Source: Balneolales bacterium ANBcel1
Lineage (GTDB): Bacteria; Bacteroidota; Rhodothermia; Balneolales; Natronogracilivirgulaceae
DNA length: 64,000 bases
Direction of reading: 5' to 3'
Assembly (NCBI GenBank): GCA_029688905.1
Contig: JARULB010000002.1
Span: 434,001 to 498,000 of the forward strand
The position numbers and the translations under genes are program-made. Below are positions 1 to 64,000 of the stretch, piece after piece. How positions within the stretch are numbered: position 1 is the stretch's first letter; each line of letters opens with the position of its first letter. Below the pieces are notes generated by a model, which was not told the origin of the DNA, did not search any database, and worked only from the letters and a program-made list of their open reading frames with translations.

Positions 1-2475
1 CAGCATTTCAAGAACAGATCGCCGGGTCAGTCCGTGTTGAATCAGGCGATCGTCGTCGGGTGTCAGAACAAAATGATACTGGTCACCCATGATGTTTGAA
101 TGAGGGGAGGCGTTTATATTGACATCCGTGACCCTTGAATGACGTTGCAGCCGGCGGCGGATCTCCCTGGCCGTTTCATCCAGCTGTTCGTAGGAGTATC
201 CTCTCAAGTTGATGGCGTTGCTCATTTGCTGTCCCCCTCCAAACCCCGTCCAGAAAGACTCTCCGTATCCGCTGACCGAGATGCCGACATTACCGGTTCG
301 TGCTGCCAGAAACGCTGCGCGCCCGAACAAAATATACGGCTCCGGCTGCCTTTGATAGCCGTCCGGGAAATAGATCTGCAGCCGGGCACTGGACCCGAGT
401 TCCGACACATGCGACTCATAGTAGTCCACCACATGCTCAAACGGCTCAACCAGCGACTCAAACTGGCGCATGATTTTGTCCAGCTCTTCGAAAGGCGAAC
501 CGACCGGCGCACGCATCCATATCGAGATGTGGTCATATTCCTGAAGACCGGCCCATCCCTCCCCAAAACGGCCCTGCTGACTGAAGCGATAAGAGAGTCC
601 GCCGATATATGGATCGATACTTTCCCGGTTTTCGAAATAGGGTTTCGATATGGTTTGCCAGGGGCCGGTACTGCCGTCTTCATCGGGTTCCGGCTCCGAA
701 ACCAGATGCAGCGGAACACCGATCAATAGCAGTAGCGCGGGATAGAGCAGCCACCGCACGCGATGGCGCCACAGGAACATTCCGAGAAGTATCCGGCCGG
801 TACGTCTACGCGGTTTATTTCTCCGGTATGTAAGGCCGGCATCGTATCCGGGTCCGTCTGAAATGCTCCCGGAAAGCGCATCGCCTGCATTGGGGTGCAG
901 TTTGCCGGAAATGCTATTGGAAGGGATATCATGGGCAGCCTGATCGAACCTGTCTGATGTGTTTTTGAAAGGCTTGCTGCCGGCGGCGGGTGCCGGGATC
1001 CTGACCAGCCAGATCAGCGCGTAAGGAATCCAGCTCAACGATATCACCACCGAAGAGACCAGGGTGAGCGTAAGGGCCATGCCGAGCGGCATCAGAAACA
1101 TACGGATCTCATCGAGGGCAAAAATGAGTGGGACAAAAATACCGACGGTGGTCAGCGTGCTTCCGATCACCGGGACCAGCACATGCGGCAGTCTGCGGCG
1201 GACATGGTCGATCCGTGCCCGGCGTGACAGCGGCAAGCCCGGATTCAGATGTTCGAACACCACTACCGCGTTGTCGATGATCATCCCGAGGGCGATGGTG
1301 AGTCCGGCCAGGGTAATCACATTGATGGTGTAGCCGAGGAATTGCAGCATAATCACTGCGAAAAGCAGGGAAAACAGGATACTTCCCAGAATGACCAACG
1401 GTGCCCGGACTTTCCGGATAAAAACCAGCAGAACCAGAAAAACACATATCAGGCTGATCATCGCCTGCCGTTCGAGCAAAGCAAGCTCCTTGCGCAGCTC
1501 CCTGGTGGCGTCCCGCTCGATTTGAATGTGGATCCCTGCCGGCAGGGCGGACTGGATTTCATCCATCCGGTCAATGACTGTTTCGGCAAGCTGCATTGCA
1601 TCGGTGCCGGTTTCGCGCTCAAACCGGATGGTAAGCGCGGGGTTCCCGTTGATGCGCATACTGGACCGTTCGGGATAATCGCTGATCGTCACATTTGCGA
1701 TATCCCCCACCCTCACCCTTCGCTCGATCCCGGACAACGGAATCGGCATGGAGCGGATATCATCGAGACTGTGCAGCCCGGGCGGCACCAGCATACTGTA
1801 TCGGATACCGGAGGCATCGTGGAAACCGGCAGAGCGATGATTCAGCCGGTCGTTAATCTGGCGCATCACCATGGGAACCGAAATTCCGAGCCGTTCCACG
1901 GCTGCGATATCAAGTTCAATCAACAAGGTGGGATCGCGAACACCGCTCAGCTCGATACCGGCGATACCCGAAATCCCTGACAGCGGCAGTTTGATGGTGC
2001 GTTCCGCCAGCTCCAGCAGTTCATGGGGCTCACGTTCGCCGCTGATGGAATAGACCAGGAACGTCTGCAATTCTCTAAGCTCCTGCGGCACCCGGCGGCT
2101 GATCCGGGCAGGCCGAACGGCAGGCGGCAAATTGCTTTCCAGCACACGCAGGTATTCTTGCAATTCTACCATTCGGTATTCGACCGGTGCCTGTTTCTGG
2201 AAGTAAATGGTTACATGGGAGACCCCTTCGCGTGAGACGGATGTCACGCGCTCGACATCCCGCAGGCGCCGTACCTGCTGTTCCACCCGTCTGGAAATCT
2301 CCTGCTCCATTACCTCCGGTGAGGTACGGCTCCAGTAATAGGTTACGGTAATACTTGGCAGATTGATTCCCGGCGACATCTCCACAGGTATCCGATGCCA
2401 TGCCACAACCCCGACCAGAATTACCATCAGGTAAAACATCGAAATCAGATATTTGCGCCGGAACAATTCGTTCAT
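1..2475 (-). CDS. RND efflux permease, second of the operon (3' end outside window)
   Basis: An open frame of 825 codons starts at ATG 2475 and runs without a stop to base 1, so the C-terminus is missing. It begins MNELFRRKYL followed by the first transmembrane helix. A large periplasmic loop (about residues 30-330) leads into the TM2-TM6 bundle. The TM4 motif GMIIDNAVVVFEH places Asp401-Asn402 where AcrB has its proton-relay Asp pair; a D-N version is common outside Proteobacteria. After about residue 510 there is a Ser/Pro/Asp-rich linker, then TM7 and the second periplasmic half. The family role is proton-driven, trimeric export from the inner membrane with a periplasmic adaptor. It lies 134 bp downstream of the adaptor gene. 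Substrate cannot be read from the sequence. Confidence 0.9.
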   Translation of the reverse strand, partial: MNELFRRKYLISMFYLMVILVGVVAWHRIPVEMSPGINLPSITVTYYWSRTSPEVMEQEISRRVEQQVRRLRDVERVTSVSREGVSHVTIYFQKQAPVEYRMVELQEYLRVLESNLPPAVRPARISRRVPQELRELQTFLVYSISGEREPHELLELAERTIKLPLSGISGIAGIELSGVRDPTLLIELDIAAVERLGISVPMVMRQINDRLNHRSAGFHDASGIRYSMLVPPGLHSLDDIRSMPIPLSGIERRVRVGDIANVTISDYPERSSMRINGNPALTIRFERETGTDAMQLAETVIDRMDEIQSALPAGIHIQIERDATRELRKELALLERQAMISLICVFLVLLVFIRKVRAPLVILGSILFSLLFAVIMLQFLGYTINVITLAGLTIALGMIIDNAVVVFEHLNPGLPLSRRARIDHVRRRLPHVLVPVIGSTLTTVGIFVPLIFALDEIRMFLMPLGMALTLTLVSSVVISLSWIPYALIWLVRIPAPAAGSKPFKNTSDRFDQAAHDIPSNSISGKLHPNAGDALSGSISDGPGYDAGLTYRRNKPRRRTGRILLGMFLWRHRVRWLLYPALLLLIGVPLHLVSEPEPDEDGSTGPWQTISKPYFENRESIDPYIGGLSYRFSQQGRFGEGWAGLQEYDHISIWMRAPVGSPFEELDKIMRQFESLVEPFEHVVDYYESHVSELGSSARLQIYFPDGYQRQPEPYILFGRAAFLAARTGNVGISVSGYGESFWTGFGGGQQMSNAINLRGYSYEQLDETAREIRRRLQRHSRVTDVNINASPHSNIMGDQYHFVLTPDDDRLIQHGLTRRSVLEML

Positions 2476-2609
2476 ATGTCTGCACGTAAGATACCCGGCC
2501 GGGTACCGGGTTGGGAAGGTTCAGTCATTCGGCAAGGTGAGGGTGAGGCAATCAAGGTAACGACTGGGCTGATTCATGGAGTGTTTCATCCGGCGGGTTG
2601 GTGCTTTAA

Positions 2610-3767
2610 TCAGAACCGGAAACGGGGGGTTATCCGCTGCAGGTGGCTTATTGCGAAATGCCGGTCGACGGCGACCGTATCACCGGGATGGATATCCGGG
2701 TGATCGATCACCACCCATTCCGATGTACCGGCTACCGGTTCGATGTAGATCCACTCGACGGTATGGTTATTAAGGCGGAAAAGCAGCGGCCGGCCGTCGC
2801 GCTCCAGCATTGCCGAACGGGGGATGCGAGCCCGACCCTGTACCGACCTGGTCAGAATCCGTCCGTCGACCGTCATGCCGGATCGCAGTTGCCGGTCGGT
2901 GTTGTCGAACAGGGCTACAATCTGTCCGGTCTTGCTCTCCGGGCTCACCACCGGAGAAACCGCCTCAACCACCCCTTCCGTGCGATATCCGAATCCGGTT
3001 TCCAGTTCCACCCGCATGCCTTCTTCCACCGTTGCAAGTTCGCTCTCCAGAAGGTCGAAGCGCACCCGTACCTGCGAATCATCCACCAACTGCCCCAGCT
3101 CGGTTCCGGCAGCGAGGTACTGGCCCCTGGAATCATTGCGCCGGGTGTGAATCTGGCCGTCGAACGGAGCAATGAGACTCGTATAACTCAGATCCAGTTC
3201 CGCACGTTGCAGCCGCACCCTGGCCTCGGAAAGGCCGTGCACATTCTGCAGGAAGCGGATCATTTCGTCGGGGAGCTGCTCCGTCCCGGAGTTCCTCAGC
3301 CGCTGTTCCCGTTCAATGTCATAATCGGAGGCGGCTTTATCGAGCGCGAACCGGGCCTGTTTTACCGCAAGCTGCCACTCATCGTCCTGCAGGGCCAGTA
3401 TGGTATCCCCTGCTGTCACATGCCGCCCCTCCCGGATCAGGTGCCGGTCCACAAACCCGCCCAGGCGATTATAGAGCGTGACGGCGTTCAGCGGCTCCAC
3501 CGTTCCCTGGGTTTCGACATAGTGATAAAGCGGCTTGTCATCGGCAAGGTCAAAAATCACCGTCGGCAAAACTTCCCTGCGCTCGTCTCCCCTGCTCTCG
3601 GCGTTGTTCTCGTCATTCTCTCCGGAGCAGGCCGCCATCCATACAGTAACCATCAGAAATACCGCTAAAAAGGCGATACGCCGGGATGTTTTTTTTGTGG
3701 ATAAGGGGGTGATACCGCCGTTGTCTCGGGAATTGTCACTGCTGGTAGGTATGCTAAGTGGATCCAT
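2610..3767 (-). CDS. RND efflux periplasmic adaptor (membrane fusion protein), lipoprotein
   Basis: This HlyD/AcrA-type adaptor joins an inner-membrane RND pump to an outer-membrane channel. ATG 3767 is preferred over the upstream GTG at 3812 because it sits about 7 nt after a GGAAA Shine-Dalgarno-like stretch. It gives about 385 residues. A basic N-terminus and hydrophobic segment end in a lipobox (WMAAC), so it should be lipid-anchored. A barrel/lipoyl half-motif (NRLGGFVDRHLIREGRHVTAGD) precedes a helical hairpin. A second lipoyl half (SLIAPFDGQIHTRRNDSRGQ) and beta-barrel domains follow. It lies 102 bp downstream of one permease gene and 134 bp upstream of another, so one adaptor may serve two permeases. 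No TolC-like gene is visible nearby. Confidence 0.9.
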   Translation of the reverse strand: MDPLSIPTSSDNSRDNGGITPLSTKKTSRRIAFLAVFLMVTVWMAACSGENDENNAESRGDERREVLPTVIFDLADDKPLYHYVETQGTVEPLNAVTLYNRLGGFVDRHLIREGRHVTAGDTILALQDDEWQLAVKQARFALDKAASDYDIEREQRLRNSGTEQLPDEMIRFLQNVHGLSEARVRLQRAELDLSYTSLIAPFDGQIHTRRNDSRGQYLAAGTELGQLVDDSQVRVRFDLLESELATVEEGMRVELETGFGYRTEGVVEAVSPVVSPESKTGQIVALFDNTDRQLRSGMTVDGRILTRSVQGRARIPRSAMLERDGRPLLFRLNNHTVEWIYIEPVAGTSEWVVIDHPDIHPGDTVAVDRHFAISHLQRITPRFRF

Positions 3768-3869
3768 AGGGTTTCCGGATACTTGTTGAGGGATTCCAGT
3801 ATTCAATGGCACCGGTGGCGCTTTGCGATGATATGGTTTGTGTTCCGATGTGAGGGTTTCACTGTTCTT

Positions 3870-6800
3870 CTACTCTGTAGCCTCCCTTTCTTTTCCCGAC
3901 TCCATCCACCGAAACACCATTGGCACCAGGAAGAGGGTTAGCAGCGTGCTGGTCACCATTCCGCCCATTAATGCCAGGGCCAGCGACTGCCGGAATTCAT
4001 AACCGTCACCGACAGGTATGATCATCGGCAGCAATCCGAGCAGTGTGGTCATGGTGGTCATAATAACAGGACGAAACCGGTGTCTGCCGGCCATGGTAAC
4101 CGCCTCATCCAGTCGGCCGGTCTCTTCGAGGTATCGCCGCATGAAATCGACTTTGAGGATGGCGTCGTTGACGGCGATTCCCGTGAGCACCAGAATCCCC
4201 ATAAACGAAAGGATATTGAGGCTGAGGCCGGTTGCCCATAGCAGCAGCAGTGAGCCGATCCATGCGAAAGGAACACCAAGCATGATAATAAGCGGGTATT
4301 TCAGGTTTTCGTACTGGATAGTGAGAATCATGTAGATGAGGATCACGCTGATTAGCAGCAATCGGGCCATATCGCGCAGCAACGACTCTATCTGGATCGC
4401 GGTGCCGGAGAGACTTACATCCAGGCCGGTCTCCAGCCGGAACGCTTCGACGATTTGCCGGAAGTCGTTTTGCACCCACCACCACTCGGCCAGGCCGATA
4501 TTACCCAGATAACTGAGCACCGGAGTCTGGTTGATACGTTCAATCTGTTCGGGCTCGGTCACACGTTCGATACGTGCCAGCTCGGCAAGCCGGATGGATC
4601 GGCCCCGGCTGGGTATCCGGATATCGGTCGGGTCAAAATGGCCGACGCCCTGCTGATAGAGCCGGACATCGATATTTTCATCTTCGTGCAGCCACTCGGT
4701 GATCATAGTACCTCGCGCAGCCGACTCCAGAAAAGAGATGACCTCTATTTCGGTCATACTGTAACGAAGAAGCTGCTCCGGACGAAAATGCATTTGCCAG
4801 GTTTCCACCTCTTCCGCGTGTTGAAGATCGAATTGCCAGTCGGGGTTGCGTTCCGACATCCTGGCTCGTAACAGTTCCATACCTTCGGCGCCATCATTGC
4901 GATCCACACCGGTAATATGGACGATGACCGGCGCCGCCTGACGCCCCAGAAAGTTTTCAAAAAGCGGCAGGGCATCCAGCGGTTCGAAGCGCCATTGAGG
5001 ATGCTGTTGTTGCAGTAAACGGATGTGATCACGGATTTGGCCGGCCTGTTCCGGTGACTGTAACGGGATATCCAGAATAAAGCGATTCATGCCTTCTTCG
5101 GCCAGCCGGGTGATGTTGGTGTCGTCGGTATAGCCCCCGATGGTGAGCATCGGCCCGATGCCCTCAAAACCTCCGTTCTGTGCGGCTCCACCCCGACCGG
5201 AAGCGCCGGTTGGGCCGGCTTCCTCCCTCACACCGATCCCTGCGGAGTTCTGGTTATGGTACAGGGATGTGGTGATGGCTCTTGCAGCTTCCTGTGTCGT
5301 TCGAAGCGCGGTATTTCCGGGAAGGACGACACGGTAGCGAAGCCGCTGCTCTTCCCCTTGGGGAATGAGTTCTTTCGGGATGAAAAGAAACGAGAGCACG
5401 GCAAGCAGCAAGGCCGTCATGAATAGAGAGATGACCAGGAGCGGCCGGCGCAGGCTGAAAGCCAATAACTGCTCGTACCGTTTCAATGCATGCTCCATAC
5501 CCCGGGTAAACATGGTGCCGCTTTCCGGTGCGTCGGGGTCGGATTTCGCTGCGGCGGGATCGGATTCGGTGGAGCCCTCCCTTTTCGTTCGGCGTTTGCG
5601 AAACTGGAGAACCAGTACCGGAATAATGAGCAATGCCACAAGCAGAGACGAGAGCAATGCGATGGAGAGCGTAAGTGCCTGATCCCGGAAGAAGGCGCCC
5701 TCAAAACCGCCAAGAAAAACCAGGGGCAGAAAAACCGATATGGTGGTCAGGGTGGATGCCGTGATAGCGAGAGCAATCTCTCTGGTACCCTTTCCGGCCG
5801 CTTCGAACAGGGGCAGGCCGGCTTTTCGGTGGCGGTTGATGTTTTCAAGCACCACTATGGCATTGTCAACCAGCAAACCAATACCGAGAGTGAGTCCGCT
5901 CAGGGAGATAATATTCAGCTGAATGCCAAAAAGATACATCACGAAGAAAGTCAGCATAATACTGACCGGGATCGCGACACCAATTGTGAGGGGGCTTCGC
6001 GGGTCGTTCAAAAAGAAAAAAAGTACAAAAAAGGCGAGCACACCACCAATTAACAAGGTTTGAAGCAGGTTGTCGATGGACTTCTCGATAAAGGTGGCGT
6101 TTTCGGTGAGTACTTCCAGGGAAATTCCGGGGAATTGCTGCCGCAGTTCTTCCAGTACCGGCACCATTTGATGATAGACCTGCACCAGGTTGCTGTCGAA
6201 ATCTTTTTTTACCAGTACAGAGAGAATGGGGCGTCCGTCGATCATGGAAAAGGAGACCGGGTCGCGCTCATCCATTTGCACATCGGCAACATCCTCAAGA
6301 CGTAGTATGCGTTCTCCGCCGATTCTTTTAAGCGGCAGGCGCCGGAGCTGTTCAATCGAAGCGATACGACTTTCCACTTTTAGTGAATAGCGGTACCAGC
6401 CGTCGCGCAGTTCACCGGTTTGAGAAAACATATTTGCTTCGGTGATACGTGCCCGGATTTCGGCAACAGACAGACCGTACCGGTCGGCCAGGTGGGGATG
6501 ATATCGAATATGCACTTCGGGGGTGACGGCGCCTACCACAACAGCCTGCGCAATACCGTCTTCCAGTTCGAGCCTTCGGGAAAGTACCCGGTCGGCCCAC
6601 TGCTTAAGCTGGAGCCGTTCGTGATAACCGGGGTCGGGATTATCTTGCAAGCGAACCCCGAGTACAGCAACCGGTTCATCTCCCGGATCCGAGTAAACCA
6701 GCTGGGGGCGTTCGGCTTGCTGTGGCAGGCGAACCCGAACCCGATCGAGTGTTTCCCTGGCATTCAGAAATGCCAGATCCATATTGTGTCCCCATTCAAA

Positions 6801-7067
6801 CTCCAACGAGACAAAGCCGATGCCCTGTCTGGCGAAGCTGCGCGTTCCTTTTAAGCCGGGAAGTGTTCCAAGGGCAGCTTCAAGCTCCTCATTGATCCGG
6901 GTTTCCACTTCGCTTGCTGAAGCTCCGGGCCATTCGGCACGCACCATCAGCGACGGCACATCCACATCCGGAAGCAGGTCCACCGACAGCTCCTGAAGCG
7001 CGATATATCCGAAGATAAACGTCGCAAGAACAAGCATCAGAGCGGTTATTGGGCGCTTAAGAAGCAT
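3870..7067 (-). CDS. RND efflux permease (AcrB/HAE family), first of the operon
   Basis: This is a full-length RND transporter of 1065 residues, the usual size for the family. The N-terminus MLLKRPITALMLVLATFIFGYIA forms TM1. Typical porter-domain signatures follow (LPDVDVPSL; WPGASASEVETRI). TM4 has GLLVDNAIVVLENINRH, with Asp401-Asn402 at the proton-relay position, and TM10-TM12 contain VLTGIAVNDAILKVDFMRR. A charged linker after TM6 (about residues 490-525, rich in Asp, Glu, Ser and Pro) marks the internal duplication. It is the first gene of the efflux operon (permease, adaptor, permease). A GCTTAAG/CTTAAGC inverted repeat lies about 50 bp upstream. Substrate is unknown. Confidence 0.93.
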   Translation of the reverse strand: MLLKRPITALMLVLATFIFGYIALQELSVDLLPDVDVPSLMVRAEWPGASASEVETRINEELEAALGTLPGLKGTRSFARQGIGFVSLEFEWGHNMDLAFLNARETLDRVRVRLPQQAERPQLVYSDPGDEPVAVLGVRLQDNPDPGYHERLQLKQWADRVLSRRLELEDGIAQAVVVGAVTPEVHIRYHPHLADRYGLSVAEIRARITEANMFSQTGELRDGWYRYSLKVESRIASIEQLRRLPLKRIGGERILRLEDVADVQMDERDPVSFSMIDGRPILSVLVKKDFDSNLVQVYHQMVPVLEELRQQFPGISLEVLTENATFIEKSIDNLLQTLLIGGVLAFFVLFFFLNDPRSPLTIGVAIPVSIMLTFFVMYLFGIQLNIISLSGLTLGIGLLVDNAIVVLENINRHRKAGLPLFEAAGKGTREIALAITASTLTTISVFLPLVFLGGFEGAFFRDQALTLSIALLSSLLVALLIIPVLVLQFRKRRTKREGSTESDPAAAKSDPDAPESGTMFTRGMEHALKRYEQLLAFSLRRPLLVISLFMTALLLAVLSFLFIPKELIPQGEEQRLRYRVVLPGNTALRTTQEAARAITTSLYHNQNSAGIGVREEAGPTGASGRGGAAQNGGFEGIGPMLTIGGYTDDTNITRLAEEGMNRFILDIPLQSPEQAGQIRDHIRLLQQQHPQWRFEPLDALPLFENFLGRQAAPVIVHITGVDRNDGAEGMELLRARMSERNPDWQFDLQHAEEVETWQMHFRPEQLLRYSMTEIEVISFLESAARGTMITEWLHEDENIDVRLYQQGVGHFDPTDIRIPSRGRSIRLAELARIERVTEPEQIERINQTPVLSYLGNIGLAEWWWVQNDFRQIVEAFRLETGLDVSLSGTAIQIESLLRDMARLLLISVILIYMILTIQYENLKYPLIIMLGVPFAWIGSLLLLWATGLSLNILSFMGILVLTGIAVNDAILKVDFMRRYLEETGRLDEAVTMAGRHRFRPVIMTTMTTLLGLLPMIIPVGDGYEFRQSLALALMGGMVTSTLLTLFLVPMVFRWMESGKEREATE

Positions 7068-7117
7068 TCCTGAGATAGTTGGTCTGCAATTTCAACGGGA
7101 AGTTCATACACAATGCA

Positions 7118-7143
7118 GCTTAAGCAAGATCCGGAACTTAAGC
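7118..7143. promoter_or_regulatory. Inverted repeat upstream of the RND operon
   Basis: GCTTAAG (7118-7124) and CTTAAGC (7137-7143) form a 7-bp inverted repeat with a 12-nt spacer. It lies 51 bp upstream of the first permease start. Its position in the only intergenic gap before the operon suggests a regulator site. That is inference from location and symmetry; no matching regulator gene is adjacent except the AraC-type protein 1.5 kb upstream. Confidence 0.3.
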
Positions 7144-7186
7144 CCTTATTTCAATTATTTATGATTTGAGGTTATATAATAATTCA

Positions 7187-8293
7187 TCACCCCCTGGTTT
7201 TTGTTATGTGGTCACGAAGCTCATAAACTCCAATTACGATTTCATCGGCTTCAAACGTATCAATGAAAAACAACCGGTTTCGGTCGCTGTCCACAGCGAT
7301 GGGGTGGTATGGAATTGATACTTCGGTTATGTATTCATAGTCATTGGTCCTGTCATATATGGATAGGAAAAAAAACATTTTTGATAAATCATTGTCAGCC
7401 GCTCCCTGCTTTGTCAAATTGTAAAACCTGAACACCAGGTAGTCTTTAGTTATAAAAGGTGAATCCACAATACTTTTCTCCAATGCAACATTCATTCTTT
7501 GTTCCATACTATGTTCCATTCGCATAGGGGTATCACTCATTAAAAAATTGGGAGATTGGTAACCAAATCTGCCGACATACTCGTAGTCATTATCAACATC
7601 AAATATTTTAAAATACGGAATGATAATATGTGTAGTAATGATAGTACGACTGTACTTATCCAAAGCCATAAATGTATGCCTCATCATGTCATCTAACTCT
7701 TTTATATAGTATTGATCAATACGACCGTACTTTTTAAAGTATGTGAAGCTACTATCCATTTTTACGAAGGTTGATATATCTTTCATATCCATGTTAAACC
7801 ATCCCGGTTGTTCCATGGATATATAATAGTAGTTATCAAGATGATAGATATAATTACCCCTCTTCCAGATCCGACCTAATGTCACTGGCTCATACGTGTT
7901 TATCAGTTCGCCATGGCGAGAAAATGTTTTGACAAGTTGATTCTGATGATCATATACCAGGATATTACACTCCAAGTCCATTCCTATATTCGATGTCGCC
8001 AGCAACTCTTCTGGTCCACGTCCCTCTACGCCAAAGCTCGATATGAGCTCTCCCTCCATGTCGACGACGAGTATTTTTTGACTGCCACGATTGACCAGCA
8101 AAAGCAACTCATGTTTACTGCAATACAACGAATTATAGCTAATCTCTCCAAGAATTTGAGTAACATCCTCACTCAGTACGATCGCATGCACCTTATCGGC
8201 GATGTCATCAAGTGTTCCGCCTGTATCAATTACTTGTTCTTTTGAACAACTAATAGCTATAATTACAGTAAATATAACAGCGATTTTTTTCAT
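7187..8293 (-). CDS. 6-bladed beta-propeller lipoprotein
   Basis: This 368-residue protein starts with a short lipoprotein signal (MKKIAVIFTVIIAISC; Cys16 in the lipobox). The rest shows repeated beta-propeller-like blade motifs, including LLLVNRGSQKILVVDMEGELISSFG, LVYDHQNQLVKTFSRHGELI, IFDVDNDYEYVGRFG, YDRTNDYEYITEVSI and DRNRLFFIDTFEADEIVIGVYEL. This matches the Bacteroidota 6-bladed beta-propeller lipoproteins of unknown function, which are often encoded next to small secreted peptides. The gene is AT-rich relative to its neighbours. It follows the small-peptide gene at 8379-8606, separated by a perfect hairpin. A surface receptor or binding partner for the peptide is possible but is inference only. 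Confidence 0.8.
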   Translation of the reverse strand: MKKIAVIFTVIIAISCSKEQVIDTGGTLDDIADKVHAIVLSEDVTQILGEISYNSLYCSKHELLLLVNRGSQKILVVDMEGELISSFGVEGRGPEELLATSNIGMDLECNILVYDHQNQLVKTFSRHGELINTYEPVTLGRIWKRGNYIYHLDNYYYISMEQPGWFNMDMKDISTFVKMDSSFTYFKKYGRIDQYYIKELDDMMRHTFMALDKYSRTIITTHIIIPYFKIFDVDNDYEYVGRFGYQSPNFLMSDTPMRMEHSMEQRMNVALEKSIVDSPFITKDYLVFRFYNLTKQGAADNDLSKMFFFLSIYDRTNDYEYITEVSIPYHPIAVDSDRNRLFFIDTFEADEIVIGVYELRDHITKTRG

Positions 8294-8310
8294 ATCGAAA
8301 AGCCAGTTAG

Positions 8311-8350
8311 ATCTTTAAAGCGACCTAAAAATATAGGTCGCTTTAAAGAT
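8311..8350 (-). repeat. Perfect 17-bp intercistronic hairpin
   Basis: ATCTTTAAAGCGACCTA (8311-8327) is repeated in perfect inverted order at 8334-8350 with a 6-nt loop. It lies between the secreted-peptide gene and the propeller gene. No long T-run follows on the minus strand, so it is not a classic terminator. An mRNA-stabilising or expression-splitting element between two cistrons is the likeliest reading. Confidence 0.75.
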
Positions 8351-8366
8351 ACATTAATATAGTTCA

Positions 8367-8402
8367 TGCTTCTTGAACTCAAGGTTGATCTGCTTCATGA
8401 AC
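8367..8402 (-). repeat. In-frame echo of the small-peptide 3' end
   Basis: GTTCATGAAGCA (minus strand, 8402-8391) encodes the V-H-E-A near the end of the peptide. It recurs as GTTCAAGAAGCA at 8378-8367, immediately after the stop, with 11 of 12 bases identical. The offset is 24 nt, so it is in frame, and a TGA follows the echo. Confidence 0.55.
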
Positions 8403-8606
8403 TGGACCACCAGGGCCTCCAGGCAATGGACTGGATTCACAAATGATGCATCGATTACCTTCACCAGCACAATCTTGACCTGGAATCCAATCCTTTGTAG
8501 TAGTACTTTCACAAGCATAAGCATCATTTGCACTTATATGAATTCCACCAAAGACCAGCATCATTGAAAAACACATAATCTGTATACTTCTCTTCATCGT
8601 TTTCAT
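8379..8606 (-). CDS. Small secreted Cys-containing peptide (NVEALA-like arrangement)
   Basis: The 75-residue product has a clear Sec signal: basic MKTMKR, a hydrophobic core, then a probable signal peptidase I site after NDAYA. The mature part begins CESTTT and carries four Cys (residues 32, 46, 53 and 56, the last two as CIIC), followed by a Gly/Pro-rich tail. The cleavage-region sequence ANDAYACE loosely resembles the NVEALA peptides of Bacteroidetes, which also sit next to 6-bladed propeller lipoproteins. That link rests on context and weak similarity. An AGAGAAG Shine-Dalgarno-like stretch precedes the ATG. It lies 63 bp downstream of the AraC-type gene and is probably co-transcribed with it. 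A secreted signal, structural peptide or modified peptide are all possible. Confidence 0.7.
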   Translation of the reverse strand: MKTMKRSIQIMCFSMMLVFGGIHISANDAYACESTTTKDWIPGQDCAGEGNRCIICESSPLPGGPGGPVHEADQP

Positions 8607-8669
8607 AACACTTCTCTTTTTGTTATTATTTATTTTTCATAACAATCCGACATTCATCAAGATTGTTGT

Positions 8670-9122
8670 TTAGAGTATAGTATCATAAACTACAAACATG
8701 TGTGAATAAATACGTGAATTATCCCCCCCATTTTTATTATGATAAATGGATGGATATATCCCATAATATCTGAAAAAAGCCTTTGAAAAGGTACTCCTGT
8801 TACTGTAACCAACATATACAGCCAGAATCATTGTATTTACCACCCCTTTGTCTATTAATTTTTTTGCCATCTCCATGCGTAGTTTGGTAATATAAAACTT
8901 TGCTGTTACGCCAACGTCTGCATGAAATCTTTCACTCGTTTTTTTTCCAAATCCAGCTTTTTTCGTCAACCAGGCTATTGTCAACTCTTCTGAATTTAAA
9001 TGAGTGTGGATAAGGTCGATCCACTCCACCACATCATACCGGTATTTTCTGTTCTTTTCTCCATACTTCTTGATGACATAACGTTTTATCCTCTCCACTT
9101 CTGAATTGCTATAATGTACCAT
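8670..9122 (-). CDS. AraC-family DNA-binding protein, HTH domain only
   Basis: The 150-residue protein contains a double helix-turn-helix AraC domain in its C-terminal two-thirds: ELTIAWLTKKAGFGKKTSERF for the first HTH and AVYVGYSNRSTFSKAFFRYY followed by GIYPSIYH for the second, which fits the family consensus. There is no ligand-binding N-terminal domain, only about 45 residues. The gene is AT-rich and transcribed toward the secreted peptide and propeller genes, so it probably controls them. It could also be a truncated derivative of a longer regulator. Confidence 0.85.
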   Translation of the reverse strand: MVHYSNSEVERIKRYVIKKYGEKNRKYRYDVVEWIDLIHTHLNSEELTIAWLTKKAGFGKKTSERFHADVGVTAKFYITKLRMEMAKKLIDKGVVNTMILAVYVGYSNRSTFSKAFFRYYGIYPSIYHNKNGGDNSRIYSHMFVVYDTIL

Positions 9123-9141
9123 AAAGCCAGTTTTGCAAGTT

Positions 9142-9438
9142 TTACGTTCGAACAGTATGTGTCAATCTGCCTGTATATCGCTCACTCCGGGAGAAATATG
9201 ATTTGGGCGACACCAACAGGCGCTCTCCTGACCGGTTATCCACAATACAGATAGCAGCATTGTTGTTGGCAGCAAAGTGAATGAATAGCAACACGGTAAA
9301 GCAGTGCTTTTCATCAAAGTCATCCAGGTCCCCAAGCCGGAAGAACTCCTGTAATGTGCAGGAAATCTCCTGCCAATGGATAAAGCCGGCCTTTACAAGT
9401 AATAAAATGGCATTAAAGCAGAACAGTTTTAGTAACAA
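9142..9438 (-). other. ATG-less open frame of unknown identity
   Basis: This 98-codon open frame has no ATG. A TTG at 9438, two codons after an in-frame stop, would be the only start. The residues (FFRLGDLDDFDEKHCF, then FAANNNAAICIVDNRSG) look protein-like and codon use is reasonable. It ends 20 bp before the AraC-type gene in the same direction. It may be a decayed gene remnant or a small gene with a rare start. I do not recognise the family. Confidence 0.3.
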
Positions 9439-9830
9439 TATCTCTTATTGTGGCATTATACAGGACGTTTCGGCGCATTTCTATGCTAGGTAGAGACCCT
9501 CACCGGCAATTCCTTACATTAGTAATTCTTAATAGTTCAATTTCTCTCTCAACCTTTCGATTTCCCCGGTATCGCGAATTCCAGTACGCCTCATGCCGTC
9601 ATAAGCATGCTCAGGAGTCCGGTCACACCTGTTCAGAATTCTGTCACTGTTGTCTCATTGCCGGGGTGTCAGGCTTTTAATCAGCGACAGCGCTTGCAAA
9701 TACTATTCTCTCCGAATTCCTGAAAACCCGGCCGCTTCATTCGTGCTACCGGATTCTCCTGCCATTTCGGGTTTTTCCGGGTTGCGATCCTGCCGGCAAA
9801 TCCACCCGGGCACTTTGGTCACGGTTCGGG
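9439..9830. other. Gene-free stretch at the edge of the AT-rich patch
   Basis: No convincing coding frame, tRNA or terminator was found. Base composition changes from AT-rich on the left to GC-rich near holA, consistent with an insertion boundary. No inverted repeats or target duplications typical of a mobile element were recognised. Confidence 0.5.
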
Positions 9831-10943
9831 TCAGGCGGTCAATTTCTTGACGGTCATAAGAAGGATGGCCTCCGGTGACTCTTTGCTGAACCCCTTGATC
9901 GCCTTGTCGGCATCGAGAAGTGTTTCAAATACATGCGGGCAGGATGCCAGCGAATAGTGACGTCCGGCCTGGGCCAGCTTTTTGTAATAGAAGGTGCTGT
10001 TGATGCCGGTGTGATCCCGAATCTGGTCGGGGGTCAGGCCTTTGCGGGAAAGCCGCTGTATATGCCAGATTTTGCCGAATGTCGTGTAGAGGAAGCCGAT
10101 CATCTTGATCACCTCGCCGGCCGGTGAATCCGCTTTGCCGATCATCTGATGCGCCACAAACATGGCCTTCTCGGTGTTCCGCTCCATCAGGGCATCCGAG
10201 AAATCAAACATGGTGAATTCGCGCGACAGCCCCACAACCTGGCGCACATCCTCCACGGTAATCGCGCCCTGATCCGTTCTGTAGGTCGAGAGTTTTTCAA
10301 TTTCGACCGTGAGTTGCTGCAGGTTGTTCCCGACGTGGTAGGCCAGCAGCTGTGTGGCGCTATCTTCAAAACCGAGCTGATGCTCGCTGCGCGCCCACTC
10401 CGTGATCCATTGCTGCAGCCGGTAGTCGGGGACCGGCTCGAACGTATGCACGGTTACCTTTTCGCTTTTCCTGAGCGCCTTGCCGATTTTTGTGGTTGCG
10501 GCCGGACGCTTGTCATTCACCAGCACCAGTGTGGTGGTGGGATTCGGCTGGTTGAGATAGGCCACCAGGTCATCGGGACTTCCCCCGCCGGTGGATAGCG
10601 ACTCCTGTCCGGGTGCGTCCGGCGAATCCTCCTGCTCCGATTTGCCGGCTGAATCACGTGCGAACAGCTTCATAAAGTCGCGGACAATCACCACCCGTCG
10701 CTCGGCCATCATCGGATAGCTGCGACAAATACCGATCAGCTTGTCCAGGGTGAACTCCTCACCATAAAGGATATCGAGGTTGAAGTCGCGCGCCTCATCC
10801 GGCACAACCGACTCCGCCGCATCCTGCAGGCGGTCGAGGAAAAAACTCTCCTCGCCAAAAAAGCCGTAAACCGGTTTCAGTTCCGGTCCTTGCAACTCTT
10901 TCAGGAGGTTTTTATAGTGTTCCAGGCTGGATGGTTTCGCCAT
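9831..10943 (-). CDS. holA: DNA polymerase III delta subunit
   Basis: Delta is the clamp-loader subunit that opens the beta sliding clamp. The 370-residue length is typical. The N-terminal domain has the characteristic PVYGFFGEESFFLDRL; then come RSYPMMAERRVVIVRDFMKL and the domain with LVLVNDKRPAATTKIGKAL. The C-terminal collar domain carries LLAYHVGNNLQQLTVEIEKL and the helical LVREFTMFDFSDAL-like region. An acidic, Ser/Gly-rich insertion lies at about residues 97-122. It is last in a minus-strand set after asnS, with a 48-bp gap. Confidence 0.93.
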   Translation of the reverse strand: MAKPSSLEHYKNLLKELQGPELKPVYGFFGEESFFLDRLQDAAESVVPDEARDFNLDILYGEEFTLDKLIGICRSYPMMAERRVVIVRDFMKLFARDSAGKSEQEDSPDAPGQESLSTGGGSPDDLVAYLNQPNPTTTLVLVNDKRPAATTKIGKALRKSEKVTVHTFEPVPDYRLQQWITEWARSEHQLGFEDSATQLLAYHVGNNLQQLTVEIEKLSTYRTDQGAITVEDVRQVVGLSREFTMFDFSDALMERNTEKAMFVAHQMIGKADSPAGEVIKMIGFLYTTFGKIWHIQRLSRKGLTPDQIRDHTGINSTFYYKKLAQAGRHYSLASCPHVFETLLDADKAIKGFSKESPEAILLMTVKKLTA

Positions 10944-10991
10944 GACTGCTTTCGTTCGATAAAACGGTTAGAGGATACAGCGGCATAACGG

Positions 10992-12485
10992 TCAGGGGTA
11001 CAACCGGCCCATCATTCTGGGAAACGGGATGGTCTCACGAACGTGTTTGAGTCCGCAGAGCCACGCCACCGTCCGCTCCAGGCCCAGCCCGAAACCGGAA
11101 TGGGGAACCGATCCATACTTGCGCAAATCGAGGTACCAGCGAAACTGCTCTTCCGGCAGGTTGTGTTCACGGATCCGTTGCTTCAGGGTTTCCAGATCCT
11201 CCTCCCGCTGGCCGCCTCCGATGATTTCTCCATATCCTTCCGGCGCAAGCATATCCACACCCAGGGCGATGTTATCGTCCTCGGGGTCACGTTTCATATA
11301 GAAGGCCTTCACCTCGGCCGGGTATCCGTAGACCATGACCGGCGTCTGCTCGTCCATGGTGAGCAGTGTTTCATCGCTGCCGCCGAAATCTTCGCCCCAC
11401 TTTTTCTCGAGTGCCGATTTCTTCCAGACCGGAATATTCCTGAGATCCTCTTCCACCTGCTCCAGCCGGGCGTTAATTTCGCCCCGCCGCCGGTCGATCT
11501 GAAACTTCCGTCCTTTTTTTGCCTGACCAAATTCCGCGTCCAGGTCCGTTCGTTCCTGCTTGAGCGCTTCCGCCTCCGCGTGACGTTCTGAGGCCATGGT
11601 ATCCAGTTTTTCCTGCATGGCGGGCGATTTCAGTCGTTCAACCGCCTCGCTATAGCTGATACGCGGAAACGGTTTCTGAATCCGCTCCAGCCTGGTGATA
11701 TCCCGCTCGAGAACTTCCAGCTCGGCCCGGTTTTTCGCCAGCACTTCGGCAACGATGAACGAAATCATCTCCTCGGCCAGATCCATGTTCATCGGCAGAT
11801 CGTAAAACGCCATCTCGGGCTCGATCATCCAGAATTCGGTGAGGTGACGGCGGGTTTTGCTTTTTTCGGCGCGAAAGGTGGGGCCGAAGGTGTAGATCTT
11901 GCCGTGTGCCATAGCCATCGCCTCCCCGTAAAGCTGGCCCGACTGGGTAAGGTAGGCTTTACGGTCGAAATAATCGGTCTCGAACAGGTTGGTCGTACCC
12001 TCGGCCGCGTTGCCCGTGAAAATGGGCGCGTCCATCTGAATGAAACCGCGTTCCTGGAAAAATCGGTGGATGGCGTAGATGATGGTGTTGCGCACGCGCA
12101 TGGCCGCCCATTGCTTGCGGCTTCGCAGCCACAGGTGGCGATGCTCCATCAGAAATTCGATGCCGTGCTCTTTGGGGGTGATGGGGTATTCCTCTCCCCT
12201 GGAAACGGTTTTGAGTCCGGTTACATGGAGTTCGTACCCGCCGATGCTTCGCTCATCCGCCTGAACCATTCCGGTGATCTCAATCGCGCTTTCCTGCTGC
12301 AGATTTTGGGCTTCCTGCCATACCTCATCGGAAACGTCCTCCTGGGCCACAATGGTCTGGCAAAGTCCCGTTCCGTCCCGGACAATGATGAACACCAGCT
12401 TCTTGCTGGTTCGAATGTTGTACACCCACCCTTTGAGTGTGGCCTGGCGGCCGTCATATTCGGAAATATTAGTAATATATACCAT
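10992..12485 (-). CDS. asnS: Asparaginyl-tRNA synthetase with coiled-coil insertion
   Basis: This class II synthetase charges tRNA-Asn. ATG 12485 is chosen over the TTG at 12515 because [10 protein letters not shown] is the natural start of the OB-fold, giving 497 residues. Motif 2 is [10 protein letters not shown] followed by [15 protein letters not shown]. Motif 3 is [15 protein letters not shown], and EIIGGGQRE is the Asn-type signature. Between about residues 287 and 360 lies a charged, helical insertion ([17 protein letters not shown] to [17 protein letters not shown]) absent from the 466-residue E. coli enzyme. It lies between the M16 peptidase and holA genes. Confidence 0.94.
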
Positions 12486-12685
12486 GTATGTCGGTTTTGT
12501 TTGAACGGTTTGCAAACGGCTGTTATTCGCTACTCCTTTCCGGATTCCGAACCTGTTGCGAAGAAACCGGTTATGCGCCTGTTTCGGCCGTATTACCGGT
12601 ACTCTGTCCTGGGATGCTTCGAACGCTCATCCGGGGATGGGGCTGCGCCGCTCGCAGCGCGGACTTCAGCCAGCTGCTCTGGCGC

Positions 12686-12757
12686 CCGGCATCAGGCACT
12701 ACCGCCATCCTCAGGAACCATACGATTCCGGCATCAGGCAATACCGCCATCCTCAGG
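12686..12757 (-). repeat. Tandem duplication of the M16 peptidase 3' end
   Basis: A 30-bp unit occurs at 12728-12757 and again at 12686-12715, with 29 of 30 bases identical and an exact offset of 42 bp (14 codons). The first copy (minus strand) encodes the real C-terminus PEDGGIA-stop. The second would read PEDGGSA-stop in the same frame, past the stop. Confidence 0.9.
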
Positions 12758-13987
12758 CATCAATATTGTTTCGGTCATCTGGTCTTCATCAAAAAACGTT
12801 GCACAAAGATCGCGAATTTGTCCGGAATCCGCACGATCAATTTCGGCTACAAGTTCATCCATTGTGATGTAGCGGTCATAAAATATCTCACTTTTCGCCA
12901 GGCGGGTCATCCGGCTGCTCATGCTCTCCTGGGCCAGAAGCATTTTGCCCTTAAGCTGCGATTTGGCCTCTTCCAGCTCTTTCTCGGGGATCGGCTGTTC
13001 CCGCAAGTTCCGGAGCTCGGTGAGTATCAGCTCTCTTATGTGGTCGACGTAGCCGCGGTCGGTGCCGGTGTAGATCCCGAACAGACCGCAGTCGCGAAAC
13101 GCCTCCATGAACGACTGGATGTGGTAGCAGTACCCGTATTTTTCCCGGATGTTCTGATGGAGCCTGGAGCTCATGCCCGAACCGAGCACCGTATTGGCAA
13201 GCAGCAACTTGTAGCGGTCGGCATCCGTGGCCGAGAGCGCCCGCCTGCCCATCATGAAGTGGGTCTGTTCGATCGGGCGTTTCAGGACCGTGCTGCCGGC
13301 CTTGTACGGGGTGATCGGCTGGTCTCCGTTGCCCTGGAAATCCCGCTCCAGCGGCTGGAAGTATTTTTGAACGAGCGCCACCACCCGGTCGTGCTCGGCG
13401 TTGCCTGCAACAGCGATGATGACGTTGGAGGGGTGATACTGTTCGTGGAGGTAATCAAACAGGTCATTCTGGGCAAACTTGTTGACTGTAGATTCATACC
13501 CGATGATCGGCCTTCCGAGCGGATGGGGCTCGAACAGTTGCTTGTGGAACTCCTCGAAAATAAAGTCTTCCGGATTGTCCCGGTACATTTTCATCTCTTC
13601 GATGACCACTTTCTTCTCTTTCTCTATCTCCTCTTCCGGAAACCGGGAGTGCAGCACCATGTCGGTGAGCACGTCCAGGGCGGTATCCAGCTCGGTATCC
13701 AGACACCGGGCATAGTAGCAGGTCATTTCCGGCGAGGTGAACGCGTTCAGGTAGCCGCCGACCGCCTCCATGCTCTGTGCAATATCATACGCCGAGCGTC
13801 GCTCGGTGCCTTTGAACAGCATGTGTTCCAGAAAGTGGGTGATGCCGGCCGCCTCTTCTTTTTCGTGCCGACTTCCGGTTTTCACCCAGATACCGGCAGA
13901 GAGGCTGCGGACCGTTCGGATGGTTTCGGTGACAATGCGCAGGCCGTTGGGCAGTACGGTTTTTTGAACGCGGTCTGGTGTACTCAT
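12734..13987 (-). CDS. M16 family zinc metallopeptidase
   Basis: Pitrilysin/processing-peptidase family, 417 residues, typical for the single-chain bacterial form. The inverted zinc motif HxxEH is HFLEH at residues 51-55. The downstream glutamates lie in EEEIEKEKKVVIEEMKMY (about residues 120-135). The second inactive domain contains QTHFMMGRRALSATDADRY and LGSGMSSRLHQNIREKYGYCY. The bacterial family includes YmxG-like peptidases next to pnp, as here. It may act on peptides in the cytosol or envelope; no signal sequence is visible. Its 3' end is duplicated downstream. Upstream lies a start-less repetitive frame and the pnp terminator. Confidence 0.93.
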   Translation of the reverse strand: MSTPDRVQKTVLPNGLRIVTETIRTVRSLSAGIWVKTGSRHEKEEAAGITHFLEHMLFKGTERRSAYDIAQSMEAVGGYLNAFTSPEMTCYYARCLDTELDTALDVLTDMVLHSRFPEEEIEKEKKVVIEEMKMYRDNPEDFIFEEFHKQLFEPHPLGRPIIGYESTVNKFAQNDLFDYLHEQYHPSNVIIAVAGNAEHDRVVALVQKYFQPLERDFQGNGDQPITPYKAGSTVLKRPIEQTHFMMGRRALSATDADRYKLLLANTVLGSGMSSRLHQNIREKYGYCYHIQSFMEAFRDCGLFGIYTGTDRGYVDHIRELILTELRNLREQPIPEKELEEAKSQLKGKMLLAQESMSSRMTRLAKSEIFYDRYITMDELVAEIDRADSGQIRDLCATFFDEDQMTETILMPEDGGIA

Positions 13988-14338
13988 AAGGGTTTGTCAA
14001 TTGATGTAATCAGAGTGGTATATAATAACCGGTGCCACGGAGGGATCAAAACACATGATCGCACTTTTGTATGATCGGTTTTGGGACTTCCGCTGTTTTC
14101 GGGATCTCCGGTGTTTCTTGCACTGCTGTTGTTTCTGAGACTTCCGGTGATTCCGAAAATAATTCCGGTTTCCGGGCTTCCACAGGTATTTGGACTTCCG
14201 CAGTTCCGGGACGTTCCTTGCTTTCGGGAACTATAGCGTTTCCCGGAATTCCGGTGTTTCCGTTCAGACTAAAAAAAAAGCGCCGTCAACAGTATGACGA
14301 CGCTTTTTGAATGGCTGACTGAAAGCTTGTTGCAGCCG
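13988..14338 (-). other. P/E/T-rich start-less open frame in the pnp-M16 gap
   Basis: Within this 351-bp gap, a minus-strand frame from about 14279 to the TGA at 14048-14046 is open for some 75 codons. It encodes a low-complexity, Pro/Glu/Thr/Val-rich stretch, with motifs such as ETPEIPKTAEVPKP and PGTAEVQIPVEARKPE. There is no ATG; GTG and CTG codons exist. At DNA level it is a degenerate repeat related to ACNGCGGAAGTCCNAAA. It could be a remnant of a repetitive gene tail, a small gene with a non-ATG start, or simple minisatellite DNA. Confidence 0.35.
14271..14308 (-). terminator. Rho-independent terminator after pnp
   Basis: On the minus strand GCGTCGTCA pairs with TGACGGCGC across a short loop and is followed by nine T residues, 31 bp past the pnp stop. 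Confidence 0.85.
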
Positions 14339-16444
14339 TCAGTTATCCTCTTTCGGGATAAGGGCTTTGCGGGAGAGGCGCAGTTTGCCGCCATCTTCCA
14401 CTTTCAGCAACTTGACTTCTATCTGATCCCCTTCCGAAAGCACATCGGTCACCTTGTTGATGCGCTTGTGATCAATTTCGGAGATGTGAAGCAGTCCGTC
14501 GCGACCCGGCATAATCTCTACAAACGCACCGTATTCCTTAATAGAACGAACGGTTCCGGTGTAGATTTCGCCTTCTTCCAGGTTGCCGGTGATTCCCTTG
14601 ATTTTCTGAACGGCCGCGTCAATTTTCTCTTTGCTGTCCGCAGAAATGGTGACAACACCCTTGTTGCCGACCTCTTCGATCATGACCTCTGCGCCGCTCT
14701 CACGCTGAATGGACTGGATCACCTTGCCGCCGGGGCCGATGATGCCGCCGATCTGGTCGGTGTCCACTTCGATTTTAACGAAAGACGGAGCGTACTGGGA
14801 GACCTCCTCACGGGGAACCGAAATGGATTCCGCCATGCGCTCGAGGATATGGAGCCGGCCTTCCCTGGCCTGCTGCAACGCCTCGACCATCACTTCGTAG
14901 GAGATGCCCTTAACCTTGATATCCATCTGGCAGGCGGTGATTCCGTCGGTAGTACCGGTCACTTTGAAGTCCATGTCACCCATGTGATCTTCTTCGCCCT
15001 GGATGTCGGAGAGCACGACATGCTTGTCGTCGCCGACAATCATGCCCATGGCAATACCCGCTACGGGCTTGGCCAGAGGCACACCGGCGTCCATCAGTGC
15101 CATGGAGCCGGAGCAAACCGAGGCCATGGAGGAAGAGCCGTTGGATTCGAGCACATCCGACACCACCCGAATGGTGTAGTCGAACTCTTCGGTTGACGGT
15201 ACCAGGCGCTTGATCGCGCGCTCGGCAAGGTTACCATGACCGATTTCACGGCGGGAAACTCCGCGCATCATCTTCACTTCGCCGGTGCAATAGGGCGGGA
15301 AGTTGTAGTCGAGCATGAACCTTTTTGCGTCGTTGTAGAACAGCGTGTCGATCATCTGCTCATCCCGCTTGGTTCCGAGGGTCACCGATGCCAGCGCCTG
15401 GGTTTCCCCGCGGGTAAAGATGGCGGAACCGTGCGTACGCGGCAAATAGCCCACTTCGGTCCAGATCGGACGAATTTCGTCCGGCTTGCGGCCGTCGATG
15501 CGCTGTGATTCTTCGAGCAGCACCTTGCGCATGGACTCTTTCTGGATGGTGTTGCAGACATCGGAGATATCCTCTTCCTGCTCGGGGAACTCCTCGGCAA
15601 GCTGCTCCTTCACATCCGTCCGTACATCCTTGCAGGCCTGGCCGTACTCTTTTTTGCTCAGCTTCTGCCGGCTGATATCGATAAAGCGGTCACCTACCAG
15701 CTCGCGTACCTTGGATTCAAGTTCTTCGGTGATGGTCGGCTCGGGATCAGCCCATTTCTCCTTGCCAAGCTCTTCGCGCAGATCGATCTGGAACTGGCAG
15801 AGTTTTTTGATTGCTTCGTGCCCTTTGCGGATGGCCTCGACCATCTCCTCCTCGGAGCATTCGTCCATTTCGCCTTCCACCATAACCACGCTTTCCAGCG
15901 TTCCTCCAACCGTCATTTCAATATCGGCGGCCTTGAGTTCGGTTACGGTCGGGTTGATGACAAATTCGCCGTTGACCCGCGCCACGCGCACCTGCGCCAT
16001 GGGTCCTTCGAACGGGATGTCCGAGATGGTCAGCGACAGGGATGCGGCAACCGCTCCGATTACATCGCCGTCGTTTTCACCGTCCGACGAAAAAACCTGG
16101 CAGATAACCTGGGTCTCATTCATGAATCCGTCCGGGAAAAGCGGGCGGATGGTCCGGTCGATCAACCGGGCGGATAAAATTTCTTTTTCGGAGGGGCGGC
16201 CCTCTCGTTTAATAAAACCACCGGGAAACTTTCCGCCGGCGGCAAACGTCTCCTTGAATTCAACGGTCAGTGGGAAAAATGGCTGGCCGGGGCGGGGCTC
16301 TCTGGCGGCGGTGGCGGTGGCCATCACTACCGTATCCCCGATGCGTACAAAGGAACTGCCGTTAGCCTGTTTGGCCAGACGTCCGGTATCGACGGACAGC
16401 TCTTTTCCTGGTGCGTATTCTATCGTTCTTAATTCAGCTTTCAT
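14339..16444 (-). CDS. pnp: Polyribonucleotide nucleotidyltransferase (PNPase)
   Basis: A 3'-5' phosphorolytic exoribonuclease, core of RNA turnover. The 701-residue length is typical. Order: first RNase PH domain (TGRLAKQANGSSFVRIGDTV), helical linker (about residues 215-310), second RNase PH domain with RTHGSAIFTRGETQAL and SDVLESNGSSSMASVCSGS, KH domain with GIIGPGGKVIQSIQRESGAE, and S1 domain ending LRLSRKAL. The short acidic end after S1 is usual. It follows rpsO in the conserved rpsO-pnp order, but a terminator lies between them, so pnp probably also has its own promoter in the 157-bp gap. Confidence 0.97.
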   Translation of the reverse strand: MKAELRTIEYAPGKELSVDTGRLAKQANGSSFVRIGDTVVMATATAAREPRPGQPFFPLTVEFKETFAAGGKFPGGFIKREGRPSEKEILSARLIDRTIRPLFPDGFMNETQVICQVFSSDGENDGDVIGAVAASLSLTISDIPFEGPMAQVRVARVNGEFVINPTVTELKAADIEMTVGGTLESVVMVEGEMDECSEEEMVEAIRKGHEAIKKLCQFQIDLREELGKEKWADPEPTITEELESKVRELVGDRFIDISRQKLSKKEYGQACKDVRTDVKEQLAEEFPEQEEDISDVCNTIQKESMRKVLLEESQRIDGRKPDEIRPIWTEVGYLPRTHGSAIFTRGETQALASVTLGTKRDEQMIDTLFYNDAKRFMLDYNFPPYCTGEVKMMRGVSRREIGHGNLAERAIKRLVPSTEEFDYTIRVVSDVLESNGSSSMASVCSGSMALMDAGVPLAKPVAGIAMGMIVGDDKHVVLSDIQGEEDHMGDMDFKVTGTTDGITACQMDIKVKGISYEVMVEALQQAREGRLHILERMAESISVPREEVSQYAPSFVKIEVDTDQIGGIIGPGGKVIQSIQRESGAEVMIEEVGNKGVVTISADSKEKIDAAVQKIKGITGNLEEGEIYTGTVRSIKEYGAFVEIMPGRDGLLHISEIDHKRINKVTDVLSEGDQIEVKLLKVEDGGKLRLSRKALIPKEDN

Positions 16445-16568
16445 AGGTTTACTGGTCTTCTATCTTCGTTTGCGTACAATACAACAGCCGGGGGGACGAG
16501 GTCCCATGATGTGCAAAAAAGCCCGAAAATCACGTACCCGGATATTGTTAATATGATGGGTTTTTTAT

Positions 16569-16600
16569 ACAAGAAAGGCACGAGAGTATCGTGCCTTTTT
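16569..16600 (-). terminator. Rho-independent terminator after rpsO
   Basis: AAAGGCACGA and TCGTGCCTTT form a perfect 10-bp stem with a 5-nt loop, beginning 4 bp after the rpsO stop and followed by TTCTT on the minus strand. Confidence 0.85.
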
Positions 16601-16601
16601 A

Positions 16602-16871
16602 TTATTTACGGATACCCAGCTCTTTGATAAGTTTGCGGTATCCTTCAATATCCTTTTTCATGACATAGTTGAGAAGGCGGCGGCGCTTTCCGACCAGACG
16701 AAGCAACCCGAGGCGGGTTGAGTGATCTTTTTTATGTGTCCTGAGATGGTCGGTAAGCCTGTTGATGCGCTCTGTAAAAAGTGCAATCTGCGCTTCCGGC
16801 GCGCCGGTGTCATCCCCCGATTTGCCGAATTTCTTGAAAATATCCTTCTTTTCTTCTGTTGTAATATTCAT
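16602..16871 (-). CDS. rpsO: 30S ribosomal protein S15
   Basis: The 89-residue protein has the S15 signature: KSGDDTGAPEAQIALFTERI, LTDHLRTHKKDHSTRLGLL, and RRRLLNYVMKKD. S15 is a primary binder of 16S rRNA helices 20-22. Its length equals the family norm. It is followed directly by its own terminator and then pnp. A 218-bp gap separates it from ribF. Confidence 0.98.
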   Translation of the reverse strand: MNITTEEKKDIFKKFGKSGDDTGAPEAQIALFTERINRLTDHLRTHKKDHSTRLGLLRLVGKRRRLLNYVMKKDIEGYRKLIKELGIRK

Positions 16872-17089
16872 GTAATCAATCTCCGCTTTAGATGTTATAA
16901 TGCTAAAGTAGATGGGTATTTAAGTTAGCATTGCAATTTACGCTTTTCGATGCCTAAATCCAAACGACCCAGACCCGCACCGCTTCTCTGTTCGGCCGTC
17001 TTGCCCATGGCGGAGGAGTCGCTTTATCGCAGCATCAAGGTGGCCCGGCGCCCGATCTACTCCCTCTGCTTCATGGCGGTGGAGTAGTT

Positions 17090-18034
17090 TCATCCGGGCA
17101 GTTCCCTCAAAATGGCACGGCACATCTCCCTGTCATTTTTCAGTTGCTGCACAAGCGCTTCGGGGCCGCTGAACTTTTTTTCGCCCCGGATCCGGCGGAT
17201 GAACCGGACACGCATTTTACTTCCGTAGACGGTCCGGTCAAAATCAAACAGATGCACTTCCGGCACAATACCGGGAGTGCCGTCAAATGTGGGGCGTTTC
17301 CCGATATTCATCATCCCGGAAAGCCACTGTCCGTCCAGTTCCGCTTCTACGCAATATACGCCATTGGCGGGCAACACCTTGCGAGGATCATCCCATTGCA
17401 GGTTGGCGGTGGGGAAGCCGATAGTCCTCCCCCTGCGGTCGCCACGGACGATGGTGCCGCTCATTTCGTATCGGCGCCCCAGCATTTCCGCGGCCGTATC
17501 CACATCCCCCTGATCCTCAAGGAGCCTGCGGATCACCGTACTGCTCACCGTCGTGTGTTTTACTTCCTGCGCGCTTTGGACATGAACGGAAAAACCAAGC
17601 TCTGCACCCAGTTTCTTCAGGGTTTGAATGGAGCCCTCCCGGTCGCGCCCGAAATGGTGATCATATCCGATCACAAACGTATCCACCCCGACACGCTTGT
17701 AAACATAGTCGCGGACAAACTGCTCCGACGACAGCATCGAGAAGTCCCTGGTAAATGGAATCACCACCATCTTGTCGATTCCGTACCGGCGCATGATTTC
17801 CGAGCGTTCCGGCAGTGTGGTAAGCAGCCGAACCCCGTCCGTTGACGGGTGGATGATATCTCTGGGATGGGGATCGAATGTGACCACAACAGCCGGCGCC
17901 TTTCTCTCCCGCGCCCGGCCGACCACATTCCGAATCAGTGCCTGATGACCAAGATGGACTCCGTCGAATGTGCCTACGGTAACCACATTCGATGGCTGCC
18001 TTTCATACGTATCGATGTAAACAGGTTGACTCAT
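17090..18034 (-). CDS. ribF: Bifunctional riboflavin kinase / FAD synthetase
   Basis: Makes FMN from riboflavin and FAD from FMN. ATG 18034 (MSQPVYIDTYERQ) is preferred over the TTG at 18046, giving 314 residues. The N-terminal nucleotidyltransferase domain has VTVGTFDGVHLGHQALI (nucleotide binding) and VTFDPHPRDI; then come FVIGYDHHFGRDREG and VSSTVIRRLL. The C-terminal flavokinase domain has GTIVRGDRRGRTIGFPTANL and NGVYCVEAEL. The truB-ribF-rpsO order is conserved in many bacteria. The gap to truB is 224 bp and shows nothing notable. Confidence 0.96.
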   Translation of the reverse strand: MSQPVYIDTYERQPSNVVTVGTFDGVHLGHQALIRNVVGRARERKAPAVVVTFDPHPRDIIHPSTDGVRLLTTLPERSEIMRRYGIDKMVVIPFTRDFSMLSSEQFVRDYVYKRVGVDTFVIGYDHHFGRDREGSIQTLKKLGAELGFSVHVQSAQEVKHTTVSSTVIRRLLEDQGDVDTAAEMLGRRYEMSGTIVRGDRRGRTIGFPTANLQWDDPRKVLPANGVYCVEAELDGQWLSGMMNIGKRPTFDGTPGIVPEVHLFDFDRTVYGSKMRVRFIRRIRGEKKFSGPEALVQQLKNDREMCRAILRELPG

Positions 18035-18258
18035 TGTATTTTCCAAATCACCGGGATGTTCACAAATGTTACACTAAAACAACAAAAGATTCAATTTCAT
18101 GCCGCCGGGATACAGGTTTTGATCGTCTGAACCGGGTAACCTCCGAACCCGACGCAACCAGTCGTTTTCGGAAGCGATACCGGTCGTAACAGGAGGCGGC
18201 ACCTCATGAATCCGGCCAAAATAGCGGGCATTTCCGCATCCGAACAGGACGGTGTGAT

Positions 18259-18999
18259 TCATGATTGATCACGGAATCGTTCTCGCATTTCCTCTACCGA
18301 GATTGCGTGATCCACGGAATGCGGCCCGATGTCGGTACGGCGCAAATCCGCCAGGTGCGCACGCGAATCCAGGGCGAGACCGAGGTCATGCGCCAGGGTC
18401 CGCACATAGGTCCCCTTGCTGCAAAGTACATCCAGCCCCAGCACCCCAGCTTCCCAGGAGATGATGCGCGCCTCATGCACGGTGACCTCTCTCGGCTCCC
18501 GCTCCACCTCTTCGCCCTTTCTGGCATAGGTATACAGTCGCTTGCCGTCTTTCCAGAGTGCCGAGTACATGGGGGGAAGCTGTCGGATGGTACCCGTTAA
18601 CCGGTCGGCGAGCACCTCGGCGATGCGATCGCTGCTGATATGCTCGAAGGGGGCATGGCCATCGGGTTGGGTGGCGGCGTCCTGGCTTGGCGTTGAGCTT
18701 CCAAAGGCCACCGTTGCGCGATACCGCTTGGGATAGTCCTGAAACCGCGAAATCGATTTGGTCGCCTTGCCGGCGCAGAGAATCAGCAAACCGGTTGCCA
18801 GGGGATCCAGTGTTCCAGCGTGACCGGTTTTTTTTGTGCGGATACGGCCTCTCACAAATTTGACGATATCAAAACTGCTCCATCCCGACGGTTTGTCCAG
18901 CAGAAAGATGGCCCCTTCCGAGTGATCCGAACCGGGGCTCGGCATGTTGTTGCGATCATAAACCGGAAACCGGGACGTCGGATCAGTTTGCATTTCCAT
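18259..18999 (-). CDS. truB: tRNA pseudouridine-55 synthase
   Basis: Converts U55 of tRNA T-loops to pseudouridine. 246 residues. The catalytic motif is GHAGTLDPLATGLL with Asp65 as nucleophile; KPSGWSSFDIVKFVR and YRATVAFGSSTPSQD are family motifs. The C-terminal PUA-like extension is missing or short: the protein ends soon after YVRTLAHDLGLALDSRAHL. An N-terminal extension of about 28 residues precedes the core (IFLLDKPSGW). It starts 15 bp after rbfA. Confidence 0.95.
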   Translation of the reverse strand: MEMQTDPTSRFPVYDRNNMPSPGSDHSEGAIFLLDKPSGWSSFDIVKFVRGRIRTKKTGHAGTLDPLATGLLILCAGKATKSISRFQDYPKRYRATVAFGSSTPSQDAATQPDGHAPFEHISSDRIAEVLADRLTGTIRQLPPMYSALWKDGKRLYTYARKGEEVEREPREVTVHEARIISWEAGVLGLDVLCSKGTYVRTLAHDLGLALDSRAHLADLRRTDIGPHSVDHAISVEEMRERFRDQS

Positions 19000-19014
19000 C
19001 CGGAGAACGGGCTG

Positions 19015-19452
19015 TCAGGCTTTTCGGGCGGAGCTACCCGGCTTAGGGTCAGAGTCGGAGCTGTCGTCGCCGTCTCTGCGCGAGTCATCATCCCCGGAAG
19101 GAGCGGCTTTACGGTCCGATTCAATCTTCCGGAACAGGGAGTCGATTTTCTCCACGTAGTCGGCGGTATCATCCAGGTGAAAATGGAGTTCCGGAATTCT
19201 GCGCACCTGATGGCGGATACGTCCGGCCAGCTTTTTCCGGATTTCGACTGTTTTTTCCCGGATGAGTTCAAAATTCTGTTCCACATCCCCGTGCGTTGAG
19301 AGAATGCTCAGATAGACGTGGGCCTGCATCAGGTCGGGAGAAATCCGCACGTTGGTAACCGTCAGAATCGCGTCATGCTGATAGTCCAACTGAAGAATTT
19401 CACCGAGATCGGCCTTGAGCAGTGCTGCTACCCGTTCGGTTCGAATACTCAT
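19015..19452 (-). CDS. rbfA: Ribosome-binding factor A
   Basis: Assists late 30S maturation. ATG 19452 ([20 protein letters not shown]) overlaps the infB stop as ATGA, implying translational coupling. That gives 145 residues. The core is standard, with PDLMQAHVYLSIL and RIRHQVRRIPELHFHLDDT. The C-terminus adds about 30 Asp/Ser/Lys-rich residues not needed for the fold. Confidence 0.95.
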   Translation of the reverse strand: MSIRTERVAALLKADLGEILQLDYQHDAILTVTNVRISPDLMQAHVYLSILSTHGDVEQNFELIREKTVEIRKKLAGRIRHQVRRIPELHFHLDDTADYVEKIDSLFRKIESDRKAAPSGDDDSRRDGDDSSDSDPKPGSSARKA

Positions 19453-22376
19453 TCGCTTGTTTCGCTCTTGAGTTTGCGTTTGGTTTCCGTCACAACATAG
19501 GCTTCGATGACATCGCCCACCTTGATATCGTTGTAGTTCTTGATGCCCAGGCCACACTCAAATCCGCTGGCCACTTCCTTGACATCATCCTTGAACCGTT
19601 TGAGCGAGGTCAGTTCGCCTTCATAAATCACGATACCGTCACGGATCAGGCGGACATTGGAGTTCCGGTTGATTTTTCCGTCGGTAACCTTGCAGCCTGC
19701 GATGGTTCCGGCCTTGGGCACTCTGAAGGTATCCTTGACTTCGAGGGTGGCGGTGGTCTTTTCACTTAATTCGGGTGAAAGCAATCCTTCAAGGGCATCC
19801 CTGACGGCATCCACTGCGTCGTAGATGACGCTGAACAGGCGGATGTCGATCTCCTCGGTTTCAGCCAGTTTTCTGGCGTTAGCAGAGGGGCGCACCTGGA
19901 AGCCGATGATAATCGCATTGGAGGCCGACGCAAGCAGCACGTCCGATTCGGTGATAGCACCCACACCGGTGTGGATGATATTGACCTTGACCTCCTCGTT
20001 GGAAATTTTCTGAAGGGACCCGGCAAGCGCCTCGATGGATCCGTCGACATCGCCCTTGATAATGATGTTGAGCTCGGCCACTTCCCCGAGGGCGAGGCGG
20101 CGCGAGATATCGTCGAGGGTGACGTGTTTGACCTGACGCAGTGACTGTTCCCGCTTGATCTGCTGCCGCTGCTGGGCGATGTTCTTGGCGGTGCGATCGT
20201 CCTGGACCGAGACAATTTTGTCGCCGGCCTGCGGAATGCCGTCAAAACCGGTAAGCTGCGCCGGTTGGGCCGGTCCCACCTCTTCGAGCCGGTCTCCGAA
20301 TTCGTTCTCCAGAGCCCGAACCTTGCCGGAGTAGGATCCCGCAACGAAGGGGTCGCCGACACGAAGGGTGCCACGCTGTATCAGGATATTGGCGACTACA
20401 CCCTTGCCTCGGTCTATCTTGGCTTCGAGAATGATTCCGGAGGCCTTGCGATCCGGGTTGGCCTTGAGCTCCATCAGCTCCGCTTCAATAAGTACTTTAT
20501 CCAGCAGTTCGTCGATTCCCTGCCCGGTGTGTGCGGAGACTTCGGCCACCTGTACATTTCCGCCCCACTCTTCCACCAGTACATTATGATCGGACAGCTG
20601 CTGCTTGATGCGGTCTGTGCTGGCTCCTTCCTTGTCGATCTTGTTGATAGCAACGACCAGAGGTACACCGCCGGCCTGGGCGTGGTTGATCGCCTCGATG
20701 GTCTGAGGCATTACGGCATCGTCTGCCGCCACTACCAGAATTACCATGTCTGTGACCTGCGCTCCCCGTGCCCGCATCGCGGTAAAGGCCTCATGGCCGG
20801 GGGTATCCAGAAATGTGATATTTCGCTTGTCGGGCAGGTTCACCTCATAGGCACCGATGTGCTGGGTGATACCGCCGGCTTCACCGGCCGTAACTTTTGC
20901 CTTCCGGATGTAATCAAGCAGGGAGGTTTTTCCGTGGTCGACATGTCCCATGACGGTAACAACCGGTGAACGCGCCTTGAGATCGGCCGGATCATCCTCT
21001 TCATCCTCATCAATATCTTCATCCAGCTCCTGTGCATCCACGAATACCACCTCGCGGTCGTACTCTTCGGCCAGCAGCTCGATTGTACTGGCTTCAAGGC
21101 GCTGGTTGATCGAGACTACCATCCCGAGGTTCATGCAATGCATGATGATTTCGTTAGGTGAAACGCCCAGCAAGTCGGCAAGATCGCTGACGGTGATAAA
21201 CTCGGTCACCTCCAGAACGCGCATCTCCTGTTCCTGCCGTTCCGACTGCATCATTTCCCGCTCGGCGGCCATCTCTTCGCGTTTCTGCTTACGGCGCTTC
21301 TGACGTTTCCTGCCCGCGGATCCGCCGGTGCTGAGCATGGCCATCGTCTCCTTCATCTTGGACTCGACGTCCGATTCGTCCACTTTCGGAGCTTTACGTG
21401 ACTTGATCCGCTTTTTCTTCTTCTTGGGCTTATCGGTTTCCGTTTCAGGCTTGATCTCGGGCTTGTCGCCTTTGACCTTTTTGGCGGCTACCTTCTTCTT
21501 CCTTGGCTTGTCTTCGTCCTCAAGTGCGGGGCTTGCCGCATCGGTAGTATCCTCCGCTTTCCCTTTCTTGCCTTTTTTCCTCTTTTTGCGGCCTCCGATA
21601 TCCGAAGGGTCAGCAATCTGGATTTTTCCGAGCACCCTTGTCCCGGCAAGCTTCTCTTTGCGGCCCCTGATGATTTCCGGAGCTGCTTCCGGTTCATCAT
21701 CGGCATCATCCGCATCAAGATCAGGTATCTCTTCGGTTTCTTCATCCGCATCGGCGACTTCTCCGGGATCGGGCTCTTTTGCCGAGTCGTCTGCAACGGT
21801 ATCCTGTGCAGGGGAAGTTTCTTCGGGTACTTCAGATTCCGCCTGATCCGGCACCGACTCCTCCGTTTCGGCCTCGGCATCATCGGGAGCATCCTCTGCC
21901 GCCGGCTCTTGCTCTTCGGCAGCGGCCGGTTCAGCCTCCTTTTCCTGTGCGGTCTCTTCCGGCTGGAGTTCGTCGGCAACGGTACTGTCGGGCGCGGCCT
22001 TGCCGTCCTCATCCCCGGACTTCTCAATCGGCTGGAGAGGAAGCTCTTCGTCTTTTCCTTTTTTCTCGTCTATCGGTTGGAGGTCATCGAGCGGCTCCAG
22101 AAAACTGTCGAGGGTAACCGACTCGTTTCTGCCGGTACGAAATGTACTCCGACGCTCTTCGTATTCCTCACGGGCACGGATGTGATCCCTGCTTTTGGCC
22201 TTGTCTTCACCGTAAACCGACTCCAGGGTGGCATACATTTCGGGCGTAATCTTGACGTTCGGCTTGTTGTCTATGCCAAAGCCGTTTTCGTTCAGGGAGT
22301 CCACGATAGATTGCGTGGAAACGTTGAACTCGGATGCCACCTTGAATAAACGTTTCGGTTTAGCAGTTCCTGTCAT
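19449..22376 (-). CDS. infB: Translation initiation factor IF-2
   Basis: GTPase that positions initiator tRNA. 975 residues, long because of an extended N-terminal region: a winged-helix-like start ([19 protein letters not shown]), then an acidic Glu/Asp/Ala/Pro stretch (about residues 80-240), then a Lys-rich stretch. The G domain starts near residue 478 with [15 protein letters not shown] (G1); DTPGHEAF (G3) and NKIDKEGA (G4) follow. Domains II-IV complete the factor. It lies between nusA and rbfA, in the standard order. Confidence 0.97.
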
Positions 22377-22419
22377 ATAAAGCGATTCTGTTCAGTTTTT
22401 AAAAAAAAGCCGGGGCCGG

Positions 22420-23676
22420 TTATACTTCATCTTCTTCAAATTCAAGCTCGATCGTCCGGATGATCTGTTTTGCATCTTTCAGTTCGAGCCGGCCCTCGGT
22501 TCGGCGCTCCAGTTCCTCGGGACTCAGTTCCAGCACTGCGCGGGCGGTATCGCAGCCGATATCGAACAAGAGCTGCACCACTTCATCGCCGAAGTCGTCG
22601 GCAAATTCAAAGATATCGATATCGTCTTCATCCTCGACTTCACGGTATACATCGATCTCGTAGCCGGTCAGCTGTGTTGCCAGCCGGATATTGACCCCGC
22701 CTTTTCCGATCGCCTTGGAGACCTGATCGGCGGGTACCACGACCTTGGCCCGCTGGTTTTTCGCATCGAGGTCAACCGACTGCACATGGGCGGGCTGCAG
22801 AGCGCGCTTGATAAAGGTATGGATATCGTCCGTGTAGTTGATTACATCGATATTCTCATTGCAAAGTTCACGGACAATCGAGTGAATACGGATACCCTTC
22901 ATGCCGACACAGGCACCGACCGGGTCAACACGTTCGTCGTGTGAAACCACCGCCACCTTGGAACGGTCGCCGGGTTCCCTGACGGTCTTGATAATTTCAA
23001 TCACACCGTCAAAAACTTCAGGAATCTCGTTCTCGAAAAGGCGCTCCAGAAAAAGCGGCGAGGTGCGCGAGATGATCACGGCCGGATTGCCTTCCTGCCG
23101 TTTTACTTCCACGACAACGGCCCGGATGGTATCCCCTTTCCGGTAGCGATCTTTATAGATCTGCTGGTTTTTGGGCAGCACCAGTTCCACACCGTTATGA
23201 TTGACCAGGATATCGCGGTTTCTCACCTGATAGACATCCCCCAGAACGATTTCTCCGATTCTGTCGCTGTAGTCCTCAAAAATGTTATCCTTCTCGATTT
23301 CCCGGATTCGCTGGGCCAGGGTTTGACGGGCCATCATGACCGAACGCCTGCCGAAGTCCTCTATCTTGATTTCCTGGGCGAACTCATCGTACAATTCCAG
23401 ATCCGGATCCAGTTTCTTCGCCTCCGAAATACCGATCTCATTGACGGGATCGCTCAGCTCCTCGTCGGGAACCACTTCACGGATATGCATCATCTGGATC
23501 TCTCCCCGATCCGGGTTCAAAATCACCGAAAAAGCGTCATCCGACTCGTACTTCTTCCGGATCATGGATCGGAAAACGTCTTCCAGTATGGATAGAAGCA
23601 GATCCCTGTCGATGCCCTTGTCTTTTGCAATTTCGGCAAAAGAGTGAATAATCTGTTTTGAAATATCCGTTTGCAT
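22420..23676 (-). CDS. nusA: Transcription termination/antitermination factor NusA
   Basis: 418 residues: N-terminal RNA-polymerase-binding domain (KGIDRDLLLSILEDVFRSMI), S1 domain (GEIVLGDVYQVRNRDILVNH), then KH1-KH2 with DPVGACVGMKGIRIHSIVREL and GKGGVNIRLATQLTGYEIDV. A short helix-hairpin-helix C-terminal part follows (LLFDIGCDTARAVLELSPEEL). There is no second acidic repeat as in E. coli. Gene order rimP-nusA-infB is conserved. The 43-bp gap to infB contains CCGGCCCCGG followed by a T-run on the minus strand. Confidence 0.96.
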   Translation of the reverse strand: MQTDISKQIIHSFAEIAKDKGIDRDLLLSILEDVFRSMIRKKYESDDAFSVILNPDRGEIQMMHIREVVPDEELSDPVNEIGISEAKKLDPDLELYDEFAQEIKIEDFGRRSVMMARQTLAQRIREIEKDNIFEDYSDRIGEIVLGDVYQVRNRDILVNHNGVELVLPKNQQIYKDRYRKGDTIRAVVVEVKRQEGNPAVIISRTSPLFLERLFENEIPEVFDGVIEIIKTVREPGDRSKVAVVSHDERVDPVGACVGMKGIRIHSIVRELCNENIDVINYTDDIHTFIKRALQPAHVQSVDLDAKNQRAKVVVPADQVSKAIGKGGVNIRLATQLTGYEIDVYREVEDEDDIDIFEFADDFGDEVVQLLFDIGCDTARAVLELSPEELERRTEGRLELKDAKQIIRTIELEFEEDEV

Positions 23677-23704
23677 GTAAAATGTATCGAAAATGCCGTT
23701 AACG

Positions 23705-24169
23705 TTATTTGAAAGAGACCTTTATCCGGGTCTCTTCAATCGCTCCAAAAGGGATTTCCACTGGAGTTTTATTCTCGGTTTCCAGAGTAATGACCTCCGG
23801 CTTCGCGTCTGTGATTTTGCCTTCCACACGAATCCGTTCGCCGTCTTTTTCAAAAACCACAGAAGCGTTACGTCCTTTGTTATTTATATATTGCCTGAAG
23901 TCTTTAAGCGGCCGGTCAACCCCGGGCGATGAGACATTCAGCGTGTACTGACTGTCCCGCCAGCCTGCAGCATCCAGCAACAGCTTGATCTCGCGACTCA
24001 GCTCCGCACATCGGTTCAGCGATATATGGCCTGCCTCCGATTCCACGAATAACGAGATCACACGATTCCCAGCGGACCCCCTGAGTTCCGTTTCTACCAG
24101 AAACAGGTCACTGTCTTCAAGAACCTGTTCTGCCAATGCGTTGATTTCTTCCAGCTCCTGCGTCAACAC
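23705..24169 (-). CDS. rimP: Ribosome maturation factor RimP, non-ATG start
   Basis: Required for 30S maturation. The open frame extends upstream to 24391, but its first 74 residues do not look like RimP. Family similarity begins at VLTQELEEINALAEQVLEDSDLF, where a GTG (24169) and a TTG (24166) follow a GGAG. With GTG the product is 154 residues, the usual size. Motifs include LFLVETELRG and LLDAAGWRDSQYTLNVSSPGVDRPL. It is the first gene of rimP-nusA-infB. The upstream 287 bp faces the DUF192 gene and should hold divergent promoters. Confidence 0.9.
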   Translation of the reverse strand: MLTQELEEINALAEQVLEDSDLFLVETELRGSAGNRVISLFVESEAGHISLNRCAELSREIKLLLDAAGWRDSQYTLNVSSPGVDRPLKDFRQYINNKGRNASVVFEKDGERIRVEGKITDAKPEVITLETENKTPVEIPFGAIEETRIKVSFK

Positions 24170-24456
24170 TCCGAATTCTGAATTCCAAATACAAAAAAAG
24201 TGAACTTTTTCGGGTTCACTTACAAAGAACAAATATACGTCTATTTTTGGCAATACCCAAACAGCGCAGCGGGTAAAATCACTTCGCAGAGAAGCTTGCA
24301 CGGGGGTTTGGATCGGATATTCTGCCGTTGTTTTTGTATCTTCAGAGATTGTCCGGCACCGGTGGTAAATCCTCGGGGCGGACATCGGCAATAATGACGG
24401 CAGGTTTGGGTTTCCACCCGGCCCGCTCCCGGAATGGATAAATAATCAGAGTCTCC

Positions 24457-24924
24457 ATGTATAAACTCGCAATCACCCTCCTGGTATTGACACTGACTGC
24501 CGTATCATGCTCCGAAGAAGTCGACGAAACGGTACAGCAGCGGGGGCGCACCATCACACCTGAAGCAGAGGCGGTGATCTACGATGGCGATGAACAGGTT
24601 GTAACGGTACAGGTTGCTCTGGCGCAAACAGACCTGGAGCGAAGTACCGGATTGATGGATGTGCACGAGTTGCCTTTTGATTCCGGTATGCTCTTCCTTT
24701 TTGATGACGAACGGCCCAGAAGTTTCTGGATGGTCAACACACCGATCTCCCTGGATATCCTTTTTCTGGACAGCAATCGTAAAATCGTCCGTATCCGGAC
24801 CAATACCACCCCTTTTTCGGAGCGCCAGATCACCTCGGAACTGCCGGCGCGATATGTACTGGAGGTGAATGCGGGTTTTACGCGTGAACACGATATCCGC
24901 GAGGGAATGCGACTGGAGTGGTGA
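24457..24924 (+). CDS. DUF192 family lipoprotein
   Basis: 155 residues with a lipoprotein signal (LLVLTLTAVSC; Cys18) and a DUF192 domain: VQVALAQTDLERSTGLMDVHELPFDSGMLFLFDDERPRSFWM, then NTPISLDILFLDSNRKIV and RYVLEVNAGFTREHDIREGMRL. The family is a small beta-barrel of unknown function, often secreted. It stands alone, divergent from rimP and convergent with coaE. No function is assigned. Confidence 0.9.
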   Translation: MYKLAITLLVLTLTAVSCSEEVDETVQQRGRTITPEAEAVIYDGDEQVVTVQVALAQTDLERSTGLMDVHELPFDSGMLFLFDDERPRSFWMVNTPISLDILFLDSNRKIVRIRTNTTPFSERQITSELPARYVLEVNAGFTREHDIREGMRLEW

Positions 24925-24983
24925 GCTGACGGATGGCGCATTGCGGCTTTGACCGCCGTGACGGATCTCCCTGTTGATCCCCC

Positions 24984-25586
24984 TTATGCTCCCGCCAGGG
25001 GCTCCAGCTCCCTGAAGATCACATCGGCCTTCTCCTCCAGCAACTCCCGGCTGCCGTTGTTTTCGATGACCAGATCGGCATACGGACGCATATCCGACTC
25101 CAGTTTTTGGCGCTGCATACGCTCCCGCACCTGTTTTTCATCGGACTGATCGCGCTTTGACACCCGCCGGATGCGCTCCTCCTCCGGAGCGGTAACCAGG
25201 ATGACGGCATCCAGGACCTCGGGACGCCCTTTGTCCAGCAGCAGCGCCGCCTCTCTTACTGCAATGGTAGTACCCTCTTTCCGGGCCTCTTCTTCGATCC
25301 GGTCAATTTCCCGGCAGACAACAGGATGCACCAGCCGGTTCAGCTCCTCCACACGACCTTCTCCAAACGCTTTTACAGAGAGCCGATGCCGGTCGAGTGA
25401 ACCGTCTTCCAGATACACCTCCTCCCCGAACGCTTCCACGAGCTGCTGCTTTAATTCGGGATCATTAACCATCAGCGACTTGGCCAAATCATCCGCATAG
25501 ATCACATGCGCGCCCAGCCGCTCCCAAACCCGGCACACCGTTGTTTTTCCACTGCCGATTCCACCAGTAATTCCAATTCGAAGCAT
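24984..25586 (-). CDS. coaE: Dephospho-CoA kinase
   Basis: Last step of CoA synthesis, phosphorylating the 3'-OH of dephospho-CoA. 200 residues. P-loop GITGGIGSGKTT at residues 5-16, then VIYADDLAKSLM (substrate Asp) and the lid-region motif EERIRRVSKRDQSDEKQVRERM. The start is ATG 25586. It is followed in the same direction by no close gene; a 277-bp gap with no recognisable feature separates it from nadB upstream. Confidence 0.96.
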   Translation of the reverse strand: MLRIGITGGIGSGKTTVCRVWERLGAHVIYADDLAKSLMVNDPELKQQLVEAFGEEVYLEDGSLDRHRLSVKAFGEGRVEELNRLVHPVVCREIDRIEEEARKEGTTIAVREAALLLDKGRPEVLDAVILVTAPEEERIRRVSKRDQSDEKQVRERMQRQKLESDMRPYADLVIENNGSRELLEEKADVIFRELEPLAGA

Positions 25587-25863
25587 AGCCGATCTCCGTT
25601 TGTCACATTACGTATGTGTAACTGCCAGTTATTTCGGGATACTTTTGCTCCGGCCGCTCCAAAGGGACCAGCCGTCACCATAGATATGCCGAACGGGCGT
25701 TTTTTTTGGATGCCCGCCGCATCACACGACCAGCGATCTTTTACCAAACGAAACCGCCGGCTCCGTGTATCACATCAATTACCAGATATCTGACCGGACA
25801 CCTGCACGGGCCGTTTTCCGGGAAGATTAACCGGGAAACTTCATGTACCTCGACCCGGATGGG

Positions 25864-27450
25864 TCAGATGACGGTATCCTTCTTTTCACTATCAACGGGT
25901 TCAGGGTAGTCTGTTGTATAGTGCAAGCCGCGGCTTTCCTTCCGGCTCATGGCAGATCGAATCACCATGTAGGCGTTTGCAATCAGGTTTCTCAGCTCGC
26001 ACAATGAGACACTCACCCGCGTACGCTGATAAAAACTCTCGGTCTCCTCGTACAGAAGCCGTGTTCTGCGGAACGCCCGCTCCAACCGTAAATTACTTCG
26101 AACAATTCCCACATAATCCCACATAACCTTTTGAAGCTCTTGTAGATTGTGTGATATCAACACGGCTTCTTCGACATTCACGGTTCCGCTGTCGTCCCAC
26201 TCCGGCACGTCAGGGGTGTGCCCATAATCGGCGATATAGTTCATCGACTGTTCGGCTGCGCGCCTCGAAAAAACGATCGCCTCCAGCAGACTGTTGGAAG
26301 CCAGCCGGTTCGCACCGTGCAGACCGGTGCAGGCCGCCTCACCGGCGCAATAAAGTCCGTGGATGGAGGTTCGTCCCTCCATGTCGGTCACGACTCCGCC
26401 ACACAGATAGTGCGCCGCCGGTACCACCGGAATCCACTCCCTGGTAATATCCACACCAAAAGACAGGCAGGTCTGTGTAATGTTGGGGAAGTGCTCCTTG
26501 ATTACATCACTATCAACATGAGTGACATCAAGATAGACACACTCATCTCCGGATTTTTTCAGGTGGTTGTCGATAGCCCTGGCAACGATGTCGCGGGGAG
26601 CCAGTTCGGCTCTGTCGTCGTAATCGGCCATAAACGCGTGTCCCTGGCGGGTCCGGAGAATACCCCCCTTTCCCCGAACAGCCTCGGAGATGAGGAAGGA
26701 TTTGGCTCCCGGCACATGCAGAGTGGTGGGGTGAAACTGCATGAACTCCATGTTGGCCACACGCGCTTTAGCCCGGTATGCCATGGCGATTCCGTCACCG
26801 GTGGCGATGGAGGGGTTGGTGGTATGCTGATAGACCTGGCCGACTCCGCCGGTGGCAAGAAGCGTGGCTTTTGCGAGGATCTGTTCCACGTGACCGGAGC
26901 GGGTATCAAAGACGTAAGCTCCGTAGCAGTGGGTATCCTTGTCGTATTTTGTGACTTTTTTCCCGAGGTGGTGCTCGGTGATCAGTTCCAGGGCAAAATG
27001 GTGTTCAAAAACCCGGATGTTGGGGTGTTGGTCCAGTGCTTCAAGCAGGGCCCGTTCAATTTCGTTGCCGGTACGGTCTGCGGCATGGACAATACGCTTC
27101 CGCGAGTGTCCCCCTTCCCGGCCCAGATCGAGAGTGCCGTCGACGCTGGTAAAACGGGCGCCCCAGTCGAGCAGTTCCCGCACCACATCGGGTCCGCTGC
27201 GAACAACCATCTCCACCACTTCCCTGCGGCACAGGCCGGCTCCTGCAATCAGGGTGTCATTGACGTGATCCTCAAACCGGTCCTCTTTGTCCACGACACT
27301 GGCCAGCCCGCCCTGGGCATAGTTTGTATTGGACTCGGCCGAATCCTTTTTCGTTATGATGGCCACGGTGCCGAAGCGGGCAACCCTGAGCGCATAGGAG
27401 AGTCCGGCTCCGCCACTGCCAATTACCAGAAAATCAAAAGAGTCAGGCAT
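25864..27450 (-). CDS. nadB: L-aspartate oxidase
   Basis: First step of NAD synthesis from aspartate (aspartate to iminoaspartate, FAD-dependent). 528 residues. FAD-binding [18 protein letters not shown] at the N-terminus; THFHPTTLH-like [11 protein letters not shown] and [26 protein letters not shown] are characteristic, with the C-terminal helical domain [15 protein letters not shown]. It overlaps the prfB stop by 8 nt (ATGCCTGA), implying coupling. No nadA or nadC is nearby. Confidence 0.95.
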
Positions 27451-28559
27451 CAGACATGAGGTATGCTTTTATGAAGGGGTCGATCTCGCCATCCATGACA
27501 TCATCCACGGAGGAGGTTTCGTGTCCGGTCCGGTGGTCCTTGACCATGTTGTAGGGGTGGAAGACATAGGAGCGGATTTGCGACCCCCATTCGTTTTTCA
27601 TTTTGGTGCTTTCCACTGCGTTTTTCTGCTCTTCCTGGATCCGTTTTTCCAGGTCATAGACTCTGGATTTGAGCATCACCATTGCCTTTTCGCGGTTTTG
27701 GAGCTGTGACCGTTCCTGCTGGCATTCGGCGACCACCCGTTCCTGCCGGCCGTCGGAAAGCGTGCCGGTCCAGACGAGCCGTACTCCGGTCTCCACCTTG
27801 TTCACATTCTGACCGCCTTTTCCTCCGGCATGAAACCGCTGAAGCTCGATATCGTCCGGCTTCAGGTCGATTTCGATTTCGTCATCGACCATTGGTGTAA
27901 CAAAAACCGAGCAGAACGATGTGTGGCGCCTGGCATTGCTATCAAACGGAGAGATACGCACCAATCGGTGCACGCCGTTTTCCGCTTTCAAGAAGCCGTA
28001 AGCGAAATCCCCCTTTATTTCAAGAGAGGCGCTTTTGATACCGGCCACTTCCCCCTGCTGATACTCCAGCACGGTAGTATCCATTCCGGCCCGGTCGGCC
28101 CAGCGCACATACATGCGGTAGAGCATTTCGGCCCAGTCCTGGCTTTCGGTTCCGCCTGCGCCGGGATTGATGGTCAGTAGCGCGTCCCGGCGGTCGTCGG
28201 GCTGATCGAGCATATTCTTGAACTCGAGGTCTTCCACCTCCTTTTGGAGTTGCACGACTTCCGCATTGAACTCCTCTGTGACATCATCCCCCTCTTCCAT
28301 AATCTCGCGGAACAGCAGGATATTCTGCCTCCGCTCATCGAGCTGATCCCACTTCTCCACCCACGATTTCTCATGGTTGAGGTTTTTCATGAGCGCCTGT
28401 GCCTTTTCGGCATCATCCCAGAAGCCGGGTTGCTGCGCCTGGAATTCCAGCTCCTTTATCCGTTCTTTGCGTACATCGTAGTCAAAGATACCTCCTCAGC
28501 GCTTCCACGCGCTGCAATAACCGGTCCACCTGCTCGGTGGTGTATGCTAATTCTGCCAT
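27443..28559 (-). CDS. prfB: Peptide chain release factor 2, programmed +1 frameshift
   Basis: Releases chains at UGA and UAA. Translation starts at ATG 28559 and runs 25 codons ([15 protein letters not shown]...ALRRYL) to an in-frame TGA at 28484-28482. A +1 shift at CTT-TGA-C continues as [14 protein letters not shown] to the stop at 27443, giving 371 residues, the normal RF2 size. An AGGAGG sits directly upstream of TATCTT. Downstream are the GGQ motif ([13 protein letters not shown]) and [15 protein letters not shown]. The longest single frame, from 28390, lacks the N-terminal part. The gene overlaps nadB by 8 nt. Confidence 0.97.
28482..28496 (-). other. RF2 autoregulatory frameshift site
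   Basis: The minus strand reads AGG-AGG-TAT-CTT-TGA followed by C: a Shine-Dalgarno-like AGGAGG, the slippery CTT and a UGA in poor context. In the classic mechanism low RF2 lets ribosomes pause at UGA and shift +1, so RF2 controls its own level. Confidence 0.95.
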
Positions 28560-28596
28560 AGCTTGCCTTCCAAAAAAAAGTATAAATATGATTACT

Positions 28597-28630
28597 CAAA
28601 AAAAACGGCTACCCCTCTCGGAATAACCGT
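28597..28630 (-). terminator. Terminator after the small membrane-anchored protein gene
   Basis: On the minus strand ACGGTTA and TAGCCGT pair (one G-T) around a 12-nt loop and are followed by a run of T residues, about 60 bp past the stop at 28689. Confidence 0.7.
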
Positions 28631-28688
28631 GTCCATGATGCAAGATACATGGTTTTTCGCGGTTAAAAAAACAGTACCGCGTTCAGAT

Positions 28689-28931
28689 TCAGCGTGAAAA
28701 CAGTTTCGCCAGTATAATGCCCGCGACCACTCCTCCGAGAAAGGCATACGCAACTCCTTCCTCCGGATGCGTTCTGACATATCTTCGTGCCGTCCTGTAC
28801 TCCTGTCGCAGTTCATGTTCCAGGCGGTCTTTCTCATCGTTGAGTTTCTCAATAACATCTTTGTAGGATGAGTCGAACTTTTTCGACAGTTCATCCAGTT
28901 TATCTTGGGTTTTGCTCTTAACTTGTTCCAT
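28689..28931 (-). CDS. Small membrane-anchored protein (DUF883/ElaB-like)
   Basis: 80 residues: an N-terminal helical, highly charged region (KTQDKLDELSKKFDSSYKDV and IEKLNDEKDRLEHELRQEYR), then a C-terminal membrane helix ending GGVVAGIILAKLFSR after HPEEGVAYAF. This layout matches DUF883/ElaB/YqjD proteins, small stress-induced C-tail-anchored proteins some of which bind ribosomes. Similarity is structural rather than strong. It has its own terminator and faces the inositol-phosphatase-family gene. Confidence 0.75.
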   Translation of the reverse strand: MEQVKSKTQDKLDELSKKFDSSYKDVIEKLNDEKDRLEHELRQEYRTARRYVRTHPEEGVAYAFLGGVVAGIILAKLFSR

Positions 28932-29045
28932 AGTAATTTGTCCAGCGGTTGTTTATTTGGAAAAAATAGGTTCCTGTCGGTAGTCATATTAATAAAAAAC
29001 GCGAATATATGATACAGCCGGTTGCTGCCCTGCCGGTTCAAACGT

Positions 29046-29861
29046 ATGACGGAAAAAGAGTTTCATCGACGTTTCAGTTGGTTGTATCCCCATCTCGAGT
29101 ACGCGGGACGCAAGCTGCGACTGTATCAGAGAAACCGGGGTTACGGCATCCGGAGCAAGAAGGACGGTTCCAAAGTCACGGATGTGGATGAAGAAATGAG
29201 TGCGTTCTGGCTGGACCTGCTTCACCGATATTTTCCGGGCGAGGCGGTTGTCAGTGAGGAGGATTCCGACTCCCACCGTTACCCGCCCGATTCCGACCTT
29301 GTCTGGTTTGTGGATCCGCTGGACGGAACCAGCAAGTTTATCGATGGATCGCCCAACTACTTCATTCTGATCAGCATCTGCACCGGCGGCAAGGCGAGCT
29401 TCGGGGTGCTGTATCAGCCGGAGAGAAATATCGTTCTGTACGGAAACGCGATGACGAAAGCGCGCTTGTATTCATCCCGTGACGAGTACCGCGACATCCA
29501 CACTCCCCTGAGCTGGAAACATCGGAAGCCGCTGGTGGTCAAGGGTGCCCCGCCGGCCCTGCGCAACCGGATTGAAGAGATAACCCACCTGAGCGTGAAA
29601 CGGACCTCGGTCGCCTCCCACAACATCATCAGTCCACTGAGCGCCGTGAACACCGGATTTATCAGCTTCCGAAAAACGGCGTACTGGGACCTTGGCGCAC
29701 CGGCGGCAATCATGGAATCGGCCGGCTATAAAACCGGGGCCATCACCTACGGGGAACAGACCCGTTTCAACAACGGGCTGGTCTACTGCGACCGTTTCTA
29801 TTCCCTGCCTGCGGACACCCCCGATGAGGTCATTTCGTATATCACGACCGTCACCGCCTGA
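29046..29861 (+). CDS. Inositol monophosphatase family enzyme (CysQ/HisN-like)
   Basis: Li-sensitive phosphatase fold. ATG 29046 (MTEKEFHRRF) is preferred over the TTG at 29022, giving 271 residues. Metal-binding motifs are present: DGSKVTDVDEEMS, VVSEEDS (Glu pair), WFVDPLDGTSKFIDG (DPLDGT) and YWDLGAPAAIMESAGY (WD-x-A). Substrates in the family include inositol phosphate, 3'-phosphoadenosine 5'-phosphate and histidinol phosphate. The SKFIDGSPNYFILISI region fits CysQ best, but this is not decisive. It is divergent from the small membrane protein and convergent with an ABC exporter half. Confidence 0.88.
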   Translation: MTEKEFHRRFSWLYPHLEYAGRKLRLYQRNRGYGIRSKKDGSKVTDVDEEMSAFWLDLLHRYFPGEAVVSEEDSDSHRYPPDSDLVWFVDPLDGTSKFIDGSPNYFILISICTGGKASFGVLYQPERNIVLYGNAMTKARLYSSRDEYRDIHTPLSWKHRKPLVVKGAPPALRNRIEEITHLSVKRTSVASHNIISPLSAVNTGFISFRKTAYWDLGAPAAIMESAGYKTGAITYGEQTRFNNGLVYCDRFYSLPADTPDEVISYITTVTA

Positions 29862-29908
29862 ATCGGCAAAACTTTCCCGGCCAAACAGATACGCTCAGTC
29901 CCTGCCTG

Positions 29909-30012
29909 CCGGTTACTTCATGCCCGTCGCGAACTGCTGCGGTGACTGGTACAACCATCTTTCCGCGCTCATCCAGGTTCCAACCCGTTACTTGCTGCCC
30001 GTCACAAGCTGA
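29909..30012 (-). repeat. Diverged in-frame duplicate of an ABC gene 3' end
   Basis: The minus-strand end of the ABC gene (DQLVTGSK-stop, near 29988-30012) recurs 75 bp downstream (29909-29936) as QQFATGMK-stop in the same frame. 22 of 28 bases match around the stop; flanking similarity continues weakly, including TGAGCG. Confidence 0.55.
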
Positions 30013-31802
30013 TCCTTGTACTGCAATTCATACAGCCGCCGGTAGATACCATCGCTGTGCCCGATCAGCTCTTTATGCGTTCCGGACTCGCGAATACGCC
30101 CCTTGTGCATTACCAGGATTTTGTCGGCGTGCTGGATGGTGGAAAGCCGGTGGGCGATCACCAGGGATGTCCGGTCCTTCATCATGGTATCCAGAGCTTT
30201 TGACACCAGGAACTCGGTTTCCGAATCCACGTTGGAGGTAGCCTCGTCCAGAACCAGGATGGGCGGATCGTACACCAGTGCCCGCACGAAACAGATCAGC
30301 TGCCGCTGGCCCATCGACAGGCTTGCGCCGCGTTCCGATATCCGGTGCATATACCCTCCCGGCAGTTTCCGGATAAACCGATCGGCCTGAACCAGCTCCG
30401 CCGTCTTCTTCACAAGCTCCTGCGAGATGTTTTCATTTCCCATGGTGATGTTATCCATCACCGTACCGGCAAACAGAAGATTATCCTGGAGTACCAGTCC
30501 GTAGTATGAGCGCAGCTGGTGCTGACTCATCTCCCGGATATCAATACCGTCGATGGTGATTCTTCCGGTGCTCACTTCATAATAGCGCAACAGCAGGTTG
30601 ATGATTGTCGTTTTTCCGGCACCGGTCGCGCCGACAATGGCAACCACCTCTCCCGGCCTGATCTCAAAATCGGCATCCTTGAGCACATCGTTCTCCCCCG
30701 CGTTGTACCGGAAGGTGACATTCTCAAACCGTAAATGTCCCTGTTGTGTGGATGGAAGCTGCGGGTGTTCCGGATCGGGAATCCTGTTCTCGGTATCCAG
30801 CACTTCAAAAATTCGCTCCGAGGAGGCCAGCGCACTCTGGAGGGTGTTGAACTTCTCGGACAGGTCACGGATCGGAACAAAAAACTGCCGGACATACTGG
30901 ATGAACGCGAGCAGAATACCGAAGGTGACTTCTCCGGAGAGTGCCTGGGCGCCTCCGTACCAGATAACCAACGCCATGGCAAGCGAGGCGATGACCTCGA
31001 CCGCCGGCCAGAACAGCGCGAAATAGAAGATGGTTTTGATGTGGGCGTCGGCGTGCTTCCGGTTCAGTTTGCTGAAATTATCGGCCTCCCGTTTTTCACG
31101 GCCGAACAGCTGAACGATACTCATCCCGCTGATATGCTCCTGAATAAAAGAGTGCAGCCGGGCGATCTGGTCCCTGACATTCAGAAAGGCCACCCTCACC
31201 CGCGCCTTGAACCAGAAGGTGGCGTAGACCAAAATCGGAAGCACGCTGAGACTGACCAGCGACAGCTCCCAGCTCATCGACAACATGAAGATGATGATGA
31301 AGACAATGCGAAACAGGTCACCGATGATATTGACAACGCCGGACGAAAGCAGGTCGTTGAGCGCTTCAATATCGCTGGTGGTGCGGGTCATCAGTTTTCC
31401 GATCGGATTTTTATCGAAAAACTGGACATGCAGCCCCTGGATCTTTTCAAAAACCGCATTTCTCAATCGGTAGAGCGCCCCCTGACCGACCCAGCGCATC
31501 AGGTAGGTGTTGCCGATGAGTAGAATGGTTTCAAGGAGCAGAACGCCGAGAAACAGCAGCATCAGGCGACCCAGGCCGGGCACATCGCCTTGGGCGATGT
31601 AATCATCCACAGCAATCTGGGTGAGGTACGGGCGTAACGGACCCAGAAAGGCGACGGTCAGCGTCAACAGCAACGCCAGCAGAAGATACCCTTTATAGGG
31701 GGCCAGAAAGAAATAAAGCCGTCTGATCAGATAGCTGTCGACGGCTTTACCTTTTGAAGAGTTTTTGCTTCCGGTGCGTCCGTCAGAAGCGGTCGAAGTC
31801 AT
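29988..31802 (-). CDS. ABC exporter half with consensus catalytic site
   Basis: A type IV ABC exporter half-transporter, 604 residues: six membrane helices (about 25-320), then the nucleotide-binding domain. Walker A is VGATGAGKTTI and Walker B is PPILVLDEATSNVD with the catalytic Glu. The signature reads LSMGQRQL rather than LSGGQ. In heterodimeric exporters such as TM287/288 or BmrCD, the subunit with the intact Walker B Glu carries the altered signature, so this is likely the consensus-site partner of the gene at 33069-34952. It overlaps the rnz stop by 20 bp. Substrate unknown. Confidence 0.9.
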   Translation of the reverse strand: MTSTASDGRTGSKNSSKGKAVDSYLIRRLYFFLAPYKGYLLLALLLTLTVAFLGPLRPYLTQIAVDDYIAQGDVPGLGRLMLLFLGVLLLETILLIGNTYLMRWVGQGALYRLRNAVFEKIQGLHVQFFDKNPIGKLMTRTTSDIEALNDLLSSGVVNIIGDLFRIVFIIIFMLSMSWELSLVSLSVLPILVYATFWFKARVRVAFLNVRDQIARLHSFIQEHISGMSIVQLFGREKREADNFSKLNRKHADAHIKTIFYFALFWPAVEVIASLAMALVIWYGGAQALSGEVTFGILLAFIQYVRQFFVPIRDLSEKFNTLQSALASSERIFEVLDTENRIPDPEHPQLPSTQQGHLRFENVTFRYNAGENDVLKDADFEIRPGEVVAIVGATGAGKTTIINLLLRYYEVSTGRITIDGIDIREMSQHQLRSYYGLVLQDNLLFAGTVMDNITMGNENISQELVKKTAELVQADRFIRKLPGGYMHRISERGASLSMGQRQLICFVRALVYDPPILVLDEATSNVDSETEFLVSKALDTMMKDRTSLVIAHRLSTIQHADKILVMHKGRIRESGTHKELIGHSDGIYRRLYELQYKDQLVTGSK

Positions 31803-33009
31803 CGAATGGTGTTCGCGGTGTTATCGGTAGTGGTTTACTGGGGCGATGCGGACTCGGCTTCGACCTGTCGTCGTCACTTCTGCGATGAGGCTTGTGATAA
31901 CGGCCCGGTTGAGGCCTGTCGGAGTCGCCGCCCTTGTAGTAACGCGCATTCGTCGGCTTCCGTTTGAATCGCTTCTTCTTGTATCCGGCTTTTCGTTTGC
32001 CGGCGGGCTTGATGCTTCGTTTTGCTTTGGTTGCACTCTTTTCCTTGAGATCGATGATTTCAACCCTCGGACTGATAACCTCTTTCTCCTGTTCCGGATT
32101 GGTAAAGATCGGTCGCAGTTCATACGCCAGCCAGGTCTTTTCGAACACTCCGCGGGCCTCCTTGAGCAGCAGGAACTGGTTGGAATAGCGTGCAGAAAAA
32201 TGCCCGATCACCAGCCGGTCGACCCGGGCCGTTTTGGCCACAATCGCCGCATCCTGCGCGCTGGAATGTCCGGTATCCTCCGCCTTCTCCTTGAGCGGCT
32301 CACCGAAGGTAGCCTCATGGTAAAGAATGGTGGCATTCTCAGCCAGCCTCACCGCATTCTCGCAGAATTCGGTGTCGGTTACGTAGACGAAGCTTTCACC
32401 CGGCCTGGGATCTCCCACGATATCCGCAGAATGGACAACGGAGCCGTCCTCCAGGGTCACATCCTCTCCGGCCTTGAGCGCCTTGAAATGCGCATCCTCG
32501 GTTATGCCGGCTTCGGCAGCCTTAGCGGCATCCACCTTGCCGGGTTTGTCTTTTTCCTGAAGCCGGTAGCCGATACAGAATGTGGTGTGTTTCAGGGGAC
32601 GCGCCTCCACATAAAAATCGTCCCTCTCCAGCACCACTTCGTGCTCAAAATCACTTTTAAGTTCATTGAAGTGCACCTCGTATTCAATCTTTAGGCTGGT
32701 CGCCTTGAATACGGCATCGATCATCTTCTTCAAGCCGACGGGACCGATAATGGTCAACGGTTTTGCTCTTCGCTGCAACTGCAGGGTGCTCATGAGTCCG
32801 AAGAGTCCGAATATATGATCCCCGTCCATGTGTGAAATGAAAATAGTGTCCACTTTGGAACGCTTCACCCCGGCCTGAAGCAGGCGCATTTGAGCATTCT
32901 CCCCACAATCAAACAGATACACACTACCTTCTCTCCACAATGCAACCGATGGAAGGTGACGCACGGCGGTTGGTGTCGCCGATGAGACACCCAGTGGAAT
33001 TACTATCAT
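31783..33009 (-). CDS. rnz: Ribonuclease Z with altered metal motif and basic tail
   Basis: tRNA 3'-end endonuclease of the metallo-beta-lactamase fold. 408 residues against about 300-320 for usual short RNase Z. The core is recognisable: SSATPTAVRHLPSVAL, SVYLFDCGENAQMRLLQAGV, PLKHTTFCIGYRL, YVTDTEF, LYHEATF, GHSSAQDAA and GHFSARY. The metal motif is SHMDGDHIFGL (residues 59-69), where Asp62 replaces the second His of HxHxDH. After residue 324 an 84-residue Lys/Arg/Pro-rich tail extends. Start ATG 33009 follows GAGAGG. It lies between two ABC exporter halves and overlaps the downstream one. Confidence 0.93.
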   Translation of the reverse strand: MIVIPLGVSSATPTAVRHLPSVALWREGSVYLFDCGENAQMRLLQAGVKRSKVDTIFISHMDGDHIFGLFGLMSTLQLQRRAKPLTIIGPVGLKKMIDAVFKATSLKIEYEVHFNELKSDFEHEVVLERDDFYVEARPLKHTTFCIGYRLQEKDKPGKVDAAKAAEAGITEDAHFKALKAGEDVTLEDGSVVHSADIVGDPRPGESFVYVTDTEFCENAVRLAENATILYHEATFGEPLKEKAEDTGHSSAQDAAIVAKTARVDRLVIGHFSARYSNQFLLLKEARGVFEKTWLAYELRPIFTNPEQEKEVISPRVEIIDLKEKSATKAKRSIKPAGKRKAGYKKKRFKRKPTNARYYKGGDSDRPQPGRYHKPHRRSDDDRSKPSPHRPSKPLPITPRTPFDDFDRF

Positions 33010-33068
33010 GGTAACCTCTCTATATTAATTACGGGTGATTCGCTATCAGACGAATACACCCTGTTTGC

Positions 33069-34952
33069 TTAAATTTGTTCAAGTTCTTCTTCAATGAGTT
33101 GTTTGCGATACATATTTGCAAAATAGCCGTCCCTGGAGAGAAGCTCTTCATGGGAACCGGATTCCATCACCTGGCCGTCATCCAGAACATATATCGTATC
33201 AGCATATCTGAGTGATGACAAACGGTGGCAGGTGATAAACATTGTTATATGGGCGAAATCGGAGTCCAGATGAGATATAATCGCATCTTCCGTCTTCGTA
33301 TCTACAGCACTTAACGAATCATCAAGAACAAGGACCGGAGGTTTGCGTATTAGCGCTCTGGCAATGCTTGCGCGTTGCTTCTGCCCCCCCGAAAGCGTAA
33401 CTCCACGCTCTCCGAGTATAGTGTCGAATTTTTTCTCGAATTCCAAAATATTTTCGAGCACTTGTGCCTGCTCGGCTGCTTTCCAGACCTCGTCCCGGCT
33501 AGCATCTTCTTTTCCAAAGGCGATGTTATTACCGATGCTCTCTGAAAATAAAAATGTTTCCTGAGGAACAAAACCGATAATTGAGCGTAATTCCGATAAT
33601 TTCAATTTCCGGATATCGACCCCGTCTATGAGTATTTCGCCTTCATCGGGGTCATAAATTCTGGGAAGGAGTTTGAGCAGTGTGGACTTTCCCGCCCCTG
33701 TACGGCCGACGATACCCACTCGCTCTCCCGCCTTTATGGTCATGTTGATATTTTTGAGCGATGGTTCGGAGGCTCCGGGGTAGGTAAATGTCACATTCCG
33801 AAATACCATTTCCTTGCGGAATAACCCTTTGTTCTCAACCGCTCGTTGTGTATCGCCCGTGCCTGATGCCTGCTCCGCTGGTACAGAAACGGCATCTTTC
33901 CATGCCCCGGGAAGCGCCCTGTCTTCGGTTTCCCCTCTGCCGGTTTCGGCGGTGACATTCATGAGTTTCTGGATGCGGGTGTTGGATGCCGCCGAGCGCT
34001 GCAGCAGGTTGAGCGTATACCCAAGTGAGGCGACCGGCCAGGTCAGATAGGTGACATAGATGATGAACTCGGCGATGTTGCCCACACTCAGAGTCCCCTG
34101 CATCACCATCAGTCCCCCCTGCCAAACCACCAGGACGATAGAAAGGCCTATGAGCAACAGCAGCATCGGGTGAAAAAGCGACTCTACCAGATCCAGCCGA
34201 AGCTTCTTGCGCCGATAGCGCATGCTTTCACGCAGAAATCGATCCTTTTCGTACTCTTCGCGGTTATACGCCTTGATCAGGCGGATGCTGGAGTACACCT
34301 CCTGAATTTTACCGGCCATGAGGGCGTACTGCTGCTGGATTTCGTTGGATCTGCGGTTGATAAACCGGCTTACCCAATAGGCCATCGCCGCTAGAAACGG
34401 CAATGGCAGCAGCGCCCAGAGCGTCAGTTTCGGGTTGACCATCACCATGATGGCGATAATGATTCCAGCCCTGGAGAGGGTATTTACGGTGTACATGTAT
34501 GCCGGGCCAAAATACTCTCTGACCCGAACGATGTCCTCGGTGGCTCGGGTGTAGATGTCGCCGGATTTGTTACTGTCGAAAAAGGACTGCGGCAGCTTCT
34601 GGAGATGGCCGTACACATCGTTTCTAAGGTCGAACTCAATTTTTCGGGAAGTGACAATCAGCGTCTGGCGGGTGGCGAACAGCAGCAGCCCGTAGATCAG
34701 TACGGCGCCGACGAGGTACCCGGTGTTGGTGGCCAGCATCCAGCCGACCTCCTCCGAAAAAAGCGTGGCCCATACACTGTCGTACGGGATTTTCCTGGCT
34801 TCGGCGATCTGTTCGATCTCGTCCATCGTCCGACGGATGTAGATCGGAATCCAGATCAGGAAAAAGTTGGCCAGAATCAGGAGGAAGGACCCGAGCAGGA
34901 GGGTCCATCGATACTTGAAGAAAAAGTGGTTGAGTTTAAGGAGATCTTTCAC
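33069..34952 (-). CDS. ABC exporter half with degenerate catalytic site
   Basis: 627 residues, GTG start at 34952, 14 bp after the oxidoreductase stop. Six-helix membrane domain (FLLILANFFLIWIPIYIRRTM onward) and a nucleotide-binding domain with VGRTGAGKSTLLKLL (Walker A) and canonical LSGGQKQR. Walker B is PPVLVLDDSLSAVD, with Asp in place of the catalytic Glu. That is the mark of the degenerate-site subunit in heterodimeric exporters. About 35 residues rich in polar residues, starting ETEDRALPGAWKD, link the two domains. The likely partner is the gene at 29988-31802, separated by rnz. Confidence 0.92.
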   Translation of the reverse strand: MKDLLKLNHFFFKYRWTLLLGSFLLILANFFLIWIPIYIRRTMDEIEQIAEARKIPYDSVWATLFSEEVGWMLATNTGYLVGAVLIYGLLLFATRQTLIVTSRKIEFDLRNDVYGHLQKLPQSFFDSNKSGDIYTRATEDIVRVREYFGPAYMYTVNTLSRAGIIIAIMVMVNPKLTLWALLPLPFLAAMAYWVSRFINRRSNEIQQQYALMAGKIQEVYSSIRLIKAYNREEYEKDRFLRESMRYRRKKLRLDLVESLFHPMLLLLIGLSIVLVVWQGGLMVMQGTLSVGNIAEFIIYVTYLTWPVASLGYTLNLLQRSAASNTRIQKLMNVTAETGRGETEDRALPGAWKDAVSVPAEQASGTGDTQRAVENKGLFRKEMVFRNVTFTYPGASEPSLKNINMTIKAGERVGIVGRTGAGKSTLLKLLPRIYDPDEGEILIDGVDIRKLKLSELRSIIGFVPQETFLFSESIGNNIAFGKEDASRDEVWKAAEQAQVLENILEFEKKFDTILGERGVTLSGGQKQRASIARALIRKPPVLVLDDSLSAVDTKTEDAIISHLDSDFAHITMFITCHRLSSLRYADTIYVLDDGQVMESGSHEELLSRDGYFANMYRKQLIEEELEQI

Positions 34953-34966
34953 AGATCCGGTTTGTT

Positions 34967-36007
34967 TCAGGAGAATTTTTCGGCCCAGTGCTCACCGAGC
35001 CGCATACCTGAGAGATAGGCGGCCTCCATCGATGTGCCCTGGAAATAGTCACCGGTCAGTGCCAGGGGTGCCTGTTCGTCCTCCGACTCTATGAAAGGCA
35101 TATCCAGACTTTTTTTAGGGGAAACATAGCGCCAGAGATGTGAAGCGTATTTGCCGGGTCTTGCCGCCCAGTTACCGAGGATTTCTCCAAGGCTTTTGAG
35201 AATCTGCTGATCGATTCCAGCCGGGTCCTGCTTGTACTCGTCAATCCGCGATTTGGTGAACGCGTCGGTGGTATGTGCAACAAGCGTCAGCTCACCCGAT
35301 GTATCCCGCTTGCCGGCTTCATTGCAGATCCATGAAACGGCGGGGTGCTCGCAGACAATCGCCTTCCATTCGGGCAGATCGCGCCGGCCGTACTGCGCCA
35401 TGAATGAGAACGCCGAAGAGTAAGTGATATCGTCAAGCACCGTGATCATTGTGCGAAGATCCAGTTCATCCTGAGCCGTACTTACCAGACCGTATGCCTG
35501 GACTGCCGGTGTGGCAATGATAACAGCATCCGATTCAAAAACGTTTATTGTGGATGAGTTTATCATCCACGGACGTTTTTTAACGCCACTACCCCCGATG
35601 TATGTCAGGCCTCCGATTTTTTCACCGAGATAGAAATCCATCCACCTGCCAAGATATTTTCCAATGCTGTTCATGCCGGCGGGCGCCACATAGCGCATGA
35701 TCGGGTCTGTGCCCGGGGCCTCGGGAAGTAGGTTTCCCCCGGCAAAACTGGAGAATGTCTCGGTCCATTCACGTACAATCCCCTTCTGCTCAAGCTCACT
35801 GACAAACGCCCGAAAAGCCTCGCCTTCGGCAGACAAAAAAGGAGCGCCATGGTCCATGACCTGCACGGGATCTGCATTGCTTCGGCGGGTCGACATTCTT
35901 CCGCCCACTCCTCTGCTCTTCTCATATACGGTGATTTCATGTCCCGCTTTCGCAAGTATGCGTCCGGCTGTCAGGCCGGCAATCCCCGCACCAATGATTC
36001 CAATCTT
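34967..36007 (-). CDS. FAD-dependent oxidoreductase, renalase-like
   Basis: ATG 36007 (MKIGIIGAGIAGLTAGRIL) begins the Rossmann dinucleotide-binding motif; an upstream extension to 36049 has no family support. 346 residues. After the FAD motif come YEKSRGVGGRMSTRRSN and VMDHGAPFLSAEGEAF, typical of the renalase/amine-oxidase-like family, and a C-terminal FAD contact ALTGDYFQGTSMEAAYLSGMRLGEHW. Substrate in bacteria is not established; some family members oxidise isomeric forms of NAD(P)H. It starts the gene run leading to the ABC halves and rnz. Confidence 0.85.
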   Translation of the reverse strand, partial: KIGIIGAGIAGLTAGRILAKAGHEITVYEKSRGVGGRMSTRRSNADPVQVMDHGAPFLSAEGEAFRAFVSELEQKGIVREWTETFSSFAGGNLLPEAPGTDPIMRYVAPAGMNSIGKYLGRWMDFYLGEKIGGLTYIGGSGVKKRPWMINSSTINVFESDAVIIATPAVQAYGLVSTAQDELDLRTMITVLDDITYSSAFSFMAQYGRRDLPEWKAIVCEHPAVSWICNEAGKRDTSGELTLVAHTTDAFTKSRIDEYKQDPAGIDQQILKSLGEILGNWAARPGKYASHLWRYVSPKKSLDMPFIESEDEQAPLALTGDYFQGTSMEAAYLSGMRLGEHWAEKFS

Positions 36008-36497
36008 CATCTGTCTCCGATTTTGTAGTAACGCCCTGTCCTGCCCCATCTCTGTTTTACGATCCGATCAGCCGGCACAAAAAATGAAAACCGGGAACTG
36101 CCGGAAATATGTTGCCGCGCGGATTGAAAAAACGCAAATGCGCAGGATGAATCCGGGAGTTAAGCAGCTGTCAGCGACAGGAAAAACGGGCTCCGTTCAT
36201 GTTCGCCCTAAGATAAGCTGTGAAAAAACATCCGCCAAATGATTTAACGGCAGGCTTACTCTCAACACCGGGGCCGCACAACGACGCGCTGGAATTGCTG
36301 GTTACCCCAAAGCCCCGTTTCTCGGGGTACGAATCAAATCGCATACGGCCATGTTGAAGTCGCGAGCCGTCAGCCCGTTCGGCTGAAAAGTCCCGCCCCT
36401 GATTTCCCGCCATACCTTCATCTTCCGCATATCGACTTGCAACTATGTTGCATCATCTGTATATTTTAAATCCTCAATTTAATACCACAGTTCATAT
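36008..36497. other. 490-bp divergent intergenic region
   Basis: Between the oxidoreductase and fur-like genes. A minus-strand 80-codon frame (36171-36413) lacks any recognisable domain and is probably not a gene. The only clear signal is the 15-bp palindrome and promoter-like sequence at 36436-36467 near the right end. Confidence 0.5.
36436..36467 (+). promoter_or_regulatory. Palindrome overlapping the fur-like gene promoter
   Basis: TGCAACTATGTTGCA at 36438-36452 is a perfect 6-3-6 palindrome. CTTG (36436-36439) and TATATTTT (36460-36467) are spaced 20 nt, close to the Bacteroidota TTTG / TAnnTTTG promoter. The palindrome covers the upstream box, the position of a repressor operator. Autoregulation by the Fur-family product is the obvious hypothesis. 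Confidence 0.55.
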
Positions 36498-36935
36498 ATG
36501 CAACGAAACGACGAACCATACCGGCAGTTGTTACGGCAAAACGGATTGAAAGCAACTCCGGCCAGACTGAATGTGCTGAATATACTTGCCGAAAGCAACG
36601 TGGCCCTCTCCCACGGAGATATCACCACCCGGCTGGAGGGATTCGACATCGACAAAGTCACCCTCTACCGTACTCTTGACACATTTATCAAGTCCGGACT
36701 GGCGCACAAAGTGGCTACCGAAGACCGCAACTGGCTCTACGCTCTGCATCTGCACGAAGACGATCATATTCCGAAAGACGATCCCCACGCCCATTTTATT
36801 TGCGACGGATGCGACCGCATCTACTGCCTGCCTGTACAAGCGGCAGCGATAACACCGGAGATCAAAAATAGCGGCGGTTTTCTTATAAAAACGCAGGAAT
36901 ACCGGCTTCACGGAACATGTCCGGATTGTCTGTAA
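36498..36935 (+). CDS. Fur-family metal-responsive regulator (Zur-like candidate)
   Basis: 145 residues. The winged-helix N-terminus has LKATPARLNVLNILAESNVAL and DKVTLYRTLDTFIKSGLAHK; the dimerisation domain has HLHEDDHIPKDDPHAHFICDGC and ends HGTCPDCL. Two CxxC pairs form the structural zinc site. Fur, Zur and PerR cannot be separated by eye. The MerC-like neighbour with a His-rich tail hints at zinc. It lies 45 bp downstream of a 15-bp palindrome, probably its operator. Confidence 0.88.
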   Translation: MQRNDEPYRQLLRQNGLKATPARLNVLNILAESNVALSHGDITTRLEGFDIDKVTLYRTLDTFIKSGLAHKVATEDRNWLYALHLHEDDHIPKDDPHAHFICDGCDRIYCLPVQAAAITPEIKNSGGFLIKTQEYRLHGTCPDCL

Positions 36936-37008
36936 ACGTGTCCAACCCGGCACCGCCATATCTGACCTGCCGCAAACTGCCATCACTGCCGAAATCATCC
37001 ACACAAAC

Positions 37009-37503
37009 ATGACCTCCAAGCATCTCCATTCTACCGGAAAGATCACCCTTTTCGGAAAAATCAGTATTGCCCTATCCTCACTTTGTGTCGTGCACTGCAT
37101 GGCCACACCGTTTGTGCTCCTTTTTCTTCCCGCCATCTCCTCCTTTTTTTCGGAACAGCTTGAGCAGATTCTCGTATTGTCGGTGGTGCCGCTAAGTCTG
37201 CTCGGATTTGTGCCTACCTGGCTGCGCCACAAAAATTATCGCCTGATGGCCCTGTATCTTCTGAGTATCGGGCTTATTCTATTCAGCCAGTTTGTGCTTC
37301 ATGTACCGCACGGTGCCGCTGGTGGAGGCATCCACCTGCAGGCCTGGGCACGAATTGGCGTAACCTTTTCGGGGGCGCTGCTGCTGGCCTGGGTTGTGTT
37401 CCGCAACAACCGCCACACGCACTACTGCACGCATCCCCACCACCATCAGGACACCGCGCGGCCCCGACCCGATCCCACCAACGAAAACATAACTGCCGGA
37501 TAG
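37009..37503 (+). CDS. MerC domain membrane protein with His-rich tail
   Basis: 164 residues, four predicted membrane helices. Helix 1 carries LCVVHCMATP, the Cys pair of MerC-type proteins. The last helix (ARIGVTFSGALLLAWVVF) is followed by a tail with many His (HTHYCTHPHHHQD). MerC in mercury operons moves Hg(II), but the usual merA/merT partners are absent here. The pairing with a Fur-family regulator suggests zinc or another divalent metal. That is inference. Gap to the regulator: 73 bp. Confidence 0.8.
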   Translation: MTSKHLHSTGKITLFGKISIALSSLCVVHCMATPFVLLFLPAISSFFSEQLEQILVLSVVPLSLLGFVPTWLRHKNYRLMALYLLSIGLILFSQFVLHVPHGAAGGGIHLQAWARIGVTFSGALLLAWVVFRNNRHTHYCTHPHHHQDTARPRPDPTNENITAG

Positions 37504-37658
37504 CTTATTCCCGCCAAATCACATAACTTTCCGTCGGCAATGTTGGAAAGTAGGAGGGCACCTTTCGACAGTTTCAGGCGTTTTCTGTAATACTTTTCCC
37601 TTGTCGAAGCCGTATTACAACAGGTATCCCGAGCTGTTTATCATCAACCCGAAAAAAT

Positions 37659-39107
37659 ATGAGCCAGACTCCTTCCCCAGGATTCCCCCGTTTCCAAACT
37701 TCCGGCATCACCTGTCTGCTGTTAACCGGGCTGTTTCTGCTACTACTGGCCGGTGACCTGGCGGCCCAGCGTATTTCGTATGAGTCATTGCGCATGCGCG
37801 ACCGGCAGGCCAATGTCTTTTTCGAGCACCTGGTGGTACCGGGACAACCATCCGGTGAGTCCGATGATCTGACAGTAGTGACGCTCTTTCGCCTGGAGAA
37901 CAATTTTTTGAATTTCCGGCGGTATCGCGATGACGATTCCCGGGAACAGCAGCGCCGTTTTGTCGCCGAACCCACGGTGCGACTCAACATCAATACCGTT
38001 GCGGAGAACGGGCCCAATGGGGAGCCAGGCAACCGGCAAGGTACACAAACCCGCACATGGAGTGAGCAGGTTTTCGCCGAAACCTTTGAACAGTCCAACT
38101 CCACCACCACGTTTGTCCAGAACCTGATTCGGACCGAACTGCCACCGGGAGCCTACCGGATAGAATCGGAAGTCAGGTCCGATAACCGGTCACGCCGCGG
38201 AGTGACGCCCCGGCTGAAAATACCCGAACCCGGAGACAGGGACGTGGCCTTTTTATATTTTCTGGATGAGCAATCGGAAGACCTTACCCCCTCCCGAAAA
38301 CCACTCATGAATATGGGACGCAATGTCTCTTTCGGCCGCGACCATCAGCTCGCCATCTGGTTTCCGGAGATCGGCAATGGCAGCAGCCATCGTCTGACCA
38401 TCGAACAGCTGCGAATACAACAGCGCGACACCACTTCCGTCGGCATGGTGCTCGAACGTGACCTGGAAAGCGATTCGTTTCACACCGGACTCCAGCCCGA
38501 TATTGTCATGCATGACGACCGTCCCCATCTGGTTTTGAGCGAGTTGAATGAAGAGGCCGGCGCCGGATACGTCTACCTGACGCACATCCCCAACAGCACC
38601 TTTGAAAATGCGCATTACCGCATCCGCCTGTACAAAATCGATGATGACGGAGAAGAAACAACTTTGGCCAGCAGAATCTATCAAAGCCTGTGGCTGGATA
38701 TGCCCGTGAGCCTGCTGAACGTGGATGTCGCCGTCGAAATGATGCGCTTTATCATGGATGACGACGCCCATCGCGAGCTGCGCAGAAGTTCGCGGAGCCA
38801 AAAAGAGCGCCGTTTCCGCGAGTTCTGGAAAGAGCGCGACCCGACCCCCGATAAGGAGTACAACGAACTGATGGTCGAGTATTTCCGCCGGATCGACTAT
38901 GCCTTTGAGAACTTTACCACACCGCAACAGCCCGGATACGAATCGGATCAGGGGAGGCTGTACATTCGCCGGGGTGCCCCCGACAGAAAAGAGCGCCTCT
39001 TCCCGCCCAATCAGCCAACTCGGGAGAAATGGCATTACGGGGATCGTACGTTCGTCTTTGAAGCCACGACCGGTTTCGGGGATTACCGGTTAATCGACCG
39101 GCCATAA
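37659..39107 (+). CDS. GWxTD-domain secreted protein
   Basis: 482 residues. A signal segment (CLLLTGLFLLLLAGDLAAQR) is followed by beta-rich sequence to about residue 370, then the GWxTD-type C-terminal domain: RRFREFWKERDPTPDKEYNELM, EYFRRIDYAFENF, RLYIRRGAPDRK and KWHYGDRTFVFEATTGFGDY. The family is widespread in Bacteroidota-related phyla and of unknown role. The N-terminus MSQTPSPGFPRFQTSG is a longish pre-signal stretch. It stands before pdxA in the same direction, 29 bp apart. Confidence 0.85.
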   Translation: MSQTPSPGFPRFQTSGITCLLLTGLFLLLLAGDLAAQRISYESLRMRDRQANVFFEHLVVPGQPSGESDDLTVVTLFRLENNFLNFRRYRDDDSREQQRRFVAEPTVRLNINTVAENGPNGEPGNRQGTQTRTWSEQVFAETFEQSNSTTTFVQNLIRTELPPGAYRIESEVRSDNRSRRGVTPRLKIPEPGDRDVAFLYFLDEQSEDLTPSRKPLMNMGRNVSFGRDHQLAIWFPEIGNGSSHRLTIEQLRIQQRDTTSVGMVLERDLESDSFHTGLQPDIVMHDDRPHLVLSELNEEAGAGYVYLTHIPNSTFENAHYRIRLYKIDDDGEETTLASRIYQSLWLDMPVSLLNVDVAVEMMRFIMDDDAHRELRRSSRSQKERRFREFWKERDPTPDKEYNELMVEYFRRIDYAFENFTTPQQPGYESDQGRLYIRRGAPDRKERLFPPNQPTREKWHYGDRTFVFEATTGFGDYRLIDRP

Positions 39108-39136
39108 TCCGGCAAATCATCGATACAACCAAGCTG

Positions 39137-40297
39137 ATGAGCCACTTGCGAACCACATCCTGGCCGTCCGACAGAAATCATCCGGTACTCGCTGTCTCGA
39201 TGGGAGACATGAACGGCATCGGTCCGGAGGTGATTCTCAGAAGCCTGAAGGCACGTCCCGTAACCCGGGCCGGCATTCGAATCTATGGTCCAGCCACGGT
39301 TCTGGAATACTACGCGGAGCGGATGGAGATGGAGCCGTTCTGGTCCGTTCAGGATGCCTCCCCCGCCGGCCATGGCAGCCCGGCGGAATCGGTGGTACCA
39401 GATCGCTCTTCCTTCACGGCGGAGCCCTCTCCACCGGCGAAATCATCGTCACTGCCGGAAACTCCCGGCTCTGCAAGCGCATCCGCTTCTCCGCAACCCG
39501 GGGAGGTGCTGCTGGTGCCTTCCCCCCCGCCCGAAGAGCCTGTCAGCCCCGGCGAGACCACCGCTGAAGCCGGAGCCTGCTCGATGCAGGCGGTGAAAGC
39601 CGCCGTATCCGCCTGCATTGCCGGGGAAGCCGATGCCGTGGTCACCGCGCCCATATCCAAGGAAGCGATACATAAGGCGGGGTATCGTGTACCCGGGCAC
39701 ACCGAATACCTCGCCGAACTGACCCGGACCACTCGTGCAGGCATGATGCTTGTCAACAATGAGATGCGCATCGGCCTGGCCACCATCCATATACCTCTAC
39801 GTGACGTCGCCGGAAGCATCACCATGGAGGGGATCCGGCAACAGCTGGAACTGTTCCACAACACATTGAAGACCTGTTTCGGGATTGCGCGCCCGAAGAT
39901 AGCCGTACTGGGCCTGAACCCGCACGCCGGAGACGGCGGTGTTCTTGGACTGGAGGAGCAGCAGATCATCGCACCCGCGATAGCCCGTTTCCGGGAATCG
40001 GGCCGGGAGGTTACCGGTCCCTGGCCTGCCGACGGCTTTTTTGCCAGCGGCGGACACAGGGATGCGGATATGGTTCTGGCGATGTACCACGACCAGGGCC
40101 TCATTCCCCTGAAATTATCGGGGTTCGCCAGCGGCGTCAATGTCACCGCCGGACTGCCTCTCATCCGCACATCCCCCGATCACGGGACAGCCTTTTCGAT
40201 CGCCGGTAAAAACAGGGCCGATGCCGGCTCCATGTCGGCCGCGTTATCGCTTGCCCTGCAAATGGTCATTCGAATCACAGCAAGTTCTGATGACTAG
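39137..40297 (+). CDS. pdxA: 4-hydroxythreonine-4-phosphate dehydrogenase with Ser/Pro insertion
   Basis: NAD-dependent step of the DXP-dependent vitamin B6 pathway. 386 residues versus about 330 in E. coli. Core motifs are present: LAVSMGDMNGIGPEVI, APISKEAIHKAGYRVPGHTEYL (metal His), GLNPHAGDGGVLG and MYHDQGLIPLKL. Residues 74-121 form a Ser/Pro/Ala/Glu-rich stretch with no counterpart in the enzyme. The stop overlaps the next gene by 8 nt. No other pdx gene is in the window. Confidence 0.94.
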   Translation: MSHLRTTSWPSDRNHPVLAVSMGDMNGIGPEVILRSLKARPVTRAGIRIYGPATVLEYYAERMEMEPFWSVQDASPAGHGSPAESVVPDRSSFTAEPSPPAKSSSLPETPGSASASASPQPGEVLLVPSPPPEEPVSPGETTAEAGACSMQAVKAAVSACIAGEADAVVTAPISKEAIHKAGYRVPGHTEYLAELTRTTRAGMMLVNNEMRIGLATIHIPLRDVAGSITMEGIRQQLELFHNTLKTCFGIARPKIAVLGLNPHAGDGGVLGLEEQQIIAPAIARFRESGREVTGPWPADGFFASGGHRDADMVLAMYHDQGLIPLKLSGFASGVNVTAGLPLIRTSPDHGTAFSIAGKNRADAGSMSAALSLALQMVIRITASSDD

Positions 40298-41075
40298 CTC
40301 ACAGCACATCCGGCATTCCCCCATATATCACAAGCTCGCCCCGATTTACGACATAGTGATGAAGGATGTCGACTACGAGGAGTGGACCGATTACATCGAT
40401 TCCCTGATTCAGTACCATCACCCGCATGCCCAAAGCCTGCTGGAGCTGGCCTGCGGTACCGGTACCATGGCCCTGATGCTCGAACAGTGCGACGATTACA
40501 AAATTACCGCCACCGATGGATCGGAGGAGATGATCCGGGTGGCCCGTGACAAGGCGTCAGCTGGCGGAAGTTCAATAAAATGGCTGGTACAGGACATGTG
40601 CCGGCTGGACCTTGCCGGATCGTTCGATGTTATCTACATGGTATTCGACAGCCTCAACTACCTCCACAGACAGGCGGATATCCTGATGGTACTGGAAGGT
40701 GTCCGGAAACATATGAACCCCGGAGGCTGCTTTATCTTTGATTTTACCACGCCGGCCTACTCACCGAAAATCGAAACACTGCTCAATGGCGAAAAGGAGG
40801 TGAGCCGCCATTTCAGTTACCGGCGCACCAGTACCTACGATTCCGAAAAACGAATTCACACCAACCACTTTCTGATTGAGGTGCACCATCCCGAAACCGG
40901 CATCCTGTCCGAGCGGTATGAAGAGACTCACCGGCAGCACATCTGGACCCTGCAGGAGATCCGGCAGATTGTCGGCCGGTCCGGCTTAAAAATAGTGGCG
41001 GCATATGAGGATTTTGACTATATAGAGGCCACCGGCAACAGTGACCGAATAACCATGATAGTGCAGCATGCCTGA
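40290..41075 (+). CDS. SAM-dependent methyltransferase
   Basis: 261 residues from ATG 40290, which overlaps the pdxA stop by 8 nt. Class I Rossmann methyltransferase: LLELACGTGTMALML (SAM motif I), ITATDGSEEMIRVARDKA (motif II region) and DVIYMVFDSLNYL with GGCFIFDFTTP. The C-terminal part resembles the small-molecule or biotin-type group, but the substrate is unknown. Its stop overlaps ftsE by 8 nt (ATGCCTGA), so the three genes are probably translated together. Confidence 0.88.
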   Translation: MTSSQHIRHSPIYHKLAPIYDIVMKDVDYEEWTDYIDSLIQYHHPHAQSLLELACGTGTMALMLEQCDDYKITATDGSEEMIRVARDKASAGGSSIKWLVQDMCRLDLAGSFDVIYMVFDSLNYLHRQADILMVLEGVRKHMNPGGCFIFDFTTPAYSPKIETLLNGEKEVSRHFSYRRTSTYDSEKRIHTNHFLIEVHHPETGILSERYEETHRQHIWTLQEIRQIVGRSGLKIVAAYEDFDYIEATGNSDRITMIVQHA

Positions 41076-41742
41076 TCAATCTGTAATCCGTTTCGATAAC
41101 GTTACGGTTCGCTTCGACGACCGTGTTCTGCTGAGAGATGTCAACTTCACCCTTGATAAAGGGGAATTCGTCTATCTGACCGGCACCACCGGTTCCGGCA
41201 AGAGTTCCTTTCTGCGTCTCATATACCGCGATCTGCTGCCCGAACAGGGTACGGTTCACGTAGCCGGCATCAACGTAACTGACTTGAAAGAGCGAAAAGT
41301 GCCGGAGTTGCGTCGCTCGCTGGGCATTGTGTTCCAGGATTTTCAGCTGCTTCCCGACAGGAATGTGTACGACAATGTCGCTTTTGCCCTTGAAGTGACC
41401 GGCCGGCGGAGAAGCCACATCAAACAGCGTGTACTGGAAGTTCTCTCCATGGTCGGATTGAGCCACCGGCGCTATGATATGCCCGATGACCTGTCTGGCG
41501 GGGAACAGCAGCGGGTGGTGGTGGCACGGGCCCTGGCCAACGAGCCAAGGCTGATGCTGGCCGACGAGCCTACGGGAAATCTGGATCCGGCGGCATCCAA
41601 CTCCATCATGAACCTGTTCAAGCAGATCAACAACCGGGGAATGGCGGTGCTGATGGTGACCCACAACTATGACATGATCAAGCGGTTTCCCTACCGGACC
41701 ATCACCATTCAGGACGAAGGTATTGTGGAAAATCGCCTTTAG
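41068..41742 (+). CDS. ftsE: Cell division ATP-binding protein FtsE
   Basis: 224-residue ABC ATPase. Walker [42 protein letters not shown], signature [16 protein letters not shown] and Walker [14 protein letters not shown]. The sequence fits FtsE, which with membrane protein FtsX activates septal peptidoglycan hydrolases. LolD is the main alternative but the PELRR, DRNV and RYRR-like features favour FtsE. No ftsX follows: the next gene is DoxX on the other strand. Confidence 0.88.
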
Positions 41743-41762
41743 TTTTGGGAAAAGGCTGCAGC

Positions 41763-42224
41763 TTATCCTTCCGTTTCATTCTCCTGTTTTCGCCGCAGAA
41801 CCCGGTGATCGACGGACCATTTGCCGGCGCCGTAAAAGAAATAGACCACCAACAGGATAAAGATGAGCAGGGAATACTCCAGCTCGGCAGTCGGCCCGAA
41901 AAATTCACTTCCGTTTCCCCCGGCAAAGTACACCGCGCCAATTATTACGATGGGCATTTGGACGAATACGGCAATCCGTGTGAGTATCCCGAAGATCATC
42001 ATGGCGCCACCGCCAAGGTGGGCAAACGCGACATAATGCGAGACGACAAACGCCGATATCGGCATGGTATCGTTAATGATACGATACAGCAGTTCAAGTT
42101 CTCGAATGAAGTAGATTCCTTTGTACACAAAAAGGAGCCCCAGAAAAATTCGCAACCCCTCTATCCAGCAGTGGCGGCACTCGACAATTTTCTTTTCCAG
42201 TGAGGAACCTGCTCCATTCGTCAT
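41763..42224 (-). CDS. DoxX family membrane protein
   Basis: 153 residues with four membrane helices: LRIFLGLLFVYKGIYFI, VSHYVAFAHLGGGAMMIFGI, IAVFVQMPIVIIGAVYFAGG and YSLLIFILLVVYFFYG. It matches DoxX-type proteins, some of which belong to quinol oxidase or redox-stress complexes. Function here is unknown. It is convergent with ftsE (20-bp gap). Confidence 0.82.
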   Translation of the reverse strand: MTNGAGSSLEKKIVECRHCWIEGLRIFLGLLFVYKGIYFIRELELLYRIINDTMPISAFVVSHYVAFAHLGGGAMMIFGILTRIAVFVQMPIVIIGAVYFAGGNGSEFFGPTAELEYSLLIFILLVVYFFYGAGKWSVDHRVLRRKQENETEG

Positions 42225-42390
42225 AACTCCTCCGGTGATTATGCTTATGAATGAACCATCCGTTGCTCTGGCAGCAAGCTACAAAAAACCGTGTACAACC
42301 AAAATCCCGCAAATTTGTATGGCGCAGCGTAAATCACTGAATTCCAGGGAATGCGATTCTCTCTAAAGAGGTGGAAAATACCCGGGCGTT

Positions 42391-43167
42391 CTAAACTTTG
42401 GGCATTCGAAAATCGAATCCAAGGTTATAGAACCCGGTAAGGACACGATCCGCTTCGGGATAATACCGGCGAATAAGGCCGGGGCGCTCAAACCACGCTT
42501 CCGTCATCACCGCGAAGAATTCATGGATATTCGTAGCCGCGTAATCATCCACGGCAATGGGCCGGCCGCGTTCCAGCAATCCGACCAGATGCCTGTATTC
42601 CGACTTCAAGACACTCGCCATACCCTGCTTTTCGCGCGACTTGCGTTGCCAGGAAAAGTCCTCCATCGTAGCGCCCCACTCATAGTCGAGCTGATGCGCA
42701 CATTCATGATAAACGATATTGGCACCGTCCCGGGGATGCCTGAGGTCATATTCCACCTCTTTCCATGAAAACACGATCACACCCTGATCCCATGACTCGC
42801 CGCTTCTGCTCTCCACACCCTCGGTAACAACTCCGTCAACCCCCTCCTCGCTGTAGTGCGCGTGATAGGTGTCCGGATATACCAGGACGGATCTCAGATA
42901 CGGATAGAGATCGGAAACACCTCCCAACAGCGGCACACACGCCATGGCTGAAATCACCACCCGTTCGAAGTCTCCGAGCTCCATCCCCCCACACCCTTCA
43001 AAAATCTTTTCAGCAATAAAATAGCGGATCAACTGCCGGTACCTGTTCCGCTGATCGGCGGTCATTAGCCGATAAAAGGGAATCTGCTCTTGCAAGATTT
43101 TCTCCCATGACACAGGAAACGGCTCCTTGTCCAGTTTTTTACGACGAATCGACTGTAACCATCCCAT
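42391..43167 (-). CDS. Zinc-dependent peptidase, MtfA/M90 family
   Basis: 258 residues. The zinc motif HECAH lies at about residues 153-157 (VYHECAHQLDYEWG), with the distal ligand region NIHEFFAVMTEAWFERP. Family features include PVSWEKILQEQIPFYRLM and VVISAMACVPLL. E. coli MtfA binds the sugar-uptake repressor Mlc and is a peptidase; no Mlc partner is visible here. Cytosolic, no signal peptide. It stands alone. Confidence 0.9.
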   Translation of the reverse strand: MGWLQSIRRKKLDKEPFPVSWEKILQEQIPFYRLMTADQRNRYRQLIRYFIAEKIFEGCGGMELGDFERVVISAMACVPLLGGVSDLYPYLRSVLVYPDTYHAHYSEEGVDGVVTEGVESRSGESWDQGVIVFSWKEVEYDLRHPRDGANIVYHECAHQLDYEWGATMEDFSWQRKSREKQGMASVLKSEYRHLVGLLERGRPIAVDDYAATNIHEFFAVMTEAWFERPGLIRRYYPEADRVLTGFYNLGFDFRMPKV

Positions 43168-43392
43168 GGGTTTTCCGTGATATTTCTACTGTATTGGAGT
43201 GATGCTATAGCTTAGTGCAGCGATTGACCGGTAGAGCAACCGCGGTTTTTCTGTGTGACAGGTGCCGGAACGAGCAATCTCTCAAACAGGGTATCTGGCG
43301 CCGGCTCATGCTGCGGCTTTACGGCAAGTCTGCCCACCAGATGCAGCCGGAGTGTAGCCGTCGGTTTTTGGAGCTTTGGCCGAAAACAGCAT

Positions 43393-44331
43393 TCAGGCCA
43401 TTTCATCAATGTTGCTTGTGACCTCGTAATTATGGTGCGAAATACCTGCAATCTTCCTCTGGCGATCAAAATAAAAATCCATCCGCCCCAGCACGATTCC
43501 TGCAAATCCGACCTGGGAAACCCAGGTGCGGCTTCCGTCCGGCTTCTCAAACAGTTCCGGCTGCTCCAGGAAGGTGTGGGTATGGCCGCCAATGATCAGA
43601 TCAATACCGTCAACCTGTTGCGCGACCACCCGATCACTGACCCGGTCACCGCTGTATCGATAACCAATATGACTCAGGCAAATCACCATGTCGCAGCGGT
43701 GGTAGTCCTTGAGCAGGGCGACCATGTCTGCGGCTACCTCAACCGGATCCAGATAGGTCACACCGCGGTGAAGATGCGGCAGAACCAGGTTTTCGAAAGC
43801 CACTCCAAGTCCGAAGATACCGATTTTGACTCCGCCGACCTCCCTGATGATGAACTTGTGCACACGGCTTCCCATCCGGGTCGTTCCAAAGTCGTAATTG
43901 GACGATACAAAGGGAAATCGGGCCTTGGCCATCACATTCTCAAATCCATCCACCCCGTTGTCAAATTCGTGGTTGCCAATGGTGACCGCGTCGTAACCCA
44001 TTTTGGTCATTACCTCGAAGTCGAGTGCCCCGTTGTATTTGTTAAAATAGGGCGTGCCCTGAAACACGTCTCCGGCATCCAGCAGCAGGCTGTCGGGATT
44101 GTGTGCGCGAAGCTGTTTAATCAGCGTGGCGCGGCGAGCGACCCCGCCCATGCCTGCGTACCTCGGGGCCGTATCGGAGAATGGCTCAATGCGGGCGTGT
44201 GTATCGTTGGTGTGCAGGATCGTAATGCGCGACGGATCGGAGCCGAAGGCCGACATGCCGGGCAGGAGTCCGCCCATTCCCATTCCCGCACCCAAAATGG
44301 CGGTATTTCGTAAAAAGGTTCTGCGTTTCAT
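43393..44331 (-). CDS. 5'-nucleotidase metallophosphatase half, Tat-type signal
   Basis: 312 residues. The N-terminus MKRRTFLRNTAILGAG resembles a twin-arginine signal. The calcineurin-like phosphatase domain has ITILHTNDTHARIEPF, LLLDAGDVFQGTPYFN, VTIGNHEFDNG and IGGHTHTFLE, the metal-binding set of UshA-type 5'-nucleotidases. It lacks the C-terminal substrate-binding domain. That is encoded by the upstream gene, whose stop overlaps this ATG by 4 nt (ATGA). The two probably form a split periplasmic nucleotidase. Confidence 0.9.
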   Translation of the reverse strand: MKRRTFLRNTAILGAGMGMGGLLPGMSAFGSDPSRITILHTNDTHARIEPFSDTAPRYAGMGGVARRATLIKQLRAHNPDSLLLDAGDVFQGTPYFNKYNGALDFEVMTKMGYDAVTIGNHEFDNGVDGFENVMAKARFPFVSSNYDFGTTRMGSRVHKFIIREVGGVKIGIFGLGVAFENLVLPHLHRGVTYLDPVEVAADMVALLKDYHRCDMVICLSHIGYRYSGDRVSDRVVAQQVDGIDLIIGGHTHTFLEQPELFEKPDGSRTWVSQVGFAGIVLGRMDFYFDRQRKIAGISHHNYEVTSNIDEMA

Positions 44332-45110
44332 GGCACTTGGTTTCGTATTCGCTGATCGGTGTACGGGGCTATCGACTCCATGCCGCGGAGGTATTCGATG
44401 ATGGCATCACGAATCATGACATCGAGGTCGATGCGTTCCTGCGGATTCCACAAGGTCGGTGAGGCCCCTCCTCCATCCGCCATCCAGTTGTTGGTTGCGA
44501 TCCAGTACCTGCGCTCCGGGACCACCTCCATGGAGTCTACCAATACATCCCTGGCCCGGCCGTTGTCTATGCGAAAACGGATACCGCTGACCGGCTCACC
44601 GTTTGCGGCGGCCAGTTCGTCGACAATCTGGAGAAGCTGCTCACCGGTGACCTTCAGGACGGCAATGTGGTTCTCGAACGGCATCAGCTCATAGATGAGT
44701 CTGACGGTGATGTCGCCTTCCGGCAGGGGCACCCGCAGGCCCCCGTTGTTCAGGATGCCGACATGGACTTTCTCCCGCATTTCGGCCGTGGCCCGGTACC
44801 GGACGATATCGGCCGTGAGATTGCCCAAAGCGCCCTCCGGGCTACCCCTTTCGAATGAGCCTTCGCTGTGCGTAAGCACCTGATTCATCGTTCGACCCAT
44901 TTCACGCACATAGGGGTGGATGAACGCGCTCATCGCCTCGTCCTCTTCGATCTCGTCGTCGATATCATAATACACATGCGATTCGCTCCCGGTGTCGGGA
45001 ACATACTCATGCGCCTGTCTGGTGGTGCTACAGGAACCCAGGAACAGGACGAATGGCAAAAACAGGTATATCAGCCGGGCCGGGCGAACCTGTAAAAACG
45101 GAATGGACAT
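44328..45110 (-). CDS. 5'-nucleotidase C-terminal-domain lipoprotein
   Basis: 260 residues with a lipoprotein signal (LFLGSC). The rest is a 5'-nucleotidase C-terminal domain: GSPEGALGNLTADIVRYRA, HVGILNNGGLRVPLPEGDIT, YELMPFENHIAVLKVTGEQLL and WIATNNWMADGGGASP. This domain closes over substrate in UshA. It is encoded before the phosphatase half with a 4-nt overlap. It lies downstream of a secreted protein gene and mnmA. Confidence 0.9.
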   Translation of the reverse strand: MSIPFLQVRPARLIYLFLPFVLFLGSCSTTRQAHEYVPDTGSESHVYYDIDDEIEEDEAMSAFIHPYVREMGRTMNQVLTHSEGSFERGSPEGALGNLTADIVRYRATAEMREKVHVGILNNGGLRVPLPEGDITVRLIYELMPFENHIAVLKVTGEQLLQIVDELAAANGEPVSGIRFRIDNGRARDVLVDSMEVVPERRYWIATNNWMADGGGASPTLWNPQERIDLDVMIRDAIIEYLRGMESIAPYTDQRIRNQVP

Positions 45111-45121
45111 AGATAAAGGGG

Positions 45122-46021
45122 TTATCTGTTGCGCATGCGGTCAAATAAAAGCTGCTGGAACGTAATACTTTGATAGTGGTCCGGTGTGCGGAATTCGATC
45201 TCCCGGACCGGCTGCCTGATAATATTTTCAAATTCGAGGACTTCTACAAGCTCCGGATTTGATCCCTGGAAATGTTCGGCGCGCAGCGGAAGTTTCCCCT
45301 CATCCAGCCACTCTTCGGCCGGAAATCCCGCCAGGAAAGCGTGACGGGTCAGCCAGCTTTCGGAGAGCATCCCCCAGGGCACGGAAAGGTCATCGGCAAT
45401 CCAGATATGCCACCGGGACGCCAGGCCGGGAGTGGACGCAATCCATTTTCGGGCGGAGTACCCCTGAACCGAGCCTGTCTCGCCCGAATCCTCAATCACC
45501 ATTTCCGGAACCTCGTTGCCGCTTTCGGCATTTCCGCCACGCAGGCTCTCTACCATGGTAATCATCTGCCGCAGCTCCTGCTTGTTCATGGTGACGGCTT
45601 TCTCATCGGCTGTCAGGAATACGATGGTATCCGTTTTCTGCCTAACCAGAATCCCCCGTGCCCGAACTCCGCCAAGGATTTCAAGTGACCGCCCTCCCGT
45701 TCGCTCGATCAGCAGATAGTCGGGGTTCATGGTGAATCTCACCCGCGCAACCTCCTCCCGTTCCCCGCCGTTAACGGTATATGTTACCAGGTGCATGGAT
45801 CCTTCAAAAGATTCGGGATCGCCGGAAGTGGCTCCGGCTGTGGCGATTGCCGTGGCCGGCAGAAGCGCAGCGATGAAAAGGATCAAGAAGGCCCCGGAGA
45901 TGCCGTTCATGGATGCGCCGGGATACAGCAGCCGTTTTCGTGTTGTCATGTGTGATGTCATCATGTTCGGTAATGATGCCTGTTGCACCACCATGTGGTC
46001 AGCAGCAGGTAACTGTGTCAT
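45122..46021 (-). CDS. Secreted protein, DUF4412-like
   Basis: ATG 46021 overlaps the mnmA stop as ATGA, giving 299 residues; ATG at about 45946 (MTTRKRLLYPG) is an alternative. A signal segment (GAFLILFIAALLPATAIA) is followed by a beta-rich domain: HLVTYTVNGGEREEVARVRF, YLLIERTGGRSLEILGGVRA and TDTIVFLTADEKAVTMNKQE. This resembles DUF4412 or LolA-like proteins that bind lipids or act in the periplasm. The assignment is tentative and no function is claimed. Confidence 0.7.
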   Translation of the reverse strand: MTQLPAADHMVVQQASLPNMMTSHMTTRKRLLYPGASMNGISGAFLILFIAALLPATAIATAGATSGDPESFEGSMHLVTYTVNGGEREEVARVRFTMNPDYLLIERTGGRSLEILGGVRARGILVRQKTDTIVFLTADEKAVTMNKQELRQMITMVESLRGGNAESGNEVPEMVIEDSGETGSVQGYSARKWIASTPGLASRWHIWIADDLSVPWGMLSESWLTRHAFLAGFPAEEWLDEGKLPLRAEHFQGSNPELVEVLEFENIIRQPVREIEFRTPDHYQSITFQQLLFDRMRNR

Positions 46022-47148
46022 TCTGTGAGGTCGCGAAACAGGGGTTCTGTTGCTTTGTGGATCCATCCGCCGCCGATTACATCATCGCCTTCATAGACTA
46101 CCAGCGCCTGACCGGGAGTGATCGCCGACCGTCCTTCCGGGAACCGGACGGTGAGTTCATCCTCGCCGGTTTGTGTCAGAAATCCGGGCTCGCCCAGGTC
46201 GTTGTAGCGGATGGCGGCATTGACCGGCATCTCCTCTTCGGCGATTTTGTCGTATTTGCCCATCACAATGTTGCGCGCAACAGCCGTTGTGTTGATCAGA
46301 TCGGACTCCTCCCCGATCGTGATGGTATTGGTTTCGGGATCGATATTGGTGACATAAACCGGCTTACCCATGGCCAGATGAAGCCCCCTGCGCTGACCTA
46401 TCGTGTAAAACGGATACCCTCTGTGCTTTCCCACCACCTTTCCGTGACGATCAACAAACAGTCCGCCTTCCACTTTTTCCTGCAGGCCATCGACACGGTC
46501 GCGCAGGAAACGACGATAGTCGTTATCCGGCACAAAACAGATTTCGTAGGAATCCTTTTTTTCGGCGACATTAAACAACTCGTAGTCAGCGGCAAACTTG
46601 CGGATCTCGGATTTGTGGAAGCGGCCAAGCGGAAATCGTGTTCGGGCCAGATGGTCCTGGTGAACGCCCCAGAGGGCATAGGACTGATCCTTGTGGCGAT
46701 CTTTTCCACGGGAGATCACATAGCGGTCATTTACCTCTCTGACATTGGCATAGTGTCCGGTGGCAATGAAATCACACCCCAGCTTGTCGGCCCGTTTGAG
46801 CAGCGCGGCCCATTTGATATGCGTGTTGCAGAGCACACAGGGATTGGGGGTTCTCCCCTGCATGTACTCCTCAACGAACCGGTCGATTACCCAGTCGCCA
46901 AACTCATCGCGGATATCCACGATGAAATGGTTGAAGCCAAACCTGGTGGCAATTTCACGCGCGTCATTCATCGACTCGAGCGTACAGCAACCGGTCTCCT
47001 TGTTGGATTTACCGCCGCTTTGTGCGTAATCCCACGTTTTCATGGTGATACCGATCACTTCGTAGCCCTGCTCACTGAGCATCACAGCGGCAACCGAGGA
47101 ATCCACCCCGCCGCTCATGGCTACCAGTACGCGTCCTTTGGAACTCAT
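46018..47148 (-). CDS. mnmA: tRNA-specific 2-thiouridylase
   Basis: Makes s2U34 in tRNA for Lys, Glu and Gln. 376 residues. PP-loop AMSGGVDSSVAAVML, NPCVLCNTHIKWA (first catalytic Cys) and SYEICFVPDNDYRRFL (second Cys), with GHYANVRE and TIGQRRGLHLAMG. The stop overlaps the secreted-protein start by 4 nt. Upstream is a 390-bp gene-free gap. Confidence 0.96.
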   Translation of the reverse strand: MSSKGRVLVAMSGGVDSSVAAVMLSEQGYEVIGITMKTWDYAQSGGKSNKETGCCTLESMNDAREIATRFGFNHFIVDIRDEFGDWVIDRFVEEYMQGRTPNPCVLCNTHIKWAALLKRADKLGCDFIATGHYANVREVNDRYVISRGKDRHKDQSYALWGVHQDHLARTRFPLGRFHKSEIRKFAADYELFNVAEKKDSYEICFVPDNDYRRFLRDRVDGLQEKVEGGLFVDRHGKVVGKHRGYPFYTIGQRRGLHLAMGKPVYVTNIDPETNTITIGEESDLINTTAVARNIVMGKYDKIAEEEMPVNAAIRYNDLGEPGFLTQTGEDELTVRFPEGRSAITPGQALVVYEGDDVIGGGWIHKATEPLFRDLTE

Positions 47149-47538
47149 ATTACCTTCTAAAATCTTTTAATTACCAGCTTGAAATCTGAACGGCCTGTGA
47201 AACGGCCTGGAGCTAACACCGCTGCCGTGCCTTCCGGACTGGCGACATCGTCGCATGTGTCACAATTCGACCCCGGATTCCATTTTGCCGTCTGCCGCCA
47301 TCATATCCGGCTGCATCAGCTTGCCTTCGGGCACGTTCACCTCTTATGGCGACTGTGCATTTCAGACAAAAAACTGAATTTTCACAAGATACCGTTTTTT
47401 CACACCACGGTAAACGCATCACTGCGCATTTTAGTTTTTGGGGGATGGGGTGAGCGCTTCAGCTGATACAAGTGATTGCACATCGGCGGGCCATTGCGAT
47501 CGGAGCACACGCATGGTGAGCAGTGCAGCTGATCAATG
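47149..47538. other. 390-bp intergenic region between thrC and mnmA
   Basis: No convincing gene. It must contain the mnmA promoter. A weak echo of the thrC end (TGCAAT...ATCAGCTG) recurs 66 bp (22 codons) past the stop, at about 47460-47480 versus 47526-47546, with 16 of 21 bases matching and no stop in the second copy. Confidence 0.45.
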
Positions 47539-48837
47539 CTATTGCAGCAGTACCTCTTTCACCGATGCGATATCGGCTTCCACCGGAATTGATTTTTTCT
47601 GCATGGAAACAAGTCTGGAGAGACGCTCCGGCGTCTTCAGTGCCCCTGGAATGAGTGCTTCTATGGTATCCGGAAATTTCGCCGGGTGGGCGGTTGACAA
47701 AATCAGTCCCTGTTCCTCCGGGCGCAGATGTTCCCTGCATCCCAGATACCCTACCGCCGTATGCGGATCCATAATGTACCGGTGCTCTTTCCAAACCTCG
47801 GAGATAGCCTGACCGGTCCGGCGGTCATCGAACCAGGCTCCCCGGATATCCCTCGCCATCTCCTCATGGTTGTTGCCATAGAGGCTCAGCATACGGTCGA
47901 AGTTGCTGGGGTTTCCGACATCCATGGCGTTCGAAATGGTACGAACCGACGGTTGCGGGTGGAAATCGCCCTTCTCGAGATAGTCGGGCACAATGTGGTT
48001 GATATTCGTGGCGGCTACAAAGCGGGAGACGGGGAGTCCCATTTTAAAGGCCAGCAACCCGGCGGTCAGATTCCCGAAATTGCCGCTGGGAACCGAGCAG
48101 AGTATGGGAGGCTGACTGTTTCCGTCCGTGAGCAGTCCCGCCACCGCATGGGCATAATAGGTCATTTGAGGCAGCAGCCGCGCGATATTGATGGAATTGG
48201 CGGTAGTGAGCTGCTTCGAGGACCGGATGTCGGGATCGGCGAATGAGGCTTTTACGAGCCGCTGGCAGTCGTCGAACGTGCCGTTCACCTCCAAAGCGGT
48301 GATGTTCTCGCCGAGGGTAGTGAACTGCTTCTCCTGCAGGGGGCTAACCTGTCCGCCGGGATAGAGCACAAACACCTCGATTCCCGGAGCCTTGTAAAAG
48401 CCCTGCGCCACGGCTGCGCCTGTATCGCCGGAGGTTGCGGTGATGATAGTAAGCCGGGTGCCCTGCTGCTGCGCGATCACCGACAGCATCGCCGCCATGG
48501 TTCGTGCGCCGAAATCCTTGAAAGCGAGTGTCGGACCGTGAAACAGTTCCAGAACATGGGTTCGCTCGTCAAGTGAGACCACGGGCGCGTCGAAGGTAAA
48601 TGCCCGGTCGACAATCTCCTCCCGCTGCTCGTCGGTGAAGTCCTCTTTCAAAACATGGTGGAACAGGTTGCGGGCGGTATCGGCAATCGTGCCCCCCTTG
48701 AGGCCGTACCAGAAGGAAAACGGGAGCTGTGGCAGCTGCTGCGGCATGAAGAGTCCGCCGTCCGGTGCCAGCCCCTGCCGCACCGCATCCTGGAAACTTG
48801 TAGATACCGACGGATCGCCGGTGCTGTAAAGTCGCAT
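47539..48837 (-). CDS. thrC: Threonine synthase
   Basis: PLP enzyme converting phosphohomoserine to threonine. 432 residues. HGPTLAFKDFGARTMAAML holds the PLP lysine; ITATSGDTGAAVAQGFY, SPLQEKQFTTLGENITALEV and VPSGNFGNLTAGLLA are characteristic. N-terminal MRLYSTGDPSVSTSFQDAV is a standard start. It follows thrB (115-bp gap) in a minus-strand thrA-thrB-thrC set. Confidence 0.95.
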   Translation of the reverse strand: MRLYSTGDPSVSTSFQDAVRQGLAPDGGLFMPQQLPQLPFSFWYGLKGGTIADTARNLFHHVLKEDFTDEQREEIVDRAFTFDAPVVSLDERTHVLELFHGPTLAFKDFGARTMAAMLSVIAQQQGTRLTIITATSGDTGAAVAQGFYKAPGIEVFVLYPGGQVSPLQEKQFTTLGENITALEVNGTFDDCQRLVKASFADPDIRSSKQLTTANSINIARLLPQMTYYAHAVAGLLTDGNSQPPILCSVPSGNFGNLTAGLLAFKMGLPVSRFVAATNINHIVPDYLEKGDFHPQPSVRTISNAMDVGNPSNFDRMLSLYGNNHEEMARDIRGAWFDDRRTGQAISEVWKEHRYIMDPHTAVGYLGCREHLRPEEQGLILSTAHPAKFPDTIEALIPGALKTPERLSRLVSMQKKSIPVEADIASVKEVLLQ

Positions 48838-48952
48838 TGTTCAACCGTAAATTAATGAGTTTGTTGGGCCGGCATTTGTCACCGGTGCCGGGGGGCAGCC
48901 ACATTCTTCAAGCGTGCCGGCGGAAAGCGGACTGCGCGTCTCCATCCCTCCG

Positions 48953-49927
48953 TTAAAACTCCGGCGCCACGGGCTCTTCTTCCGGAGCCAGTACAATAGG
49001 GCCGCTTCGATTCACCGGCGAAACGTAAATATCACTTTCGAGCTGAAGTTCGGAGAAGGCCTGTTTCATCGCCAGCCCGACCTCCCTGGCCTGTTCCGCG
49101 GAGGTGCTCAGTGCAAAAACGGAAGGGCCGGAACCCGATATACTGCATCCCAGCGCGCCGGAATCCAGTGCCGAAGCTTTCACCTTGTCAAAGCCGGGGA
49201 TCAGCAGCGATCGCACCGGTTCGAAAATAATATCGTTCAGCGACCGGCTGATGAGCGGGAAGTCGGCCTTCGAGAGTCCGGCGATCAGGCCGGCCAGGTT
49301 ACTCCACTGGATTACGGCATCCTGGAGTTTGATATGCTTCCGGAGGATGCGGCGCGAGTCCTCGGTTCGAAGCTCGATATGCGGATGCAAAATCGTGCAA
49401 TACAGATTCTCCGGGAAATCGACGGGTATCACATCCAGCGGACTGTAACTGCGGATGAGTACAAATCCGCCCAGCAGGCCGGGCGCGACGTTGTCGGCAT
49501 GCGGTGATCCGCAGGCCAGCTCCTCGGACTTGATGGCAAACGGCAGCAGTCCGGCACGGTCCAGTGGCTCCTCCAGCAGCATATTCACTGCAAAAAGGGC
49601 GGCCACGGAACTGGCGGCGCTGGAACCGAGTCCGCTTCCCAGCGGCATGCGTTTGTGCAATACGATATCCACCCCCTGGCGCGAACCGAGGTGCTCCAGC
49701 ATCGCGATAACCGCGACCCCGGCCGTGTTCTTTTCCGCCTCACGCGGCAGCCGTCCGCCGTCGCCGGTCACATCCAGGATGCGCACTCCCGGGGTGTCGC
49801 TCAACTCCGCTTCCACGATATCGCCGGGCTGGTTGATGGCAAACCCGAGGGAGTCAAAGCCACAGGCCACATTAGCCACGGTAGCCGGTGCGAACACGCG
49901 AATTCGTTTTGTTTTCACTTCACTCAT
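48953..49927 (-). CDS. thrB: Homoserine kinase
   Basis: GHMP kinase phosphorylating homoserine. ATG 49927 (MSEVKTKRIRVFAPATVANV) is chosen; the frame runs further up but without family similarity. 324 residues. ATP-binding PLGSGLGSSAASSVAAL; the N-terminal SLGFAINQPGD and C-terminal SGALGCSISGSGPSVFAL motifs are typical. It lies 41 bp downstream of thrA. Confidence 0.95.
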   Translation of the reverse strand: MSEVKTKRIRVFAPATVANVACGFDSLGFAINQPGDIVEAELSDTPGVRILDVTGDGGRLPREAEKNTAGVAVIAMLEHLGSRQGVDIVLHKRMPLGSGLGSSAASSVAALFAVNMLLEEPLDRAGLLPFAIKSEELACGSPHADNVAPGLLGGFVLIRSYSPLDVIPVDFPENLYCTILHPHIELRTEDSRRILRKHIKLQDAVIQWSNLAGLIAGLSKADFPLISRSLNDIIFEPVRSLLIPGFDKVKASALDSGALGCSISGSGPSVFALSTSAEQAREVGLAMKQAFSELQLESDIYVSPVNRSGPIVLAPEEEPVAPEF

Positions 49928-49968
49928 AACACAGAACCGGTCGCAACGGACCGGTTTCTTCAACAAGG

Positions 49969-52416
49969 TTACTTGATTACTTTCAAAATATCACAGAGAA
50001 TACCGTTGGCGGTCACCTCGGGCCCTGCTCCCGGACCTCTGATCACCAGCGGGCTGTCGGAATAGGCCATGGTGGTAATGGTCACCATATTCTCGGATCC
50101 CTGCAGGCCGCTGGTCGGGTGTTCGTCACTGACGGGTGTCAGCGCGACCTTCAGGTGGTCATCGTCCATGGTAGCCAGATACCTCAGGTGCCTGCCCTGC
50201 CTGCGGGCCTTCTCCAGCAGCGCTTCAAACTGCGCGTCATACGCTTTCAGCCCCTCCAGAAACTCTTCAGGCGTCATTTCGCCGCGCAGATCCTCGGGCA
50301 CCAGGTTTTCCACGGAGATATCATCCAGCGAAACCTCCTTGCCGGTAATCCGGGCAAGGATCAGCAGTTTACGGGCCGCGTCCATGCCGTTCAGGTCATC
50401 GCGCGGATCGGGTTCGGTATAACCGTTTTCCCTGGCCACACGCACCAGCTCGCTGAATGGCCGGGAGCCGTCGAAGTTGTTGAACAGGTAGCTGAGCGTT
50501 CCGGAAAACACCCCTTCAATGCGCGTTACAATATCGCCGGTAGAAACGCGGTCGGTCAGCGACTGGACGAACGGAAGGCCGGCACCGACATTGGTCTCGT
50601 ACAGATAGCGGGTCTCGCTGTCGCGGGCCATGTCCGACAACCTTTGGAAGATCTCGCAGGAATCGGTGTTGGCTTTTTTGTTGGGTGTGACTACCGCGAT
50701 GCCCTGTACCAGAAATCGTTCATACCACTGCGGGATGGATTCGCTCGCGGTCGCGTCCACAATAATGGTATTGGGTGACTGATGCCTGGCGACATGCTTT
50801 AACAGTGCCGCGATATCGGTTTCATCCGGCGACGCATCCAGCGCCTTCTGCCAGTCGTCGGTAAAGATGCCGTCTTCGGTGAGCAGCATTTTACGCGAGT
50901 TGATGATACCGTTGATCCGCAGATCCAGATAGCGTTTGTTGAGGAAGTCGTCATACCGCTCGAAGATATCGTTGATGAGCCGCTTGCCGATCAGGCCCGT
51001 TCCGATCACGTAGATGTGGGCGGTCTTCCGCGCTCCATAGAAGAAGGCATCGTGGATGACGCGCAGGGCTTTGCGCTTTTCCGACCTGCGGATAACCGCC
51101 GAGATGTTAAGCTCCGACGACCCCTGCGCGATTGCCGAGATATTGATGCGGCTGCGGCCGAGCGCCTGAAACACCATTCCCGCTATTCCGGGGGTTTGCC
51201 GCATGTTCTCTCCCACAACGGCGATGATACTGAGGTCTTCCTCAATAACAACATCGGCCACCCTGCGAACCGCCAGCTCATGCTCCAGCTCCTTGTAGAG
51301 CAATTGACGCGCTTTTTCCGCGTGCTGCGGCATCACCGCCAGGCAGACCGAGTGCTCCGAGGAGGCCTGGGTAATCAGGATGATGTTGATTTTACCCGCG
51401 GCCAGGGCGCCGAAAATTCGCTGGGCGATACCGGCCATCCCGACCAGTCCGCTGCCCTGAATCCGGATCAGCGCCACATTGTCGATCGATGAAATGCCTT
51501 TGATGATGTGGTCGCGGCTGGTGTCGTGCCTTCCGACCACGGTACCGGGAAATGCGGGGTTGAGCGTGTTCTTGATGCGGATGGGGATATCGCGCCGCAT
51601 GGCGGGTTCAATCGTCGGGGGGTGGATGACTTTGGCACCGAAATGGGAAAGCTCCATCGCCTCCTCGTAGGAGAGCACATCCATCGAAAACGCTTCACGC
51701 ACGGTCTTGGGATCGGCGGTAAGCACGCCGTCCACATCGGTCCATATTTGCAGTTCGTCGGCATCCAGTGCCGCCGCGAACAGCGAGGCGGTGTAGTCGG
51801 ATCCGCCCCGGCCAAGGGTGGTGGTGATCCCGCGGGGATCGGCGGCAATAAAACCGGTTACCACCTGGAGTTTCTTGCGGGAAGCATAATGGGTGCGAAT
51901 GTTGGCAAGAGTCTTGTCCATATCCACTTCGGCATGACCGAACTGATCGTCGGTGACAATCACCTTGCGCGCATCCAGATAGTCGCAGTCGATCCCTTCG
52001 CGCTGGAAAGCGAGCTGGATAATATAATTCGAAAGGCGCTCCCCGAAGCTGGTGATGAAGTCCATGCTTCTTGGGGTCAGTTCCCGGATCAGATAGACCC
52101 CTTGCAGGATGTCTTCCAGGTCGTTGAGCATGAACTTGACACCGGCAATCGCCTGGCTCTGCTCGGATGCGGTGAGCAGCTTGCGAATGGTATCAATATG
52201 ACGCGCTTCCAGCCTGCCGAGCTCGGCGGTGTAGGAGTCGTCGCCGCGCCCGGCCAGTTCGGCCATGGCGATCAGCTGATCGGTGACTCCCTGAAACGCT
52301 GAAAAAATGACGGCCTGGCAATGTTCTTTTTCGACCGCTTCCGGAAACCGGGAGGCGATATCCCGGATGCGTTCGGGTGTTCCCACAGAAGACCCGCCAA
52401 ACTTGAAAACTTTCAT
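49969..52416 (-). CDS. thrA: Bifunctional aspartokinase / homoserine dehydrogenase
   Basis: 815 residues, a fusion typical of ThrA/MetL. The aspartokinase part starts MKVFKFGGSSVGTPERI and carries GRGGSDYTASLFAAALDADE; two ACT regulatory segments follow (about residues 310-460). The dehydrogenase part begins near residue 470 with VIGTGLIGKRLINDIFERY, then VVTPNKKANTDS and GVFSGTLSYLFNN. Likely feedback-inhibited by threonine, as the ACT domains are retained. A 240-bp gap upstream contains its promoter; no clear leader-peptide attenuator was seen. Confidence 0.96.
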   Translation of the reverse strand: MKVFKFGGSSVGTPERIRDIASRFPEAVEKEHCQAVIFSAFQGVTDQLIAMAELAGRGDDSYTAELGRLEARHIDTIRKLLTASEQSQAIAGVKFMLNDLEDILQGVYLIRELTPRSMDFITSFGERLSNYIIQLAFQREGIDCDYLDARKVIVTDDQFGHAEVDMDKTLANIRTHYASRKKLQVVTGFIAADPRGITTTLGRGGSDYTASLFAAALDADELQIWTDVDGVLTADPKTVREAFSMDVLSYEEAMELSHFGAKVIHPPTIEPAMRRDIPIRIKNTLNPAFPGTVVGRHDTSRDHIIKGISSIDNVALIRIQGSGLVGMAGIAQRIFGALAAGKINIILITQASSEHSVCLAVMPQHAEKARQLLYKELEHELAVRRVADVVIEEDLSIIAVVGENMRQTPGIAGMVFQALGRSRINISAIAQGSSELNISAVIRRSEKRKALRVIHDAFFYGARKTAHIYVIGTGLIGKRLINDIFERYDDFLNKRYLDLRINGIINSRKMLLTEDGIFTDDWQKALDASPDETDIAALLKHVARHQSPNTIIVDATASESIPQWYERFLVQGIAVVTPNKKANTDSCEIFQRLSDMARDSETRYLYETNVGAGLPFVQSLTDRVSTGDIVTRIEGVFSGTLSYLFNNFDGSRPFSELVRVARENGYTEPDPRDDLNGMDAARKLLILARITGKEVSLDDISVENLVPEDLRGEMTPEEFLEGLKAYDAQFEALLEKARRQGRHLRYLATMDDDHLKVALTPVSDEHPTSGLQGSENMVTITTMAYSDSPLVIRGPGAGPEVTANGILCDILKVIK

Positions 52417-52656
52417 CAGTAAATAATGTTATGATTCTTGCGGATAAAAAAGGTGTACGTCTGAATACCTCCAACATCGCGCCGGGTGGTACAGCAGTCC
52501 GGCGTAATTCAGCAAAACAATCTGATTTCTACAGGGATCCTCAGTACCAACCCTGTTGCTGCAGGAGAGATGGCACAAGTGGGGAAGTTACAAATAAATG
52601 GAGGAAAATTCGCATCAATTAAGACATTGCCCTGCGCCCTCCCGCCATCGTACCGA

Positions 52657-53160
52657 TCAAAAATAGAGATAGGGTTTCCAGGTCTCGTGCACATTGCCGT
52701 AAAAGGCCCTCAGATAGATGATATGGTTGGGCCGAAACGGTTTGGCAAGCAGCTTCATGCCGGCTTCCCTGGGAGTCCGGTTACCTTTTTTGTGGTTGCA
52801 GCTGGTACAGGCGGTTACCAGGTTTTCCCAGGTGTCGGTTCCGCCGCGGCTCCGCGGTACGACATGATCGATGGTCAGCTTCTCCGTTGAATGACAGTAC
52901 AGGCAATGGTTGTTGTCGCGTTTCAAAATATTTTTACGCGAAAGGACGATGTTTTTGAAGGGAATACGGGCGTAACTGCGGAGGCGTATGACCGACGGAT
53001 AATCGTATTCCATGCGGATCGTGCGAATCTTTTTCCTGGGATAGTCGTGAAGGAGCTCCGCTTTTTCAAGCAGCAGCAAAACCATGGACTTCTTTACATT
53101 GCAAACACTTAGGGGCTGATAATCCTGGTTGAGGACCAGTACATTTCCGTTGAGTAGCAT
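52657..53160 (-). CDS. HNH endonuclease family protein
   Basis: 167 residues. The HNH core is [20 protein letters not shown] with [22 protein letters not shown], including two CxxC pairs for structural zinc. The N-terminal [20 protein letters not shown] is typical of the widespread chromosomal HNH group of unknown target. It has no methyltransferase partner or phage genes nearby, so it is probably a household or stress gene rather than a restriction enzyme. Confidence 0.88.
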
Positions 53161-53278
53161 AACAAGTCATTCCATCCCGTAGCGATCAGGCCTTCAGAAA
53201 ACGGGCATATCAAAGCCGTCACCATGTTTCCTGTTCATTTTTTTCAAGGTTTCGAAATAATATCGAAAAGCGTACTAT

Positions 53279-53318
53279 TTGATGCAAATGAACATTTGTT
53301 GATACAAATGCACATTTG
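53279..53318 (+). promoter_or_regulatory. Tandem palindromic operator upstream of glutamate dehydrogenase
   Basis: Two 20-bp direct repeats (53279-53298 and 53299-53318) each hold a 6-2-6 palindrome: CAAATGAACATTTG at 53285-53298 and CAAATGCACATTTG at 53305-53318. Their centres are 20 bp apart, about two helical turns. This geometry fits two dimers of a regulator bound on one face of the DNA. Confidence 0.7.
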
Positions 53319-53323
53319 ACAGG

Positions 53324-53354
53324 CTTTCTCTTTCGCATTCGCTTGGTATATTTC
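53324..53354 (+). promoter_or_regulatory. Possible glutamate dehydrogenase promoter
   Basis: TTTC (53324-53327) and TATATTTC (53347-53354) are spaced 19 nt, close to the Bacteroidota TTTG / TAnnTTTG consensus. It lies just downstream of the tandem palindromes and about 50 bp before the gene start, so the palindromes would sit in an activator position. Confidence 0.35.
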
Positions 53355-53400
53355 CACCTCGAACCGGTGTTAATCCTATAAACACAAAAACGGTACACCC

Positions 53401-54708
53401 ATGACCTCCCAGGAAAAGATCTCCAGTTCGCCATATTACAAGGAACCGGGACCGGCACTTGACCGGGAAAGCCCGTTTGAATCGATGATGGAGCGTTTTC
53501 GCTTTGCCGCCCGAATTCTGGAGCTCGAGGAGGGTATGTTCCAGTATTTGTCCAATCCCGTAAAGGCGGTGACCGTCTCCATCCCCATCATCATGGATAA
53601 CGGACAAATCAGGGTGTTTGAGGGGTACCGTGTCATACATGACAATGTCCTGGGGCCATCCAAAGGAGGCCTGCGGTTTACCCCTACCGTCACCATCGAT
53701 GAAGTTAAAGCCCTGGCAGCCTGGATGACCTGGAAATGCGCGGTGGTGAATGTCCCGTTCGGCGGAGCCAAGGGGGCGATTCGCTGCAATCCGAAAGAAC
53801 TCTCCATGCGTGAACTGGAGCAGATCACCCGGCGCTATACGGCCGAACTGATCGAGGTGATCGGCCCGGACCGCGACATCCCGGCTCCCGACATGAATAC
53901 CAATGAACAGGTGATGGCCTGGATCATGGATACCTACAGCATGCATGCCAGACGCACCGAAACCGCCGTCGTTACCGGCAAACCGGTGATACTGGGCGGA
54001 TCGAGAGGCAGGAAGGAAGCCACCGGCCGGGGTGTAATGACTGTCACGCTGGCCGCCCTAAAGGAATTGGGCATTCTGGTCGATAAATGCCGTGTTGTGA
54101 TTCAGGGTTTCGGCAATGTCGGTTCCGTGACGGCGCGGCTGCTCAGTGAACAGGGAGCGCGCATCGTCGGCATAAGTGATGTCTCAGGCGGGTATTACAA
54201 GCCGGACGGTATCCCTGTTGAAGAAGCGCTGAACTACATCCGCAATAACGGCGGTACGCTCAGAGGCTTCGACAAGGCGGAAAATATCAGCAACGAGGAG
54301 CTTCTGGAGCTGGAATGTGATGTTCTCATTCCAGCGGCTCTGCAGGATCAGATCAACAAACGCAATGCCTCCAGGATCAAATGCAAGGCCATTGTCGAAG
54401 GAGCCAACGGTCCCGTTACCGCAAACGCCGACAACATCCTTGAGAAGAACGGGATTCTGGTGATTCCCGACATTCTGGCCAATGCAGGCGGTGTGACCGT
54501 CTCCTATTTTGAGTGGGTGCAGGACCGGCACGGCTATTTCTGGTCGGAAGAGCGGGTTAACGAGCGCCTCAATCGCATGATGACGGACGCCTTTAACACC
54601 CTGATGGATGTTCGGCACGAATACGGTATCACCCTGCGCCAGGCCGCCTATGTCTATGCTATTAAAAAAGTTTCCGAAACGCTCCGCATCCGGGGCATAT
54701 ATGCCTAA
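53401..54708 (+). CDS. gdhA: Glutamate dehydrogenase (Glu/Leu/Phe/Val family)
   Basis: Interconverts glutamate and 2-oxoglutarate with NAD(P). 435 residues. GPSKGGLRFTPTV and NVPFGGAKGAIRCNP (catalytic Lys), SRGRKEATGRGV, the NAD motif VIQGFGNVGSVTARLLSEQG, and EGANGPVTANAD are hallmarks of the GluDH group. It is preceded by an unusual tandem operator and followed after 12 bp by an RsbW-like kinase gene, perhaps in one transcript. Confidence 0.95.
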   Translation: MTSQEKISSSPYYKEPGPALDRESPFESMMERFRFAARILELEEGMFQYLSNPVKAVTVSIPIIMDNGQIRVFEGYRVIHDNVLGPSKGGLRFTPTVTIDEVKALAAWMTWKCAVVNVPFGGAKGAIRCNPKELSMRELEQITRRYTAELIEVIGPDRDIPAPDMNTNEQVMAWIMDTYSMHARRTETAVVTGKPVILGGSRGRKEATGRGVMTVTLAALKELGILVDKCRVVIQGFGNVGSVTARLLSEQGARIVGISDVSGGYYKPDGIPVEEALNYIRNNGGTLRGFDKAENISNEELLELECDVLIPAALQDQINKRNASRIKCKAIVEGANGPVTANADNILEKNGILVIPDILANAGGVTVSYFEWVQDRHGYFWSEERVNERLNRMMTDAFNTLMDVRHEYGITLRQAAYVYAIKKVSETLRIRGIYA

Positions 54709-54720
54709 CCATATTCGCAG

Positions 54721-55131
54721 ATGGGCCAAAACTTTTCACTGACGCTGCTTTCCGACCTTGAAGAAATCGACAGGGTTACCGCTTTTGTGGAGCAGCTCAC
54801 CCCCGTTGTTGGCTGCGACAGCGATGCCGAACACCGTATCATGCTGGCGCTTACCGAAGCCGTTACCAACGCCATCCTCCATGGAAACCGGCAGCAGCGA
54901 TCACTGCCTGTTGAAATTACCGCATCCGTTGATGCCGCCCGGCTGCGGCTTACGGTCCGCGATCAGGGAAAGGGCTTTGACCCCAACCGCATACCGGATC
55001 CCAGAAGCAAGGAGAATCTGCTTAAATCGAGTGGAAGAGGGGTGTTGCTGATGCGGGAGCTGGCCGACAAAGTCACCTACACGGAAAACGGCCGATGCGT
55101 TGAACTGACCTTCAACCGTAACAGCAAATAG
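54721..55131 (+). CDS. RsbW-like anti-sigma-factor kinase domain protein
   Basis: 136 residues, a stand-alone GHKL ATPase. The N box is LALTEAVTNAILHGN, then LRLTVRDQGKGFDPNRIPD and GRGVLLMRELADKVTY. This is the serine-kinase form that binds anti-sigma antagonists in partner-switching pathways. No sigma factor or STAS antagonist is adjacent. It lies between gdhA and a sensor kinase in the same direction, so it may work with that kinase. Confidence 0.88.
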   Translation: MGQNFSLTLLSDLEEIDRVTAFVEQLTPVVGCDSDAEHRIMLALTEAVTNAILHGNRQQRSLPVEITASVDAARLRLTVRDQGKGFDPNRIPDPRSKENLLKSSGRGVLLMRELADKVTYTENGRCVELTFNRNSK

Positions 55132-55190
55132 AGTTTAGCCGATTAATGCGTAACTTTCCCGATTATAACTGAATTGTACGCTGAACCGAC

Positions 55191-57176
55191 ATGGCAAAGG
55201 AAACGGACGCAAGAGCAAGGATACTGATCGTCGAAGACGAGCTCATCATTGCTCAAAATCTTAAAATCCGGCTGGAAAAGCTCGGCTACGGCGTTACCGA
55301 TATCACTATCGACGCCGAAGAGACCCGAACGTCGCTGGCCCGGGAAGTACCGGACCTGGTGCTCATGGACATTGCCCTGTACGGGGGCAACGACGGGGTT
55401 ATTCTGGCGAAATGGATCGACAAAAACTACAAAATTCCGGTAATTTTTGTCACATCCCATACCGACAGCTCTACTTTTGAACGCGCCAGCAAGAGCATGC
55501 CCTATGGCTATCTCATCAAGCCGTTCAACCCCAAAGAGCTGTACAATGCCATCGAGCTTGCGCTGCAACGCCACAAGCTGCTTCGACAGCTCTCCTCGAG
55601 CTCACATCTTCTGGGCTCGGTACTGCAAAGTATCTCCGATGCCATTGTGGTGACCGACAAGCAGAGGAACATCCTCTACATGAACGACTCGGCCTGCAAG
55701 CTGCTGCAAGTGCGGTTCCAGGATACCGGAAAAATGACCGTTGACGAGCTTCTCCCCTTTCAGAACCCGGACGATGGGCAGGCTCCGGAGGAGTGGAATC
55801 TTGCCAGGGTCCGCGACTATGAAGAGGTCGAGTTTGAGTGCCGGCTGGATATCCGGGGGAGAAAAACCTTTCAGCAGGTCCGGCTGTCAAAACTGGAAAA
55901 TCGGATTCAGTCGGATGTTCCGGACGGTTACCTGGTTGTGTTGCGTGATGTCACCCGCCGGAAACGGTCGGAGAGCATCATCCTCAATATCGCCGAAGCG
56001 GTATCCGGTGAAATCGGGGATGCCTACTTTCAGCGGCTGACCGGCCAGATTACCGAAACCCTGCAGGTCGATTTCTGTTTTTTGGGAATTGTCGATCAGG
56101 ATCATCCGGAATTCTGTACCATTGCGGCAATGGGATCGCGCATACCCGATTCTCCGAAACCGGCCCGATTCCCGCTTTCCGGATCTTTTACCGAACTGGT
56201 GCTTTCCCGCAATGAATCCGTAGTTTGCCAGAATAACGCCGGCTCCCGATTTCCTGACGACACCCTCATTACGGACCTGAAAATTGACGGGTTTGCCGCA
56301 CTCCCTCTGATATCGGGCGACGGCCGCACCGTCGGCGTGATCGCGGCCCTTAACATGGGCGAGCTTGAAATGATGAATATGCAATCCTCTGTGCTGCAAA
56401 TATTTGCCAACCGGGCGGCTGCGGAGATCGAACGGCAGCGCTATGAGGAGAATATCATCGCCGAAAGGAACAGGGCAAATGAGATGAATACCCTGAAAAA
56501 CAACTTTCTATCGAATCTCAGCCACGAGGTACGCACCCCGCTGAACAGCATCATCGGCTTCTCTTCGCTGCTGATAGAAGAACTGGACGATGAAGAACAA
56601 CTCAAGTTCCTGACATACATCACGGATGGAGGAAAGAGGCTGCTTCAAACCATCAACGATCTCCTGGATATATCACTTCTGGAATCGAAGCCCGGCGGGT
56701 TGCAGTTCCACGAAATCGATCTTGCCGCGGAAATACGAGAGACGGTGGGGATGATGCAGAATGAGGCGCGTGACAAGGACCTCACCATCGGCTACCCGGA
56801 TGAAGACCGTGATATTCGAGTCATGGGGGACCATCACATGGCCGGACAGGTTCTTCGCAAAGTCGTCGGAAACGCCATCAAATTCACTGAAGAAGGTTCG
56901 GTAACCATTGAACTCGATACAGCTTCGCGTGAAAACGGGAACTACGTTCTTGTGTTGGTCAAGGATACCGGTATCGGTATTGATACCGATTTCATCCCTC
57001 ATGTATTTGATGAATTCAAACAGGAGAGCCGGGGGATGGCACGCAAGTACGAAGGCGTCGGCCTGGGACTGACCATCGCCCGGAAGATGATGCACCTGAT
57101 GGGCGGATTCATCGAGGTAGAGAGCGAAAAAGACAAAGGCTCGGTTTTCACACTCTGTTTTCCTGCCGCCAATTAG
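55191..57176 (+). CDS. Receiver-PAS-GAF histidine kinase
   Basis: 661 residues, cytosolic, no membrane helices. Order: receiver domain (about 10-125) with VEDE, Asp60 as phosphoacceptor in LVLMDIAL and Lys110 in YLIKPF; PAS (about 140-255); GAF (about 265-410); HisKA with His445 in SNLSHEVRTP; and HATPase with Asn561 in VVGNAIKFTEEG, DTGIGI and GVGLGLTIARKM. An N-terminal receiver on a kinase points to control by an upstream kinase. It follows an RsbW-like gene after 59 bp. The output partner is not in the window. Confidence 0.92.
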   Translation: MAKETDARARILIVEDELIIAQNLKIRLEKLGYGVTDITIDAEETRTSLAREVPDLVLMDIALYGGNDGVILAKWIDKNYKIPVIFVTSHTDSSTFERASKSMPYGYLIKPFNPKELYNAIELALQRHKLLRQLSSSSHLLGSVLQSISDAIVVTDKQRNILYMNDSACKLLQVRFQDTGKMTVDELLPFQNPDDGQAPEEWNLARVRDYEEVEFECRLDIRGRKTFQQVRLSKLENRIQSDVPDGYLVVLRDVTRRKRSESIILNIAEAVSGEIGDAYFQRLTGQITETLQVDFCFLGIVDQDHPEFCTIAAMGSRIPDSPKPARFPLSGSFTELVLSRNESVVCQNNAGSRFPDDTLITDLKIDGFAALPLISGDGRTVGVIAALNMGELEMMNMQSSVLQIFANRAAAEIERQRYEENIIAERNRANEMNTLKNNFLSNLSHEVRTPLNSIIGFSSLLIEELDDEEQLKFLTYITDGGKRLLQTINDLLDISLLESKPGGLQFHEIDLAAEIRETVGMMQNEARDKDLTIGYPDEDRDIRVMGDHHMAGQVLRKVVGNAIKFTEEGSVTIELDTASRENGNYVLVLVKDTGIGIDTDFIPHVFDEFKQESRGMARKYEGVGLGLTIARKMMHLMGGFIEVESEKDKGSVFTLCFPAAN

Positions 57177-57236
57177 TCCGGTTCCATTTTGCGGCGCGTA
57201 CGAATAGACGCAGCCGTTTCGTCGCCGGGAGCAGGG

Positions 57237-58319
57237 TCATTTTTGTCCGGACACCTCTTCCATTCTGGCCAGATTATCCTGGACGCGCAGAGCCTCAATC
57301 ACCTCCGAAAGATCCCCCTTCATCACCGCATCCAGGTTGTACAGCGTAAGGCCGATGCGATGGTCGGTCAGTCTCCCCTGCGGAAAATTGTAGGTCCGGA
57401 TTTTGGCGCTGCGGTCGCCGGTGGATACCTGGTTCTTGCGTTCCGCCGCCCGTTCGGCGTGCTTCTTCTCGATTTCCTGCTCATACAGTTTGGCTCGCAG
57501 CATGGCCAGGGCCTTGTCACGGTTCTTGTGCTGGGACCGTTCCTGCTGGCAGGTTACCACGACACCCGAAGGCACATGGCGGATCCTGACCGCCGAATCG
57601 GTCGTGTTAACATGCTGTCCTCCCGCGCCGCTGGCCCGATAAGCCTCAAACTCCAGATCAGACGGATTGATGGTGATATCCACTTCCTCGGCCTCGGGCA
57701 AAACCGCCACGGTGGCCGCGGAGGTATGAACCCGCCCCTGAGATTCGGTCTCAGGCACACGCTGCACACGGTGTACGCCACTTTCGTATTTCATCTCCGC
57801 AAAGACATCGGTCCCTTCCAGTTTGAATACCACATCCTTGAATCCTCCCTTCTCGGACTCGTGCAGGTCCATGAGCTCCAGCTTCCACTTTCGCTCATCG
57901 GCGTAGCGCCGGTACATGTCAAACAGATTACCGGCGAAAATGGCCGCCTCGTCACCGCCGGTACCGGCACGGATTTCCACAATGGCGTTTTTTGAATCTT
58001 CAGGGTCTTTCGGAATCAACGACAGCCGAATGCCATCTTCCAGCTTCCTCATCCGTTCGGTAAGCTCCTCCAGTTCCTCCCGGGCCATCTCCGTAAGCTC
58101 GGGGTCCTCATTCTGCTCAATAACTTCCCGGTTCCCGCTCACCTGATCCCGCAATTCCTTCCACTCCTCATAGGCCTCCACATAGGGCTTGAGGTCGCTG
58201 TGCTCTTTGGTCACCTCCGCCAGCTTCCGGGGCTGCTCGTAAATGGAGGGGTCACTCAGGGCCACCCCAAGCTCTTCATAGCGGGATTTTAATTGGGCAA
58301 GTTTGCTGTCGATATCCAT
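57237..58319 (-). CDS. prfA: Peptide chain release factor 1
   Basis: Releases chains at UAA and UAG. ATG 58319 (MDIDSKLAQLKSRYEELG) gives 360 residues, the normal size; the longer open frame upstream has no homology. GGQ motif in GAGGQHVN, RTYNFPQGRLTDHRIGLTL near the C-terminus, and the PxT-type recognition region HRVQRVPETESQGRVHTSA. Upstream of the start is a 268-bp divergent region shared with purK. Confidence 0.96.
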   Translation of the reverse strand: MDIDSKLAQLKSRYEELGVALSDPSIYEQPRKLAEVTKEHSDLKPYVEAYEEWKELRDQVSGNREVIEQNEDPELTEMAREELEELTERMRKLEDGIRLSLIPKDPEDSKNAIVEIRAGTGGDEAAIFAGNLFDMYRRYADERKWKLELMDLHESEKGGFKDVVFKLEGTDVFAEMKYESGVHRVQRVPETESQGRVHTSAATVAVLPEAEEVDITINPSDLEFEAYRASGAGGQHVNTTDSAVRIRHVPSGVVVTCQQERSQHKNRDKALAMLRAKLYEQEIEKKHAERAAERKNQVSTGDRSAKIRTYNFPQGRLTDHRIGLTLYNLDAVMKGDLSEVIEALRVQDNLARMEEVSGQK

Positions 58320-58587
58320 GCAGTTGTTGCGTTTCGAAATTTCTGAGACGGTAACGAAAAATCCTTCCGGATTTTCTACCTGATTTACGTTATTTTTATG
58401 GCGTCTGAACAGATACGTAGACCCGGGCCTTCCGGCGTGACCGGCAAAAAAAACCAGGGCCCGGCAGCGACGACACGGCGGCTTCCGCGTAACCCGTCCC
58501 ATCCGGGTGGATGGCCGATATACCCGCTGAACCGGATCCGTTAATCTTGTAAAATAGGGATAATATCCGCTTTATTCTGTACCGATC

Positions 58588-59763
58588 ATGAATAATTCGC
58601 TTGAGGCAAACACGATTGTCGGATTTCTGGGCGCAGGCCAGCTGGCACGGATGTCGGCTGCCGCCGCTTTCAGAATGGGGCTGAGGTCGGCTGTTTACTC
58701 CGGTGCTGCGCAGGGTCCGGAGGATCCGCAGCGGGAACCGTTGGAGTGGATGACACCGATCCGCCATCCCGGCCGGTTCGACGAGGAACTGGCGCTCATA
58801 CGCTTTGCCGAATCGTGTGATGTGGTGACGCTTGAGAACGAGTTTCTGGACGGAGCGCTTCTGCACCGTGTCCGTGCAGCATCCGGCACCCCCATCTACC
58901 CCTCTCCGGAGTCCTTCATGCAGCTGGAGTCAAAGTGGCTGGAAAAGGAGACGTTCCGCAGGGCGGGCATCCCCGTAACTCCCTGTTCCATAATTAACGA
59001 GCCGGCCGATATGCAGGCCTTCGCCGACACGCATGGCCATCCTTTCGTGCTGAAGTCCTCCAAAGGCGGCTACGACGGCTACGGGAACATCACCGTCTCG
59101 GCAGAGACGGAACATCTGAAGGCATTCCGGTCACTGGGCGGTGACAAGGGCCGGGAACTTATCGCCGAAGCGTTTATTTCGTTTGAAAAAGAGCTGGCGG
59201 TCCAGGTTGCCCGCAACCACACCGGATCGGTGGTCTATCCCTGCTGCGAAACCATCCAGAAAAACCACATTTGTAAAACCGTGATCGCGCCTGCGGCCAT
59301 TGGCAGTGCCACGGCGACCCGGGCATGTGAAATGGCGCTCGCCGCTACCGAAGCCATTGACGGCACCGGACTCTTCGCCTTTGAATTTTTTCTGACTACC
59401 GACGGCGAGCTGCTTTTGAACGAATCGGCGCCCCGCCCCCACAATTCGGGGCATTATACCATTGAAGGGTGCATTACGTCACAATTTGAGAATCATATCA
59501 GGGCGGTGCTCGGACTGCCGCTGGGTGCTCCCGATATGCGCAGGCCTGTAGCGGTCATGGAAAACCTGCTGGGCAGCCACGACCGTCCGGCCCGTGTGGA
59601 TGGCGCCGAGGGCGTATGGATGGAGAAAGATGCCCATCTGCATATTTACGGCAAGGAACAAAGCCGGAAGGGCCGCAAAATGGGCCATATTACCGTGCTT
59701 GGAGACGACCACGAAACCACCATTCAAACGGCGGGAAGACTGGCCGGTACGGTGGAAATCTGA
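58588..59763 (+). CDS. purK: N5-carboxyaminoimidazole ribonucleotide synthetase
   Basis: ATP-grasp enzyme of purine synthesis, converting AIR to N5-CAIR. 391 residues. N-terminal [25 protein letters not shown]-grasp motifs [17 protein letters not shown] and [14 protein letters not shown], and [29 protein letters not shown]. It precedes purE after a 109-bp gap, the expected pair. Confidence 0.95.
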
Positions 59764-59872
59764 TAACCGGCACGGATTTATCCGGCCGACACTGTTTACC
59801 GCATTTTTCCGATACGCGTTCCGGCAATTTCGCGGGGGCCTTGGAAATACAACGATCTTGCACATCAGTCCT

Positions 59873-60382
59873 ATGAACTCATCAACACCGGATACAACCA
59901 AATTACCCAGGGTAGCCGTGATTATGGGCAGTGACTCCGACTGGCCGGTTATGAAAGCGGCAGCGGAAATCTGCGAGCGCTTCGGCGTCCCGTACGAGAA
60001 AGCGGTGGTTTCGGCGCACCGCACACCCGAATATATGGCGCAATATGCCGGGGAAGCCCGTGATAACGGGGTCGGAGTAATCATTGCCGGAGCCGGCGGC
60101 GCGGCCCATCTGCCAGGCATGGTTGCGGCTCACACCACTTTGCCGGTGATCGGTGTGCCGGTATCGACTCGTCATCTGAAGGGCATGGACAGCCTCCTGT
60201 CGATTGTCCAGATGCCCCGGGGCGTTCCCGTTGCAACGGTGGCCATCGACAACGCGATGAACGCCGGACTCCTGGCGCTGCGCATGCTTTCGGTGTTCAG
60301 CACAGACTTGGCCGAAAAGCTGGAGGCTTTTCACACCGAACAGCGGGAAGAGTCTCTCAACAAGAGCTCGAACCTGGATTAA
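59873..60382 (+). CDS. purE: N5-carboxyaminoimidazole ribonucleotide mutase
   Basis: Class I PurE, moving the carboxyl group of N5-CAIR to give CAIR. ATG 59873 ([19 protein letters not shown]) gives 169 residues. Characteristic [48 protein letters not shown] and [11 protein letters not shown]. It partners purK just upstream and is convergent with dnaJ. Confidence 0.95.
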
Positions 60383-60496
60383 AACCGGTGAAAGTGGCTA
60401 TCTGACCGGCGCCCGTATCCGAAATGATCCCGGTACGGTTTCCAGAAAACGGGCACAGAAAGTGCCATTCGTCCGGAGACACCGGAGAAAGGCGGT

Positions 60497-61660
60497 TCAG
60501 CTGAAGACCGCTTTCACCCGGTCGAAGAGATTGTTCCGTGCATCTTTGTGGAGTTCAGGGTCAAAGTTGCGGGATTTTCGGAACGACTCCATTTTCTTTT
60601 TCTCTTCTTCGCTCAGTTTGGCGGGTACGAACACATGTACACGGACGTACTGATCCCCGAACTTGCTCGAGTTCAGCCCTTTGATCCCTTTTTCACGCAT
60701 CCGCAGCATTTTGCCCGGCTGGGTGCCGGGTTCGATCTTGATCCGGGCTTTTCCCTTTAACGTCGGCACTTCGGTGGTAAGCCCCAGCGCGGCATCGGGA
60801 ATACTGAGGTTGAGTTCGTAGAAAATATCATCGCCTTCCCGCGTGAAATGCTCATGCTCCTTCTCCTCGATCAATACGATAAGAGTACCGGCCTCACCGC
60901 CGCGAATTCCGGCATGCCCCTGTCCGCGCAGGCTGATGTAGTTGCCCTTGGTCACGCCGCTGGGAATCTGAACCTTAATGTTTTCTTCGCCTTTGATACG
61001 GCCCTCGCCACTGCATGCCTTGCATTTGTTCCGTATTGAACGGCCTTCGCCGTGGCAGGTGGGGCATGGCTGAACATTTACAAACTGCCCGAACATGGTG
61101 CGGCTGACTTGCCGGACTTCCCCCACACCGTTGCAGGTTCCGCAGGTCATGAAATCGTCTTCGGTTTCCGCGCCGGTTCCGCTGCACGTATCGCAGGTGA
61201 CATGTTTCTTCACCTTCAATTCACGTTCGGTACCGAATGCGATCTCTTCAAGGGTCAGTTTGAGCTGCAGTTTCATGTCATCGCCGGGTCGTCCGGTTCC
61301 GGAACGCCTCCGGCTCCGGCCCTGTGAGCCACCCATTCCTCCGCCAAAGACATCTCCACCGAAAATATCACTGAAGCGGCTGAAGATATCATCGAAACTG
61401 AAGTCCTCGAAATCGGCACCAAATCCACCGGCACCTGACATTCCCGCGTGGCCGAACTGATCGTAGCGCGCTCTTTTTTCGGGGTCTTTCAAAACCTCGA
61501 ATGCCTCGGCGGCATCCTTGAACTTCTTTTCGGCGTCCGGGTTGTCCGGGTTGCGGTCGGGGTGGTACTTCATGGCGAGCTTGCGATAAGCCCGCTTCAG
61601 CTCGGTTTCGTTGGCCTGTTTGCTGACACCCAGAACTTCGTAGTAATCTCGTTTCGACAT
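60497..61660 (-). CDS. dnaJ: Chaperone DnaJ (Hsp40)
   Basis: 387 residues, full type I DnaJ. J-domain with HPD in KYHPDRNPDN (about residues 32-36); Gly/Phe-rich linker; four CxxCxGxG zinc repeats (CDTCSGTGAE, CGTCNGVGEV, CPTCHGEGRS, CKACSGEGRI); and client-binding C-terminal domains with RGQGHAGIRGGEAGTL. It stimulates DnaK; no dnaK is in the window. It follows grpE (107-bp gap), in the order hrcA-grpE-dnaJ. Confidence 0.96.
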   Translation of the reverse strand: MSKRDYYEVLGVSKQANETELKRAYRKLAMKYHPDRNPDNPDAEKKFKDAAEAFEVLKDPEKRARYDQFGHAGMSGAGGFGADFEDFSFDDIFSRFSDIFGGDVFGGGMGGSQGRSRRRSGTGRPGDDMKLQLKLTLEEIAFGTERELKVKKHVTCDTCSGTGAETEDDFMTCGTCNGVGEVRQVSRTMFGQFVNVQPCPTCHGEGRSIRNKCKACSGEGRIKGEENIKVQIPSGVTKGNYISLRGQGHAGIRGGEAGTLIVLIEEKEHEHFTREGDDIFYELNLSIPDAALGLTTEVPTLKGKARIKIEPGTQPGKMLRMREKGIKGLNSSKFGDQYVRVHVFVPAKLSEEEKKKMESFRKSRNFDPELHKDARNNLFDRVKAVFS

Positions 61661-61767
61661 CTTGCGGATTTTGTTAGCTATTCATGGCGTTTTACCGGCT
61701 GCTGAAGGCGATGTGGCACCAGGCGAAATTCGCCGCTGCCGGCGTGTTAACTGAGCGAACCGTGCTG

Positions 61768-62406
61768 TTACTGGCTCACGATTACTTTGGCATGCCTGAT
61801 CACGCGGTCACCGATTCTGTAACCCGGCTCCATGACCTGAAGCACCGTGTTGGTCTCTACAGAGTCGTCGCCGGCCGGCTGACTGAGCATGGCATCGTGG
61901 CGATCCACATCAAACGGAACGCCTGTCTCTTCAATAGGTTCTACATTATACTGCTCAAGTACCCGGTCGAAGTTGTTCATCATCATTTTGAGCCCTTCGA
62001 CAAAACCGGAATCGACCTGCTGCCTTTCGGCGGCTTCCAGACTCCGTTTCAGATCTTCCCGGATGGGCAGAAAGCGACTGACGGCATCCACGCGGGCATC
62101 CTCAAACATGACGGCCTTCTCTTTTTGGGTTCGCCGCTTGAGGTTCTCAAATTCTGCCGCCTTGCGCAACACCGATTCCCTGGAGGAGGCCAGCTCTTTC
62201 TTGAGCTGTTCCATTTCGGCCTGCAACGCATCCGCATCAACGGTGGTTTCGGATCCGGCGGCCTGCTCATCGGCGGACTCCGCATGGGTTTGATCTCCGG
62301 CTTCCCGGTTGGTCTCCATATTCTCTTCCCGGACTTTCGCGGCGCCGTTTTCGGCCTCACCGGCGCTGTTGCTGTTGGATTGCTGATCTTTCATGTTCTC
62401 ATTCAT
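61768..62406 (-). CDS. grpE: Nucleotide exchange factor GrpE
   Basis: Exchange factor for DnaK. 212 residues. A long acidic, Ala/Glu/Asn-rich N-terminus (about 1-60), a long helix with ELASSRESVLRKAAEFENLKRR, then the beta-wing domain with GVPFDVDRHDAMLSQPAGD and VLQVMEPGYRIGDRVIRHAKV. Between hrcA and dnaJ. The 303-bp gap before it shows no CIRCE element. Confidence 0.95.
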   Translation of the reverse strand: MNENMKDQQSNSNSAGEAENGAAKVREENMETNREAGDQTHAESADEQAAGSETTVDADALQAEMEQLKKELASSRESVLRKAAEFENLKRRTQKEKAVMFEDARVDAVSRFLPIREDLKRSLEAAERQQVDSGFVEGLKMMMNNFDRVLEQYNVEPIEETGVPFDVDRHDAMLSQPAGDDSVETNTVLQVMEPGYRIGDRVIRHAKVIVSQ

Positions 62407-62709
62407 AACTGTTTCTGCTCAATATCTGTTCACAAGACGGCCCGGCCGTCGTTACTGTTTTGATTCTCCTGAGGAGACGGCTTGCCCCGATGCCTGTACG
62501 GCGGGAAGCCATTCCCAATTTTTTACAATTTCAATGGTTTAATACGATGTTCGATGTCCTGATAGTACCCGTGGATTGAATCCTGCCACAGAGTGCATCC
62601 CAAAAAACTGAAAACGGTCACGGCACCCGCCGAATATCCCGAGCTGCAATAGGGCTGTTATTAGAGACATCACAGAAAGGGTATGGGGCAAAGCAAATCT
62701 CCGATTGTG
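62407..62709. other. 303-bp gap between hrcA and grpE
   Basis: No gene, CIRCE element or clear terminator was recognised. A grpE promoter is presumably here. Confidence 0.4.
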
Positions 62710-63783
62710 TCATCCACCTCCGGGACTGTAGACACTGAAACGATTGGCCAGCTGTTCCACCAGAGCGACCATGCGGCTGTAGTTCATTCGGGTAGGGCCG
62801 ACCAGCCCAATGGTGCCCTTGATCCCTCCGTAGTGGTAATTGGCGGAAACCACGCTGCACTGTTCCACCTGCTGTATCTTGTTTTCCCGGCCGATGCGGA
62901 TCTGGACTTCCCGGTTGTCGCCTTCACCTTTGTAATCGTCAAACAGGTGAATGATCATATCCTCGTTCTCAAGCAGTTCCACAATTCCCTTGTAACTGCT
63001 CAGGTCGTTGAATTCGGGCTGGAGCGCCATGTACTCAACGCCGCCGAAATGGAATTTGCGAAGCTGATGATCGTCGAAAATGGTATCGGCACTGTCGATG
63101 AACACGCGGATGAGTCCGGAGTGATCCCGTCCGTCATAATCGGAGAGCATCTCCTTGATCTTGCGGGATATTTCATTCAGTTTGTGACCCTGCAGACGCT
63201 CGTTCAGAAACCGGGCTACCCGTTCCAGCTCCCCGGATTCCATTTCGGCCTGCACTTCCACCGAAAAGGTTTTAACGATGCCGCTTTCGATGGTAAGCAC
63301 GACCAGTACCCGGCTGGAACTGATCGACACCAGTTCGATCTTGCGAAATACGCCCTGGCCCAGCCGGGGAGTTACGACCACGGCAAGCAGGTTGGAGAGA
63401 CGCGCCAGAATCCGTGCGGCTGACTGGACCGCATCGTCGATGTCACTGGTAAGGTAATTCTGAAGTGTGTCGAGAATCTGCCGCTCCTCCTTGCTGAGCA
63501 CCGATACCTGCATGAGTGAATTCACATAATGGCGATATCCGTGTTCGGTCGGCACACGACCCGACGAGGTGTGGGGATGATCCAGCAATCCCTTGCTCTC
63601 CAGACTGTTCATGGCGCCGCGTACCGTCGCGGAGCTGATGTTCAGCCGATAGCGTTCCACCAGAGTCCGGGATGCGACAGGACTGGCCGTCACAATAAAA
63701 TTCTGGATGATGCACCTGAGCACCTCCTGCTCACGATTTGTGAGTTCGGGAAAACCGACAATATTCATTTCCGCACCTGTCAT
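62710..63783 (-). CDS. hrcA: Heat-inducible transcription repressor HrcA
   Basis: 357 residues. N-terminal winged helix: LTNREQEVLRCIIQNFIVTA and PVASRTLVERYRLNISSATV, then MNSLESKGLLDHPHTSSGRVPTE. The C-terminal GAF-like part contains LVGPTRMNYSRMVALVEQLA. HrcA normally binds CIRCE (TTAGCACTC-N9-GAGTGCTAA), but no such element is seen upstream of hrcA or grpE. It is first of the hrcA-grpE-dnaJ set. Confidence 0.94.
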   Translation of the reverse strand: MTGAEMNIVGFPELTNREQEVLRCIIQNFIVTASPVASRTLVERYRLNISSATVRGAMNSLESKGLLDHPHTSSGRVPTEHGYRHYVNSLMQVSVLSKEERQILDTLQNYLTSDIDDAVQSAARILARLSNLLAVVVTPRLGQGVFRKIELVSISSSRVLVVLTIESGIVKTFSVEVQAEMESGELERVARFLNERLQGHKLNEISRKIKEMLSDYDGRDHSGLIRVFIDSADTIFDDHQLRKFHFGGVEYMALQPEFNDLSSYKGIVELLENEDMIIHLFDDYKGEGDNREVQIRIGRENKIQQVEQCSVVSANYHYGGIKGTIGLVGPTRMNYSRMVALVEQLANRFSVYSPGGG

Positions 63784-63821
63784 CTTGTCTTTTACAGCTT
63801 GGCAAGATAATAAAATAACAT

Positions 63822-63845
63822 CTCAAATTAAAGCCCCGAGGGCTT
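63822..63845 (-). terminator. Terminator of the VOC-family gene
   Basis: AAGCCC and GGGCTT pair around a 3-nt loop (63831-63845). On the minus strand this follows the stop at 63859 by 13 bp and is followed by TTAATTTG, a short AT-rich tail. Confidence 0.55.
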
Positions 63846-63858
63846 CTCGGCGCCGCTC

Positions 63859-64000
63859 CTATCCCGCTTCGTTAAAGATCTCGATCATGTTTCCATCGGG
63901 ATCCGAAATAAACACGAAGCGGCCGTTTTTACGGTTTGACGGGCCGCTCAGAATGGTTACTTCGTTCTCACTGAAGAACTCGGCCAGACGGTCCACCTCT
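63859..64000 (-). CDS. VOC/glyoxalase-family protein, C-terminal part only
   Basis: The last 46 residues and stop of a gene whose start lies beyond the right edge. The end LSGPSNRKNGRFVFISDPDG followed by NMIEIF is the typical closing strand of the VOC superfamily, with Glu in the IEIF motif as metal ligand. Enzyme type cannot be told. Confidence 0.7.
   Translation of the reverse strand, partial: EVDRLAEFFSENEVTILSGPSNRKNGRFVFISDPDGNMIEIFNEAG

Follow-up and report, generated by a model that had tools for sequence, protein, structure and literature searches.

AT-rich peptide-propeller cassettes linked to one RND operon of the Balneolales and exchanged at its locus

Closest described systems

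Among known loci, the uncharacterised NVEALA-peptide/propeller locus of Bacteroidales comes nearest in kind. There, a Sec-signal peptide (NVEALA, PF14055) directly precedes a propeller lipoprotein of the TolB_like/6-bladed type, as is also the case in the locus described here, which lies in a window of 64,000 nucleotides from Balneolales bacterium ANBcel1. The two share a similar A-x-A cleavage-site motif (NVEALA, and NDAYA in the window). As in the Balneolales, an S26 signal peptidase is present in some NVEALA loci, and the peptide-propeller gaps that were tested all folded into strong hairpins (5/5, z of -3.2 to -6.9). These gaps came from L195, L197 and L194/L196; an S26 gene belonging to the locus itself was observed at L195:13835-16224 (confirmed by Pfam) and L197:3293-6176 (read by eye). 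In contrast to the window, the NVEALA loci examined had no RND operon and no AraC protein of the window subfamily. The window differs further in a peptide without PF14055 and a propeller without a PF15869 match. In the literature searched, we found no description of this arrangement, no mention of NVEALA and no assigned function for the recurring peptide-propeller pairs of Bacteroidota.

Bacteroidetocins are disulfide peptides of Bacteroidota, and the full activity of these four-Cys peptides needs a thiol oxidoreductase and a transmembrane protein (PMC6671954). They are likewise short, with dedicated redox and transmembrane genes, and bacteroidetocin-like double-glycine versions accompanied by a PCAT were present in related Balneolales loci. 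However, the window peptide has a Sec signal and no double-glycine leader, and no PCAT, transmembrane protein or thiol oxidoreductase adjoins it; the propeller, the AraC protein and the RND pump are extra to the bacteroidetocin arrangement.

The best mechanistic analogue for the export proposed below is the E. coli enterotoxin STII, which passes through Sec and Dsb and is then exported by MacAB-TolC (PMC5985334). The proposed order would be the same, with Sec translocation, signal cleavage, disulfide formation and a tripartite pump acting from the periplasm. The STII pump is a MacB-type ABC transporter, however, whereas that of the window is an RND pump, and STII is an analogue rather than a relative. 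MdtABC-like two-permease RND pumps likewise pair two RND genes with a single adaptor gene; the window operon differs from them in its RND-MFP-RND order, in the attached peptide and propeller genes, and in an adaptor subfamily found only in Balneolales among the sampled genomes.

The window cassette and its components

The original prediction described an AT-rich, co-directional set of AraC-type gene, peptide gene, hairpin and propeller gene at 7187-9122, and all of these were present as read (Table 1). The genes and the strand of the proposed three-gene unit were upheld. Its end at 7187 was not, as RND1 starts on that strand 120 bp 3' of the propeller and the RND-adaptor-RND operon continues the co-directional run. 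The set was also incomplete in that it overlooked this operon, the maturation genes of relatives, the swapping of cassettes and the other peptide systems linked to AraC genes. RND1 and the MFP were assigned as an RND efflux permease and a HlyD/CusB-type adaptor from above-cut-off matches to PF00873 (ACR_tran) and HlyD_D23, respectively.

Table 1. Features of the cassette and the adjoining operon, in window coordinates.
Feature	Coordinates	Strand	Details
AraC-type HTH protein	9122..8670	-	150 aa; HTH_18
Small secreted Cys peptide	8606..8379	-	75 aa; Sec signal predicted by eye
RNA hairpin, 40 nt	8350..8311	-	17-bp perfect stem, 6-nt loop; peptide-propeller gap
Beta-propeller lipoprotein (NHL-like)	8293..7187	-	368 aa
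RND1, AcrB-type RND permease	7067..3870	-	1065 aa; PF00873 654.5 bits
HlyD/CusB-type membrane-fusion (adaptor) protein, MFP	3812..2610	-	400 aa; PF16576 (HlyD_D23) 70.2 vs 30 bits
RND2, second RND permease	2475..1	-	ORF; extends beyond window edge
Stretch without credible gene	9123..9830		Upstream of AraC gene; cassette/backbone transition

The GC content was 0.37-0.38 across 7.0-9.5 kb, compared with approximately 0.55 in the rest of the window, and was back up to 0.54 by about 9.5 kb. The cassette genes had a GC content of 35-41%, and the adjoining pump genes 55-58%. The 0.7 kb upstream of the AraC gene separates it from a DNA-polymerase-III-delta-like gene, and no second copy of this stretch was found in the window's own genome. 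An open reading frame within it (9142-9438, 98 aa) was considered as a second peptide and judged spurious or decayed.

The AraC-type protein matched HTH_18 (PF12833) with 45.3 bits against a Pfam cut-off of 33.6, and no other domain was identified in the Pfam search, in keeping with its description as HTH-only. As a single-sequence search across the phylum was too shallow, a profile was built from four short AraC proteins. This identified approximately 40 short relatives in the Balneolales, including Fodinibius, Gracilimonas, Balneola and Rhodohalobacter, of 125-190 aa and with an N-terminal extension. The same HTH was also present in hybrid regulators of roughly 1300 aa, which are distinct from the short relatives. 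In 39 non-redundant short-AraC loci, all with enough downstream sequence, the next three genes included a Cys peptide in 23/39, a propeller in 20/39 and both in 19/39. The rule used to call Cys peptides gave a background of 3/49 in the window, every one due to the cassette locus, and no other plausible case was seen across the 64 kb. The expected conservation of the AraC-peptide-propeller triple in related genomes was thus borne out, and the short AraC protein, proposed as a dedicated regulator, proved to be a recurrent partner of peptide and propeller.

Other members of the short AraC family precede double-glycine-leader Cys peptides, peptidase-containing ABC transporters, radical-SAM/M50 clusters, a LanC-like gene and C39-VKOR-thioredoxin fusions (domain names of neighbours were read by eye where Pfam did not confirm them). 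Given this variety of peptide-related genes downstream, the family as a whole tracks small-peptide systems. At L018:4600-9472 and L053:2500-6566, a short AraC gene is followed by genes for radical-SAM/SPASM-like, peptide, M50-like membrane and carboxypeptidase-regulatory-like proteins (by eye); the peptides are of 56-60 aa with a common core KPWICG..., and these sets are possibly an undescribed type of RiPP cluster. The genes that follow the short AraC gene of L057 (6665-7072; also in L123) encode a LanC-like protein, a 260-aa product that by eye is glycosyltransferase-like and a double-glycine Cys peptide (MNVKEEDVLNRDEMKSIMAGSG...). Propellers and double-glycine Cys peptides are the recurrent neighbours of a protein of 544 aa (L054:3734-5368, L085:3209-4843, L057:584-2218), whose N-terminus by eye is C39-peptidase-like; in the L054 copy, Pfam identified VKOR and thioredoxin domains. 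A second family of AraC-like HTH proteins, of approximately 100-135 aa, was observed in peptide-propeller-RND loci without the window-type AraC (L139:17197-17586, L140:16351-16755, L143, L144, L136, L130).

Inspection of the 75-aa peptide by eye agreed with the predicted Sec signal, four mature cysteines and Gly/Pro tail. The Sec-type signal ends in ...ISANDAYA with the cut placed before C, and the mature part of 44 residues (CESTTTKDWIPGQDCAGEGNRCIICESSPLPGGPGGPVHEADQP) contains cysteines at 32, 46, 53 and 56 and a Gly/Pro-rich tail. The hydrophobic signal ending in AYA contains no double-glycine leader, no peptidase-containing ABC transporter was among the genes labelled over the window's first 20 kb, and the peptide had no match in Pfam or NCBIfam, including any bacteriocin family. 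The suggested relationship to NVEALA (PF14055) did not hold: the peptide had no match at E<=10, and the family had no member above the cut-off in 129 Balneolales genomes, so that PF14055 failed as a bridge to the cassette peptides. The adjacency is nevertheless of the NVEALA type, with the propeller starting 85 bp 3' of the peptide, and analogous peptides occupy the same position in relatives.

The propeller protein begins MKKIAVIFTVIIAISC, a plausible lipobox that is consistent with the predicted lipoprotein. The suggested membership of PF17170 (DUF5128/6-bladed) was not supported, with a score of 20.3 bits against a cut-off of 22.9. The profile of the protein matched NHL domains in the PDB, and in a predicted model (pLDDT 74, pTM 0.79) the top Foldseek matches were DUF4221 and NHL propellers, with E-values of about 1e-10 to 1e-9. 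The best PDB fold match was a DUF4221 protein of Bacteroides (3s9j, TM 0.61). The lipoprotein thus has an NHL-like beta-propeller fold, as judged from the model, probably with six blades. Propeller folds of the DUF4221/NHL kind commonly bind ligands, peptides or RNA. A search of GTDB contigs with single-sequence patterns of the window propeller recovered no relatives, and an alignment (A3) tried for contig scanning was dropped as too divergent; relatives were found by HMM searches and with the adaptor protein as an anchor. In Balneolaceae bacterium ANBcel3, the corresponding RND operon adjoins a propeller with 53% identity to that of the window. Eight genomes contained 2 to 54 propeller copies each, with only two in the window's own genome.

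The strong hairpin noted between peptide and propeller is real and recurrent. In the window it folded with z = -6.0, and 0/200 dinucleotide shuffles folded as well. Across the loci, 30/36 peptide-propeller gaps had a stronger fold than their shuffles (z < -2; median -4.2), compared with 2/19 AraC-peptide gaps and 4/63 gaps between the propeller and the next gene (P = 3e-15 for 30/36 vs 4/63). The stems vary in sequence and lie approximately 11 nt past the peptide stop and 16 nt ahead of the propeller start. A U-tract, defined as at least 5 U within the first 8 nt after the stem, was present in just 8/35 loci and not at the window hairpin, where the next letters are UAACUGGC; an intrinsic terminator was rejected for most loci on this ground. 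As it recurs in both orders examined, the hairpin offers a sequence-independent handle for finding peptide-propeller loci.

Linkage to the RND operon and exchange of cassettes

Pump loci were gathered by the adaptor, and their genes were labelled with profiles. The adaptor ortholog was present as a single copy in 59/129 Balneolales genomes; at the cut-off used, none was found outside the order in 396 sampled genomes of the phylum. The RND1-MFP-RND2 order was conserved across loci. A same-strand propeller lay within 3 kb upstream of RND1 in 29 of the 35 testable loci, and an opposite-strand propeller in none (0/35), against a chance expectation of about 0.6% from the propeller background of eight genomes. 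The co-direction of all 29 with RND1 has P = 4e-9, a value to be read with the phylogenetic relatedness of the loci, whose counts are not independent events. Downstream of RND2, a same-strand propeller was seen in 16/33 loci.

Other RND genes of the eight genomes served as a control. A propeller lay within 5 kb of 1/68 and within 10 kb of 4/68 of these, compared with 12/16 focal RND genes (5 kb) and 8/8 focal operons (10 kb; P = 3e-8 for 8/8 vs 4/68). Two of the eight focal propellers are part of the background profile and are therefore favoured in this test; the other six operons are independent of it. The peptide-propeller cassettes are thus specifically linked to one RND operon.

The cassettes were also found co-directional between RND1 and MFP (L017, L129, L134). 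Same-strand maturation genes were identified in 14/58 RND loci (S26 in 8, MauE in 8, C39-VKOR in 4, DsbA in 1), and six loci showed the order MauE - peptide - propeller - S26 signal peptidase - RND1 - MFP - RND2 (L117, L119, L139, L140, L143, L144). Neither a disulfide gene nor a signal-peptidase gene is linked to the cassette of the window. Some RND loci had no peptide gene detectable by the criteria used, one (L093, genome G002), close to the end of its contig, had an S26 gene and no propeller beside RND1, and no TolC gene was linked to the pump loci; such absences are weak, since many loci lie on short MAG contigs. Many short-AraC loci and many propellers were located away from the RND1-MFP-RND2 operon, so the pump is not obligatory for all cassettes.

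Cassettes are exchanged at the pump locus. RND1 was 94-98% identical across loci whose neighbouring propellers share 22-27% identity. Between the Balneola loci L138 and L140, the flanks were 93% identical in DNA and the RND1 proteins 97% identical; L138 has three propellers where L140 has an AraC-like gene, MauE, a peptide, a propeller and a signal peptidase, and the nearest propellers of the two were 27% identical. Similar contrasts, with near-identical pumps beside different cassettes, recur. In 47/47 loci the accessory genes had a lower GC content than the pump genes, with a mean difference of -10.5 points, and the AT-richness is therefore a property of the module and not the mark of a one-off import.

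A repeat of approximately 105 bp, with about 80-91% identity between copies, borders swapped cassettes in Balneola (L138:1985-2095, 4628-4734 and 13822-13926; also L137, L139 and L140). It may be a recombination mediator or a common genus-specific intergenic repeat. Neither the window nor the loci of other genera yielded a copy, and flanking repeats were rejected as a general mobility signal.

Possible function of the cassettes

The reading that we favour, as plausible though short of probable, is an exchangeable module for a Sec-translocated disulfide peptide whose cargo would have the propeller as cognate partner and would leave via the RND pump to which the cassette is linked. The cassette forms an exchangeable AT-rich unit at the head of the conserved Balneolales operon RND1-MFP-RND2 and would be activated by the HTH-only AraC protein. 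The peptide would cross the inner membrane by Sec and be cut after the AxA site, in relatives by a signal peptidase I of their own, as the signals and S26 genes present there suggest. Its four cysteines would form disulfides, a chemistry that the MauE, DsbA-like and C39-VKOR-thioredoxin genes of relatives may serve. The hairpin, most simply read as a stabilising or processing element that sets the peptide above the propeller, may keep peptide mRNA abundant relative to the propeller if it protects the upstream transcript or partly separates it. The propeller lipoprotein could hold the mature peptide in the periplasm or at the outer membrane, and RND-MFP-RND, together with a TolC-type channel encoded elsewhere, would drive the folded peptide from the periplasm. 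Linkage and co-orientation point to such transport; the lack of a nearby RND operon in the Bacteroidales NVEALA-propeller loci examined argues against it. A common pump core with swapped cargo is as might be seen under selection for peptide diversity, most likely in strain competition.

More tentatively, the system could be one of dedicated RND-driven secretion of Sec-translocated, disulfide-bonded ribosomal peptides, in which the constant RND-MFP-RND pump is the shared exporter and swapped cassettes generate peptide diversity for competition. It is equally tentative that the swapped AT-rich cassettes would then each comprise a cargo peptide, its cognate propeller, maturation enzymes and an HTH-only AraC protein.

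A hypervariable, swapped cargo at a fixed locus would also suit a bacteriocin with self-protection, whereby the toxin peptide leaves by another route, the propeller sequesters it and the RND pump clears it from the periplasm. Double-glycine Cys peptides with PCAT/HlyD exporters occur at the same kind of locus, the propeller is directly 3' of the peptide in most cases, and the layout of regulator, precursor, lipoprotein and pump resembles lantibiotic clusters. While the bacteroidetocins show that Bacteroidota make disulfide peptides, their producers have no obvious immunity gene (PMC6671954). The window peptide matches no bacteriocin family and many propellers have no called peptide, and we consider the bacteriocin explanation unlikely. 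Rather unlikely, in our assessment, is a mere genomic hotspot at which insertions beside the RND operon are tolerated and the cassettes do not work with the pump. The AT-rich swapped content between near-identical flanks, the genus-specific repeats at cassette borders in Balneola and the occurrence of cassettes elsewhere in the genomes would all fit this; however, it does not lead one to expect that 29/29 upstream propellers are co-directional with RND1, that co-directional cassettes lie even between RND1 and MFP, or that cassettes bear peptide-maturation genes, unlike random islands.

The tight linkage to one RND operon only, and a possible common location of the pump adaptor and the lipoprotein propeller in the periplasm, led us to consider a pump accessory or envelope sensor, with a periplasmic peptide and propeller that tune the pump or report its load and an AraC protein linking this to expression. 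A conserved regulatory contact predicts the opposite of hypervariable cargo beside a near-invariant pump, and the presence of PCAT exporters and of genes for peptide maturation speaks for secretion, which makes this account improbable. The original prediction had suggested signalling, adhesion or peptide export. Export is best favoured by the neighbouring genes; adhesion found no support, and the propeller is at most a candidate receptor. In a signalling system, the peptide would be a secreted pheromone, the propeller its surface receptor and AraC the response regulator, for which the dedicated regulator beside the peptide and the pairing of sequence-diverse peptides with lipoproteins would be apt. 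The AraC protein is HTH-only, however, with no sensor or membrane domain, and the cassette has no signal-transducing membrane protein; a lipoprotein at the surface has no link to the cytoplasm, and we regard signalling as very improbable.

In the Balneolales version of the locus, peptide-propeller pairs acquire testable partners in the form of a single pump, a regulator, a signal peptidase and disulfide enzymes. The cassettes beside this one multidrug-type pump of salt-loving bacteria suggest a way of making disulfide peptides and exporting them that has gone unrecognised. If the pump does export peptides, the secretion of gene-encoded peptides would be added to the natural roles of RND pumps, and the swapped cassettes would be a mineable source of disulfide peptides.
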